Origin: Eublepharis macularius
Lineage: Eukaryota; Chordata; Lepidosauria; Squamata; Eublepharidae
DNA length: 64,000 nucleotides
Reading direction: 5' to 3'
Assembly: GCF_028583425.1 (NCBI RefSeq)
Contig: NC_072790.1
Coordinates: 64,380,052-64,444,051, forward strand
Below the pieces are notes generated by a model. The model did no database searches, was not told the origin of the DNA, and saw only the letters and a list, made by a program, of their open reading frames with translations. The translations under genes and the position numbers were made by a program. Of this stretch, positions 1 to 64,000 are shown in pieces; within the stretch, counting starts at the first letter, position 1, and every line of letters starts with the position of its first letter.

Positions 1-293
1 TTAAAACACTGGAAAGGTAAGAAGTTCTAATTAAAAGCCTAAGTAAAAATATAGGCACCTAAAAGACATTAAAGCAAGCGCTGGGGGAGCCTCAATGGGG
101 AGGGTATTGCAAAGGTGAGGTACCACCACAGAAAATGCCTTGTCTTATCGTTGACCACAGAAAATACCACATTATTCTTAGAGGGCTCCTACTCAATGTT
201 TTCACAATAACAACAACAACAATCACAAACTGTATTACTCTCAGTATTGTAGACAGAGAAAAATAATATTGAATGCCCTCTTCCAGTTGACAC
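1..293. other. Intronic or flanking DNA, nothing recognised
   Basis: AT-rich sequence with a short CAA-type microsatellite near 208-222. No exon, RNA gene or repeat family was recognised. Confidence 0.4.
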
Positions 294-521
294 TAGGGTT
301 GCCAGCTCCAAGTTGGGAAATTCCTGGAGATCTGGGGGGTGAAACCTGGAGAAACCTGGAGAAAGCGGGATTTGGGGAGGGAAAGGACCTTGGCATGGCA
401 TAATTCCATAGAGACCCCCCCCAAATTAGCCATTTTCTCCAGGTGAACTGATCTCTGTGGCCTGGAGACCAGTTGTAATTCCAGGAGATCTCCAGCCACT
501 ACCTGGAGGCTGGCAACCCTA
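294..521 (+). mobile_element. Non-autonomous hAT-type MITE with 8-bp target duplication
   Basis: The element starts TAGGGTTGCCAG and ends with the reverse complement CTGGCAACCCTA. It is flanked on both sides by GTTGACAC (286-293 and 522-529), a perfect 8-bp duplication. The 8-bp length and the TAGGG end fit the hAT superfamily. The interior has no coding capacity and includes a GGAGATCT-type motif seen again in other copies (26278-26494; 38018-45127). It lies in an intron, or downstream, of the collagen gene. The 228-bp length and the intact duplication indicate a cleanly inserted non-autonomous copy. Confidence 0.85.
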
Positions 522-735
522 GTTGACACAGTCTCCCCCTTTTTGTTTTAGTGGCCCTTGTAATTTATGGAAATCAGTTCCTTTTGGGTAAGTGTGCATT
601 TTTACACTTATTATATATGTTATTAAATTCCTATAACAAGTTGGCTGAGACTAAAGCCACATGATTCCTGTTTATCCTAATCTGGAACTGCTAAAGTAGC
701 TTTACTACTACTTGAGAAATAGGAAAAGTTCTTAC

Positions 736-789
736 TGGGGTTCCACGTGGACCTGGTAGACCAAAAGCCCCAGGGTCACCAACTGGACC
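736..789 (-). CDS. Collagen triple-helix exon (54 bp, six Gly-X-Y triplets)
   Basis: Read on the minus strand, an AG acceptor after a TTGC tract opens an exon that begins with a glycine codon. It encodes GPVGDPGAFGLPGPRGTP and ends at a GTAAGA donor. The 54-bp length with six perfect Gly-X-Y triplets and codon-boundary (0-0) phases is the hallmark of fibril-associated and fibrillar collagen helix exons. It is the most downstream coding piece of this gene in the window. The next exon upstream is at 1208-1261, across an intron of about 420 bp. More helix exons are expected to the left of the window. Confidence 0.78.
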
Positions 790-958
790 CTGCAATTATC
801 AAACATTAGCACAGCATAAAAACAGAGGCAAGATTTTGGAACAATTTCATCATCTCCTCAGGCTGCGTGCAGTGCTGGTGCAGAGTCAGCCCAAGCCATC
901 TACATATATTTGAGCATTGGGCTGTCTTAAAAGGGATTCTGAAAAGAGATGAACTATG
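790..958. other. Short collagen-gene intron segment
   Basis: Non-coding sequence between two helix exons. The right half is occupied by the MITE listed next. Confidence 0.5.
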
Positions 959-1085
959 GACCAAGCTACAAGTGACAAATGACACTTGAAGGGCAAGTGG
1001 ATTGTGTGGAGAGCAAGTGAAGGGCAAGTGAACAGGGCGGAATACACTTGCCGTTCAAGTGTCATTCATCACTTGTAGTTTGGCC
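959..1085. mobile_element. Palindromic MITE with 5-bp target duplication (CTATG)
   Basis: The ends are inverted copies: left GACCAAGCTACAAGTGA, right TCACTTGTAGTTTGGCC. The arms continue inward as alternating AAGTG/CACTT motifs. CTATG at 954-958 and 1086-1090 flanks the element, an exact 5-bp duplication. A second copy with its own 5-bp duplication lies at 13856-14033. No coding capacity. The superfamily is not assigned, because a 5-bp duplication does not fit hAT (8), Tc1/mariner (TA) or Harbinger (3). Confidence 0.7.
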
Positions 1086-1207
1086 CTATGTCATACCAAA
1101 TCTTCTTTACCAGAGAACACACAAAATGGCAAGAACTTCTTCCCTCCCTGAATTCTGAATATGAAAAATGTATAGTATTTTTAACAATATATGTTTTACA
1201 TTACTAC

Positions 1208-1261
1208 CCTGGGCCCTTGCTGGTTGTGTGAGCCCACTGTTCCAGGAAAGCCTTTTTTCCC
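1208..1261 (-). CDS. Collagen triple-helix exon with one imperfect triplet
   Basis: On the minus strand the sequence TGTGCAG precedes a 54-bp exon reading GKKGFPGTVGSHNQQGPR, followed by a GTAGTA donor. Five of six triplets start with glycine; the fifth reads NQQ (codon AAC where GGC or GGT is expected). Length 54 bp and codon-boundary phases match the exon at 736-789. FACIT collagens commonly have short interruptions in their helices, so the NQQ triplet may be genuine, or it may be a sequencing or assembly error. It follows the TSPN-closing exon at 1966-2043 with an intron of about 700 bp. Confidence 0.65.
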
Positions 1262-1463
1262 CTGCACAGTTAAAGACAAGAAATAGCAATCATTTAATAT
1301 AAAAGTAACTATTTGATTAAAAATACCATCTGTGCAATCTTTTCTCTACCCATGTAAAGTAACCTTTTATTCCTGCTAAAGGATAATGGTCCCCTGTTGG
1401 GTTTGGGATGCCAAACTAGTGGGAACCCTCCCAGCTATTGCAGTCATTCAGCTCCTGGCTTTA

Positions 1464-1535
1464 CAATGCAATCCTAAACAGAGTTACTCCAGTCTAAGCC
1501 CATTAACTGGAGTAACTCTTCTTAGGATTGCACTG
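1464..1535. mobile_element. Short palindromic MITE, Harbinger-like (TTA duplication)
   Basis: A 72-bp hairpin: left arm CAATGCAATCCTAAACAGAG, right arm complementary and ending GGATTGCACTG. The trinucleotide TTA lies directly outside both ends (1461-1463, 1536-1538), as is usual for PIF/Harbinger elements. A related, more decayed sequence lies near 9763-9852. Classification rests on the 3-bp duplication only. Confidence 0.55.
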
Positions 1536-1538
1536 TTA

Positions 1539-1965
1539 GTTGAATTATTACAGGAATGCCATGTTACTGAATTGTATTATAAATCAACTCTGCACAAATC
1601 TCTCTTTGAAATGAAGATTTATCATGCACGTGTAGCAGAACTGAAAAACAATGCAACCAAGAGCTTCCCATCCTGGTCTGTGGCCTTGAAGCTCTCTGAT
1701 CCCATGATCTCATTCGCACCTGTGTCCTCCTCAGTCACCAATCTGAGAACTGCTAGCTCACAGCTCTGTTAATTTCCAAAGATTCCTCTTCCTGCAGCCT
1801 GACTAGGCCCAAAAGCCTGAATGAAAGTTTTGAAAAGCCAAGAAATGGATTAAGATAAGCAGTTTCTAGACTGTGGGAGTTTGTATAGGGAAGGACTGTA
1901 GGGGTGATATTCTTGTTTTTATCAAAATTTGTGTGTGGAAACAATACCTTTTATAGTTTACTTAC
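1539..1965. other. Collagen-gene intron, nothing recognised
   Basis: AT-rich non-coding sequence between two exons of the minus-strand collagen gene. No further Gly-X-Y exon was found here. Confidence 0.45.
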
Positions 1966-2043
1966 AATACTGGGAAGTTGACAGCATTCCCTGGAGAAAA
2001 CTTTATCTGGATCATTATGCAATTCAAGTTGTTGTAAATCCAC
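1966..2043 (-). CDS. FACIT collagen exon closing the TSPN/laminin-G domain
   Basis: Minus strand: a pyrimidine-rich TTTGTACTTGTCAG acceptor, 78 bp (26 codons, phase 0 at both ends), then a GTAAGT donor. The peptide begins VDLQQLELHNDPDK and ends SRECCQLPSI. FACIT collagens typically close the N-terminal thrombospondin-like domain with a segment of this shape, a V-D/x-L-Q-L strand followed by paired cysteines. The cysteine often seen just before the D-P pair is asparagine here (LHNDP), which is unusual and could affect a domain disulphide. Its open frame joins directly to the end of the 3628-4027 exon. Confidence 0.78.
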
Positions 2044-2534
2044 CTGACAAGTACAAAACACAGAATATAGTTATCATACAAAACAGTAAACATTAATCCT
2101 ATAGATATACATGAGCTAAGCATGTACCTTAACACACAAACAGCTTGCTAAAATACGCAGTTTCTTAGTAGGCATACAAAAGCCATACATTTATTGCCCA
2201 CTTGTCACTGAGAATTAATATTATAGTGAAATCTGTTTCACTACACTGTAAGAACCCTGGGATCTGGGCATCCCACAAAACAAAAGAAATATTAATGTGT
2301 CCTAATGGTTTCAGCCATGTTCCCTTAATGAATCCTGAGGTCCAACAAAGTATTTTTTTCAGGTCTGAAGGAAGTGGTTTTCTAGTCCAGTGGGGTCAGG
2401 GGAAATTGGCTCCTGTGTAAGAAGAAGATGCGGAATGAAAGGACAGAGAGAAGTGAGAGAAGCAAACTGCAGAGAGAACTGGAGTCCCAGCAGGTACAAG
2501 ATCTCTCTCTGGGAATCTGAAGTGGCATAGCAGG
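2044..2534. other. Collagen-gene intron, nothing recognised
   Basis: Non-coding intron sequence. Short open frames here lack splice sites or recognisable domains. Confidence 0.4.
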
Positions 2535-2605
2535 CTTTGAGTCCAGTGGCACCTTAGAGACCAACAAGGTGTTCAGGGTGTACATTTTCTAGAATTAGAG
2601 CTCCC
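2535..2605. repeat. Fragment of interspersed repeat (CAGTGGCACCTTAGAGACCA family)
   Basis: Carries the core motif of the fold-back repeats found whole at 28632-28765 and 37105-37305 (GTAGCACCTTTAAGACTAAC). Only one decayed arm is recognisable. Confidence 0.45.
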
Positions 2606-3627
2606 TCCTTCAGATAGTAACATAGTGGATCAGCAAGTCACAGATACTTACACAAAGTTGGGGGGCACAAGTGGCAAAAAATTGAGGGAAGATCAATTTG
2701 TTTGAAATATTTATTTTAAACTTTCCTATCCTGCCCTGTGTCCTCAGACTTGAAACAACTCAGTTGGCGCACAGGTCTTTATGTTATATAGTACTGTGAT
2801 TTCTATGATCTCTTTTGAAAAGGGACTTAGATTCTCACTGGTTAAGATGGAAAGATGGAAATAAGGGATGTAGGGCAGCGTTGTTGATACAGAATTTAAT
2901 GTAATTAATCTCTCATGGTTTTATGGCCCCTGGCTCGCAGGAACTTAAAATCTGTCTCTTCTTTGCCTGCCAGAAGGTCTTAAAATCATGAAAAATCTGC
3001 TCCGCCCCCCTTTTTTATTTTGTAACATCTTGCTGCATGAGTTCTGGTGAACACTGAAGGTTTGTTATGTGTCATTGGGCTGGTCCTGATAAAAGTATTA
3101 CATGGATTGTGTTCTTAGGTTTTTTAATTTTACTTTTGGACCAATGTAGCTAAGCTACAGTAGCTTCAAACAACTTATCTAAACCTTTCTAAGTTTTTAG
3201 AGACATGTTATGACCACCAGAGGGAGCTCCGACTCAGTAATAGAATATAGGTTTAAACCATACCTCATTTACAAATCGACTACCTTAAATACAGCGCAAT
3301 GGATGAAAACACCTCCTGAGGAATATTGCTATGTAAAACACTTAGGGAAATTAATCACGGAATCAGGCCAGACCCCTGCATGCCACATTATGCAACATGA
3401 TGCAGAGTATATTTAATATATGGGATGAACTCTCTGTAACTGTGAGGCTATTAAGAAATCATACACAAAGCAAATCAGCTTATATACTGCCTCTCCAGAG
3501 GCCTGCTTGATCAATAGGCCCTGTAAAAGTGCACTGACTCAGTCAAAGGGCTTTTTTCACAACCATTAGGTTTTTCAAGGGATGCTCCTACAGGCTAGCA
3601 ATTGTGCCCTCGCAAAGGCCTACTTAC
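2606..3627. other. Collagen-gene intron, nothing recognised
   Basis: About 1 kb of intron between the 400-bp TSPN exon and its downstream exon. No exon, RNA gene or repeat family recognised. Confidence 0.4.
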
Positions 3628-4027
3628 CAAAACAGGAGAGCCATCCATGGATTTTTTTTCATGGGAAGGGTATTGATTTCTGTAGATGTCACCCTCTTCA
3701 GTTCCTGGAACTGCACTAACCTCATGACAATCAATCCATAGTTTCATATTATCTCCATCTTTCACACTTAATGCTAACTTGTGCCAGGAGCCGTTGAAAA
3801 TCTGACCAACGTTAGTGAATGTCTGGATCACAACTGTGCTGTCCGGAGATGAGGCACGAAGAACCTCCAAGATTATTTTATCTCCTAGAAAACGAATCAC
3901 AACTCTGGCCTTGCCTTCAGAATCACTGACTTGCCACCATTTCCAGATGTTTTGTGGTGTGTCTTCTGGCATCTTAAAGGTAGCAATGATAGAATATTCT
4001 GAAGGGAAACCATCTGGGTAACAGGAA
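3628..4027 (-). CDS. FACIT collagen TSPN/laminin-G core exon (400 bp)
   Basis: Minus strand. A TTGTATTCTAG acceptor opens a 400-bp exon ending at a strong GTAAGT donor. One frame is open throughout. Near its start it has YPDGFPSEYSIIATFKM, a strand motif typical of the thrombospondin N-terminal-like domains of FACIT collagens (compare YPxGLPEEYSFxTTF in type IX). Further on are WKWWQVSD, the domain's central tryptophan strand, GSWHKLALSVK, and LWIDCHEV with the conserved cysteine. The exon starts in phase 2, completing the split serine codon from 7432-7555, and ends on a codon boundary that fits 1966-2043. The domain mediates matrix interactions of secreted fibril-associated collagens. I cannot decide which FACIT gene this is; the sequence does not clearly match types XII, XIV, XVI, XIX or XXI as I remember them. 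Confidence 0.87.
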
Positions 4028-4084
4028 CTAGAATACAAAATACATGCAACACTCATTATACTATAAATTCCAATAAGATAGCCA

Positions 4085-4215
4085 TGCTAGTCTGTTGCAA
4101 AGAGAGATTGGGGGTGGGGGAGTGTCTTGTGGCACCCTAAAGACTAACAGATTTATTAAATCATAATCTTGTGGATCACACTTACTTCATCAACTGCATA
4201 AAGTGAAATTTTGTC
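4085..4215 (+). repeat. Decayed copy of fold-back interspersed repeat
   Basis: Contains GATAGCCATGCTAGTCTGTT followed by GTGGCACCCTAAAGACTAAC. The same order of motifs is seen in the better preserved copies at 28632-28765 and 37105-37305. Copies of this general design are widespread in reptile genomes. The second arm is degenerate. Confidence 0.5.
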
Positions 4216-5780
4216 CTACAGATATACACCGAGGGCGGGGGGTGGGGACACATGAACATTAGATTAAATGGTCATGAAATTCAAGAGGTATAGTTTGTGA
4301 TATTTCTGTACAAATGCCTGCCTGCTGTTTCTCTTCTGTTTGTCTCCTCATCTTTGTAATGGTTTGGAAACACACACTCGTCACTCTGCCTATCTGCTGC
4401 AAATCATGCATTTAGGGGGACGAGATTTTCATCTTTGAGGAAGACTGCAAGTTGGAGGCAGTAGCAAACCATGCCGCATAAGGGTTTTATACACCGAATT
4501 CTTCACAGCATTAATGAAACACACAAACTATGGCCCTCAAATTGGCTATCCAAAATGTTGAAAAACTTCCCACAGGAGATATCCATAGGGATTAATTGTG
4601 AAATTTGTATGCAGGCACACTAAAGGGTATTCTTTTGCATAAATAAGGAGGATCAGGTTCAATGATCATCAGATGGTGCAGATGGAAAACTTTAATTAAC
4701 AGATGTGTGACCCGGTGCCTCTGTTGTAAGTTATCAGGACATTTATTGGACTGCAATAAAGGCTGCACACGTGTGTGCAACATGGGTGCCATTCATCATG
4801 CTGTTTCTCTTTTGCTCAAAGAAAGCTGCTTAAAGTATGAGAAGGACTGACAGCTTAAAGCAATGATGCGATAGCGGAAAAGGCTGTGCGCTGGATCAAA
4901 AAGATGTTTAATGACATTGACTCAGTACATACTTTAGTGAAATCCCCGTTAGAAAAAAAACCCTTGATATAATTAAAAGAGAAGGTAAGATCTCTCTTCC
5001 ACCTTCAGACTTCAGAAATATCTTTAATACTGCAAAGTTTCATAGTTTCTTGAAAGTCTGCTGTGGGAAGAGGGAGGGGGATGCTCAACTCAGATTTGTG
5101 CTCACTCTCGAGGCGTTCTTCCTCCAATACATGGCTTCAAATCCTGACCTTACTTCTACTTTGCATAGCAGATCCAGGGCGGAACAGTTCTCAGCAGGAA
5201 GAGGCTTAACCCTTCCCTCATCTGCTGTTTTCTTCCTACAGCTCCCCACCAGAAAATTCTCCTCTTGCCTGTTTTTTTAGAACTATGTCTGTAATGGGAA
5301 CGGCCTGAAACACCTGCTGACAGAAAGCAACTAGTATTGTCTTCTGTGACTTACAGCAGCTCTCTAGGTTCTTGCACAGACAATGTCTGCAAAGTGAAAT
5401 CCTTTATCAGGAATTACCAGAGATTGGACCTAGGGAATTTGAACTTTGAACTGTGGTCCTTATGGATTCTCAGCAATGACCTGATAGTCCTCATCCAGCA
5501 AGGGACCATCAGAGAAAGATGCACCCTTCTGGAGAGCATTCAGTACTGAGGGAACTGTACATCTGGATACACAAACACATCTGAACCTCAACCAAGTCCC
5601 TGAGAAAGGGCTGGAGGCCTCTTCTGTTGCTGACAAATATTTACATTCCACAACTGGGACTATTAGTTGTTGCCCGTTACCTATCCATGATTAGAGAGAA
5701 GCAGAGCTCAGAGGTGAAAATATCTGCAGGTATCTACTTTCTTACTTAAAGAATATATAAATACTACTACTATTCATCAC
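4216..5780. other. Collagen-gene intron, nothing recognised
   Basis: About 1.5 kb of intron. Short open frames on both strands show no domain, splice context or family resemblance. Confidence 0.4.
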
Positions 5781-7084
5781 TAGGGATGGGCATGAACTGG
5801 GAAAAAACCACAGGCCATCAGTCCGGAATCCATCAAGTTTCATGGACCACAAACCATGAACTTTTCACAGACCTGGCCCGGTTCATGGACCGGTTTGTCA
5901 GCCTGTGGTCCAGCAGCTGCCTCACCCTCCTGGGCTGAGCAGGGGCCAGGAGATGGGGCCATGGCCTGGCTGCAGCTGCCCGCACTTGCTGGCAGCCACC
6001 TTGGGCAGTGCAGCAGGGAGCCGGGCCATGGATCAGCTGGGCTACATGCTTGCCCCTCCCCCCACCCCGCAGGGCCGACCCATCACTCAGGCCTCAATCC
6101 ATGGCTAGCTGAGCAGCTCGGGCACCTGCTGTGCAGAGTAGGGTGGGGAGCCAGGGCTGCACCTTGGCTGGGCACGCACGCTCACCTGGACCTGGCAGCC
6201 TCCATGGAGGCATGGCGGAAGCCGGGCCATGGATCAGCTGGGCTGCATGGCTCACTCCCCCTCCGCAGAGCAAGGGTAGGGGGCTGTGGCTGTGGCACAG
6301 CTGGGCAGCTTGAGCTCTCCCAGGCCCGGCAGCCCCCATGGGTAGTGCTGCGGGAGCTGGGCTGCAGATCAGCTGGGCTATGCAGCTCACCCTCCCCACC
6401 CACAGAATGAGGGCAGGGAGCCGCAGCTATGGCACGGCTGGATAGCTCGAGGTTGCCTGGGCCTGGCAGCCTCCATGGGCAGTGCCGCGGGAGCTGGGCT
6501 CCAGATCATTTGGGCTGCGTGGTTCACCTTCCCCCCCACACAGACCGAAGGCAGGGAGCTGGGGCCATGGCATGGATGGGCTGTGTGTTCTCTTCCTCCC
6601 TGCCCTGCAGAGCGGAACCATCACCCAGGCCTCAAGCCGCAGCTGGCTGGGTGGTGCAGATGCCTGCCTCACCAAGTGGGGCAGGAAGCTGGGGCCGCAG
6701 CTCGGCTGTGTGGCATGAGCTCACCTGGCAGCCTCCATGGTGCCACAGCAGCAGCTTGGCCGCAGATCACCTGGGATGCATGGCTCACCTCCCCCCCTCC
6801 CCGCAAAGCGACAGTGGGGTGCTGGGGTCGTGGCACGCCTGGGCAGCTCGAGCTCACCTTGGCCCGGCAGCCTCCATGGGTGGTGCACTTGCTTCACCTG
6901 ACAGGCGGGCTCCCTGTCTGTCAGCTGAAACAAGTGTAAAGTACCTGGATTCAGGACCAACAGATCAGCCAAAAGTCGTGACATCCATGAAAAATGCCCA
7001 CCCACAACCTGCTGGTTCGCGAACACTGAACCGGGCCAGTCTATGTTAAATTTTGGTCCATTTTTCAGTCTGTGCCCACCTCTA
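5781..7084. mobile_element. Non-autonomous hAT element with GC-rich tandem-repeat interior
   Basis: The left end reads TAGGGATGGGCATGAACTGG and the right end TCTGTGCCCACCTCTA, an imperfect inverted pair. TTCATCAC flanks it on both sides (5773-5780, 7085-7092), an exact 8-bp duplication typical of hAT. Between the ends lies about 0.95 kb of very GC-rich DNA made of diverged units of roughly 130 bp. The motif GATCAGCTGGGCTGCATGGC or close variants recurs near 6031, 6231, 6366, 6504 and 6763. No transposase was found. Many overlapping open frames on both strands are by-products of base composition and repetition. The element lies in the intron between the exons at 3628-4027 and 7432-7555. Confidence 0.8.
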
Positions 7085-7092
7085 TTCATCAC

Positions 7093-7431
7093 TGATGATT
7101 AAAAAGGAATAAATCGATAAACTTTGCCATGCTATAGAGAGAAACATCCCAGGCACAGTAATAAATCTCTGCCCCTCTGTTGGGTTGCTGCTTTTATTTC
7201 AGTTTTTGCTTTCTGAGTCTATCCTTTCCAGACAAGGAAACTAACATGACGTCAGCAAATAAGGGTCACAATCTTCAAGGACTTTCCTAAATAGGGACCG
7301 TGATGCAACCTGGCCTTACCTCTGCAATACCTATTAACACCGTAATATATCGCTTTTTCCTATGTCACTGAAAAGGAAATCTTGCAACCCTAGAAACCCA
7401 GCAGCTTGCCCCAGCTTAATTCTACACCTAC
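7093..7431. other. Collagen-gene intron, nothing recognised
   Basis: Unique-looking sequence directly downstream (on the gene strand) of the 7432-7555 exon. Confidence 0.4.
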
Positions 7432-7555
7432 CTTACGTCTTCCTTCAGTTGCACAATAGGATTTATACGGTAAGCCAAAGAATTTGAATTTGGTCCTTCA
7501 GCCATATTGATATCTAATGATGTAGACAGTTTATATTCCTGAAGAAAATCCACTA
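7432..7555 (-). CDS. FACIT collagen TSPN-domain exon (N-terminal half)
   Basis: Minus strand. A TTTTCTTCTTAATTCCAG acceptor precedes a 124-bp exon with two leading bases, 40 full codons and two trailing bases, then a GTAGGT donor. The peptide includes VDFLQEYKLSTSLDI and then LAYRINPIVQLKEDV. This fits the start of a TSPN domain: an F-D/x-L-L-x-F helix followed by the A-Y-R-I strand. The trailing AG joins the first base of exon 3628-4027 to give serine and keeps the frame. A rival donor four bases earlier (GTAAGG) would break the frame and is rejected. The leading TA would complete GTA (valine) with the candidate exon at 28063-28183. Confidence 0.75.
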
Positions 7556-7904
7556 CTGGAATTAAGAAGAAAATAGATTTACTCTATAATGCACTTTACA
7601 TTATTTTCCATTTCTGTTAAGAAATGTATAGCAAAATTATTAGGGTCAGGCCTTTACTGAACCAAAAAGTTATTTTATTTTATTGAGTTCACATTTCTAG
7701 AAATATGCAATGTTTATGGCCAGCGCAAAATGTGTGTCCTGCAGAACGTCAGCTAAAAGAGTTATGCTGAGTCAGTCCCTAAGAGTGCCTCGTTTCTCAT
7801 AGTGCTCCATTAGAAGGAGCATAAAATCCAAAGTCTTTCGCTGCTAATGACCCCGAACAACTTGCCTTGCTTACACAGTGCATTTTGCTATTGCAAACAT
7901 CTCT
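7556..7904. other. Intron, nothing recognised
   Basis: Non-coding sequence upstream, on the gene strand, of the 7432-7555 exon. Confidence 0.4.
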
Positions 7905-8340
7905 GCTAAAACATGTGAAGTGATCTAGTTTGCAAATTATGCCAAAGTAGTCAGGACTGTAAAAAAATGGATTGTGAAGGGCTCCAAAAGCATTTGTCCA
8001 AAGTGGGTGAGAGAGTGAGTGACAGAGTAGCGATATTAGGGTATAGTCGAAGGGATCCTGAGATGGAGATGACTAACTAGGAAAGAAATCTTACGGTCAT
8101 GGTAAACAACACAATGAAAATGTATTGAAAAGGGTAAATTCTATGCTACAGATTATCCAAAAAGGGGCTGAAAATAAGACCAGCAGCACTGAAATTCAGT
8201 TGTACAGATCTATAGTGTAGCCGCATTTGGAACACTGTGTGCGGCTCTTTACCCTACCTAAAAAAAATATAAAGATATACAAAAAGGTAACCCGGATCAT
8301 CAAGTAATGGGAATCCTTTTCCTACACATCTGGAATTTTC
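7905..8340 (+). mobile_element. Decayed CR1/L3-like LINE fragment
   Basis: Includes TTGTACAGATCTATAGTGTA followed by GCCGCATTTGGAACACTGTG, then GGTAACCCGGATCATCAAG. This matches the C-terminal reverse-transcriptase region of CR1/L3-group LINEs, which encodes an L-V-R-P-H-L-E-Y-C-type motif. No long frame remains and both ends are indistinct. Confidence 0.55.
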
Positions 8341-9762
8341 CAGTTTAGAAAAAAATACCTACCGTGAATGGGGACATGCATTAGGATGGTGTGGAGAAAA
8401 CTGAGACAACTTTTTTATTGCTCTCCCAAAATAGTACAGGGCAGGGCAACCAATGATTTTTGCATTGGCAAAAATCTCAGAAACAAAATAGAAATATGTA
8501 CAGGATCACCTTTGTATGTTTTTCACTTTGGGATCTCTTGTGGAAAAAGGCCCCCCCCCAAGTTGTCACAGAAGAAGAGCCTCAAAATTATTTAATGGAG
8601 ACAAAAGGTGGTCTATATATCTAATGGAAAGGATACTCACGTACCTGCCCCGTTTGGCGAATCCCAAATGCATGCAGCTTTGCAGAGACTCATTAGAGAA
8701 ATAAGAACCCAAACCTTCATTATTTGACTTATTGAGGAGAAACATCTAAAAAAGAGATTCAGCTTATAGTTCATACTAACAATATGAATTCCATTGATCA
8801 ATCAGTTCCTCTCACATCTTACAGAAACTGGATACTGTCAGGGAAAAAAGGATGCAATATTTTTATAAACTAGGTTTTATAAACCTATCACATGGGTTAA
8901 TCATCTCATGCTGTCTGCTCAAACATCATTATAATGGTGCAACTCTAACCCTGCTCCAGATGAAACTGGTAAGTTTTGTATTGGAACCTGTACCTGAACA
9001 CTTTTTAGAGAGGGGGGATTCCTTTCAAAACTAATCAGTTGTCCCTATTAGAACTAGTGTCTGTTAATGGACGAGGAAGTGATTTCCGCTGATTTCTCTT
9101 TTCCTGCAGCAACCTTCCAACTCCTCCTTCATGCTGTTCTTGGCAGTCCTTTGTGCCCCGGGAGCAGCAGGGAGTGGGCATTGTTTTCTGTTGTAGCGGG
9201 GGGGGGGGGGTCCCTATATCAGCAGCGATTGCATGGGACCAAAGCCGTATGATCAGTTCGCTATTACTGGGAAAGCTTTTTGGCCAGATACCTTGTCTGC
9301 AAACTGCAGCCAGCCCATCGGAAGAGAGTAGCCAATCGTGAGCTAGCCAGACTAGTGGATTTCTATAACACAGCATTATCCATTCTTGGAGATGTGCTCC
9401 CACTGCCTTCCATTCTACATGTCCAGGGTTTCTCTCAACAGTTCCTCAACAGTTCCTCTCAACAGAAATGCCGAGTTCCTTCCTTCTTGCCTTTAGAACC
9501 CAGCTGCCACTGCCAGCATGCAGTGGAGATTGTGCATCTGAGCAATTGACTCTAAAATGGCTGTTTGTGTTATTTAGAGAAGCAGCTGTGATCAGCTGTA
9601 TTTTTATCTCTTTATTAAATATTTTCATATTGGCACCTAAGTTAAGGGACAATTTATCATTATGTAATTTTAGTGATGACTAGTCCTTTAAAATCAAAAT
9701 GTTAATTGCCCAGCATAATTCACAATCAAATCAACCTGTATAATTCTGCTGAATCAGTCCAA
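8341..9762. other. Intron, nothing recognised
   Basis: About 1.4 kb. A run of twelve G residues lies near 9198. Open frames on either strand around 9035-9400 show no family resemblance, and I see no splice context for them. Confidence 0.4.
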
Positions 9763-9852
9763 CAGTGCAATCCTAAAAAGAGTTACTGCCTTCGAAGCTC
9801 ATTGCTTTCCATGGGCTTAGAAGAGAGCAACTTGCTCAAGATTGCATTTAAG
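9763..9852. repeat. Decayed palindromic repeat related to 1464-1535
   Basis: Starts CAGTGCAATCCTAAAAAGAG and ends near CAAGATTGCATT, with a GGGCTTAG core. Same terminal motif as the hairpin at 1464-1535, but longer and more diverged. No clear target duplication. Confidence 0.4.
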
Positions 9853-10515
9853 TGTAAATATGCTGATTAAGCCGGTTTGTGAACAGCTCTGTACGTGAAA
9901 CACAGTTCAATATGTCAATACACAGTCTAGAGCTGCTGGCTTGGAAATTAATAAAGATTTAAGCCTAGATCAATAGCACAGCGGGGGTGGGGAATTACAA
10001 GATACATTGATTTTCTGGAAGAGGACAATTCCTATTTTCACAGTTTGCGTATTTTGGAAGCAAAACATTGGCTAGGATCCCACTAAAAATCTTTACTGTT
10101 AGGATTTCCATCAGCAGGGTATGATTTTTTAACCTCCTTCTGAAGTCAAATTTATGATCCCAAAATTGCTGCTTCTAGGGGATAGGAGACCCCCTCAAAA
10201 CAGTATAATGTAGGAGTCAAAGGTCTGCGGTGGGGATCAGCAAAAACGACCTTCAGTGCACACATAGAAATGATCTGCAGGATCCAGCCCATAGTCCTAT
10301 CAATGGCAGAATATCATAGATGCAAAACTAGCAGTACAAATATAAAACTTGGATTGAATTTAATTAACATCACTGTCACAATTTAACTAGAGAAATGAAC
10401 CATTTGGACAGACATTGAATTATACTTTTGGCATGCTGAAATAATAGTAAATAATTAAGAGCCTCTGCCTTTTGTTTCATTCTTTTTGTCTGAAGAAGAT
10501 TCAATTAACAGCAAG

Positions 10516-10517
<2 letters not shown>
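9853..10517. other. Non-coding stretch, nothing recognised
   Basis: AT-rich sequence without recognisable exon or repeat. Confidence 0.4.

Positions 10518-10552
<35 letters not shown>
10518..10552 (+). repeat. (GA)n microsatellite
   Basis: About 17 uninterrupted GA dinucleotides. It makes a spurious Arg-Glu repeat in one open frame. Confidence 0.95.
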
Positions 10553-10555
<3 letters not shown>

Positions 10556-11149
10556 TACCCAACAGAAGCAAAAGGACAGGATGTTCCAATGCAGATGTGC
10601 AAACTAGAAAACTTCAGCATACCAACAGCTGCGTAATGATTATGGGTCAACATTACAAGTACAGGTAGATTACAATGAAATAATCTTCAGTCCATCCTGC
10701 ACTGATCTTTTTGCTTTCCGTATGCAGTGGTTTCTTACTAATGGGAATGAATTCCTCCTAAATAAAATTGCTGGTAAGACCTTGCAGAGCACAATCCACT
10801 GCCAGATTCTTCCCCTTTACTCCTCCCTGCCTTCCACATACTCTCTGAACCACAATTTTAGCTTCTGAAAAATGTGACACCTTTGTGACAGGGAAGAAGA
10901 GACAAGCATCTGAAACACATCAACAGCATAGTCTATATAGCCCATTGAAATCTGCATACGATCACACGATAAATTGCTGAAATCGTTTGAATCAATGGAA
11001 AAGTCTCTATTTTAGAATTTTGTAGTCTATATTAGAATATTTTCACGCTGATAAAGACAACTCGGCCTGCATCAGTTGTGGATTGGACCCAGAAGCAGCC
11101 TTTTGGCTCACAAAAGGAATTTGCTGACGTAAGCAGGCAGTCACAGAAG
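10553..11149. other. Non-coding stretch, nothing recognised
   Basis: No exon or repeat family recognised. Confidence 0.4.
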
Positions 11150-12112
11150 GAGTCCCTATGTATGTATGTATGTATGTACGTATTTATTTATTTATTTATA
11201 GTCCACCTTTCTCACTAAGACTCAAGGCGGATTACATAGTGTGAGATTAGTACAATCAATAGCAAGGATATTTCCATACAGTGTCTAGGACATTTCCATA
11301 AACAATGTCATAGGATAAATCAATGGAAGTTTACAAAGATATAGCATTAGCAAGGATCCAATACAGAGTTGAAGAACTGCTGGAACAGAACATAATAAAT
11401 TCTAGGGCTAACATTAAACAACATGAAGTACAGGTAGTATATAGGAGTACCAATTTAAATCAACAGATAATATGTAAGGCAACATAGTGCTGGAGTCTAT
11501 GGTCCCTAACTCGTTAGTGAAGCATCTGAGACCCCCTCCCTACAATATCACCCTCATATCTGAGTAAAAAAGCTTTTTTGATTCAGTTTTGCATAGTTTT
11601 GGAAAGCCAGGAGAGTGGGGGCTCTCCTGACCTTCTCAGGCAGGCCATTCTACAGGGTAGGGGCCACCACAGAGAAAGGTCGTGTACAGGCTGCTGTTAG
11701 TTTTGCCCATGTGCAGGCTGGCACCTGCAAGAGACCCTGTTCAGATGAGTGAAGCTGCCGTGGAGGGACATAGGGAGGGAGGTGGTCCTGTAGGTATGCT
11801 GAACCAAGGCCATGAAGAGCTTTGTATGTGCTCAGTGCTCAGTTCAATACGTTGAACTGAGCACAGTAACTGATAGGTAGCCAATGGAGTGACTGTAGGA
11901 TGGGAATGATCTTCATGCTCCTGCTCGCTCCTGCTAGCAGTTGAGCTGCAGCATTTTGCACCAATTGGAGCCTCCAAGTTAACTTAGATGGGAGACCAAT
12001 GTACAGTGCATTACAGTAGTCAAGTTTTGATGTTGGCCAGGTGGCCAAGTTGGCCGTATCGAGCTAAGAAGCCATCTTCCAGGCTAGAGTGAGATTGTAG
12101 TAAGCATTTTTT

Positions 12113-13589
12113 ATTTTTTTTATTTTTATTTTTTAATTACTAATGCTACAAAAAGGGAAAAATGGGAACAGGGGGAAAGGGAAAAAACAACATATAAAAA
12201 CACACACACTACATCTACAGGTATTGCTTTCCCTTCATACTACAATTGTTTAAAGTTAAAACTTTATAATATGCTATTAGATTGGTAGATCTTATAAAAT
12301 GCAAACTACAATCAGGATCAGGTCTTCTTCCCCCCCTTGCGCCTCGGTCGCAGCTCTCTCTGAACAGCTACAGTAGCTGTGCTCGCTCCCCCCCCCTTCA
12401 GCTTCTGTTGAAACTCTTGATGATTAGACACAAAGTCCCTTAGCTGTGTTTCTGATGTTATCTTGTAGGCTTGGTCTTTATAACTAAACCAGATACCTTC
12501 CGGAAATAACCATTTGTATTTTATTTCACGCTTCCTCAGAAGAGCTGCAAACCTTTTATATTTAAATCTTCTTTTCCGAGCTAAAAATGGAACGTCCTTC
12601 AATATCTTAACCTTGTTGCCCAGAAAGTCCAAATCCACATTGTATGAATTATATAAGATGGTGTCCCGAGTCTTCTTAGATGAAAAGTCGATAATAATCT
12701 CGCGAGGCAGCTGACGCTTTGTTGCATATTTTGAAGATGTCCGACAGACTTCCAAAATGTCGCTTTTTAACTCTTCTTTAGTTGCCTTCGCGGATGTCGC
12801 CAAAAGTTCTGACACCAAGTCCTTTAAATTTTCACTTTTTTCCTCCTTCACATTCTGGAGATGCAATACCGTCTGAGCACGATCCACTTGTAGCCCTATC
12901 AGTTGATTCTCCAAAAGCTTTAATTCTTTATTTGGTGCCTTCATGAGTTCTGCGTTTTCCGGAGCAGACTGCTCTGTCCCCGAGGCTGCTTCCTTAATGG
13001 TTTTCACTTCGCTCTCAATTGAGCCAACCCTCTGACCGATTTCATTCAGCTTATCAACAAAGGGCTTTATAGCTTCAACAACCGACCGCTTAACCAGCTC
13101 TTCAAGAGACTCTCCTTTCCCCTGCAAGGCAGCCGAAACAGATTTGCCCAGAGCCGGGCTCTGCTTTTTCGTCACCATCTTGCGGGGGGGGGGGAATCCG
13201 CCAACTAAGTTCCGAGACTCAATGAAGGGGAAGATATCCGAACCTTCTTAGCTTCAACTCCCACCAATCCTTCGCATACGCTTGAAACGACAGAAGGGAT
13301 TCGCTACTTACAGGTTTTCACCTTAAATCTGCTTTTTGCCGTTCTCCATGGCCCAGCAGCACGCGATGTGCTGCGCAAGTCTGCCGGCCTCTGTAGGAGC
13401 AAACGGGCAATTTACCCCCTGCATCGACTTCAGGGGGCTCTTCCCGACGCACTCCGGACCCTGACCCCCTCACTGGGAGTCCTGGGGGTTAACCATCGCA
13501 GGTCAACCGCCCGGTCAGGCTGCTCGGGCGCTTCCTCCCGGACCTGCGGAGAGGAGCGTCCGACATGGCCGGGAAAACGAAACTGAATC
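12113..13589 (-). mobile_element. ORF1-only L1-derived retrotransposon (half-L1, HAL1-like)
   Basis: A 1,477-bp insertion in an L2, flanked by an exact 16-bp duplication, GTAGTAAGCATTTTTT (12097-12112 and 13590-13605). On the minus strand it has a CpG-rich leader of about 410 bp, one open L1-type ORF1 (12318-13178), a trailer of about 190 bp and an A-rich tail with AATAAA-like motifs. No ORF2 sequence is present between the ORF1 stop and the tail, so this is not a simple 5' truncation. The layout matches mammalian HAL1 elements, which carry ORF1 only and depend on reverse transcriptase from other LINEs. The duplication and tail show that it moved by target-primed reverse transcription. The sequence trailer is pyrimidine-rich on the sense strand, unlike the L1 at 38762-44892. 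Confidence 0.82.
12318..13178 (-). CDS. L1-type ORF1 protein of the half-L1 (286 aa)
   Basis: An uninterrupted 286-codon frame from ATG to stop. Residues of about 15-120 are rich in Glu, Lys, Leu and Val in a heptad-like pattern, as expected for the trimerising coiled coil of L1 ORF1p. From about residue 105 an RRM-like stretch begins with LHLQNVKEEKSENLKDLV. It continues to YATKRQLPREIIIDFSSKK, which aligns with IATQRKLPRDVIVQFTTRN in the ORF1 at 39668-40393. The C-terminal domain contains KYKWLFPEGIWFSYKDQAYK, matching RYRWELPEGVSFEFGGVKKT there. The last 20 residues are basic (RPRRKGGKKT). The role expected from the family is RNA binding and chaperoning. Overall identity to the other ORF1 is clearly low, so the two belong to different L1 lineages. 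Preservation of the frame despite divergence suggests recent insertion or selection on the parent lineage. Confidence 0.85.
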   Translation of the reverse strand: MVTKKQSPALGKSVSAALQGKGESLEELVKRSVVEAIKPFVDKLNEIGQRVGSIESEVKTIKEAASGTEQSAPENAELMKAPNKELKLLENQLIGLQVDRAQTVLHLQNVKEEKSENLKDLVSELLATSAKATKEELKSDILEVCRTSSKYATKRQLPREIIIDFSSKKTRDTILYNSYNVDLDFLGNKVKILKDVPFLARKRRFKYKRFAALLRKREIKYKWLFPEGIWFSYKDQAYKITSETQLRDFVSNHQEFQQKLKGGGASTATVAVQRELRPRRKGGKKT

Positions 13590-13855
13590 GTAGTAAGCAT
13601 TTTTTGTGGCTGCCTTAAGTTGCCAGACCCTTTAAAAAATTCTAGAACCCTCTGGGTGTGGTCCGAGAGCAGAAACCTGTGACTGAGAAAGTGGATTCCA
13701 GAATGGGTCCAGAGGTAGAGGACAGGACAGAGCTTTGCTAGGCTTGGAGATGGAGTCATTTTTCTTTTCAGTGGGTCTAGATGTGATAAATGTGTGTATG
13801 GGGAGGTTACAATATGGCTAGCCTCTGCCTCTATTACCTGTCCTCCCCAACTCAG

Positions 13856-14033
13856 AGCGGAACTACAAGTGACAAAAGGCTTGGCGGAATGTTGGACAAG
13901 TGACAGTTGACAAGTCCATTGGACAGCAGTCGGAGAGCCAAGCTGCAAGACTAGGATGCCTACATTTCCCATCAAAACTTGAGGGAAGCTGACAAGTGTC
14001 CAACCTGTGCCTTTTGTCACTTGTAGTTCCGCT
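13856..14033. mobile_element. Palindromic MITE with 5-bp target duplication (CTCAG)
   Basis: Left end AGCGGAACTACAAGTGACAA, right end TTGTCACTTGTAGTTCCGCT, a perfect inverted pair of about 25 bp. CTCAG flanks both sides (13851-13855, 14034-14038). The TACAAGTGACA core links it to the element at 959-1085. No open frame of its own. Confidence 0.78.
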
Positions 14034-14589
14034 CTCAGTCTTCAGAATGTTTGTTCCTGTATAGGCAGAGAGGTACAATCCCATGCACACATTTTCAGTC
14101 TCTTTTGAGGGAAGTGGTGAGGGAGTGATTTGGAGTGAAAATGGACAATGGACCCTCCATTGTCCCCCACCCAAAGTTTTTATTTTAAAAAAGAAGACCA
14201 TTATTTTGTGTGTAGCATCTGTTCTGTCCCGGACTCTAAAAAAACAGGCAACCCATAATAGATGACCGAGGAACTATGTCCAGGCTCATAAGTTGCACAG
14301 GCCTGTTCTAAATATCACAGTAGTAGCCATGAACACATGATATATCAATGTACAGGGCCAATGTGCATAGATAGGGAGTGGGAACAAGAGGTGCTGGCCC
14401 ATTCTCCTCCCACATACTGTACCTTTGCCTGATATCAACATCCTGTCACTCTATCCAAGTGGGCACAACTGGGAGTTTTTGGTGAGAGGGTCCTCCTGGG
14501 GAAAGGGAGAGCATCACAAACACTGTGATATCACTTCCAGGTATTCCTGGGATGTCCTTCCTGTAATCTCTATGGTAAAGACCCTAGAG
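14034..14589. other. Non-coding stretch, nothing recognised
   Basis: May include further decayed L2 sequence, but I cannot identify it. Confidence 0.35.
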
Positions 14590-14920
14590 TAGGGTTTCCA
14601 GGTTCCCCCTGGCAAGTGGTGGGTTCGAGTAGAGGGAGGATGCCAGTGACTTAAATTTTCACACGTGCTCCACGGTGCTCTGTGATGAAATTACTTCTGG
14701 TGCAACCCAGAAGTGATGGTGTCACATTGGGGCCAGTTCTTTAGGAATCAACCCAAAACAGTGCCAACACGGTCATTTCCAGGATGCACCAGCAGTGACA
14801 TCACTGTGAGGCACCACAAAATGTCCCCCAGTTTTCTGGGTCTGGCAGGCAGCTGGTGATTGGTGGACAGAGACAGGGATTGCCAGGAGATTATCCACCA
14901 CTGGCAGTCTACTCTAAAGA
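14590..14920. repeat. Unclassified GC-richer interspersed repeat
   Basis: Starts with AGGGTTTCCAGGTTCCCCCT, contains paired ACTTC(T/C)GG / CCAGAAGTGATG motifs, and ends with GGATTGCCAG. The AAGTGATG-TCA(C/T) motif pairs recur at 17890-18075 and 32290-32620, so these appear to be relatives of one non-autonomous family. Ends are not precise. Confidence 0.45.
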
Positions 14921-15514
14921 CTGGGAAAATTCCTAAAGCATGTAGACACCGTGACATCACCCCCCATTGTTTCTTCTACTACTTCATTGCTTGCGAGTGA
15001 TTGATGGGGGTCAAGGGTGTGAGCTTGTGTGCTGTGGGCAGGTAAATGATAAACATACTCCATATAGAACCAGATGTTGGCAGGAGAGGGACAGGAACAA
15101 GGGACAGGGACTAAGACAGGCAGAACTGCAGGCTAAAAGCCTTCTCAAGATAGGCTAAGAGAGCAAGGAAGTGCATGTGATATGGAAATACTGGCTAAGT
15201 AGGTGGGCTGTCCATCTCCCAGTGGGGCATCTCCTTCCCCAGCTCCTGTTTCCCTCCACCACACTGAATGGCAGTGAGAGATTTTTTTTTAAATGACTGT
15301 GAAGCCTATGGTGTAACACACCGGTTGCCAGGCAAGACAACCCAGAAAAGGAGCAGACTGCTCCAGCAAGGCTAGTGAAGGGCATAGCTACCACAGAGCC
15401 TAATCCAACAGTAAAGATATAGAATCATGAGGTGGCGGCTAAAGGATTCTGGAAGGATCCAGTGGTAAGTAGTAAACCTAGAGCTCGGATGTGAGGACAA
15501 AGAGGACAAATCAG
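14921..15514. other. Non-coding stretch, nothing recognised
   Basis: No exon or repeat family recognised. Confidence 0.35.
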
Positions 15515-15600
15515 CCTTATTTATTTATAAAAATGTTATATCACCTCTCCAGGGGAAACTGCCTGAGGCAGCCTACAAAATAAAAATCATCAGGAAGTAA
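15515..15600 (-). mobile_element. L2/CR1-type LINE 3' end fragment
   Basis: On the minus strand it reads a GGCTGCCTCAGGCAGTTTCC-type 3' end followed by TATAACATTTTTATAAATAA, the usual tail form of L2-group elements. Confidence 0.5.
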
Positions 15601-16155
15601 CATAACCACAACACTCTAGAAATTCTTCCAATCTCTATGGTACATTGGAGATAGACAAAATTCATTCTGGCATAGAATTTTCTGAGTCAGATGCAATTAA
15701 TCAGACGCATGAGGTGTAGATTCATTAGCACCTGATGGAATGAACTCTGGTCCGCAACAGCTTATGCTGGAATAAAATTTTGTTAGTCCTCAATGTGCTC
15801 CATTGTTTTATTTTGCTGCTAAAGAGCACCCATATGAAGCAAATGAGGTTACTGTGGCATAAATGGTTTTACACTTGCAGACAGGCAGGCCTGACCCCTA
15901 GCATATGTATGCAGTGCAAGCAGGAACCATCCATAAAGCAACCACTTGTTACAGCAAATGCCTTAGTATGGACTTGAAAGAGAGTGTGTAGTATTTGACA
16001 AGTACACACTAGATCTAAGACAAATATACAATGGGTGGAAAAAATCCCCAAATTTTCCCAGAGTTGCATAACTCTTTTGCAGTTTTTCAGAGTGAACCTT
16101 GGAAGTATACATTACAAAATCATTACCCATAACATCTGATGTGCGCTCTTGGATC
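15601..16155. other. Non-coding stretch, nothing recognised
   Basis: No exon or repeat family recognised. Confidence 0.35.
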
Positions 16156-16260
16156 TTAAATTTAATGCATTACAGTTTATTTTAATTCTTTTGAGGGGGG
16201 TAAGCTGCCTTAAGATTTTCTTTTGAAAGACAGGGCACAAATGTTTTGAATAAATAAATC
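16156..16260 (+). mobile_element. L2-type LINE 3' end fragment
   Basis: GTAAGCTGCCTTAAGATTTT, then GACAGGGCACAAATGTTTTG and AATAAATAAAT: a diverged L2-like 3' terminus with short A-rich repeats. Confidence 0.5.
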
Positions 16261-16439
16261 CACAATTGCTTTTGATCAGCTGTCTCAGTCATTGTAAGAC
16301 TGGGCAGATTCCAAATATTTTATGGTATTAAGGTAGTCACTGAATTACCTAACCAGAATATATGAGCATGTGCCCCTTGCTGCAAATGGCACTCATTGAA
16401 TCTTGGTGAAGAAGCACATGCTCAGTTCAGACATAAGAC

Positions 16440-17084
16440 TAGAGATGGGCACGATCCGCATTACGATCAAAAAAACCCCACGATAATGGCGATCGCGCGA
16501 TCAGGACCCGGCGGATTGTGCTTGGGCATGGCCAACGTTCCAGTGGTCAGGAGGGGGGCTGGATCGGGGCTTGATTGGGGCGATTGTGCTCGGATTGGGA
16601 AGCCAGACACTCAGGCACCAGCAATCTATTCCCCTGGCAACGGAGCCAGGGGAATGCCTGAGCTGTGTTTGCCCTCCTTCTGTCGCCCTGGAAACCGGAA
16701 TGGAAGCCCAGCTTGCCTTGATCAGCAGGGCTTCCTTCCAAACACGGAGCAGCAAAGCAGTCACCAGCTGGGAGAAGACACCCCAGGGAGGGAGGGGGAA
16801 GGGGGTGTTCTGTAGCCATGGGCACTCCAATCTCATCCCTGCAAACCCTGATAGGCAGCTCTGACGGCCAAACACAAACACAGATGCCGCTGGCATCAGC
16901 CACCATTCCTGTATTGCTGGGAACAGCGGGGCGCCCCTCCGCTTTTGCCTCCATGATCCACGATCCACGATCCACAGATCGGAAACGGGAGATGACCGGT
17001 GTGGATCGTTAATTCGGGATCGTCGCCAGCGCCAATCCACGATCAGCTTGATTGGTATTTTTTTTTGGATCGTGACCACCTCTA
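16440..17084. mobile_element. Non-autonomous hAT element with GATC-rich subterminal repeats
   Basis: The left end is TAGAGATGGGCACGATCCGC and the right end GGATCGTGACCACCTCTA. CATAAGAC flanks both sides (16432-16439, 17085-17092), an exact 8-bp duplication. Over a dozen GATC motifs cluster near the two ends (for example CCACGATCCACGATCCAC at 16957-16974). In the related ends at 5781, 34137 and 52586 the same positions carry GAAC. The middle (about 16.6-16.9 kb) is not repetitive and holds open frames on both strands, up to 192 codons, with no transposase or other domain that I recognise. Confidence 0.82.
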
Positions 17085-17270
17085 CATAAGACTGCTTAGT
17101 TGCTAAACATGATTAGGTAATTTGGAGCACCATATAAGTTTAGTGATTTCTCCCCACTCCTGTCCTCTTGAACTGGCATTAACCACACTCCATCAGTTTT
17201 GGAGCTGGACTTGACATTTATACTAGCATTTGCTCTAACAATAATTAGCGACTCAAAGGGTCTCTTTAGA

Positions 17271-17696
17271 CTTGTGCCAAAGTCGAGATTTCTTGGGAGG
17301 AAACCCAGCTCAGCTTGTGTTTTAACATGTGACCCAAAGCTTACCTTTAAAATGGGGGGTACAAATCAGCTCCTGGGAGCTTGCAGATGCAGGAGGAGTG
17401 TCTTCATTTCCTTCACATTTAACTAGCAGAGAAGGGCCTGGGGGGGGGGTGCCCATATCGTTTAATCACGCAGATGCATGAAACCAATAGTAAGCAAATA
17501 GCCCTCTCCCCTGGGGCCCTTCTCTGCTAGTTAAAGCACATGGGCTGCAAAGGAGGAAATGAAGATGCTCCTCCTGCCTCTGTATGTGCACGGGAGCCCA
17601 TCCCTCCTCACTTTTTAAAGGTCAGCTTCAGGTCACACTTTAAACATGAGTAGAGTTGGGGTTTCCCCCAATGAAACTTGACTTTGGCGCACATGT
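17271..17696. mobile_element. Long hairpin MITE (about 200-bp arms)
   Basis: The left arm starts CTTGTGCCAAAGTCGAGATT and the right arm ends GACTTTGGCGCACATGTGAAG. Inner landmarks mirror each other: TAACTAGCAGAGAAGGGCC versus GGCCCTTCTCTGCTAGTTA, and GCAGGAGGAGTGTCTTCATT versus AATGAAGATGCTCCTCCTGC. A relative is at 57631-58110. No transposase. The target duplication is not clear. Confidence 0.65.
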
Positions 17697-17889
17697 GAAG
17701 TTCCTCCCAAATAAGGTGGACAACCACTGCCATAGAACTACAGCAGATCTCCACACTACAAGGATCAGTTTTCTTGGAAAAAAGGGCAATTTCAGAGGGG
17801 GGCTGTATGCCATTACATCACCACTAAGCTCTCTCTCCAAACTCTACCCTCCTAAGACACTGCCCGCCAACTCTCTGGGCAGTGGTGTA

Positions 17890-18075
17890 GCATGGGTTGC
17901 CGGCGCCCCAGGTGAGGCAAGTCTTGTGCCTACTTGGTGTCATGCACACGCTCTCCCGGGCCCACATGATGACATCACTGGGAAGTAACATCATCGCGCA
18001 GGACGCAGTCGCCCCAGGAGCACTCCTGTGCTCCACGGGGGCCTGATCCAGGCCAATTTGGGTGCTTGCCTCCCC
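17890..18075. repeat. Unclassified interspersed repeat (ATGACATCACTGGGAAGTAA family)
   Basis: Shares the paired TGACATCACT / GTAACATCATCGCGC motif, a GGAGCACTCCTGTGCTCC hairpin and GGCCAATTTGGG with 32290-32620. Probably the same non-autonomous family. Confidence 0.45.
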
Positions 18076-18589
18076 ACCCCTTACCTGGCAGCAGGCCCCC
18101 TTGGCACTGCTGCTGCCAGCTCAGCTTGAGTTACCAGCTCAGAGCACTCCTTGGCCAGCAGCAGCTGCAGAAGCTCAGTGCCCAACAAGCCGGCTGGTCT
18201 GTCGGCGCACAGGCAGCCAGGGCTGCACGGGCAGCCTCCCACATACATGGTGCAGTCGCTCTTCAGCCTCTCCATTTTGCATCCCTATGAATTCTGTGCC
18301 CGGGTCAACCGCCCCTCTGTCCACCCCCCCCCCATGCTATACCACTGTCTCTTGGAATTTCCCAAGCCAAAGTAGGAAACTCTGTGAGGTTGGTTCAAAG
18401 TATGTCGTCACTTAAATAAGGTCCAATTCATCACCTATTACTTCCTAACTCATGTGACATGGACTCATGGAAAATAAGCTTCAGTTTCCCAGGATATTTT
18501 GAATTTCTTTCACATTAAAGATATAATGCTTATTAATTGCAAGTGATCATAGCTCCACGCCAGAAGGCATTGCAATGGGTGTTCCCTTC
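18076..18589. other. Non-coding stretch, nothing recognised
   Basis: GC-rich at the left, with overlapping short open frames on both strands that look compositional. Confidence 0.35.
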
Positions 18590-18660
18590 CTTATAAACAA
18601 AAGTTTTGTGGCACCTCAAAGACTAACAGATTTATTGTAGCATAAATATTTGCAGAATAA
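18590..18660 (+). repeat. Fragment of fold-back interspersed repeat
   Basis: TTGTGGCACCTCAAAGACTA followed by ACAGATTTATTGTAGCATAA, one arm of the family at 28632-28765 and 37105-37305. Confidence 0.5.
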
Positions 18661-19494
18661 CAATGTAAAAGTACTTTTAATGGTATTCGCCAGGGCATGC
18701 CTTGACTAGACTTGTTCCTAACCAGTGTAATGAAAGGAACAGGCACTTAATCCTCGGAGATACAAGCCCTCAGAGAAGTGTTTGAAGTTTGTACTTCCCA
18801 TTGTGCGGCTACACATGGTCAAAACAGAGTCCACAGGAGCCTTTCATGCCTGGAAACATGAGTCCAGAGATGAGAGCAAAGCAAGAGTGCCCTGAAAAGA
18901 AACACTTGCTTTTTGCATCCAGGGAATTTATCATTTGCCCCCCTCACTTTCATTCAGATGACCATTTGTGTCTTCCTGTTTGACAGGGGAAGGTGACCTA
19001 GCTATTCTTTGGTCCCCTTCCCTTTCTTAGTTTCACACTGGCATAGCTCATTTGCATGTTCTTTGGCTTGATAGTCATTAGTTGGGAGTCAGCTTATAGC
19101 CTGCTAGCCTTACTACCCTTGAGAGATGGACATTGCTTGCTTACAACAATCTTGCAAGGTAGGCCAAGTACAGTGAATTTTAAGAGAAAATTGTAGAGTG
19201 AAGGGCCATTCTGCACACTAGCTGCAAAAATAGAGAGCTTCACATGCCTTTCTTATGCAGCTGGATTTACCTGGGAATAAATGGGGGAGCTCTGTTATTT
19301 TTCAAATTTGGTGCAGAATTAGAATCCATGGCGGGCTAAAAGTACAGGCTCTAGGTACTCAGGGTTGGACTGTAATTGTTTCAACTTCAGGGTCCAAGAC
19401 CCTGTTGGTGTGAGGGTCAGGAACTGAGCTGTCATAGGACAGTCCAATCCTTCTGATGTAAGAGTGTAGCAGAGAAGGGTACCAAGCTGATGTC
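18661..19494. other. Non-coding stretch, nothing recognised
   Basis: No exon or repeat family recognised. Confidence 0.35.
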
Positions 19495-20270
19495 ATGGAA
19501 GATGAGAAACGTGTCTGGTCTCAGATGATTGAAGTCATGGGTGACAGGCATGACTCAGACCTACTGATAATGATCAGAAGCATAAATATCACTCCAATCC
19601 TGCAGTCACGCCATTGGCTACCTATCAGCTACCGTGCTCAGTTCAAGGTATTCGCTGTCACATTCAAGGCTCTTCATGGCTTCGGTCCAGCATACCTGCA
19701 GGACCACCTCTGCTTTGCTAATCTGAACAGGGTCTCCTGCAGGTGCCACTCTGCACACGGGCAAAATCAACAACAAACCATACACGGGCTTTCTCTGTGG
19801 TGGCCCCTGCCCTATGGAACGGCCTGTCTGAGGTCAGGAGAGCCCCCACACTCCAGGCCTTCCGCAAATGATGCAAAACTGAATGATTCAAAAGGGCTGT
19901 ATTGTAGGGAAATGATCTCAAAGAGATGCTTCACTAACTTGTTAGGGATCATAGACTTCACCACTATGTTACCGTACATACTATCTGTTGCTTTAAGTAT
20001 GTGCTCCTGTGTACTACCTATTACTTTATGTATGACCCTACTGGGCAGTTCTATGTTGTCTAATGTCAGTCCTAGAAATGCTTATGCTCTGTTTCAACAT
20101 TTTCCAGCTTTGTATTGGATTTTTGCTAATGTTATATCTTTGTAAACTTGTATTTATTTCTCCTCTGGCATTGTATATTGAAATGTCTCATTGCTTGTGC
20201 CAATCTCACTCTATGTAATCCACCTTGAGTCTCAGTGAGAAAGGCAGGCTATAAATGACATAAAATAAGA
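19495..20270 (+). mobile_element. L2-type LINE, 3' end
   Basis: The open part of the frame gives SRHWLPISYRAQFKVFAVTF and FGPAYLQDHL, the C-terminal reverse-transcriptase signature of L2 elements. The 3' tail reads CACCTTGAGTCTCAGTGAGA, AAGGCAGGCTATAAATGACA and a short A-rich end. It is the same subfamily as 11150-13850 and 60415-61300. The frame is broken after the RT C-terminal motif and the 5' part is missing, as is usual for truncated LINEs. Confidence 0.75.
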
Positions 20271-21290
20271 TGGGCTAGTAATGGCCCTTCCTGGGCTTTT
20301 GATTGAATTACCAGGGAAGTCTGTATTGTGATGGAGATTCTGAGAGCTTTGGTCAATAGTATGCAAACCTTGGTCATTACTCATAGCCCTGGGTGCGAGC
20401 GGCTTCGGGAAGGTTGCACCAAAGCTTTTGGATTCCCTGGACTATTCAGGCAGACAAACGATCTCTTCTTGAAAGTGCCTGGAGAAATACATGCCTTAGT
20501 CAAGAAATTCTGTCTTAATATCAAAATTCATGCAATCACTCTTCCTCTGATTTTGGAAGGCTAGGGGATCTTAGGGTGGGGGGAAAAAAGATATGAGTTT
20601 CATGAGGCTTTGGGGCAAAACACTGAATAACTGTGATGAATTTTTCACCTGCCAACAGACTTCATAATTGAAGACTGGTTGCCTTTTAGGCTTCTCTTAT
20701 GTCTACCTTTGCAAAAGATTTCTTCTTGTCCGAGTAGCAGAAGTTGTAACGAATAATTATTATAATATATAGTTTTGATTTTTTTTTTAATGATTAGATA
20801 CCAACCTACTTTGGGGGAGATAAAAATTACTCTGGTCACTGACTGTTGGAATTATTTTCCTCTGTTTTGTGTTTTTTCAGGTGACAAGCCAGATGAGTTC
20901 TTTCTCTTGACGTAATAGTTGTGCGTTGTATAAAAAAGAGTAATGGTAAAATATTAAATGTTTTAAGTGGTGGATTTCCATGAAGATACAACTGCTACCA
21001 AACCTATTATGTTGCACATTTTTTTAAACAATTGTTTGAAAGCCTTTTACACAAATCAGATGAAGACACAAAACCAGAATTTATCTGGCATCTTGTTATT
21101 TGTTATTACTTGTTAATTCTGCACACGTGCTGCATTTTTTATTTGTTTATTAGCAATACAAGTGTTAATTCTTTGAGGTCCTTTGTTTTGCACTGAATTT
21201 TACCCTTCTGTCTCATAGAAAGGTTTATGAGGTACAGATTCTGAAGGGCTTCCAATACCTTGGAGAATTGCAAAAATGACAGACTTTGAC
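20271..21290. other. Non-coding stretch, nothing recognised
   Basis: AT-rich sequence of about 1 kb without recognised exon or repeat. Confidence 0.35.
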
Positions 21291-21542
21291 CAGGGCCATT
21301 TCCACGTGTCCTAGAAATAGTGCCCCAGTCACTGAACACTGGCAGCTTTTCCACGTGATTTCTGATGTCACCATTTCCAAAACAGATGCAGGCAGTTTTT
21401 ATTCTGTTTTCATGGTGGCACGAAAACAGAATCAAAACTGCCTGCATCCGTTTTGGAAACAGTGACGTCAGAAATCGTGCAGAAAAGCCACCAGCGTTCA
21501 GTGAGTGGGGTGCTATTTTTAGGACCTGTGGAAACAGCCCTG
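21291..21542. mobile_element. Near-perfect 252-bp hairpin MITE
   Basis: Two arms of about 120 bp. Left arm: CAGGGCCATTTCCACGTGTC ... CCATTTCCAAAACAGATGCA. Right arm: TGCATCCGTTTTGGAAACAG ... GACCTGTGGAAACAGCCCTG. The CAGGG terminus suggests hAT, but the flanking eight bases do not match, so assignment is tentative. The two arms give mirror-image open frames on both strands, which are by-products of the palindrome. Confidence 0.7.
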
Positions 21543-22444
21543 ATGTGGCATTCTCCAGCATAGTATTGCAGCAGCAGGAGAAGCCATGCTTGGTGGAATG
21601 TCCCCTTCTGGGCAACTTCAGAGGTCTGAATTGAGAAATGCTGCAGCTCTCATTCCATGAAAAACATGCAGCATAATTACAAGCACCTTCAGGAAGACAA
21701 CATCTGACCTAGATGTCTAAAAAGATTTAGACATTTTTTTCCTTTGTTTCATTTAAAAGGCACAATAGCGCACCTCACATAAGAGGAGCTACTGTCAATC
21801 TGTTCCTGGGAAGCTAAATGATATACCAGCTTTCTTTCACTCCTGTGCAATTTATCTATCCAACCAGATCTCATTTTATAACACATTTCCTTCTAACATT
21901 ACTGCAGTATCAATTCCCTGCCTCTCTTCTTTGTTTCATCAATCACCACTGACTTCTTTGACCACATAATCAATGAAAGCAGTCCTCTGTGTTGCCACAG
22001 ATGCTCTGCCTTTCTAATGCCCTCCATTATAAGCTAGTATTTTTTTCTCTAGGAGAACTAATGTCCCATCTATACCTCTGCCCAACCCTAATGCGATATG
22101 ATCTCATTCTTATTATTAGAATTATCTGCACCTGAATCAGAAAATAATGAAGTGAAGAAATGAATCCCATATGATAGAGTCTGCTAATGTATACATCATG
22201 GTTTTTAGAGCCAATATTGTGACTGTGACACTTTGGGAATTAGTAGATGTGAAATGTTTAAGCTGAAATAACTGTTTCCAGAAGTATTAGGAAGAGGGGT
22301 GGGTGGGATACAAGTTACATTCCTGTCAATTAAAATAATTTTGTTGCAGAGAAAGTAAGATATTCCTTAAAACCTGAAATAGAATTTCGCCTCAAGAGAC
22401 AACAATGTTCACAGTCCATTTCTACTTAATCCCTGGGCCCACAG
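21543..22444. other. Non-coding stretch, nothing recognised
   Basis: No exon or repeat family recognised. Confidence 0.35.
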
Positions 22445-22905
22445 TATTTATTTATTTACTTTATTTATACTCCACTTTTCTCCCCAAGGGTAGGTTGTCA
22501 AAAGCTACTTACAATGTTCTCCTCTTTCATTTTATCCTCATAATGACTCTGAGAGATAGGCTAGGCTAAGCGTGCAAGAGTGGCCCAAGGCCAACAGTGA
22601 TAGAGAGGGGAACTACATGAGACGCCCAACATGTGAAGAACATGTGTCAATTTCCCACAAGTTTCCATGGGAAGTGTAGTGAGAAAGAACAGCTGCTCAA
22701 TGTGATTCCCCACCAGGAAGAAGGCAGTAGTGCCCCCTTGCTTCCCTAAATGCGCTCCATGCATCAAGCAGCCATTCTTTCTCACCACACTTTCCATGGG
22801 AAACCAACACGTGTTCTTCATGTGTCAAGCATCTCGTGTAGGGGTTCAAACCTGTGTCTTCCAGTTCCTAGTTTAACCCTTATGCCACACTGGCTCTTGT
22901 CCCCT
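22445..22905 (-). mobile_element. tRNA-derived SINE interrupted by a hairpin MITE
   Basis: The minus-strand SINE has its 3' tail at the left (TTTATTTACTTTATTTATAC, CTCCCC..) and its tRNA-like 5' part at the right (GGGGTTCAAACCTGTGTCTT and ACCCTTATGCCACACTGG). The hairpin at 22611-22840 splits it within the B-box-proximal region. It is the same SINE type as 45131-45640 and 62440-62590. Confidence 0.6.
22611..22840. mobile_element. Hairpin MITE inside a SINE
   Basis: Left arm ACATGAGACGCCCAACATGT, right arm ACATGTGTC-like AAGCATCTCGTGT. The inner pairs ACAAGTTTCCATGGGAAGTG and CACTTTCCATGGGAAACCAA mirror one another. Arms of about 80 bp. The insertion is younger than the host SINE. Confidence 0.62.
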
Positions 22906-23379
22906 CCTGAATTTGTTTTGTGGAAATTATTCTTCTCAAATAAAGATATCTCCCATAAGGCTGTGGCAAAATGCACATGCATAAAATAACTTTGATAACA
23001 TGAACTTACACAAACACCACATGGTAAGACGTTTAAAAAAATATTTACTTATAATTACTGTCTGATTTGCTTGTTGCTTATTTACACCCTTAGTTGGTGA
23101 GCAGGGAGAACAGAACTGTGAGGGAATGAGGAGGGGGAAAGTTGGATTGCTATCGGCCTCTGTGAGAAAGTGCAGGCATGAAACCCTTTTGATTGTACTG
23201 CACTACATCATGCTGTTTGGATACTTGAACCCAACAACCAGGTTCAAACTGCTCAGGAACAGCAAACTGATTTACAGGCAATGGCTCCCTGGTTGCAAAA
23301 GGCAAATAGATGGTGAGCTGAACTAGTGTTCAAGAATCCTTATTTTGAATTCTAATGGTGAGTATTTTCTGTGTACATT
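22906..23379. other. Non-coding stretch, nothing recognised
   Basis: No exon or repeat family recognised. Confidence 0.35.
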
Positions 23380-24588
23380 CTAGATCATCAAATGTCATTG
23401 ACATTCAGTAGATATTTGATATTCAACAGTAGCAATTAACATTCAATGATTTTTTGGTAGCAGTCAACACCTGCTTCTGGAATGGTGAACCAAATCTGGG
23501 AAACCAAGTTATAACAGCAAAGTTCCACCCAAAAGTGTGTGTGTTTTGTTTTGGTTCATACCTTGGAGTAGCAGCAGCAGCATTAGGCACTGGGCTCACA
23601 GGGCAGCATCTTGTTTTCCAAACAGTATTCACCAATCTGATCCCAAAGGGTTAGAGCCCTTATGTTATTAATTAACTCTGTTGGCAGAAAGGGGGAATGT
23701 GCACAATGCACACGAGTGGACCATTTTCCCCCTGTTGCTATGCAGGCAACAGCATTGTCTCCCTGCCAATCAGGTCCTCACAAGGGCAGACCCCTCCACC
23801 CCTATCACCTTTGAAAACATTTGGAAGGGGGAATCTGCAGACTTCAGTCATAGACTGAACTTTGAAGATATTTCCCTGGGAGTAAGCACAATTTATTTTA
23901 ATAACATGGGGCTTACATCTGAGTAGACCTGTTTAGGGGGGGAGATGCATCTTGGTTTGTTTTGCAGTGTTACTCAGGAAGCGGTCTGTCTCCCCCACCT
24001 TCATCAGGGCACTTGCTGTGGTGGAAAGTGCCACTGAAGGGTGTATGTGCAAATGTTCTGCTCAATCAAGCAAACTTGATAAAGGCTTTGGAAGACTTCA
24101 ATCATAGGCTGCAAGTCTAAAGACTTTTCTCTGGGAGTAAGCACAAGGAAACATGGCTCTAAAGATAATTTATTGACACTGTAAAAAAAGAAAAAAGCGA
24201 AGTTAAAACAGAATTGATTTTTAATGCTGCTGCCTCCACCCTGCTACCCCTCCGTCAGCCTTTTTCCCTGCATAGTGTGCAACTCCAATACCCACTTTCT
24301 TCAAGTTCTGTTGTTCTGTGGATATGTAGTATAACTGAGGAAATATTCAGTGGATCGATGGTTTAGAGGGAGGACTTTGTTATCTGTGATTTTGGTGCTG
24401 TTAAGTGCAAAAACAGTTGCCCCAAAGAGTCTGGAAGCCCACATTGCAGAGGATGGGGGCACAGCTCATGATAATGAAATAAAAAATGGATTAAATCTGA
24501 GCCAGCAGCTGTTGGGAAAAAACAGCAACAGTACATAATTCCTTCAGAAACCCCAGATCCAAAAATGTTTTCAGTGCACACACCTAGT
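23380..24588 (+). mobile_element. Non-coding interspersed element, copy 1 (probable non-autonomous hAT)
   Basis: Collinear with 30596-31985 along about 1.1 kb. Shared landmarks include GTGAACCAAATC, TTGTCTCCCTGCCA, CTTCAATCATAGGCT and GATGGTTTAGAGGGAGGACT. The right end AGTGCACACACCTA is the inverse of GGGTGTGCA at the left end of the other copy, so terminal inverted repeats of the TAGG-GTGTGCA type are likely. No coding capacity; the left boundary is uncertain. Confidence 0.5.
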
Positions 24589-24699
24589 GCTGCTAAGTGC
24601 GTCTTCTACACTTCTGCTATTGGCTTTCATGCTGCTGTGAGATGGGCCAGCTCCATTCTATTTGATGTTTAAGTTTAGAAATTGTATCTAATTTGAGAA

Positions 24700-25105
24700 T
24701 TTGCCTTACAACCAAACCAGACGTATGGTTGAGGTGGGGCTTGGCCTCCACCAGCCAAATAGAGAAGATTGGATCCCTCCTGATTGGATGCATCCACTAT
24801 CTACCATTTAAAACCTTTTTGTTGGTGTTTGTATGGCTTATGGTTTCGGCCGGAAAAGTAATAAACATATTATTATTATTAAAACCTTTTAAATGGTAGT
24901 TCAGGTGGTTAACCCCATTACTGAGTGCTGCTATCTATTTTTATGCTACTTTTCTATTATACTGTTTTATATTGTTATTTAAGCTGTTTTAATATAATAT
25001 ATATTGTAAATGCTTTCTATTCAACTGTAACCCACCCTGAGCCTGCTTGTGCAGGGAGAGAGGAATATAAATTGAAAATCTAAATAAATAAATAAAATAA
25101 ACGGT
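24700..25105 (+). mobile_element. L2/CR1-type LINE 3' end with an internal short insertion
   Basis: Ends with CAACTGTAACCCACCCTGAG, GGAGAGAGGAATATAAATTG and (AAAT)n, an L2-group 3' terminus. A segment of about 65 bp ending in ATTATTATTATT (about 24813-24880) is flanked by TTAAAACCTTTT on both sides and looks like a very short retroposed insertion. Confidence 0.55.
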
Positions 25106-25899
25106 GCACCTTTTTGAAAATGAAAGGTATGCATTTCACCCATTCCATGCAACACATCCTCCAAAATGTATATGCAGCCAGAATGCTGGCTCAGGACAGG
25201 GTGCTCAGGAACATTAGTAGATTTTATGAAGGTTTTTTTAAAAAGTCATTTATATTCTACAAGATGTTTTCTAATAGCAGCCCATTAGAGGGCATCAAAG
25301 CATTACCTACTGCTAGTTTAACAACTAGTGCAATATTGAACAATGGGTTCATTACCAAGGATATGATCACACCAAAGCTCAACAATTTTAAATCCCTTTG
25401 GTTTATAGCCAAGAGTTGAACATGTACTGAACTCTTTCCCAGGGAAATTAATGGGACTCAAATGTGCTTAACTTTAGATGGATTTGCCCTGTGTGTAAAA
25501 TGTGATGATACAGGAAGAGCACATCTACTTTGATTTGTGGTGCTTGTGAACTAGTTTAAATGATAAAAGTAGAAATTTTGCCTTATAAAATGCAATGTTT
25601 CCTGTGCAAATATGACGGTGGTGATGTTCACAACATTCTTCATTAATGACATCAATATTTCATTTGTGGAGAGATGTGGGGTATCAAAATACTACACTTA
25701 AAAGCAATCTCTTGAGGAGATCTTGCTGTTTATTCAGCAGGAGTTTCTAACCAGTACTGTATGTGTTGAGTGGTCTTGTTGGCACACTGAACATCTTGCA
25801 TCATTCTTCAGCTATGGGGATGTTTTATTTTAGCTTTATGTTAATAAAAATGGAAAATTATACTAATATAATAAAATAAAAGCTAAGTAAGAACCAAAT
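25106..25899. other. Non-coding stretch, nothing recognised
   Basis: No exon or repeat family recognised. Confidence 0.35.
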
Positions 25900-26143
25900 G
25901 TAATAATATTCTATTTATATACTGCCCTTCTGGATGACTTAACACCCTCTCAGAGCAGTTTACAAAGCATGTTATTATCCTCATGACAATCCCCCTGTGA
26001 GGTGGGTGGGGCTGAGAGAGCTCTGAGAGAGCTCTGTGACTGCCCCAAGGTCACCCAGCTGGCTTCAAGTGGAGGAGTGGGGAATCAAACCCGGTTCTCC
26101 AGATTAGAGTCCCACGCTCTTAACCACTACACCAAACTGGCTC
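25900..26143 (-). mobile_element. tRNA-derived SINE with L2-like tail
   Basis: Minus strand 5' to 3': GAGCCAGTTTGGTGTAGTGG (A box region), GGGTTTGATTCCCC-type B box, AGCTGGGTGACCTTGGG, then CTCTGAGAGGGTGTTAAGTC and GGGCAGTATATAAATAG. Nearly full length. Same family as 29417-29677 and 45240-45530. Confidence 0.8.
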
Positions 26144-26277
26144 TCATGATTCTTTTTTTCCTATGTGCACAGACCCTTCTGCATGGGGAGCTCTGCAGAT
26201 GAGGAGCAGTCTGCTGACCTTTGTTCACATGTGTATGCTGCTACGGTGGTGGATAAGTAGCAATTCCCCCTACCTGA

Positions 26278-26494
26278 AGGTTGCCAACCTCCAGGTGGTG
26301 GCTGGACATCTCCCAGAATTACAACTGATCTCCAGATGACAGAGATCAGTTTCCTTGCAGATAATGGCGCCTTTGGAGGGCGGACTCTATGGCATTATAT
26401 CCTGCTGAGATCCCTCCCCTCCCCAAACCCTGCCCTCCCCAGGATCTACCCCTCAAATCTCCAGGAATTTCACAACCCAGAGCTGGCAACTCTA
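26278..26494 (-). mobile_element. hAT-type MITE, older copy of the 294-521 family
   Basis: Minus-orientation copy with ends AGGTTGCCAACCTCCAGGTG and GAGCTGGCAACTCTA. Inside, GTTATCATCTGG-like and GGAGGGCGGACTCTATGGCA motifs are conserved. No matching 8-bp flank remains, so it is older than the copy at 294-521. Confidence 0.7.
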
Positions 26495-28062
26495 CTTTTC
26501 TCATAAAGTGAAGCCTTCCTAGTTTACCAGTCTGTCTTCAGGCCGCTGATATGCTGAAACAGGCCTTAAGGGCTTAAGAATAATCCCCCTGAGCCCTGCA
26601 AAATGTCCTCCTCCCCCCAAAATCCAGTCCCTGTACATACAAATCCCATAAGTAATGAAAGAAAAAATACTGTTTTATTACTAAAGCAACGGAGACCCTG
26701 CTGGATAAGGGTGCTGCACACAAGGGAAGGATCACACACAAAGCAGTAATAAAACCTCACTGAGTTTTGTGGAAAGGAGAAAGGGAGGAGAAGAAACCTG
26801 TTTAGCAATATGGCTTCAATCCTAAACCTACTTACTAGGAAAGAAGTTGCAATTAATCCAGGAGGGGAAGTTAGACCAAGAACAGACATTAAACCTGCTA
26901 TGGAGATGACAAGGAGTGCTGTGCACCATTGTTCTCCTGTCCTGATGGCAGGCATCAGATTGTTTCCTGTTCTTCCATTTAATAAACAAATTTAATATTG
27001 CACTAAGATTCTCAGATCTGACTACAGAATGGGAAAGTACTTTTACAGCAACTAATACTTCTCCATTTTTTCATTTTTATTTTCAAGGTTATAATCGGTC
27101 TTCCAAGGAACAAAAAAACATATAGCTGAGATGCATTTCTGGAAAAAAAAATGACTGTACATTGATAGAAATAAGGGAAAGAAAGCATTACTATGGCAGA
27201 GAGCCGCACAGACACCCCATGTGCAGATACACTGAGTGGCCATATAAGCAGAGGAGAAAAGAGTATGAGTGGGTAATAATCTGGAGAAGCATGCACATTC
27301 CTAGTGGACTCGTGCTAAGGAAAGGACCTTTTAAACGACAAAGAGCACTTCCCCATTTGAATGACCTGGGAGGTGAAGGAACCTGCTTCCTTCAAGGCCT
27401 GTTTCCCCACCTTATAGGGGGGGGGGGGTTTCCAGGGCTATCCACTTATTCTTAGCATGACAGACATCAAATCTAACTCCTGTGGGTCATAGTCTATTTA
27501 AAAAGCTGAATTCTTATCAAGCACTTTTGTTCTGTTCTCAGGGAAATACAATTTCCAGCAGATTTCTGTGGAGGCAATAAAGCAGAAGGCAGAACAAAAA
27601 GATACAACATGATGGTTTAAAATCAGGGAGAAGAAAACAAGGTTGCATTATCTCTCCCACCCTCCAGCATCTGTTTATTCTTCATAATGGAACAGTAATA
27701 GTTATTTTTCATCACACTTGAAACACCAGAATTCTACCTGACAATGCAAGGAGAACAGATGCTAGTCACACTGATGCTGGGAACAACTCCCCTTGTTGCT
27801 GAGTTTGCATAATCATTCAAAAGACAGAGGTTGGAGGAATTTGAGGAAGCTTTGATTTCATCCTATATGGGCCGTCCCTTGTAAACGAAAACGCTGCACG
27901 GGAAACTTACAGGGGAAATGCTGAAACACTTTAGATACAGAGAAAGCCCTTGGTATGAAAGTTTTGCAGGATTATGTTAGGAAGGGATCGCCCAACGGAA
28001 TACATGTTATCAGTAAAATACAAATTGTGTATGGATTTTGTGGATAAAAATAGCAACCTAAC
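26495..28062. other. Non-coding stretch, nothing recognised
   Basis: About 1.6 kb. It includes a G-run near 27417-27427 and several short open frames without family resemblance. Confidence 0.35.
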
Positions 28063-28183
28063 CTTCTCCAAGATATAATAGTTTTTCATAAAGATGTATT
28101 CCATCATATGTTGGCTCCCATTTGTTGTCGAAAGTGGATCCAGAGACACAGTTCTCCTTCTTTTCCTGTTTCCAAGAATTAGA
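28063..28183 (-). CDS. Candidate upstream exon of the collagen gene (unconfirmed)
   Basis: Minus strand. A TGTCATTGCAG acceptor precedes 121 bp that are open in one frame for 40 codons, ending in a single G before GTTAGG. The frame contains ENCVSGSTFDNKWEPTY and then LYEKLLYLGE. The phase (one trailing base) fits the two leading bases of the exon at 7432-7555 and would give a valine codon GTA. FACIT TSPN domains have a cysteine shortly before the first helix, as would be the case here. Against it, the donor is weak, the intron would exceed 20 kb, and I do not recognise the peptide. An open frame of this length with a compatible phase can occur by chance. Confidence 0.35.
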
Positions 28184-28620
28184 CTGCAATGACAGACACC
28201 TTGTCTCCAGATCTAGAAATTAGGGACTTAAACTACTACTTTTGTTTTATTTCCCTATACTTTTATGTTTATTATTGGGGCTTTTGGGACTTCTTAGTCT
28301 TCTAGTCCTCAATGAGGGCAATGCCTGGACTTGGTGCCACCCGGCATGCACATGGCCTGTTATGAGGGGATTATAGGCTTGAAGGAACCACACAAGCTTG
28401 ACTGAAAACAAGTAAGAAACAGGTTTATTTTAGTGGTATGTGTGGCTTGCTTGTTTCGTTGTTTTCGTTTTCTCCAATCCTCTCAGTATTACAGTAGAAA
28501 AGTTACTGGAGAACTGTGGCCCTAAGAAAGCATAACAGCTACGAAGCAAGTTTCATGTTTGACTGATTCTGACAAAACACGGAAAACACATTTGCACTTA
28601 CTTGTAACTGATGCACAGGA
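28184..28620. other. Non-coding stretch, nothing recognised
   Basis: No exon or repeat family recognised. Confidence 0.35.
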
Positions 28621-28765
28621 GTTAGCCGTGTAAATCTGTAGTTGCAAAATAGTAAAAAGTCCAGTAGCACCTTTAAGTGCATCTTTCAAAGAGAGCTGAG
28701 GTTCTCGAAAGCTTATGCCTCAATAAAGTTGGTTAGTTTTAAATGTGCTACTGGACTTTTTACTA
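28614..28765 (+). mobile_element. Fold-back interspersed repeat with 11-bp flanking duplication
   Basis: Head CACAGGAGTTAGCCGTGTAA, then the inverted pair AGTAAAAAGTCCAGTAGCAC ... GTGCTACTGGACTTTTTACT. TGTAACTGATG occurs on both sides. It has the same head-plus-hairpin structure as 37105-37305, where the flanking repeat is 10 bp. Variable duplication length hints at target-primed insertion, or at a 9-11 bp cutting transposase. Confidence 0.65.
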
Positions 28766-28775
28766 TTCTGTAACT

Positions 28776-29380
28776 GATGGTCACTGAGTGGTCACTAGTG
28801 CAGTTAGACATGGGTACTGTGCATGATCAGGCCTGACATAGGAGAAATTTCTAGAGCTCTAAAGAAACCCTGAGGCGCTCCCTGACCCCCAGTGCCCACC
28901 TTGATTTTCCTAATCTTTTTCTAACTCACAGGGTGGGAGGGGAGTATGAGGGAAGGTAGAGCTTAGTGTTAGGATGCAGACCATTTTAAAAGGCGAGAGC
29001 TCATAGTGGAGTTTCTAAACTCTTTTGTTCTATTTAGGTAGCCAAGGAGGCCCTGTGGACATTGAGGGAATGGACGGAACGCTAATAATCATGTAGACTA
29101 GGGGGGAAATGGACAGTGGGATATCTTCATTAGTGAAACTTAAAGACGACCTTGGATCAAAATGACAGGCAAAGGTAAAAGATTTCCTTACAGTCACAAA
29201 AGAAGATGTGTGTGCCTGAAAGGCCTCAATTCTGATACCCCATTTGTCTTCCAGAACAGAAACTTAGGGGAACAAGTAGCCAAAGATTCAAAGGGTCTTG
29301 ACTTTAGCTTGGCAAGAACAAGAGACAAATTCCACTGCTGGACTAAAGTGGACAGGAAACTTATTTAAAAGATTGTGATG
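28776..29380. other. Non-coding stretch, nothing recognised
   Basis: No exon or repeat family recognised. Confidence 0.35.
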
Positions 29381-29414
29381 GTTATTTATTTATTTGTTTG
29401 TTTGTTTGTTTATT
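29381..29414 (+). repeat. (TTTA/TTTG)n microsatellite
   Basis: Tetranucleotide repeats directly upstream of the SINE at 29417. Confidence 0.85.
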
Positions 29415-29416
29415 AT

Positions 29417-29677
29417 GAGCCAGTTTGGAGTAGTGGTTAAGAGCATGGGACTCTAATCTGGAGAGCCGGGTTTGATTCCCCACTCCTCCACTTGAAGCCA
29501 GCTGGGTGACCTTGGGTGAGTCACAGTTCTCTGGAGCTCTCCCAGCCCCACCCACCTCACAGGATGTTTGTTATGGGGATAATAATAACATACTTTGCAA
29601 ACTGCTCTGAGTGGGCATCAAGTTGTCCTGAAGGGCAGTATATAAATCGAATGTTGTTGTTATTGTTGTTGTTATTT
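29417..29677 (+). mobile_element. tRNA-derived SINE with L2-like tail, nearly complete
   Basis: Starts GAGCCAGTTTGGAGTAGTGG with an A box (TAGTGGTTAAG) and a B box (GGTTTGATTCC) about 40 bp apart. It continues with GCTGGGTGACCTTGGGTGAG and ends AGGGCAGTATATAAATCGAA plus (GTT)n. The 3' part resembles L2 LINE tails, so mobilisation by L2 is likely. It is not a functional tRNA gene, since no cloverleaf beyond the two boxes can be drawn. Confidence 0.85.
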
Positions 29678-30240
29678 GATTTATATTCCGCCCTCCCCAC
29701 ACCAGCAGGCTCAGTATGGATTCACAACCAACATACCAACTAAAATTACATTAAATAATTAATATAATTTAAAACCATAAAACGTTCAGTTACATAGTTA
29801 AAATACATATACATATATATAGCGGCACAATAATCCAACCGACCACCCTTTAACCTTCAGAGCATCGTTGCAGGAAGTATTTCATAGATAGAAGGTGAGA
29901 CCAGTACGGAGAGCATGTTCTATACTCAGCTGGCCAGGGGGCTCTGTCTAGCATTGATCGTATGCCTGGCGGAACAGCTCCATCTTGCAGGCCCAGCAGA
30001 AAGATAAATCCCGCCAGGCCCTAGTCTCATTGGACAGAGCATTCTACCAGGCTGGGGCCAGGACCGAGAAGGCCGTGGCCCTGGTTGATGCCAGGCGGGC
30101 CTCCCTGGGGCCAGGGACCTTTAACAGATGTTTATCACTAGAACGAAGAGTCCTCTGGAGTTCATATGGGGAGAGGCAGTCCCGCAGGTTAGTGTGTGGT
30201 TGTCCCCTTCTTAAACTATATTGTGACTGCCATTGTTGGC
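29678..30240 (-). mobile_element. L2-type LINE 3' end
   Basis: Minus strand: the tail at the left contains TTTATATTCCGCCCTCCCCA (plus-strand view). The coding remnant at 29985-30180 (plus view CATTGGACAGAGCATTCTAC and CTGGGGCCAGGACCGAGAAG) is typical of another L2 subfamily. It abuts the SINE on the left. Confidence 0.6.
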
Positions 30241-30595
30241 TGCTACTGATTTTAATTTGTGATGCTGCCCTGTTGTGATGGAGAAAAGATAAGAAGAGAG
30301 AACTGAATGGGGAGACCTGTGAGGTAAACTGACTCTTTAGACTGCGTGCAGTCTTATTACCCTCACACTCTGGACTTTCCTTTTCTTCTGTTTAAACCCC
30401 AGCAGCCATGCTGTCAATAAAAAAGGGGGACATAAGCTTTTATTAACTGGATGGTAGTGTTTAGCTTTGTGTTCCCTAAAGGGGTTTTATTTGTGACCCT
30501 AATAATGTAGTAATTGATCGTGAACTGATTAGAAACTACGGGTGCTGAAAGACCCCCCCCCCCAAAAAAAAAGAAAAAAAAAAGAAAAAAGAAAC
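30241..30595. other. Non-coding stretch, A- and C-rich simple sequence
   Basis: Contains a C-run/A-run low-complexity tract near 30553-30590. The phrase GAAACTACGGGTG occurs twice around it (about 30530 and 30590). Confidence 0.4.
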
Positions 30596-31985
30596 TACGG
30601 GTGTGCAAAACAAAACAAATGAGCCAGAAATACACTAGGAAATCACTATTTAATTTCATTTCATTAAAGAAACTTACAGAACAGTGAACCAAATCCGGGA
30701 AATCAAATTCTTATAACATGCTCCCACCAAAAAGTTTGTGTGTTTCATTTCATTTCAGTTCTTATCTCACAGTGGTAGCAGCAGCTTTTTCCTTAACGGC
30801 ATTCACAAATCAGTTCCAAAGGGGAGAGAGCTCTTATTTATTAAATAATAAATAAGGGGGAAGGGGGAATGAGTGCAATGGGCATGAGTGCATTTCCCCA
30901 CATCGCTACCCAGGCAATGATATTGTCTCCCTGCCAGGTGGGGCCTCGCAAGGGAAGACCGCAATTCTAAAGACACTTCCCTGAGAGTTAACACTATTCA
31001 ATAACATGGGGTTAATATCTGAGTAGACTTGTTTGCTCCTTGGTTTGTTTTGCACTGCTACCTGGCACTGGTCTCTCTCTCTCAGGGCACTTGGACAGTC
31101 TCTCACCGTGAGAAAAAGTGCTGTGTGAGGGAAAGTGCATGCACATGCAAGTGGTCTGTTCAATCAGCCAAACTTGAAAAAAGCCCCAGAAGTCTTCAAT
31201 CATAGGCTTCAATTCTAAAGATGCTTCTCTGGGAGTAAGTGCTATGGAATAACATGGGACTTACATCTGAGTAGATCTGTTTATGATTGCTTCTTCATCA
31301 TTCTAGCCATTTGCCTACTTTGCCCTTTCAAAAACAATCTTGCTTGCCCAAAACAGAAGGAAAACATAGGAAAAAACAAAGATCTGTTTAGACTAGGAGG
31401 GAATTCAGACAATCATGCTGCCTGCCTGCACTTGGGTGAGTGAGATTGGTGTGAGATTAATGCAAGAACACCCTCTCATTATGGGAACAAAACTGCAAAG
31501 CACAAGGAAATATGGTACCAACAGGCAACAGCAGGGTGCAAAGGTAATGATTTAATGGTACTATAGAAAAAGAAAAAAACAAACATAAAGCAGGATTGCT
31601 TTAAACACTGCTGCAACCATCCTGTTACCCTTTTACCAGCTAGGTTCCTGCCATACAGTGCCGCCACTGCCATTTGCCTTCTTCATGGTCCGTTGTATGT
31701 GTGTTGGGTAACCAAGGAAAAACTTGGTGGATTGATGGTTTAGAGGGAGGACTGTGCTCTGTGCGATTATGGTGCCATTGCATGCAAGAACAGTTGCCTT
31801 AAGGAAGCCCTCGTTACAAGTAATGGGGCCAAAATACATGATAACAACAACAACAACAACAAAAGCAACAAAAACAAATTAGAACCAAGCCGGCAACACT
31901 TCAGCCAGAAAAAATCAATAATGGTACATAGTTCCTTCAGAACCCCTGGATCCAAAACTGAAATGGAATTTTTTTCCAGTGCAGA
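30596..31985 (+). mobile_element. Non-coding interspersed element, copy 2 (probable non-autonomous hAT)
   Basis: Collinear and in the same orientation as 23380-24588, which is about 7 kb away. The left end GGGTGTGCAAAACAAAACAA pairs inversely with the right end of copy 1. Includes a (CAA)n tract at about 31838-31876. No coding capacity. It may reflect independent insertions of one family or an old segmental duplication. Confidence 0.5.
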
Positions 31986-32289
31986 TCTCTTTTAGAAACT
32001 CCTTTCCCACAGCTGTTTCGATTAGACAGACAGCACACAGTTGGAACAGAACAATCACCAAAGATGTATTTAAAGGAAATAAGTTGTAGAAACAGTTAAA
32101 GATTTAGTGAATAATAAGCACAAATGTACAACTGGCTCGCAACTTGACTCCCCTGAAGTTATGTCCCTCCCCCCACTTGGAGATAAATGGTTGAACAAGA
32201 GCCTAAGTTAACAAAACACGGGCACTGAGGGGAAGAATTAATGTTTTTCCTCAAGACAGGGCTCCTCAGCATGTAAGGTTCCTTTGTAA
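31986..32289. other. Non-coding stretch, nothing recognised
   Basis: No exon or repeat family recognised. Confidence 0.35.
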
Positions 32290-32620
32290 CAACTTTACCA
32301 CACAGGGTTGTCAGGTCTTGTTCTTTGCACATATGTGCTCCCAGCCTTTGTGTGATAACATCACTTCCAGAAGCAACATCATCGCACTGGCTGCAGGAGT
32401 GCTTCTGTGCTTTGCACTGTTTTGGGCCAAAATTGGCCCTACATGAAGCACATGAGTACTTCTACGGCCAGTGCAATGATTTCTGAAAGTGATGTCATCA
32501 CACCTCACTGGTATCAAGCACGCCGCATGTTTGCCCAGGTTGCCTGCTGGTAGCAGGCGATTGCCAAGTGGCTTGCCACCTCCTGCTAATTGCTGATGAT
32601 CGGTGAGTAAAGGGGCAAAC
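32290..32620. repeat. Unclassified interspersed repeat related to 17890-18075
   Basis: Contains TGATAACATCACTTCCAGAA, GCAACATCATCGCACTGG and GGGCCAAAATTGGCCCT, with a mirrored copy GTGCAATGATTTCTGAAAGT. Partly palindromic. Confidence 0.45.
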
Positions 32621-33099
32621 TGTCAGGAGTTTGCCTGACACTGGTGGGCACCTGGGAACTGCCAGGCTTCTTCTCAACTACTCAGCTGCCCTTTTGAACC
32701 CTCAAAGAACCTGGCCTCAGAAACAGAAACAGAACAGTAAGAGTTTGGCTGGGCCCAGTACAAGGTGCTCGTTCAGTTCCTTAGAACAAGTTCCTAGCCT
32801 ACTCTGTCCCCCCAAATCTTACCTTAAAAGTCCAAAGGAAAGGCCTAACTCAGCTTATGCTCTTATCCAGAGCTACCAACAACCCTATCCAAAGGAATAT
32901 GTACCATTTCTTCCTATTTGAACTGAGGTGGCTCAGTCCCTCTCACAGCCAGCAGAGTTCGAGGGGCTCTGATTGACTGACCAGTTTCTGGGACTTGCTT
33001 GAGGGCAAAATCCCCATGATTGGATTAGAGCCCTGGAGACAGGAGCAACTGTGGGGCTGATTGTCGCAGAGGCCTTACAAGAATGTCTAAGTTTCAGTT
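32621..33099. other. Non-coding stretch, nothing recognised
   Basis: No exon or repeat family recognised. It may include the outer part of the neighbouring fossil. Confidence 0.3.
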
Positions 33100-34136
33100 T
33101 GAACAAAGACTGACCTTCCCTTAAGGACCCTAGGGAATGCCACTATTAAAGCCTGAGGTACCCTAATGGAACTGAGACAACCTCTGTTTAGTCATGTGAG
33201 GAAGATAGACCAGAACAAGGCCCAGTGGAAATATAGTGCTACTAAAGGCCACCAAGAGACAAATCTTTTCCATTTTACCTTATATGGTTTGACTGTGGGT
33301 GGTTTTCTGGCATTGGCTATAATGCCTTTGACCTCTTATGATAACCCTAGTGGAAAATCAACCAGGCTGCAAGGGGGAGGGAGGGAATGTTGTGGTGGAA
33401 ATGGGGCCAAAGAAAAGGAGATTGAGCAGGGAAGGAAACATGTAGAATGTCTCATAGGCCAACTTCATGAGGGTCTGGAACCATGCCCAGAGGTGACAAT
33501 GGAGCCACCATAATGGCCTTAACTCTGTCCAGTACCATTTTGGCCAAAACTCTGGGGATGAGCAGGAGCGGATGAAAGGCATAGCAAAAGATTCCCCTCC
33601 AGGTACTCTGAAACACATTCCCTAGGCAGCATGTATCCCTGGCCCCCAGAGCACAAAATTGGCAGCTGGTGTAAAAATATCTCTCTTAGGAGAACTCCAT
33701 AAGCAGAACACTGAATGTAAATGCATCTCCTTTAGGCACCATTCATGTGGCAGGATCTGTGCTTGACTGAGAAAGTTTGCAAATCTGTTCAACTCTCCAA
33801 GGATGTCTCCTGCTACACACACCATTCTCATTTCCTTACAGTATGATGGCACAGTGTCCATATGATGAAATCTGCAGTTATCATAACCTGGAGCCAGTTG
33901 TTTGTGCCATGGGGAAGCTGATACCCCGTAATAGCACAGTCTTCAATGCAGCTGCAGAATTTAGGAAGATAATGTGCACCCAGTGTCACCTTCTCCCACT
34001 GGCCTGTATGATCTGGGCCAGCAGAACTCCAGTAAATGGACCCATAGCATTCATGGCAGAATTCAACACTCTAGAGGTAAGGTTTGAGGGCTTTCTCACC
34101 CCCTTACATATACAAAAAAAAAAGGCTTCTTGTATA

Positions 34137-34735
34137 GAGATGGGCACGAACAGGAAAAAAACCCGAACACGATGTACGTTGTTCGTTGCCATCTACGAAC
34201 AGGGATTCACAAACATCGATGGACATGACATGTTCACTAACATGTTCGTAGTTGGAGGTTCATGGGAGCCAGAATGTCCCCCTTGGGACTTAGTTGAACT
34301 TGAGCCAGGGAAAGGAGATTCCATTGGTCTCCCCCTTTCATGTCATTTTCTCTTCACAGTGGCAAAAACTGGACTGTCTGCTGGAAGCTACTTTGAGGGG
34401 TTACAAACTGACCTTCCCAATGTCCAATACCCACCAAATTTGCAGGGGACATAGTCCTCACTGTCCTCTGAAGACACCCCCCCCCCCAAGTTTCAGAGAG
34501 ATTGGACCCTGGGAAAGCCATAATCCATGGGTCCCTCCCTTTCCTGACATTTTCTTTTCACAGTGGAAAAAACGGGACTCTCTGCTGGAAGGAATTTTGA
34601 GGGGTTACAAACTGACCTTCCCAATGTCCTATACCCACCAAATTTGCAGGGGACACAGTCCTCACAGTCCTCTGAAGACCCCCCAAGTTTCAGAGAGATT
34701 GCACCCCCACCAGTCACTGCTTGTGACTTGGAATG
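34137..34735 (+). mobile_element. hAT-family fragment with a 204-bp tandem duplication
   Basis: The left end TAGAGATGGGCACGAACAGG matches the ends at 16440 and 5781. The subterminal motifs are of the GAAC type. Inside, a unit with GAGGGGTTACAAACTGACCT and CCACCAAATTTGCAGGGGAC occurs twice, about 204 bp apart (34396 and 34601). No right-hand inverted end is visible, so the copy is truncated or strongly rearranged. It lies inside the DIRS-like fossil. Confidence 0.6.
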
Positions 34736-37104
34736 TGTACAGGTGAACATTCCATTCTTTATGTGTTTTTTGTTGTATTCATTTACCTGCTTGCATTGAA
34801 GCCTCATTCTAGTTCTTAAATATCTTGCTCTATATTTATAGCTATGGGAAGTGGGAAGGCTAACGTCTCATTGCGTTGCTCTGTAACATTCCCAATATTT
34901 TTTCTGATCGGCATTCACATTGCTATTCTGTTGTTTATTTGTTGTAGTAAAGCCTTATTATAATTCATAGGCGTTTGTCAAGGCGTTGTTAATTCCCCAC
35001 TGTGTTCATCAAATCACCAGGAGGCAGTTCAGGATTCTCCCTCCCCTCCACACCATTCCTAGTAGCGAGATTTAGTGCCATTCACAGGAGTCTGGTATAT
35101 TTGGAAAGATATTTCCACTTTTACATTAATCCTGCGGCTGCTACGCTGCACCCTAGACATGCTCAAAATCTTGTCATTAGAGGAAGAGGGTGAAGATACT
35201 GGAAGACATTCAGGTAACAACAGCTTCCTTGCACAGAGCTAGTGGGTGGGTAGGCCTTCCCCTGCTTGTCCATGTAGAACGTCACAGCAGTGTTGTTTGT
35301 CTCCATGGATTTTCTCTTCAGGGTAAATTGGAAGGCCTGTAATGCCAGGCGAATAGCCTTCAACTCTAACAGAATGATGTCCCACAAGCTGTCTGTTGTC
35401 AACAATGTGCCCCCTACCCTTGTAAGCAAGGCATCTGTAGTAACTGTGATCTCTGTGGTAGGTACAGCAAAGCATGCCTTCCCTTAGATTCAGACAACCT
35501 TGTAGAGATTGAAGAATTGCTTTCAGAATGGAGATTTGTTTTCAGCTGACTGCTTAAGTGGAAAGAAGGGCCTTATGAACCAGTTCTGTAAGGGCTGCAT
35601 ATGAAGCTTTGCCAAGAAACAACTAGAGTGGTCGATACCAAATGGTTCTTTGGAAGTGTTGGTGGAGAAACCTGTGCATCCGACTCCAAATGCTCAGAAA
35701 CCTATCCATGGGGCGAACACTTTGGCCTATAAGGAATCTATGTGCTGGGTTTGTTAGGAAGGCAAAAGGCTTGATTTGCTCCAGTTGATGTTTAGATGAA
35801 GAACCTGCAGAGTCAATATCAGCTGTAGATGCAAAAGTAGTATGTCTTTTGTGTCCAGTATGACCAGCCAGTTGCTTAGACCGGGAAATATCTAGCAGCT
35901 GCGCCTTCTGAGATTAAGCTACTGCCAGCTACTGCCATCCCCATTACCTTCATAAATGCCTGTGGGGCTGTAGTTGACCAGAAGGGAGGACTACATATTG
36001 GAGGAACAAACCACCATATCGAAAATGGAGAAATTTTCTGAGGAAAACATTTATAGAGACATGAAAGTACGCATCCGGTAGGTCTATGGCTGCCATTAAA
36101 AAGTAATGGGAGTAAAAAACCTCAACTCCTATCATGAATAGGTGCCTTCTCCACTGCTGATTTTCTAAATAAAGCTTGTACCTTGTTTGACAATAGAGCA
36201 GAAGGAAATGGAGGGAGGGGACTGAACAGGGGGAATCTTTAAAAAATCTAAGTAATAACCAGAACCTATCTATTGTTAGTAATACAATTCCAAGAATGGA
36301 AGGTGGCCTTAAGGCACCCGGAATAGAGAGCACCTGAGACATCAAAAACCCTGCTTTTGATATGGAGGAGGGGCTTTGGGGGAATTGGGGGTTCTGTTTA
36401 TTTCTTTGGCCCTGAAACCTCCTATGGCTTTGACCAGAACCCCTTGCTAATGAGGCTGATATCATCTAAACCCTATGAAGAAGAAAGATAAAAATGGTGG
36501 TTCCTATACTGATCAGTGCACGGCTTAAAAAGTGATCAGGGCCTATAATATGGCTGTGACTGACTGAGTGACACTCAAGATTTTAGCAGTAAATCTATTC
36601 TTGTGAATTCTGTCAAGCGTGTCATTAGTTTTTGAGCTGAACAGCTCTTTTCTCTCAAGCAGTTAGTCTTCCATTCCGGCCTTCTTTTCATTAGGCAGGG
36701 AAGTAAATCTTAACCATTAGTGACATCTCAAAGCTACAGCTGTAGTTATATTACATGCTGCAAAGTCTGCAACGTGTTTGGAAAAGTTAATCTGGTGTTT
36801 GGACAATTTGGGGGTTTCCAGCTGCAAAACCCTTGCCAGCTTTCTCTTGTCCTCTAGGAGTAATTCTGGAAATGGCCCAGTCCTCTCCCACAAAAACAGC
36901 TGGTATCTAGCCAATTGACTGACAATCTAAAATTTTAAAAGATAAAGCATAAGATGAATAAATCTTCCTATACACATCTAGCTTTCTATGCTCCCCACCC
37001 ACAGGGGAAGTATGCTGGGATCATCTTTGCTTGCCTATAGCACTTCTATCACAATGGAGTTCGAAGTCAGGTGGGTAAAGAGAAAAGGACAACAGACTTG
37101 TTTG

Positions 37105-37305
37105 TAGATCCAGAGGAGTTAGCCATGTTAGTCTGTAGTAGCAAAATAGTAAAGAGTCCAGTAGCACCTTTAAGACTAACCAACTTTACTGTGGCATAAG
37201 ATTTCGAGAACCACAGTTCTCATCTGACGAAGAGAACTGTGGTTCTCTAAAGCTTATGCTACAGTAAAGTTGGTTAGTCTTAAAGGTGCTACTGGACTCT
37301 TTACT
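37105..37305 (+). mobile_element. Fold-back interspersed repeat with 10-bp flanking duplication
   Basis: The head is GAGGAGTTAGCCATGTTAGT, followed by a long hairpin: AGTAAAGAGTCCAGTAGCAC on the left and GTGCTACTGGACTCTTTACT on the right, with arms of about 75 bp. GACTTGTTTG flanks both sides (37095-37104, 37306-37315). The structure is the same as at 28614-28765. Whether it moves by a transposase or by LINE machinery is open. Confidence 0.75.
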
Positions 37306-37540
37306 GACTTGTTTGATATGATAAAGATTTTCAGACTTCTTCAGGGATGCCAGAACTGAAGCTAGGTTTTGCCACAGATCTGTAGTGATCTCCAAAAGAC
37401 TGTCTATGACCAATATGCCACTAGTCCTATGGAACAGGAGTTCATAAGCCTAAACACAGGATCTTTAGACCTAGGCACAGTGCAGGAGATCTTGATCCAT
37501 ACCAGGAAATAGCCAAACCAAAGTAAATGACCATGAGAAC

Positions 37541-38017
37541 GTATAATATCTTGTACTTCACTAATCCTCAATGTGACACTTGTCTATATGATTTCTGATG
37601 CTCTCTTGCTTATTGAATCTTAGGAGCCCCCCCCCATGTCACCACCCTAGACTTCCATTAGTCCCATTGTATGCCAGGCACTGACAACCCTAAAGCAAAC
37701 AGTGCCGCTTCCCCAAAACCAAGGAGCCACTCCTGGCTTTCCTCTGCCCCCTTGGTTCAGGAGGTGCTTTACAAGAGGCAAGAAGACATTAACATGTCTA
37801 ATGAAAACTCATACAAAAGCAGCTGCCACCTATTGTTAGACAGTTGGCTTGGAACCTCCCAGTATTTTATGAAACCCCAACATTTTGTGATTAATTCTGT
37901 CTACATAGTAGCCATTTTTGATGGCTTCCTTGTCCTTTCTCAAAACTTCAAAAACCTTAAAGCTATAGACCTCAGTGAAGTATATTACATATACATATTG
38001 CCAGTATGGTATAATGG
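37541..38017. other. Non-coding stretch, nothing recognised
   Basis: No exon or repeat family recognised. Confidence 0.35.
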
Positions 38018-38744
38018 TAGGGTTGCCAAGCCCAGGTTGGGAAATTCCTAAAGATTTGGGGGTGGATCCTGGTGAGGGTGAGGTTTGGGAAGGGAAGAGG
38101 CCTCAGAGTGGTATAACACTATAGAGTTCCAACACAGCCATTTTCTCCAGGGGAATTGTGTCTATAGTTGGAGATCAGTTTTAATTCCAGGAGATCTCCT
38201 CTCCAGGTTCCACCTCGAAGTTGCAAAAAGTGGAGAATCACGAAAAGAGATGGTAAAAAGTTACAATAGTCATGAAAACCTAACGAAATAAAGATTTAGA
38301 AAAATTACAAAATTATTCTTACTGTTATTTCGTAATTCAAATTGCCATTCAATACATATTATTACACATAGTCTTCATATACAGACCTATACATAAAGTG
38401 CTAGTGCAAAACAATGATGGTATCGCCTATGAACAATTAATACTGCTAAAGTCCATCAATTTTCTTAGAGTTTACTCAAAAAGTTCATAGGGTCCGAGTT
38501 TTTTTCAAAGATGGTTATCTCTTGGGGCAGAATCCGACGTTAGCCTTAGTGGAGTTTGAATCGGAGCTTTTGATTCTGAATACTGAAAATTACGTCGGTG
38601 AGATAACCATCTTTGAAAAAGACTCAGAAACGCCCCCCCCCCCCTCAAATGAACCGGTCTGCCCGTCAGATGGTCTAATCCAACCTGCATGTATTCAGAC
38701 CTATACTTGAATTTTGACCCTATGAACTTTTTGAGTAAACTCTA

Positions 38745-38761
38745 AGAAAATTGATGGACTT
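38745..38761 (+). repeat. Left target-site duplication of the L1
   Basis: AGAAAATTGATGGACTT, repeated exactly at 44894-44910. The reverse complement in the left arm of the palindrome (about 38447-38467) confirms the uninterrupted target. Confidence 0.9.
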
Positions 38762-39667
38762 CCGGTTTGGGATCCATGGAGGTCTAACGCAGCTCCACTT
38801 GCGGAGCTGACCGGACTGCCGTTTTAACCGGCGGGCGGGGTGAAAATAGCCCGCGGCCGACTGCTCTCAGGCGGAGAGCAGGCAAAGAACGCTCAAGACC
38901 CCAGGGTGAGATAGATCTCGGACGAGGGGGGGCTCTACACAACGGGTCCCCTCTCGATCCTTGAGGTCCCACCTTGCGACGGGTCGGCTACAATCTCTGC
39001 GGCAGTTTTGGGGCCAATTCGGCTGCCATAAGACCTACATACCCAAGCTTCGATTGGGGGAAGAAGCTGAGAGGAGAACTTAAAATCGAAACAGCGATTA
39101 CAACCCGAGAAAAGTGAAGAGAAGGTAAAGATCATTATCTTCCGATACGGGACAGAATGACAAAAACAGAGAGGAAAAAAAGTAGATTTTTAAACTGCAA
39201 CAGACTAGTGAAAAGGAGGGGAAGACTCGGCAGGAGTTGTATCTGAAAAGAGACTAAGTTTAAAGAAGTTATTAAAGAAAACGGACTATTGTTTTGAATA
39301 CCTGTGGCTTTGGAGCTGTGAGAAAAAGACACCATCGCGAGATCTGCTGTGGGAAGACGGGAGACAGGAAGTGCGTAATAACAATAGAGTGGCTGGAGAG
39401 AAGCGGCCCTTGCAGGAGGGCAGGAAGAAGGGAATTGCCATCTTTGAAAGGGGAAGGGTCGCGGCTTCAGCGGAAAAGGAAGTAGGCCATCTTGGATTAC
39501 AAAATCATAGAGAAACCATAGAGAAAAGACGCCCGACATTTTGGACTCTTTAAAATTTAATTTTTGCAAGAAGACCGGGACATTTAAAATAAAAAGGCTT
39601 TAAATTTTACGCCACGGAGTTAAGGAAGAGAGCGGACTCGTGGGAGCGAGCTAAAGCAAGCCCCACG
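38762..39667 (+). promoter_or_regulatory. L1 5' UTR with presumed internal promoter
   Basis: The first 180 bp are GC- and CpG-rich (for example GGCGGGCGGGGTGAAAATAG at 38830). The remainder turns purine-rich. Full-length L1s carry an internal RNA polymerase II promoter here; no particular factor site was identified. The antisense strand holds open frames (longest 144 codons at 39135-39569) that I do not interpret as genes. Confidence 0.6.
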
Positions 39668-40393
39668 ATGTCAAAAAAAGAGTGGCAATCGGCAATAGAA
39701 AACCTGGATAAAAAACTTTTAGATGTGATTAAAGAACTTAAGGACACGAAACTGGAACTGATTAAAGAGGTTAAAGAGGTTACACAGACAGTAAAATCGG
39801 AGCTGTCAGAAGTGAAAAAAGGTATGGAAACAATACAAAGTGAACTACAAGGAACGCAGCAGAGAGTTAAAACAGTAGAAGACGCGATGGAGAATTTAGC
39901 AGACACGCAACAAACAGAGTTGAGACTGGTGAAGGGGAGAATGTCAGTTGCAGAAACTAAACACATGGAGAAGCAGCTACGTTTTCGTGGCTTGCCAGAA
40001 GTGGAAGGAAAGTCAGCGCAAGAACAGATGACTGAGGTGTTAGCTGAATACCTGGGGAAGGAGGAGGAGGAAGTTGTGGCTATCCTAGATGTGGCATATC
40101 GTGTGAACTCGAGAATTGCAACCCAGAGGAAACTACCAAGAGATGTGATTGTGCAGTTTACGACACGAAATATGAAAGAGAAGATTGTGACAAAACAGTT
40201 TCAAGATCCATTGGAGATTGATGGCAAGACGATCATTATAATGAAGGAACTACCTAGGTCAGTGTTATTGGACCGGAAAAAATATAAAGTGCTAATTCAG
40301 ATCTTGAAGGACATGAAAATCAGGTACAGATGGGAGTTACCAGAAGGAGTGTCCTTTGAGTTTGGAGGGGTAAAAAAAACGTATCAGATCTGA
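39668..40393 (+). CDS. L1 ORF1 protein (241 aa)
   Basis: ATG to stop without interruption. Residues of about 5-90 form a coiled coil with repeated L-x-x-x-L/V-K-E-L/V heptads (for example LIKEVKEVTQTVKSELSEVK). The RRM begins near KQLRFRGLPEVEG, and the C-terminal domain contains RKLPRDVIVQFTTRN and RYRWELPEGVSFEF. The protein is expected to trimerise, bind the element's own RNA in cis and act as a nucleic-acid chaperone. At 241 residues it is shorter than mammalian ORF1p (338 in human), mainly through a shorter N-terminal region. It lies in the same frame as ORF2, 54 bp upstream of it with in-frame stops between, so ORF2 needs re-initiation. It is homologous to but clearly diverged from the ORF1 at 12318-13178. 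Confidence 0.9.
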   Translation: MSKKEWQSAIENLDKKLLDVIKELKDTKLELIKEVKEVTQTVKSELSEVKKGMETIQSELQGTQQRVKTVEDAMENLADTQQTELRLVKGRMSVAETKHMEKQLRFRGLPEVEGKSAQEQMTEVLAEYLGKEEEEVVAILDVAYRVNSRIATQRKLPRDVIVQFTTRNMKEKIVTKQFQDPLEIDGKTIIIMKELPRSVLLDRKKYKVLIQILKDMKIRYRWELPEGVSFEFGGVKKTYQI

Positions 40394-40447
40394 GCGAGAG
40401 ATGGAGCGATTTATTAAGGACAATGAAAAAGACTTACCAACAAGATT

Positions 40448-43400
40448 ATGAGCATGGAATGTAAAGTAATATCTTGGAATGTAAATGGACTAAACTCACC
40501 GAATAAGAGGAAAAATATTTTTCACCGGCTACTAAAACAAAAATGTGATATTGTTTGTTTGCAAGAGACCCATATTAGAAAGCAGGATGTAAAATATTTA
40601 AAATCTGGAAAATTGGGCAAAGAATTTGTAGCGGCCTCCAACAAGAAAAAAAGAGGAGTGGTGTTGTACATAAAAGAGGAGCTACAGCCAAAATTTGTTA
40701 TGAGAGATGTGGAAGCCAGATTTGTAGCAGTGGAATGTATTTGGAATTTAAAGAGAGTGTTGGTAGTCGGACTTTATGCACCTAACGGTGCAAAAGAAAG
40801 CTTCTTTGAGGATTTGAGGAAGCATTTAGATGACCTTTCATATGACCAGATAATTCTTGCTGGAGACTTCAATGGAGTGACAGACTTGGAACTAGATAAA
40901 AAGACTACAACGGCACAAAAGAAAAGAGGACTATTGCCAAAGCTCTTTTTTGAGTTGATTCAACAAGAGACTCTCGAAGATGTATGGAGGAGAGAATATC
41001 CTAAAAGTAGACAGTTTACTTTTTATTCTGCAAGGCACTCTACATTATCAAGAATTGACATGATCTGGGCCTCAAAAGACTTAGCGTTATGGACTAAGGA
41101 GGTAGAAATAATGCCGATGGTAGGCTCAGATCACAACCCAATTATGTGGAAACTAGGAAAAAGGAGAAAGAGGAAAGCATGGAGAATAAATGAGGACTTG
41201 TTACAGGAAAGAGAGAATATGGAAATATTGAGAAGAGAGACAAAGTTTTTCATACAATATAATGTGAATAAAGAAGTACCAACCAATAAAGTTTGGGATG
41301 CTTATAAGGCGGTTATAAGGGGCATACTAATGGACTTAAATGGTAGAGCAAGAAAGAAGAAAGAGGAGAAAAGACAAGAGATTGAGGAGAAAATAAAAGC
41401 CAAAGAAATACAGCTAAAAAAGAGACCAGGGAAAAAGAAATTATACCAGGAAATTAAAATACTCCAAGAGCAGCTAACAGCAATGAGTAATAAAGAATTG
41501 GAGTGGAATCTTAAAAGATTGAATCAAAAAGCGTTTGAGGGTGCCAATAAACCTGGGAAGTACCTGGCATGGCAATTGAAGAAGAGAAGGGAAAAGAAAA
41601 TAATAAACAAAATTTGTGAAGACAACAAAACGTATCTGGAGCAGACTACCATTAGTAGAGCCTTTTATAAATTTTACGCTAAGCTGTACAATAAGAAAGA
41701 AGTAAATAAAGAATCAATAGCGACATATCTGGAGAAAACCAAACTTCCAGAAATCTCGGAAGCTTGGAGAAATAAATTGAACAGTGAAGTAACTGACGAG
41801 GAAATAAGCAAGGCAATACAATCCGCAAATCTAGGAAAGGCGCCAGGGCCAGATGGACTTACGGCTAAATTTTATAAGACAATGGCTAATGAACTGGCAC
41901 CATTCCTAAAAGAGGTGATGAATGGAGTTTTTAGGGATCAAAGGATTCCAGAAACTTGGAGTGAAGCGAACATATCATTGATCCCAAAAGAGGGCCAAGA
42001 CTTGACTAACGTGAAAAATTACAGACCTATATCGCTACTTAACAATGACTATAAAATTTTTGCGAAGATATTGGCGGAGAGACTGAAGGGATGGCTCTCG
42101 GAAGTTATAGAAGAGGAACAAGCAGGCTTTTTGCCAGACAGAAATATAAGAGATAACTTAAGGACAGTGATCAATGCTATTGAATATTATGACAAGCGTT
42201 GTGATAAAGAGGTTGGTTTCTTCTTTGTTGACGCTGAAAAGGCGTTTGACAATTTAAACTGGGACTTTATGTTTGCCACTATGGAAAAGCTACAATTGGG
42301 AGAAAGATTCATCAGAGCAATCAAGGAAATTTACAGAGACCAGACTGCAGCAATTGTGGTGAATGATGAAGTGACTAAGAAACTGACGATTAGTAAAGGA
42401 ACAAGACAAGGTTGCCCGTTGTCTCCACTGTTGTTTATTTTAGTATTGGAGATTCTGATGATACAAATACGACAAGATGAGGAAATTCGTGGAATAAAAA
42501 TAAAGGACTATTCATATAAGGTCAGAGCATTTGCGGACGATATAATGTTAATTGTAGAGGACCCATTGGAGAACATGCCAAGAGTGATAGATAAGATCAA
42601 GGAGTTTGGGGACTTGGCAGGTTTTTATATCAACAAAAAGAAGTCAAAGATATTATGTAAAAATATGACTAAGCAGAAACAACAATTGTTAACGGAAACA
42701 ACGGATTGTGAAGTAACAAGCAAAGTGAAATATTTGGGAGTTGAACTGACTGCAAAGAATATAGATTTATTTAAAAACAACTATGAAAAACTATGGACTC
42801 AGATAGAGAGAGACTTGATTAAATGGAATAGACTGAATTTGTCATGGTTGGGCAGGATTGCAGCAGTTAAGATGAATGTGTTACCAAGAGTAATGTTTTT
42901 GCTACAGACAATACCAATCATCAGAGACTCTAAACAATTTGAAAAATGGCAGAGAAAAATATCAGATTTTGTTTGGGCAGGCAAGAAGCCTCGAGTGAAA
43001 GTAAAAGTTTTACAAGATGCAAAGGAAAGAGGCGGAATGCAACTGCCCAATCTGAGACTTTACCATGATGCAATCTGCCTAGTTTGGTTGAAAGAGTGGA
43101 TGACATTAAAGAACAAGAAACTATTAGCCCTAGAGGGATATAAAAAAATTTTTGGATGGCACGCATACCTATGGCATGACAAAGTAAAGGTCAACTCGAT
43201 GTTCCTGCACCATTTTGTACGGAGAAGTCTATATATAATCTGGAAGAAGTACAGAATTTACTTACAAGAAGGAACTCCCTTGTGGGTGGTTCCATATGAG
43301 GTGATAGATCCGAGAGCTGTTGATAATGAACAACAATGTTTAACGTACAAAGAAATAACTAAAACTGAAGCAGCTATACTTAGAATAAAGACGCAAGAGG

Positions 43401-44209
43401 AACTATCACCTAATTACGACTGGTTCCAGTATAGACAGATCAGAGACTTATATAACTCGGACTCTGTAAAGGGGGGTATACGAACAGAGAACTCGGAACT
43501 AGAGCAGACCCTTCTTAAAGAAGACAAGAAACGAATATCCAAGGTATACCAAGTACTGTTGAAATGGTATACCGAGGACGAGACAGTTAAAACACAGATG
43601 GTGAAATGGGCTATAAATTTTAATAAAGAAATAACAATGGAGGCATGGGAATACTTGTGGAAAACTACAATGAAGACAACGACATGTACTAATATTAAAG
43701 AGAACATTTACAAAATGATCTATCGTTGGTACATGACACCAAAGAAGATCGCGCTAGGGAATTTGAACACTTCTAATAAATGCTGGAAATGTAAGAAGCA
43801 TGAGGGCTCCCTCTATCATATGTGGTGGTCATGTGAGGTAGCCAGGCAGTACTGGGGGGAAATAATAAGAGAAATGAGTGAAATTTTACAGTTTCAAATA
43901 AATAAGAACCCAGAACTCCTGCTACTAAACTTGGGAATGGAGGGAATTCCAGCCCATCATAGGACGTTAACATTTTATATGACAGCAGCAGCTAGACTTT
44001 TGTATGCGCAAAAATGGAAAGTACGAGAAGTGCCAACTATTGAAGATTGGATCTACAAATTGCTGTACATGGCAGAGATGGACAAGATGACAAGAAAACT
44101 GAGAAATCTGGACTCAGGGCAGTTTAACACAGATTGGGAGAAGCTGAAACAATATTTGGAGAAGAAATGGGAGGTGGGAGGAAAACTGTGGCAGTTTGAG
44201 AACTACTGA
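40448..44209 (+). CDS. L1 ORF2 protein: endonuclease and reverse transcriptase (1253 aa)
   Basis: One uninterrupted frame. The N-terminal APE-like endonuclease shows WNVNGLNS (catalytic Asn11), LQETH (Glu40), LYAPNG, AGDFNG, SRIDMIW and GSDHNP, that is, all the expected catalytic motifs. The reverse transcriptase has NYRPISLLNNDYKI, VDAEKAFD (Asp595), GTRQGCPLSPLLF and FADD (residues 695-698). The C-terminal part carries CWKC, then H and C in CX2CX8HX4C spacing from residue 1112, the L1 zinc knuckle. Length is close to mammalian ORF2p (1275). The protein nicks target DNA and primes reverse transcription there. The start at 40448 is chosen as the first ATG after two in-frame stops; a second ATG follows two codons later. 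No missing catalytic residue was seen. Confidence 0.95.
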   Translation: MSMECKVISWNVNGLNSPNKRKNIFHRLLKQKCDIVCLQETHIRKQDVKYLKSGKLGKEFVAASNKKKRGVVLYIKEELQPKFVMRDVEARFVAVECIWNLKRVLVVGLYAPNGAKESFFEDLRKHLDDLSYDQIILAGDFNGVTDLELDKKTTTAQKKRGLLPKLFFELIQQETLEDVWRREYPKSRQFTFYSARHSTLSRIDMIWASKDLALWTKEVEIMPMVGSDHNPIMWKLGKRRKRKAWRINEDLLQERENMEILRRETKFFIQYNVNKEVPTNKVWDAYKAVIRGILMDLNGRARKKKEEKRQEIEEKIKAKEIQLKKRPGKKKLYQEIKILQEQLTAMSNKELEWNLKRLNQKAFEGANKPGKYLAWQLKKRREKKIINKICEDNKTYLEQTTISRAFYKFYAKLYNKKEVNKESIATYLEKTKLPEISEAWRNKLNSEVTDEEISKAIQSANLGKAPGPDGLTAKFYKTMANELAPFLKEVMNGVFRDQRIPETWSEANISLIPKEGQDLTNVKNYRPISLLNNDYKIFAKILAERLKGWLSEVIEEEQAGFLPDRNIRDNLRTVINAIEYYDKRCDKEVGFFFVDAEKAFDNLNWDFMFATMEKLQLGERFIRAIKEIYRDQTAAIVVNDEVTKKLTISKGTRQGCPLSPLLFILVLEILMIQIRQDEEIRGIKIKDYSYKVRAFADDIMLIVEDPLENMPRVIDKIKEFGDLAGFYINKKKSKILCKNMTKQKQQLLTETTDCEVTSKVKYLGVELTAKNIDLFKNNYEKLWTQIERDLIKWNRLNLSWLGRIAAVKMNVLPRVMFLLQTIPIIRDSKQFEKWQRKISDFVWAGKKPRVKVKVLQDAKERGGMQLPNLRLYHDAICLVWLKEWMTLKNKKLLALEGYKKIFGWHAYLWHDKVKVNSMFLHHFVRRSLYIIWKKYRIYLQEGTPLWVVPYEVIDPRAVDNEQQCLTYKEITKTEAAILRIKTQEELSPNYDWFQYRQIRDLYNSDSVKGGIRTENSELEQTLLKEDKKRISKVYQVLLKWYTEDETVKTQMVKWAINFNKEITMEAWEYLWKTTMKTTTCTNIKENIYKMIYRWYMTPKKIALGNLNTSNKCWKCKKHEGSLYHMWWSCEVARQYWGEIIREMSEILQFQINKNPELLLLNLGMEGIPAHHRTLTFYMTAAARLLYAQKWKVREVPTIEDWIYKLLYMAEMDKMTRKLRNLDSGQFNTDWEKLKQYLEKKWEVGGKLWQFENY

Positions 44210-44892
44210 AGTATAATAAAAGTATAATAGAGGGGGGTGACTTTACCGGGAGAGGAAGAGATAAATGTGAATTTATAAGCAGTTAGATTAACAGATTGAT
44301 ATATATATAGATATATATAGGTTAATAGATAGAATATTGATAGAAAATAATTAATGATAAGGTTTAAATATAAGGATTGAGTAACCAACAATATTTTCTT
44401 TCTTTGATAAGATTTATATAATGCACCAAACTGAATGTACAGAAGAGTCAAATTGATTGACTATGTGATGAGCTATATAGAATTACCATAAAAAGATAGA
44501 ATGAGTAATATATAGAGAATAAGTCAAATTGTTTGATTTAAGTGTAAGATTTTTATGGTTTATGATATATAGGTTTATGATATATAGAAATATTTAAAAC
44601 TGGAAAATGGGATAAATTGTTTATCCAAGATGGAAACAAAGACTTACAGTTTGGGTATATAACAAGAAAAGTAGTTAAGGATGTACTGCTTAATATAATG
44701 GAGAATGTATATCTGTTTTAGATAGAGGAATTTAATAGAAGTAAGGGAAAAGGGACAAAGGGTGGGAAAGCTGTTGGAAGTCAACAAAAGGGGGGGAAAG
44801 GGAGGGGGTTAGAAATGAAAAATTTGGGGAAAATTGGATGTAAATGTAAAAATAACGGATTCTAACCCAATAAAAAAATTTTTCAAAAAAAA
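44210..44892 (+). promoter_or_regulatory. L1 3' UTR with G-rich purine tract and poly(A) signal
   Basis: The first 400 bp are AT-rich with TATATA runs. Between about 44744 and 44815 lies a purine tract with several G-runs (for example GGGGGGGAAAGGGAGGGGG). AATAAA at about 44868 precedes the A-rich tail. A guanine-rich 3' UTR tract is a known L1 feature in mammals and may form a quadruplex. Confidence 0.7.
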
Positions 44893-44893
44893 A

Positions 44894-44910
44894 AGAAAAT
44901 TGATGGACTT
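44894..44910 (+). repeat. Right target-site duplication of the L1
   Basis: Exact copy of AGAAAATTGATGGACTT, continuing into TAGCAG as the palindrome predicts. Confidence 0.9.
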
Positions 44911-45130
44911 TAGCAGTATTAATTGTTCATAGGCGACACCATCATTGTTTTGCACTAGCATTTTATGTATAGGTCTGTATATGAAGACTGTGTGTGATAA
45001 TATGCATTGAATGGCAATTTGAATTATTTTACTGTTGTAAAAATAATTTTGTAATTTTTCTAAATCTTTATTTCGTTAGGTTTTCACGATTATTCTAACT
45101 TTTTCCACCTCGTAGCTGGCAATCCTATGT

Positions 45131-45640
45131 AGTTGTTAGAATGTCAGATTGAGATCTGGGATTAAGATCAGGTTCAAATTCCCCTTCTGCCATGAAGCCT
45201 GCTGGATGACTGTGGGCCCGTCACTCTCTCAGCCTAACCTACCACAGATAACAACAACAACAACAATGTTCCATTTATATACTGCCCTTCAGAATAACTT
45301 AATGCCCACTCAGAGCAGTTTACAAAGTGTGTTGTTGTTATCCTCACAACAATCACCTTGTGAGGTGGGCGGGGATGAGAGAGCTCTGAGAGAGCTGTGA
45401 CTGACCCAAGGTCATCCGGATGGCTTCAAGCGGAGGAGTGGGGAATCAAACCCGGTTCTCCAGATTAGACTCCTGCTGCTCTTAACTACTACAACTAACT
45501 GGCACTCTTAACCACTACACTAAAGTGTTGTTGCTGTGAGGATAAAATGAAGGAGGGAAGGAGGATGTTGTAAGGCACTTTGAGTTGCCATTGGGGAGAA
45601 AAGTGAGATATAAAGAATGTAAATAAATTCCCCACCAAAC
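45131..45640 (+). mobile_element. tRNA-derived SINE split by a second SINE
   Basis: The 5' part (45131-45239) has GTAGTTGTTAGAATGTCAGA and a B box region GGTTCAAATTCCCC, and reaches CTCTCAGCCTAACCTACC. The 3' part (about 45531-45640) resumes with GTTGTTGCTGTGAGGATAAA and ends ATATAAAGAATGTAAATAAA. The sequence between them is an oppositely oriented SINE. The 3' half resembles an L2 tail. Confidence 0.75.
45240..45530 (-). mobile_element. tRNA-derived SINE inserted in another SINE
   Basis: Minus strand, same family as 25900-26143 and 29417-29677. The (CAA)n at the left is its tail, followed in plus view by TTTATATACTGCCCTTCAGA. The tRNA-like head is at the right, where a short direct repeat of the ACTCTTAACCACTACA type occurs twice. 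Confidence 0.75.
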
Positions 45641-47426
45641 AACATTCATTTTTTCTTTATGCAGCCACAATCCTGCATTACAGTATTTTCCCCCTTATTA
45701 AGTGGCAGAACTCTTTCCTGTTATAGTCAGCTGCTCATCAAGGCATTAACTCAGTATATTGTTATCAGCAGGCACTCTAAAAATAAAAACAGCTCTGCGG
45801 GCAGTAATTTTGCAATTACCAATTATCTAATGCTTGATGCAATGTTAAATCCAGTTATCAGAGTCCTTCACTAATGCCTGCAGACTCTTTTTCTGGGTAG
45901 GGCATAGCTATGCCTCAGGAGGACCTGCAAGATTCAACCCCCCATGTGCAGGTAAAGAAAGATGAAGGTGCAAAAATCTGTTCATCAGTATGAGACTGGA
46001 GAGGGGTTTGAATCAAGACAAGACAACCCAAAAGATCTCTATGCAATGTTTAGAATGTTACAGCAAGTTATTACAAGTGGTCTCAACCATATACACAAAA
46101 ATGTATTTCATCACATCGGGGGGGGGGGGGCGCTATTTGGATTTTTCAGGTTCCTCTTCTCAAGCAGAACTACAAATATTGACGGATATGATTAAATGAT
46201 ACATTAAACATGGGTTGAATTGAGGAAAATGTTTGCCATTGAAATTGGGCCTAAAACAAAATTCAGAGCAAATCTTTCTTTCCCAGATGAAACATCTGGA
46301 GAATTTGGGGAGAAGACAAAAGAGCTTTGATAAGATGAGCAACCTTTAGCAGAGGGATCTGTATGGCTGTAGATTGTCATCAAGCAAGGAGATTCTCCTC
46401 AACCAAAATATCTAAAGGAATTTTTAGAAATCCCATCAGTTAAAATCAAAAATTTTCAGAGTGGTATCTAATGTTCCATCCTATTTGCCGACATAGACCC
46501 CAAACGATACAGAACAACCATGTACAGCGTGCTGAATAAAGTTGTTTCTCAACAAAGGAGGAGAAGTTGGTATATGGCAGCAACTGTTCTCATATTCCCA
46601 ACAGGAAGCTTGAGAAAGAGGCAAATGAGATTTTTGTTAAAGTCCAGAAGAGAAAACAAAACAATCATCACTAAAATAGGGCATGGCAGCTGAACATGAG
46701 AAGTGCTAACAATAGCAAGTCTTGCATCTCCAGGAGTGCCGAATGCTCATGATTAACAAAGAAATCCAGCCAATGGCTGCTACGATGTCTTCATTTTTCA
46801 AATGCCTGGACTTGAACCTTGTCAAAATAAAGGGTAGAATTGTGCATATATGGCAAGGCTGATCCACAATGATACTATCACTGAGCCGCAAAACAGAAAA
46901 TCTAGTTAGCGGTTCCTGCCAAAGCATGAATCAGTTGCAAAATAATGGCTTGAGGTATGCTGCTTTTTTCCATTCTCTAATATTTCTCTGCAGCACAACC
47001 CAAACAATTGCTCATAATTAAGCTGATTGGAGCAGCAGACACTGGAAGGAAATATTCTGCTGGCTAAGAGCCCAATGCACTTCATTATACTGGGTATAGA
47101 ACCATTACATCAGTTCCTTCCATTGCACAAAGGAAGGGTCATATTCACAAGGAGAAAAAACTCAAAAGAAAATGATGTTTGCAGTTTCTTTACCAACATT
47201 TTGCTGTACGTTTTCTGATTTTATATATGGAGGTGGGATCACAAGCAGGGCTACACACCGTATAAGCAAGGCATTTAAGTTCTAGGTATATAAGTCAACA
47301 TTGTACGAGTCTTGGCTTTTCTTTAAAGAAAATTTCCCAGCTTTTATAGCTACAATGATGCATTCGAAAATGAGGAGGACATGATCTGCAAAATTTCAAT
47401 AGTCAAAAACATTTTTCGAGAGCCAG
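45641..47426. other. Non-coding stretch, nothing recognised
   Basis: About 1.8 kb. A G-run near 46119 and short open frames without splice context or family resemblance. Confidence 0.35.
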
Positions 47427-47640
47427 TGTGAGGTATGTAGTTACAGTTTCAGACTAGGATCTGGGAGACCCAAGTTTGAATCCCCATTCTACCATGGGCA
47501 CTAGCTTGGTGACTTTTGGCCACTTATACATTCTCAGGCTATCTTACTTCACAGGGTTTTTCTGAGGATAAAATGGTGGAAAGGAGATCAATATAAACAT
47601 CCTCACTAAGGAGTAAGGCGGAATATAAATCTTGTGGTCA
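47427..47640 (+). mobile_element. tRNA-derived SINE
   Basis: GAGAGCCAGTGTGAGGTATG, GTTACAGTTTCAGACTAGGA, B-box-like AGTTTGAATCCCC, then TCTTACTTCACAGGGTTTTT, CTGAGGATAAAATGGTGGAA and AGTAAGGCGGAATATAAATC. Same family as 45131-45640, more decayed. Confidence 0.7.
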
Positions 47641-48234
47641 AAGGATGGCATTTTGATACTCTATTTTCCTACTGTTTCTCAATTAATGGAAATAGAAGGA
47701 TGCAAGCTAAAATGAATCCTTTTTTCTAGATGCAAAATTTGGAATTCCTTAATGTGCATTTTCCACATTAATTACTGTAATGTTAAAAAAAATTAAGATT
47801 CCAATCCTATTATACTTGAAATGTTGCAACTAGTGTGGGCCAAGTGGTATTCCCAACAATGTTCCTAGATGGCTCTGAATGCACATCCCAAGTAACCTAT
47901 GAGATTTTGATTGCATTGGATCCTTGGACTATATATATACTATGTGGATGAGCTTCATGTTTGTAACCCCCAAATGACCTGAGAGCAGAAATTACCTGCT
48001 GTAGTGTGTGCTCCTCATCTTAGCCAGCACTTAACTCACTGGCAAAACATTTGTAAACAGCTATAGGAGGGCAGGAAAATGTCTGTACCATGCTTAGAAG
48101 TACAATGCTGACATCTGTAAGCCGAAGGCTGTTCTTCCAACTAGAAATAGCGCATATATTTCCAAGGGCAGAACACATGAAAAGCTGTCAATGAACATAA
48201 AAAGTGGGACAGAAAAAAGGAGCAGATGAGGACA
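47641..48234. other. Non-coding stretch, nothing recognised
   Basis: No exon or repeat family recognised. Confidence 0.35.
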
Positions 48235-48790
48235 CATTCTACTTTTGCTTGGCATGGCTGCCCATTTGTTTCCAGACATAATTCAAAGTACTGGTTCTTT
48301 CCGTGGAAGCCCTAAACGGCTTGGGGCCAGGGTACTTGAAGGACCACCTACTTCCATATTGTCTAGCCTACCAGTTAAGATCTTCCTCAGAAGCCCTTCT
48401 CTCTGTGTCCCCACTCTCAGAGGTGAGGCAGGTGGCAACTAGGAACAAGGATTATTCAATAGTGGAACCTTGCTTCTGGAATGCCCTTCCCCTTGAAGCT
48501 CGCCTGGCACCTACATTTCTCTGTTTTAGGCACCAGGTTAAAACATTTCTGTTCATCAAGACTTTCGATGAAGGAACTGATCTTTTGACACCATTTTATA
48601 GTGTGTTTTTAGTCCGAAAGCTGTTCGTTTGAGCTGCTTAATTATCTGCTGTTAAGTGGCTGTGTTTTTTAATCCCAGGTTTTAATTATTAACTTTTAAT
48701 GCTCTGTGTCTGTACTATGTTTTATTTTGTAAGTCACATCAGGCAGGTTCCCTGGAAAAGCAGCATAAACATTTTCTAAATAAATAAATG
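48235..48790 (+). mobile_element. L2-type LINE 3' end, second subfamily
   Basis: The frame remnants include LNGLGPGYLKDHLLPYCL and CFWNALPLEARLAPTFLCFR, typical of the C-terminal region of L2 ORF2. The 3' UTR is AT-rich and ends TTCTAAATAAATAAAT. The 5' part is missing. Confidence 0.7.
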
Positions 48791-51185
48791 GCCTCCATGT
48801 TATGGCTTACCTCCACTGTGGTTGTGATAGCACTGTGACCCCTATCCTGTTATTCTGATGCCTGATGCAGACCATTTCTACACTGCCTCTGGTGCCACAA
48901 CAACACAGTGGCTGAGGCTATACATTAAGGCCACAGTAGAGAGCAACACTTCACAAAGAAGACAGCTGGAGCAGTCTTTAGCAGTTTCATGGCGAAAATA
49001 GCATTGATACTCCCTGTCTATCTAGAAAAGCATGCACATGCAGTAATATTCATCTGTTTTGCTTTGAATATGCTTTGGATATGACTCATGTGAATGGTCA
49101 TCTACATTTAGGGTCATCTACTAAATAGATGGGACTACTCTAAGGGAGAGTATGACATCATTTGTTCAACAAATACTTCCTCTTCTACACAGTCTGGGTG
49201 GATAGCAAGTAAGTATCTGGAGTATTTTGACAGAATAGAGTGGCCCTATACAAAGGTAGATAGAGCCAACTTTAATCATTGTATTCAGCTGGTGGAGCTT
49301 TCCTGAGCATGACAGGTTCCTTCTTCTCCACACTCTTACATGCTTCAGCACAACTCTTACATGCTTCAGCACGCTGGTCACCCTAGCTGCAGCTCTATGA
49401 AACTTCTGGTTGAGCCCCACTTTACACTATTCAGCTTTTGATTGAATGCTCCAAACCAAGTTTCCAGTGCCTCTGATATTGTGTTTGCGCTTGATCTGTG
49501 TAGATGTATTTGTTTCTTCCCAAGCAAGATTCTGATTTGTATCTTTGCCTTTGCTGCATGGATCGCTTTCAGCATTTCTATAAACTGCTTACATCACATG
49601 TTGGCCTCTCAGTGCCCTGTGCCGAACCTTTCCTACCTTACCTTATTTGGCCGTGGTGTTGTTGAACTTGCTCATTTTCCCATCCATGTACTAACTAGCT
49701 AGATTTCTGAAGCAAGGAGGGAGAAGGCACAGGAGATAACTTAATCACGTTCAACACTGTACCCTGTGGTGGCTCAGAATGTGTGAGTGAGGGAAAGAGA
49801 GAAATGTAATGTGTGCAGTCTTGTTTAAAGAGAAAGGAAAGGAGGAGAAATGGGAGATGATCTTCCTACAGTCTCATGTTAATTTTAATTGGGATTTCTG
49901 TTGCCTGGGCTGTTAATTTATGTTAAATCGTTTTTATTATGTTGCGTTTTATATTTTATGATCATCCCATAAGGGTTAAGATGGATAATGCAGAATGTAT
50001 TTTTTATAACAAATACATAAATATATTTTTGTTTCCTCATGCTTGCCTCCATGTGACTCTGGAGTGAGGGAAGTCATTTTCTTCTTTGGCAAAAAAAAAA
50101 AATCACACCAGTTTGGGTATGCCTATCCTGATTGGTTAAAACATGAAATATAAGAATTCCACATGAGGTGTTGCAGCATAAACAGGAAATGGGAAAGGAC
50201 ATTTAGTGCAGTGACTGTCTCTCTCACAGTCCCAGCATCTGAAGATAACTTGTGGTCTGTTCTTATCATTGGTTATTTACATTTTATTGGTTTGACAGGA
50301 ACTCCTAATAGAAAGTTCCATGAGGTAGTTCTGATATGCATGTTCATATTGCCTGCACTCAAATGCATCACAGCTTCCATGATAACATATAATTTTTCTG
50401 TGCATCTTTCTCAAATTTGGAGTCCAAAGTTGCAGCCAGGCACAGTCTGGCTTAGATATGAAATATGAAGGAAAGGAAATGAGTGTATGGAACAGCAGCC
50501 ATGGACTCAGTATCTGACTCCAAGGATGGAAGCCTAAGTAGAAAGGATATTCATCCTTCTCCATGGTTCCAGAATTCTGTGGGGGGGGGACCTGCCGGGG
50601 AAAATATTTTCTGATACAAGATAAGATTGACTGTGGTGATTGGGCAGAGAGGCTGGCTTGCTTATGAGGAGATGTTGCTGAAGGGACAGATGGATGCTTG
50701 CTCATGAGGAGACCTTTCTGAGGGCTGGATGGATGCCTGCAGGACATGCCTTTGATCTGCAGCTATAGGCCATTTGGCTACAGGCCTTAGCTCCGCCCCG
50801 CTTTCTCATCTCTTCACACAGGTACTGCATGCTAGGAGGGCTACTTCACCGGGGCGCTGGGCAGAGAGGTGCGAGCTGAAGGGCAGGAGCCAAAGGGCGT
50901 GAGCTGAAGGGCGAGAGCACAAGGGCTCTTGGCTAGTGACTCTTAGCCTGGGGTGTGCAGCCCGGGAACAGTCATCAGCTAAATGAGTTGGAGGACAAGA
51001 GAGGATAGGAAGAAACTGCTTCTGAGGTGGTTGCAACAACCGATCAACACTGCTTGCGTAAACATATGAAGGTTGTAGCCCTAGACTGTTGTCTGAGTTG
51101 AGACCACCAATATGTTTGATATTCTAATATGTGGTTGTAGGGTGCAATCCTGAGCTTCTTACTTACTACTTACTTGCTTGGTAGA
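48791..51185. other. Non-coding stretch, nothing recognised
   Basis: About 2.4 kb. The segment at about 50.6-51.1 kb is GC-richer and may belong to the Penelope-like fossil that follows, but no domain is readable there. Confidence 0.3.
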
Positions 51186-51860
51186 AAATGAAAAAGGCAC
51201 ACGAGGCCGATAGCAAGATCCAATGGACACTTGATTTCACGGAGCTTGCCCCTATCATTGGCAGGATTGTACATAAGCACGGGCATCTTGTAGGAGGGAT
51301 GCCTGGTTGTTCAGAACCTCCAGCAATAGGTTATCGCAGAACTAGGAACCTAAAAGATATGTTGGTTAGGTCTGAATTTGAGAGCTTTACTCCCCTAAGA
51401 GAGTTCCCTCGGGGGACACCATCCTTGTGGGAATTGCAGTGTATGTGAATTAATGGTAAGGACTGAGGACATGACCAATCTCCCAGAGGGACGTAAGAAA
51501 TACCGTGGCACTTTCTCCACCTGTAAGACTGCTAATGTCATGTATGTAATTCAATGTAAATGTCCCCTGTCTTATAAAGGTATCACCTCGCGACCTTTGA
51601 AAGTTAGGGTGCAGGAGCATCTTTCACGAATTAGAAATGAGACTGTGGAAGCCCCTTTGGTAGCCCATTTTATACAACAACAGCACAGGGTGAGAGAAAT
51701 GAAAGTGTCTGTTATACATGTATTGGGGTCTACTCCTGGTACAGACTATTCACGGAAGTTGTTGCAGTTAGAAATGGAATGTATTCATGAATATAACTGC
51801 CTTGTTCCCCATGGTTTAAACTGTGATTTGGATCTTTCCTGTTTCTTGTAGATTATGTAG
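51186..51860 (+). mobile_element. Penelope-like element fossil: GIY-YIG endonuclease part
   Basis: Reads NLKDMLVRSEFESF, the link between reverse transcriptase and endonuclease in Penelope-like elements, and farther on NVMYVIQCKCPLSYKGITSR with PLKVRVQEHLSRI, a GIY-YIG nuclease core (Y-V-I-Q-C, Y-K-G-I, R-x-x-E-H). The reverse transcriptase itself was not found to the left, so only the 3' end is recognised. It is broken, with at least one break. The following 300 bp (GAGGAAGCTCGTTCTGTGAAACGG at about 52157) probably belong to its trailer. Confidence 0.7.
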
Positions 51861-52200
51861 ACTGTGTATGTTCTAAGTTGTCGTTATGTATAGGGGCTAA
51901 TTAATGAATTTGAATATATTATGTATTTGTAATGGGACACTGTGCCTTTAATGCGACTGGCTATATAAGTCAAGGTTGGTTGTTGCATAGTACGGCATTG
52001 TTCCGTCGAATTTTTTCAACTGGCTTAATGTGATTGAGAGTGGTGAGACCAGTGAGTATTGGTATAGAATTTTTGCTACATTATATAATTATAGAATTCA
52101 TTCTGGATTTCAGCAGATTTATACTTCTTTATTATAGTCAATGGTATCATGCCCGTGAGGAAGCTCGTTCTGTGAAACGGGAATTGATAATTGGCTGGCG
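51861..52200 (+). mobile_element. Probable 3' trailer of the Penelope-like fossil
   Basis: AT-rich sequence without open frames, with GCGACTGGCTATATAAGTCA and GAGGAAGCTCGTTCTGTGAA. Continuity with the endonuclease part is inferred from position only. Confidence 0.35.
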
Positions 52201-52589
52201 CAAGACCCATAGGCTGTTGGGAAGACTACTTGCAGCTCTACTCCCATTTGGAGAGACAACTTGCAGCTCTACTCCCATTTGGAGAATGGTATAATTCAGC
52301 TTGGATTTTTGTGGGAGTTTCCTGGGGGCCTTGGATTGGAGAGGGTATAACTCCAAGATCCCTTTCGCAATCTTGTCCAAACTTGGGTGATGGCTGTAGG
52401 AGAGCTTGCAAAACACTCCCCGGGAATATGGGCTCTCTAAGTGCCATGGGGGCCGTTATGCGCCCCATGAACCGCAAACTGGTTCGGCAACAGAAAATGT
52501 TTGTTGCAGTTTGCGACCTCGGGATTGGCGGCGGCACCGAACCATGAACCGCAGAGTCGTTAAATTTTTTTGGTTCGTGCCCAGGTCTA
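52201..52589. mobile_element. hAT-family fragment, right end
   Basis: Ends TTGGTTCGTGCCCAGGTCTA, the right terminus of the family at 5781, 16440 and 34137. It has several GAACC/GGTTC subterminal motifs (CATGAACCGCAAACTGGTTC). The left end was not found. A 31-bp stretch with CTTGCAGCTCTACTCCCATT is duplicated in tandem at its left edge. Confidence 0.55.
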
Positions 52590-54803
52590 CTTGATACATC
52601 TAATGGTATAAAGTTTAATCTATTTGGCATGTAGGGCAGAACTCACATTGTCATAGGCAGAAAGCGCTGGAATGAGCAAGTTACCTACAGATAATTTATT
52701 GAACTTTCACATTATATGTACCAAAAATAGTCTTTGCTACTAATGACCTACTAAAGATAGTTTGTCTCTGCTAAGAAAATCACTGAAGGGTGGATGTGCC
52801 TGTGTTGTATCATAAGGACAGCTGAAACGTTGAGTCTGAAAGAATCAAATTCCAGGCCAAACGCTGCAGAAATGTCACACATCAGCCCCAACATAAAGTG
52901 GGCTACTGATGGTATTGCTGTTCTACAAACTCCGGCTGAGTTCCTGAACAACAGAGAAGAGCATTTTTTGCTGTAGAATGCCAAGAAGGAGAGCAGGCTG
53001 GATATAGAGCTACCTTATCCTTATACAAAGTTCCCAGTCCATGAAAATTAGTCCAGCTCCCTAAAGGTTAACCAAACAAAACTGAACATTGTATCCAAAT
53101 GTAGCTAACAAAATGCCATCTGGACCCTCCAGGGAATTATGGGTATGTAAATGACATTGGCAGCAGATGGCAATTCCAGCTCTTTTCCCATGGGGGGAAC
53201 CTAAGAGATGTTTCCCCCTGGGCCTCCCAAAGTCATGCCTTTTACAACCCAGCACATTTATCACTGGTGTGTCACAGCTTAGCCCTTCCACTGTATTTTC
53301 CTGTGCATCATACCATTTGGAAACCTCAAAACATACACTCATTGCAAGTTGACATTTCCCTGAGTCACTTAGCAGAATTTCTTCTAAACAGCGTTCTTTT
53401 TCTAACAGAGATTGGCTGACTCTAGTAAAATACAAAATGAAAACCAAGAAGAAAACTGACACACACACCCCGCCCTCATTCTCATGTTTGAATCAACAGC
53501 ATTTCTTCCATAATCAGATTGCCATGTATAAAACAATTGATGCATCAGCTATTTATAGCTGTACTGGGAAAATAAGAGTTCTGAATTTTTAGACTTTAAC
53601 CCAGACACAAATTTCATGCTGAAAGACAAACTTGTAGCTACGTTGGTATATCATGGTATTCTGTTTCACAGTAGACATTTACAGAGAGTTGAAAGTTGTT
53701 GACATAAATTTATCTGCTTAACAAACACAAGCCAGGCCAATCCACCTATTAGTCAACTGTTTTCCCACAGAAAAAATGAGAACTTAAGGGGGGGGGAGAG
53801 AAAACTGAACATTCTCCTTCCATTTTGCCCTCACAACAATGGTCTCTGGAGTGCAGGGCATGTGCTTTGCAGTGATGTTAAGAATTTGGGGGGGGGGGTT
53901 CAGATCCCCCTGTAACGAGTCAGTTCCCGTGTGTAAAACCAAGTTTCAACTTGCCAAGAGAAAGATGGATCTCTCTCCGGGGAAGCCGAAAGCAGTTAGT
54001 CTTTAGACCTGTCAAACAGATAAGTTCTTTGAACCAGCTGTTTATCAGTACATTTATTTATATAGGGTTCAATATTGCTTTGCAACTCCTCATCAAACAC
54101 ACAGACACTAATCTAGAGTTTATTTCACTTTATTGAAAATACACCCTAGTTTTTTAATGAAGCAAGCAATCAAAATATAAATGGCTATTAATATGAATCC
54201 TATAACAACAGAACATAGAAAGGCAATAAGAAATAAGTTCACTAACATTTCTCAATAAATCCTAAGTTTACATTGCTCAAAGTTTCTATGAAATACATAG
54301 GTAGAAATAGTTTCTCACCTAGATTCTCCCAAGAGATTTCTTCCATCAGTACCCTGCTTATTTTTTCTGTGTTTGCAATTGTATACCTAATCATATGCAA
54401 ATATTTAGGGTCTATTCACATGATAGCACAAACAAATATTGATTGGTTTGACACTTCACTGAATATTCATAATTTCATAGTACAGCCTTCCAATTAGTTA
54501 AAAAATTATGTCATAATCTGAACTTCACAACAAAACTACAAATCTCCAACAAGTGTCAGGAAAAGTTAAGTTGGACGATCACCATTGGTTGAATCTCTGA
54601 TAGAGGAACATCAATCTCAGTAGAGTCCACTATTTTAATTAATTGTCAAAGGATGAAAGCACACCTGTTGAATTACCTTATACATAGAAAAAATACACTG
54701 AAAGTTCATGCAAAGTATAAAAGTTCATCTAGAGAGTATAGAAGCTAGGCCTAGTATTGTTCAGTATTGATCATTGGCATATGATCTTAATCTATATTGG
54801 CAT
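52590..54803. other. Non-coding stretch, nothing recognised
   Basis: About 2.2 kb. The minus-strand open frame at 53061-53468 begins with a hydrophobic stretch but has no recognised family. A G-run lies near 53890. Confidence 0.3.
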
Positions 54804-55010
54804 AACACCCCTTCCTGCCTGTGCATTTCTCCTGGGGGTAACCCACTTTGGAACAGCTAGCACAGGAACCAGGCTTTGGTATTGGAAGTTCTGCCCTCCA
54901 GGTGGACCCATGATGTTTCCGGCACCAAAGCGCAGTTCCTGTGCAAGCTGCTCCAAATTGGCTGCTTCCAGGAGAAATGCACAAGTAGGAATGGGGGGAA
55001 GCAACATGTC
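54804..55010. mobile_element. Hairpin MITE
   Basis: Left arm TGTGCATTTCTCCTGGGGGT ... GCACAGGAACCAGGCTTTGG, right arm CCAAAGCGCAGTTCCTGTGC ... AGGAGAAATGCACAAGTAGG. Arms of about 90 bp. It creates look-alike open frames on the two strands. Confidence 0.65.
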
Positions 55011-55089
55011 CTTGGCACTCCACGTATCATGTACCCTCACAGTCTGTCCTCAAGTGGACTTATGCAGCTTCCTGTTTCAAAGCCCAGTT

Positions 55090-55225
55090 CTTTCCGAGTA
55101 ACCTTGGGCAAGGCACACACTCTCCGTTTAACCTACTTCACAGGGTTGTTGTGAGGATAAAATGGAAAAGCGAACAATGCCAGCAGCTTTGGGTCCTCTT
55201 AGGGGAGAAACACAGGCACACAATC
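55090..55225 (+). mobile_element. tRNA-SINE fragment (3' part)
   Basis: AGTAACCTTGGGCAAGGCAC, AACCTACTTCACAGGGTTGT, TGTGAGGATAAAATGGAAAA and GGTCCTCTTAGGGGAGAAA: the tail half of the SINE at 45131-45640. Confidence 0.65.
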
Positions 55226-55244
55226 CACCTTGGCAAAATCTAGG

Positions 55245-55460
55245 CAGGTAACCCATGTGTCACACAGGAAAGTAAGAAGAGCCCTGCTGGATCATCCCAG
55301 TGGTCCATCTAGTTCGACATCCTGCCCTACACAGCAGCCAATCATTTATTCTCGCCAACAACAGAAGATAGTAGCAAAGGCCTTCCCCCAGTGTTGCCTC
55401 CTGGGTCTGGTATCAGAGGCTGACTGCAATACCAGGGTGTACTGCCTCCTACCATAAAGA
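55245..55460 (+). repeat. Unclassified amniote-type interspersed repeat
   Basis: AGAGCCCTGCTGGATCATCC, GTGGTCCATCTAGTTCGACA, AAGGCCTTCCCCCAGTGTTG and TATCAGAGGCTGACTGCAAT. This phrase order recurs widely in reptile genomes as I recall, but I cannot name the family with certainty. Confidence 0.45.
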
Positions 55461-56395
55461 TCTATTTAGCTGTCACACCTGATTTTTAATTCATGTTTTC
55501 CTTGTTCACTTGGTGTTTCTTTCCATGAGTTTTGATGCAACATTCTAAATAAATTGGGACCAAGGAGTGGACAATGAAAGACTTATAGAGTGGATTCCAG
55601 AAGGAGCTCATGAGATAAAAGCTAATAGTTAAAGTGTTGAACATAGATGAAATTCCATTCCCCCACCACCCATCAGTTTGTGCATGTTTGAGAAGCATAT
55701 ATGCTACTTCTGTGTGAACCTGCAGTGCTCACCAATTGGTCATCTTCAGAGTACCTTCACTGGTGAAAGCAAGGTTGGTGAATACTAGAAAAAGGGCCTC
55801 TTCTGCTGAGGCACCAAAATTGCAAATTTTTAGGTACCAAAAGTCTCATCACTTTCCAGAGCCTTTAAAATCCTCCCACAATGGAACTGTTTAATGATTT
55901 ATCCTTTCACCCTTCACTCTTGTTGAGAACCGATGGCTTTTATGCTAATAGCTGGGTGGCTGTTTTGCCCTTCTGGCTTCTTACATACTTCTTTGTGGCA
56001 CATAGAGATTGTTTTATGGCTGCTAACACTATGATTTATTTTACGATTTTACAATTTTTATGTTCTTACCCATGTGTGTGCTTCTATCCAGAACTCTTCT
56101 GATTTTCTAAATGAAAGGAATTTATTTATTTATAGAACTGATAAACCATATCTCCCAAGAATTTGCTCATTTGACATGGTCATGTTGTAAATCCAAGCTT
56201 GATGTTTAGATAACTGTTCCCACCTCTCCTTTCTCTTCCTGCCCTATACAGTATGCACAGTATCCAAGAAATGCTGAATAGATTAATCCTTCTTAACAAA
56301 TAATATTATTTAGACCATTAAGTATTGCCATTAATTGCAGCACTTGTAGCATGTTAGAGAGTCATATACCGGGGAGAAACCAAATCCCAAGACTA
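55461..56395. other. Non-coding stretch, nothing recognised
   Basis: No exon or repeat family recognised. Confidence 0.35.
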
Positions 56396-57374
56396 GGGCC
56401 GAATCCACACTTCTCAAGTTTTCCACTTTTTTCCCGCCCATTATTTGCTTCTCAGAGGGCTGTTCACATACTCTTAACTCAATCCCGCCATTCTCTCATG
56501 TCTTTTGCGTTGCGCCTCAGACGAATTTGTCATGCATTCAAACGCTTCTCTTGCACGGTTCTCACCATGGATGTGGACAAATAGAAGCGTTTCACAAGGA
56601 GACCGCCCCCTTCAAACCACCCCACTTCCGTGTTTGCAGCCTTTCCGGAACACCATCCCTCTTTGCCGTGCAATTATCAAGCTTTTCCACTCTCTCTGCA
56701 GCATGCCTGCCTGCCCACCCTTCCCCCCCTTTTTTTTAAAAAGGGGACTTTCCCAGTATTGTTGCACAATCCCAGCCATAAATCTTAACCAGGGTGCTCC
56801 AAAATCCCCGCAGAGACATCAAGGAGTGGCATCATTTCCATTTCCGTGTTATTTTTAGGATGCTGAACATTCGGAAATATTGGCGGCTGTTAATTTTTTT
56901 TTAAACTGTTGAAATTACCGTTATAGCGGAAATCCATCATTCTAACATTACATTCAAGCATCAAATAATTAGTCTGCCCATTTAGAGTTTGGATCACCCC
57001 CACCTTAAATATCAGTTCAAATTAGCCTGCTAGAATAATGGTCCAATGGATTTCAAAGAAGAAGGCATAGAATAACATTAACCAATCACAGGCATCATAG
57101 GGGTGTGGCCTCGCCATAGCAATTTAGCAAAAAAACGCTATAGCAGAAATCTGATGAAAAAATGAAAAAAAAATGAATGTGATGTCGTCATTGGCGATGT
57201 CGGATCTAAACCCACCCCGTATTGCGCAATTCTACCAGGGATGTGGATGAAGTATAGCGCGCGGCAGCGGCAGTAAGAGAAGGGATGTGAACACAGACTG
57301 GGACATTGAGGGATAGAATCCAGCGTGATTAATGCACATGAAAAGCGGAAGGCAGGGAAGTGTGGATTCGGCAG
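56396..57374. mobile_element. Non-autonomous DNA transposon of about 1 kb (inverted ends)
   Basis: The left end GGGCCGAATCCACACTTCTC and the right end GGGAAGTGTGGATTCGGCAG are inverted partners. Secondary mirrored motifs follow (GTTCACATACTCTTAACTC versus AAGAGAAGGGATGTGAACAC; ATGGATGTGGAC versus GGATGTGGATGAAG). No transposase frame. No certain target duplication, so the superfamily is open. Confidence 0.55.
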
Positions 57375-57630
57375 CAAGTCCTTTATTTGGCTCAAAAAGC
57401 CTCTGTTAAGAGATGCTTACCTTTGCATTTTCATATCACTCCAGTTCTTTCTTTTACTCATGACCAGGGCTTTTTTCATGATAGTACTTACTGGTAACTT
57501 GAGTACTGGCACCTTTTGGGAGGCCAGCAAACCAACAATGGGAGAGTTCAGTGCACATTTGGAGAGTAGAAATAAAATCAGAACTCGCCTCCCAGCCCAC
57601 TCTCACCATGGCTTTGCACTCACAGGTAAG

Positions 57631-58110
57631 GCATATGCACTAAACATGAATTTGACTCCAATTCAACTCACATTTAACACGAGATCTGAAGTTTACTCTT
57701 AGAACAGGGGGATGTAAATCAGCTGCTGTGTGCATGTGGAGGCAGGAAGAGCATCTCCATTCCCTCCTTTCCACCCCTTTTCCTTGCAGGGAGGAGCCAT
57801 GGATGGAGGGCTACATGTCTTCCTACTGGTTCCATGTGTCTGCTCAGGCGTGATTGCATGATACAAGCAGATCCTGGGCAGATGAGTGGAACTCACCAAT
57901 AAGATCTGGCTCTCCCCTCATGGCCCTTCTATGCAAGTTAAAGCATGCAGGGTGGAAAGGAGGGAATGAATGCTCCTCCTGCTTCTGTAAATGCATAGGA
58001 AACGTTTGTGTATGTCTCCCTGCCCCTTTTAAGGGTATACTTCAGGGTTAGGTTAAACCCAAGTTGAATTGAGGGTTACCCTTATAAAACTTGCCTTTAG
58101 TGCACATGAA
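57631..58110. mobile_element. Long hairpin MITE related to 17271-17696
   Basis: Outer arms CATATGCACTAAACATGAAT and TTGCCTTTAGTGCACATG. Inner mirrored motifs include GAGGCAGGAAGAGCATCTCC versus AATGCTCCTCCTGCTTCTGT. The GCAGGAGGAG.ATCTTCATT core is shared with the hairpin at 17271-17696. Confidence 0.6.
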
Positions 58111-60344
58111 ATCAAACCCTCTTGACTTTACAGGGTTGTTGTACGATTACCAGATAACAGTCTGCATCCAGCCACACCATTAAGAAAAATTAAGTACCTT
58201 TTTCTTAAGAGGGAGCAGCAGCGATATCCTCCCTTCTGCTGCAGCCTATGGATCCCTCTGAAATGTCCCTGGGTATTAGTGGACCCTCAGGAACAGCAAA
58301 GTGGGGATCTGCAGGAGGGGGAATGGGTGTAAATTAATGCTGCCTTGTACTGGTATGTTTTTGAAGAACAAAAAAAGCGCTGCTCACAGCAATAAAGAGT
58401 TCCCAAAATTCTTTTCAGAAGGTATTCCTGCCCCAGCTACAGCTAGCAAAAGTTGGACCCCCTCCAACTCTTAACAACTGCAAGTAATGCTGATGCTTTG
58501 ACGTCTATTATTTGCCAGTCATTTTTACATATATCCTACGGCTAGATTGAGTGAAAATAGCCTTACATACTCATTAGACATTGCAAATGAAAATTAAAGA
58601 CTCTAAATTTAAGTCTTTTGCCCCATGGAAAGGCACAGAAACAGTGGTGAGTTTATTCCAGTCATGCTTGCTGGAGGTGTAAAGAATCATCAAATCATTT
58701 CTGAGGTAAATCCAGACGGACTATCAGGGCGCATTTTCAGAGGTTTTCTGGTAATTTGCCAGGTCCCACTTTGAAAGTTCAGGATCACGTCAACAGGACT
58801 GCTTTCTATTTGTACATTTGGAATCCATCAGGAAAATATTAGGGATAGAAATGGTAGCCAGCTCAAAGGTATTGCTAGTTAACGCCTTTACACTCTAATC
58901 TGATTTCTTTCTTTTAACTGAAGAATCTCCTGCTGTAGAATTGTTTAAGAGAAATCACTCCGTTACAACTGGACAGAATAATGCTAACTATGTTAGAAAG
59001 TTCATGGAAGCAGCCTTGTTCCATGTGCTGAATCAGGATGGCAGACCCTTTTACAAAAAGAGAAGAGGGGTTTCTCACCAGAAAATACAACCAATGAATT
59101 ACTTTATGGCATAAATGTAATTTCTTTGGACTTGCTGCCATTAATTTCAGCGTTCAAGCAGTCACTCTTAGTGATCTCAGAAGATTCAAAGAGAAGATGT
59201 TTTAAAAGGCACATGGATCAAGAGTCTTCTTCATTGTTGAACAGCTTCACACATTACGCATGCTATAAATGCTCTGCATGTAGATAACTCTAGGTAACAA
59301 ACACCAACACATACTGCAATGAGCCAAGAATGTTCAAGTGTTTTTCATGCAATGGGAGCTAGCCATGACTACCTGGCCTGTGTACTGGCATTGCAAAAAG
59401 GTGGTCTTCATGTCAGGTACTCATCACACTAAATGGGAACCATACTCCAAGTAGGATCAAAGTCCTCACTTTGTTCTTTGCTATTTTTTGTCTCCCACTT
59501 GAGAAAAGCTAAAATAAAGTAAGCATTTTACAAAGCATTACGCTTACAAAAAAAATGTGTGGGTTGTTTCATTTGTGCTACCAGAAGAACAGCACAAGAA
59601 AAACTTTAGTGAACGGGACTTGTAGGAATTGTGGCCAGACTACCAAACCCTCAGAGCATTATTATAAGTACTGAAACTCAAGACTTCATAAAAGGCAACA
59701 TCTCATATTCTGCCAGGGGCTATGGAACAGTAGGCAGCTACACATACTAACTCTGAAAGAAGTCATAGAGTCATTCCAAGCGAACTGAGTTCATCAATAG
59801 TTCAGGAACTGCAAATAACCATCTGTGCTTGTTATTTTGCTGCTAGGCAAAATTCAAATAGAAAATTAAATCTGCACTTTAAACCCACATAGTGCAATTA
59901 AATTACAAATATATAGGTGATAAAAGAAAAACAGTCGTTCTGTTAAAGAAAAGACATGCACCTATAAACGCGTGGCACTGAATGTTCTCCCAGGTGTTCA
60001 GTTCAATCAAGCTAATTTTTTTTTGGTCCGTTCTGTTTTCTGCTGTGGGCTTCTAGGATCCCTGGGGTCAGTATTTGAGAATTCTGAGAGAAGTCCCATC
60101 CTTGTCATGGTTGTGGGCTTTTAGAAAGACTCACTCACAGTTTCTTAAACGCAAAATGACAATAACAAATCTCTACAGAGTTTCTGTGAAGGTTAAAAAT
60201 ATAAACACTTGTAAAGCCCTTGGTAAAATAAACGTGGATTGTAAATAACAACATGAAAGGTTCTCCCATCATGAGTTTAAATAAAAAGTATAGTTTGATT
60301 GTAATATTTATGCTTATTTTAAAATATTTATAATACTTATGCTT
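58111..60344. other. Non-coding stretch with one unexplained open frame
   Basis: About 2.2 kb with no recognised repeat. A plus-strand frame at 58899-59114 stays open for 71 codons and includes NYVRKFMEAALFHVLNQ. It lacks an early ATG and has no recognised homologue, so it is not called as a gene. Confidence 0.3.
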
Positions 60345-60410
60345 TAGGCTGTTCCTGCATTGGGCAAGCGGTTGGACTAGATGGTCTGTAAGGCCCCTTC
60401 CAACCCCTTC
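60345..60410 (+). mobile_element. CR1-like 3' end fragment
   Basis: AAGCGGTTGGACTAGATGGT followed by CTGTAAGGCCCCTTCCAACC, the well-known 3' terminal phrase of CR1-group LINEs. Confidence 0.65.
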
Positions 60411-60414
60411 CAGA

Positions 60415-61300
60415 GGTTATGCTGGATTCCATGCTACTGTTAAAAAAGCAGGTTAAGGCACCTGCAAAAAAATGCTTTCTACAAACTCAGTTTAACCTTG
60501 ACACAGCCAATCTGGCCACCTGTATCCATGCCATGGTAACATCAAGACTCGACTACTCTACACGTCTCCCCTCTAAGTTAAGAGACTCCAGTTGGTGCAA
60601 AACACTGCAGCTCAGTTATTACTGGGAGCTAGGAAAAGCATGCCTATTACTCCCATTCTGCAGTCACTCCACTGCAGTCCCTATCAGTTACCAGGCTCAG
60701 TTCAAGGTATTGGCTATCACATACAAAGCTCTTAATGGAGTTGATCTACAGAACTGCCTCTCTTCCTATGTCCCACCACAGCAACTTCAGCCATATGAAC
60801 AGGGGCTTTTGCAGGTTCCATCTTGCACATGAGCAAAATCAACAGCTGCCCGTACACATGCATCCTCTCCCCATCTTATGGAACAGCCCATCTGAAGAGG
60901 TCAAGAAAGCTCCTACTCTCCTGGGTTTTTGCACGATGCAAAACTGAATTATTCAAGAGGGCTTTTTACTCAGGAAGGCTGTACTATAAGGAAGTGGTCT
61001 CAAAAAGCTGCGTAAGTAGAGGGATAGGGACTATAGACTTTACCACTACGCATTGTCTCTTGCTGTAGATATGACCCTACTGGGTAATTTCTGTGTTGGC
61101 TTAGAATTGCTTATGCTCGGTTTCAGCATTTATTCAACTATGCTTGGGATTTCTGCTGCTTTTAAACCTTTGCAAATTTGGATGTATATACTCTTATTAC
61201 ATTGTTGAAATGTCTTAGATATTGACTATAATGACTTACGTTTGAGTCTCAGTGAGAAAGGGGATTATAAATAATGTAAATAACAAATAATAATAAAGTA
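60415..61300 (+). mobile_element. L2-type LINE, 3' end
   Basis: Includes CATGGTAACATCAAGACTCG, TCAGTTACCAGGCTCAGTTC and AAGGTATTGGCTATCACATA, equivalent to the RT C-terminal region at 19495-20270. It ends TTTGAGTCTCAGTGAGAAAG with an A-rich tail. The frame is interrupted by stops and small indels; the 5' part is absent. Confidence 0.72.
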
Positions 61301-61986
61301 GGGCTGATCAATTAATACATATTCCTAGCAGACAGGAGTGGTACCTGCTACATATGGGACTTAATATTCTTGGTTTCTTCCAACAAATCATGGAAGCGTA
61401 CCCCTTTGAAGGATTTCCTCCTCTTACAGGGAATCCTAGTCTCCTTGCCAGTTTTGGTTGCCCGAATTTAATGGAGGAAAGCCACGGCAATTGTTTTAAA
61501 ATTATAAAGTAAGTCTCATAAAGGGAACAAAAAGTTACAAGTGGGGATCCACCAGACTTGCAGGGGAGGGGAATCTCATCCTTTTTGTGTCCCCCATCCC
61601 TCACTGGCTAGCCTGATTATCAGTCTGCTAGCCAGCAGAGCTGCTGCTATTGGTGCTTGGCTCATGTGGTGGTGAGGGAACAGCTCCAGGTCTCTCGCCC
61701 ACCCACAGAGCAGCCACCTGCCTATTTCATGTGGTGGCGTCAGCTACAGGCCTCTTTCTCCTGCTTTTCCAACCCAGCTTAGGCAGCTCTACCTCTTCAC
61801 CCACCCCACAGCCACCTGGAAGGGGATGTTCCACGGAACTTACCATACCTCTATCTTGTTTTCCACATTTTTCTTCACCTCCCCTGGGAGGCCTGAGGTC
61901 TACAGAGCACCCCTTGTCTCCTGTCTCTGGGTCTATGATTCCATATGGGGCCCAGGTTCAGCATTAGGTATAGGAAAAGTGTAGAA
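61301..61986. other. Non-coding stretch, pyrimidine-rich to the right
   Basis: No exon or repeat family recognised. Base composition shifts to C/T-rich from about 61650. Confidence 0.35.
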
Positions 61987-62440
61987 CCTGCAAGGACTTG
62001 TGGGGGGGCATCCCATCCCCCTCCACTATTTCCTCTTCCCCATCCCTGATAGTTCTAATAGCCTCTCCCCATTTCCTGCTTGTCTCCTTCTCACTCAAAC
62101 CCAACTCAACTTTATCTGCCACATCATCTTCAGCTTTACCTTCCCCCTCCCCGGCTTCTACCTGGGAAAACTATGGCCCAGTTGCATGGCACCACTTCAC
62201 AAGTGGGAGCCAGTTACATACTAGGGAAGCTGCAGGGACTTGCAGGTGGTATTCCATACCCCGCTCCCTCACACTATTTCCTCTTTCTGTCCTCTTAGAA
62301 ACCCCCATATCCTCACCTTTCCATGCTTCCTTCTCACCCACCCCCAATCTAGTTTTTATTTGGCCCCCATCTTCAGCTATATTTATTATACCCTTGCCTT
62401 TCTCCACAACAGGAACCCAAAGAAACTCACATCATTCCCC
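61987..62440 (+). repeat. Diverged tandem duplication of about 243-bp pyrimidine-rich unit
   Basis: CCTGCAAGGACTTGTGG at 61988 and GCTGCAGGGACTTGCAGGTG at 62230 open two units. Each continues with CACTATTTCCTCTT, a CTTCTCAC-CC run and CATCTTCAGCT. Several long open frames here come from the low-complexity composition. Confidence 0.55.
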
Positions 62441-62590
62441 TGTTCCATTTTATCCTCACAACAGTCCTGTGATGTAGGTTAGGCAGAAAAAATGTAACTG
62501 GCCAAGTGAGCTTCCACAGTAGTGTGGTGATGTTAATGTGGGTCTCCCAGATGCTAAAACTCTAACCACTACACTAGATTGGCTTTCAGG
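62441..62590 (-). mobile_element. tRNA-derived SINE, partial
   Basis: Plus view: CCATTTTATCCTCACAACAG (tail half), GATGTAGGTTAGGCAGAAAA, GTGGGTCTCCCAGATGCTAA and AACTCTAACCACTACACTAG (A box, inverted). Minus-strand copy of the 45131-45640 family. Confidence 0.7.
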
Positions 62591-64000
62591 GGATGGTTGC
62601 TCTTGAATAGTAGCAAGCAGCCAGGCCTGGGTGACTCCTGCAAGTAGTTAATTACTTTCTGCTGGGTTTGACACCTCCCGCCCGTGAGTTCCTCTCATGG
62701 CTAAAACAACCCTGGAAAGGACCCTGCCCCCCTTCTCCTGCCTTTTACTGATTGAAATAAAGCGTTGAAGGCTGGCAATACTGTTGCAGTTGCCTAGCGA
62801 CCCCCACAATGCCCACCATTTCTTAAAACTACAGGCGCTGCTTCTATTATTTGGGGATGGGGCTTAACCTCTGGTGTATTTTGTGTAGATTTTAGATTTT
62901 TCTACAAACCTAGGCCTTTTGCAGGTATGCAGAAAGACATCTTGGCTTCATGGCTCCAATCGCCAGATTTTCATATCCATAGATTTGGCCACGTTAAACA
63001 TTAGATATAATGATACGCTTCCTAATGCAATGTTTGTGCCACTGTAAGCTCAAGAGAGCATCCTCTCCTTCATACAATCTCACCTCGATTCACTTGACTT
63101 TCTTCCAATTTTCTTTCTCTTCATATGTCCACTTAGCATTCTTTCATTCATGACACAAGACTATCACGTTCTTGTACAAAAGCAAAATTGCCAGAGTAAA
63201 ACAAATGGCAATCTGTCATATTACGTATTATATGAAAAAGTTGCATTAAGCAGAAAGTTCAGCAATTATTCAAAATTTGGTGCAGAATAGGAAAATTAAA
63301 TCGAAAAGTGTCCTGAAAGTTATGGTTTAGGGGTATTGCAGATTAGATGTTTTAAAACATGACACTCAATACTGATTTTTATGAGATACAAGTAATACAA
63401 CAGCAACAAAGAGAAGGAACAAGATTTATTTCATAGATTTTTCCTTTTCTTTTTTTCAAGCAAAACTGCTTTGATATAAAATGAGTCCAATGATACAGTG
63501 CTATCATCCACTCAAGCAAAAGAAAACCTCACATTGACATCAATGCAGATTATACTGGCATTCTTATACAAGTGTAATTGGTGTAGTATCCAGATTGTGT
63601 CTGGCCTCTTTTAAAGCAATGGCACAGAAAATGCTGCAAGATATTGGAGTATTGTAGTACTGGCAAGTGCTCTTTAAGTAACTTTCTCAGTGAGTTCTCT
63701 GGAGAATGCTGTTTAATTAACCGCTCTGTGAATGGTGTCTTCTGTTCCTTAATGTCCCTGCCACACACCTTTTAGTGTCCATTCTGCTCAAAATGCATAA
63801 TTTTGCCTTTTGTCTTGTGTTTTAAGACAATGTTATGAGGTATCCTTTACTGTTACTCTAATGATGAAGCAACAGGCCTTCTTGACTTAGGACGCAAAGA
63901 CTTCACTGTACATTCAGAAATTGCTTTTAGTGATCTTTCTACACATTACTGCAAACAACCGTTAGTTTACATTTATTAAAAAACCTCTTTCCCCTGTTCA
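62591..64000. other. Non-coding stretch, nothing recognised
   Basis: About 1.4 kb to the window edge. Unique-looking, AT-rich at the right. No exon recognised. Confidence 0.35.

Follow-up and report, generated by a model that had tools for sequence, protein, structure and literature searches.

An ORF1-only, HAL1-like L1 family, probably dependent on a resident L1 for its mobility, in an apparently non-mammalian genome

The window, by which we mean the whole stretch of 64,000 nucleotides analysed, holds on its minus strand an insertion with an L1-type ORF1 and on its plus strand an L1 with both open reading frames. The features used below are as follows.

12113-13589, minus strand: whole unit, 1,477 bp, consisting of leader, ORF1, short trailer and A-rich tail
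12097..12112: target-site duplication at the element's 3′ end, an exact 16-bp direct repeat
12113..12133, minus strand: A-rich tail (T-rich on the plus strand), read in the sequence; the aligned copies finish in this stretch too
12134..12317, minus strand: trailer (3′ UTR), 184 bp, abutting ORF1, with trailer matches elsewhere in the genome
12318..13178, minus strand: ORF1, open over 286 codons, with the coiled coil, RRM-like domain and C-terminal domain of L1 ORF1p
13179..13589, minus strand: leader (5′ UTR), 411 bp, its start common to other copies and to one family C copy (L120)
13590..13605: target-site duplication at the element's 5′ end, an exact 16-bp direct repeat
38762..44892, plus strand: resident L1, with ORF1 at 39668-40393 and ORF2 at 40448-44209, the latter open over 1,253 codons
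38744-38761 and 44893-44910: target duplication of the resident L1, exact, 18-bp

The earlier note on this DNA had described an intact 286-codon ORF1, a short trailer, an A-rich tail and an exact 16-bp duplication, all of which we confirmed. With the domain architecture of L1 ORF1p, the unit encodes an L1-type ORF1p; structure prediction from the single sequence was poor (pLDDT 49.5) and was repeated with 18 sequences. The unit contains no ORF2 with endonuclease and reverse transcriptase and so is not an autonomous L1. Its leader is 58% GC with a CpG observed/expected ratio of 0.83 and is presumably an internal promoter. DNA similarity between the unit and the resident L1 is limited to short chance matches. 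A tblastn search of viral contigs returned no relatives of the unit, and none of five other ORFs in the window had a Pfam match above the cut-off.

The further copies that the earlier note proposed looking for proved numerous, with leader and trailer in common and ORF2 absent. We searched 2.24 Gb of genome in 72 contigs; the number of candidates at first look does not measure copy number. The best 40 of 5,008 candidates from the DNA search, the window copy among them, all cover almost the complete unit; the 39 others are 88-96% identical to it and have the same ends. By protein search, at least 136 loci carry the ORF1 of this family, which we call family A, at 86-100% identity, and 106 of the 136 matches, counted by eye, have no listed stop. 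Among 30 ORF1-matched loci that we examined, one of them the window copy, 28 cover the unit nearly end to end and the remaining two start at unit positions 46 and 238. Sixty-one distinct units, 40 from the DNA search and 21 from the protein search, were aligned. A frame of at least 275 codons from the family ATG is present in 44 of the 61, a count in which the protein-found units are biased to intact frames. Nested subfamilies are visible in this alignment, and its terminal branches have a median of 0.021 substitutions per site, with ages uncalibrated. Six loci (L099, L102, L104-L107) have leaders 95-97% like the window's and 3′ parts only 79-84% alike, pointing to mosaics or fast-diverging 3′ parts.

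Both ends are present in 58 of the 61 aligned units, and 45 of these 58 are flanked by exact target duplications of at least 10 bp (3 of 1,143 for mismatched pairings); the median duplication over all 58 is 16 bp. The duplications begin A-rich following a T or C at the nick, at TT/AAAA-like sites, as expected for the L1 endonuclease, with the A-richness of their starts inflated by matching into the A-tail. By target duplication, A-tail and L1 endonuclease site, the family A copies were dispersed by L1-type retrotransposition.

The earlier note would have been wrong had most copies with this leader continued into an ORF2, and we saw ORF2 after none of the best 40 leader matches and at none of the best 40 trailer matches, in stretches that were read or bounded by coordinates. 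Every one of the 40 trailer matches has adjoining ORF1 sequence or a leader 1.27-1.49 kb away: 11 are units from the DNA search, 3 adjoin ORF1 protein matches, 7 are closed at 1.27-1.49 kb by a leader match, by coordinates, and 19 were read, with ORF1 sequence abutting the trailer in all and several of them 5′-truncated. The 40 leader matches comprise 17 known units, 3 that adjoin ORF1 matches, 8 that pair with trailer matches and 12 that were read. Nine of these 12 have the ORF1 end and the trailer; L118, a leader match with an internal deletion, nevertheless keeps its trailer; and L116 and L117 show no match to ORF2 within the DNA that was read, though one may lie farther off. The identical search detects ORF2 3′ of ORF1 in three L1 loci (L110, L114, L115), which served as a positive control. 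Absence of ORF2 is thus a trait of the family and not a truncation of a single copy. Among the best 40-150 candidates scored per search, no L1 pairs this ORF1 with an ORF2. Two side observations come from these loci: L116 and L117, which are independent units, pass into unrelated DNA at unit positions 968 and 971, and L096 carries about 1 kb inserted within ORF1.

The earlier note had also proposed comparing synonymous and non-synonymous rates in ORF1, and here codon-position bias and dN/dS bear out that ORF1 was under purifying selection in the lineages that gave rise to the copies. Across the 40 DNA-found copies, substitutions present in at least three of them fall 30/20/52 over codon positions 1/2/3 (p = 3.8e-4) and 15/8/31 once CpG sites are dropped, while singletons from the same copies fall 62/67/63, with no position bias. 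Leader and trailer controls are flat for shared and singleton changes alike, with no p below 0.069. Normalised N/S is 0.48 for transitions and 0.47 for transversions among shared changes, and 1.04 and 0.79, respectively, among singletons, where 0.79 instead of 1 for transversions is a point against our main reading. Between subfamilies A and B, compared by their majority states, dN/dS is 0.14; between family A and one C copy it is 0.13 over ORF1, at a dS of 0.76. As read from these substitution patterns, selection has kept ORF1 intact in the source lineages and the copies drift.

A codon model was run first on all 61 units and later on the 40 DNA-found copies, for which ORF1 gave an omega of 0.53 on internal and 0.67 on terminal branches, with frame-shifted controls at 1.86/1.19 and 1.34/0.85. 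Leader pseudo-codons, however, gave an internal omega of 0.32-0.63 with LRT values up to 22.6. Because this control failed, we set the model aside and gave it no weight, although its direction agreed, and used instead the codon-position test with its leader, trailer and singleton controls.

A related unit, which we call family C, sits inserted within an A unit (L109:1-547 with L080:396-959). The best 40 matches to its 547-bp piece are 95-98% identical to that copy, self excluded, so that C looks younger than A. The 5′ and 3′ C pieces are spaced by 261 bp at all 26 loci common to both searches, which leaves no room for an ORF2 in those 26. In the C copy L120 the leader aligns with that of A from unit base 1 (82% over 374 columns), and the alignment of A, B and C continues through the junction between the ORF1 stop and the trailer. 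Their common ancestor was therefore most likely ORF1-only already, as far as alignment can tell, with A, B and C as its descendants.

The state of ORF1 in family C is mixed. One frameshift, near ORF1 codon 70, is common to a large C branch that was nonetheless amplified. The best 150 matches to an N-terminal C query all continue through the query's frameshifted end, and in none does the frame at the start of ORF1 exceed 161 codons; this match list is biased by the query having been taken from a frameshifted copy. With a less biased middle piece, 49 of the best 150 matches have stop-to-stop frames of at least 297 codons, 5 have 264-296, 80 have 215-263 and 16 are shorter. Family C thus seems to have been amplified along two kinds of branch, one with ORF1 intact and one frameshifted. 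The spread of frameshifted units argues against a strict requirement for ORF1p in cis.

That spread is also what would be expected if the unit were SINE-like, mobilised in trans as any A-tailed RNA might be, with ORF1 as a passenger, and the absence of DNA similarity to the window's resident L1, short chance matches aside, fits such a unit as well. Against this, the preference of shared changes for third positions and dN/dS values of 0.13-0.14 show that ORF1 was long retained, and we consider a passenger ORF1 unlikely. We give somewhat less credence still to the proposal that a host gene derived from ORF1, comparable to L1TD1 in mammals, gave rise to the copies as processed retrocopies, instead of a mobile element with many sources. 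A source under selection whose copies drift neutrally would fit retrocopies of a conserved gene too, but the subfamilies are nested, the sister family C, at dS 0.76, was amplified as well, and leader, ORF1 and trailer are all common to A and C; moreover, the frameshift near codon 70 is common to many C units, so that a broken copy seemingly became a source. A single insertion of an L1 transcript that had been spliced, cut short by premature polyadenylation or deleted internally, to which the AATAAA motifs within the tail of the window unit might be taken to point, has virtually no chance of being correct and was rejected, given the 39 other near full-length units with the same ends at 88-96% identity, most with target duplications of their own.

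We regard the window feature as very probably one member of an L1 family, A, that is HAL1-like and non-autonomous, has B and C as its sister subfamilies, and would be mobilised in trans by an L1 resident in the genome. The ORF1 of the resident L1 is present at 97% or more in at least 150 genome loci, and this young element's ORF2 matches human ORF2p with 558 bits over 1,232 residues, which we take to be too distant for a therian L1. In most relatives the match to the resident ORF1 stops at codon 238 of 241, and their open frames are longer. The resident L1 belongs to a candidate helper family, which might provide ORF2p in trans. In the mechanism we propose, Pol II transcription would begin in the GC-rich leader, producing an RNA that would code for L1 ORF1p alone and end in the short trailer and A-tail. 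ORF1p would bind its own RNA in cis and may give that RNA an edge, and an L1 resident in the genome, one that uses the A-tail, would supply endonuclease and reverse transcriptase in trans.

What ORF1p contributes to an L1 RNA beyond ORF2p is still debated. An ORF1 that stayed under selection after loss of ORF2 offers a natural test of a benefit in cis, with the frameshifted C units as a natural control. The suggestion that ORF1p gives a trans-mobilised RNA some advantage holds less firmly than the earlier note put it: a benefit in cis is what we infer, and the spread of the frameshifted C sublineage speaks against a strict need for ORF1p.

A Pfam ORF1 search of the genome gave 22 matches, six loci of which were read. 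Three are the ORF2-bearing L1s L110, L114 and L115, and the other three belong to a second ORF1-only family, D.

L111, L112 (304-1955) and L113: family D copies, each a unit of 1.65 kb, with ends common to all three

Target duplications flank the three D copies, 15, 15 and 17 bp long where cross controls give 3-7, and one of the copies sits within an L1 ORF2. In a genome search with D, 33 of the best 40 of 201 candidates run unbroken through at least query bases 7-1636, with identities of 83-100%, the query itself counted, and more distant relatives of D reach down to 43% among the matches listed. The D ORF1 has 326 codons in L111 and is 22-24% identical to that of A over 143 columns; the A ORF1 likewise shares just 22-30% identity with those of the ORF2-bearing L1s sampled in the genome. 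Several ORF1s at G000 C1:4.9-7.1 Mb resemble that of D, with 54-57% identity to it and near-identical scores and frames; they may be a young family, a duplicated block or a gene array.

Whether ORF1-only L1s evolve repeatedly, as the earlier note had it, receives a divided answer: family D is a second such family, but the ORF1 tree is compatible with one origin, since an AU test of the sisterhood of A-C and D accepted all three topologies (p-AU 0.54, 0.31 and 0.54). A wider account has a real chance of being right, although we stop short of favouring it. A, B and C would have lost ORF2 before they split and diversified to a dS of about 0.8 under selection on ORF1, D (with an ORF1 about 24% identical) would have done so separately, ORF1p would pay its own RNA in cis with ORF2p borrowed, and the frameshifted offshoots would be short-term parasites of a durable life form in an apparently non-mammalian genome. 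The presence of two ORF1-only families in a single genome of this kind would imply that half-L1s are no peculiarity of mammals.

In the open-licence literature we found no ORF1-only L1 named outside mammals; key papers fall outside that scope, and a prior report is possible. For lizards, a relaxed L1 system has been predicted from other retrocopies, and the available passages of that source name no lizard HAL1s (PMC5322556). Among known systems, L1TD1 resembles family A as an ORF1-derived protein lacking ORF2, but is described in the passages available as a domesticated host gene and not a dispersed repeat (PMC4161310). The SIDEs of Lepidoptera (Persaeus, with its partner Zenon) are likewise internally deleted LINE derivatives amplified alongside a LINE partner; unlike family A they are CR1-derived and short, and the available passages mention no conserved ORF1p (PMC6740152). 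With LINE-1 (L1) itself, family A shares the ORF1p fold, the A-tail, the TT/AAAA-type target and the target duplications, and differs in having no ORF2. The closest counterpart is HAL1 of mammals, which encodes ORF1p only and, according to passages of the sources, arose several times (PMC5753468, PMC5322556, PMC4859970, PMC8535693). As described there in part, mammalian HAL1 has, like family A, ORF1p only, a poly(A) tail and target duplications, and it is L1-derived and needs the enzymes of full L1s, as is probably true of family A too (PMC5753468, PMC5322556, PMC3627910). Family A differs from it in that the host is seemingly non-therian, in that frameshifted branches were amplified too, and in an ORF1 only 22-30% identical to those of the sampled ORF2-bearing L1s, with no parent found among the best candidates. 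For guinea pig HAL1, the passages available report that ORF1 coding capacity was retained for ~29-44 Myr and infer that cis-encoded ORF1p is required (PMC3627910), an inference that the frameshifted C units call into question. Family A belongs to the HAL1 kind known from mammals, in which long conservation of ORF1 is not new in itself.
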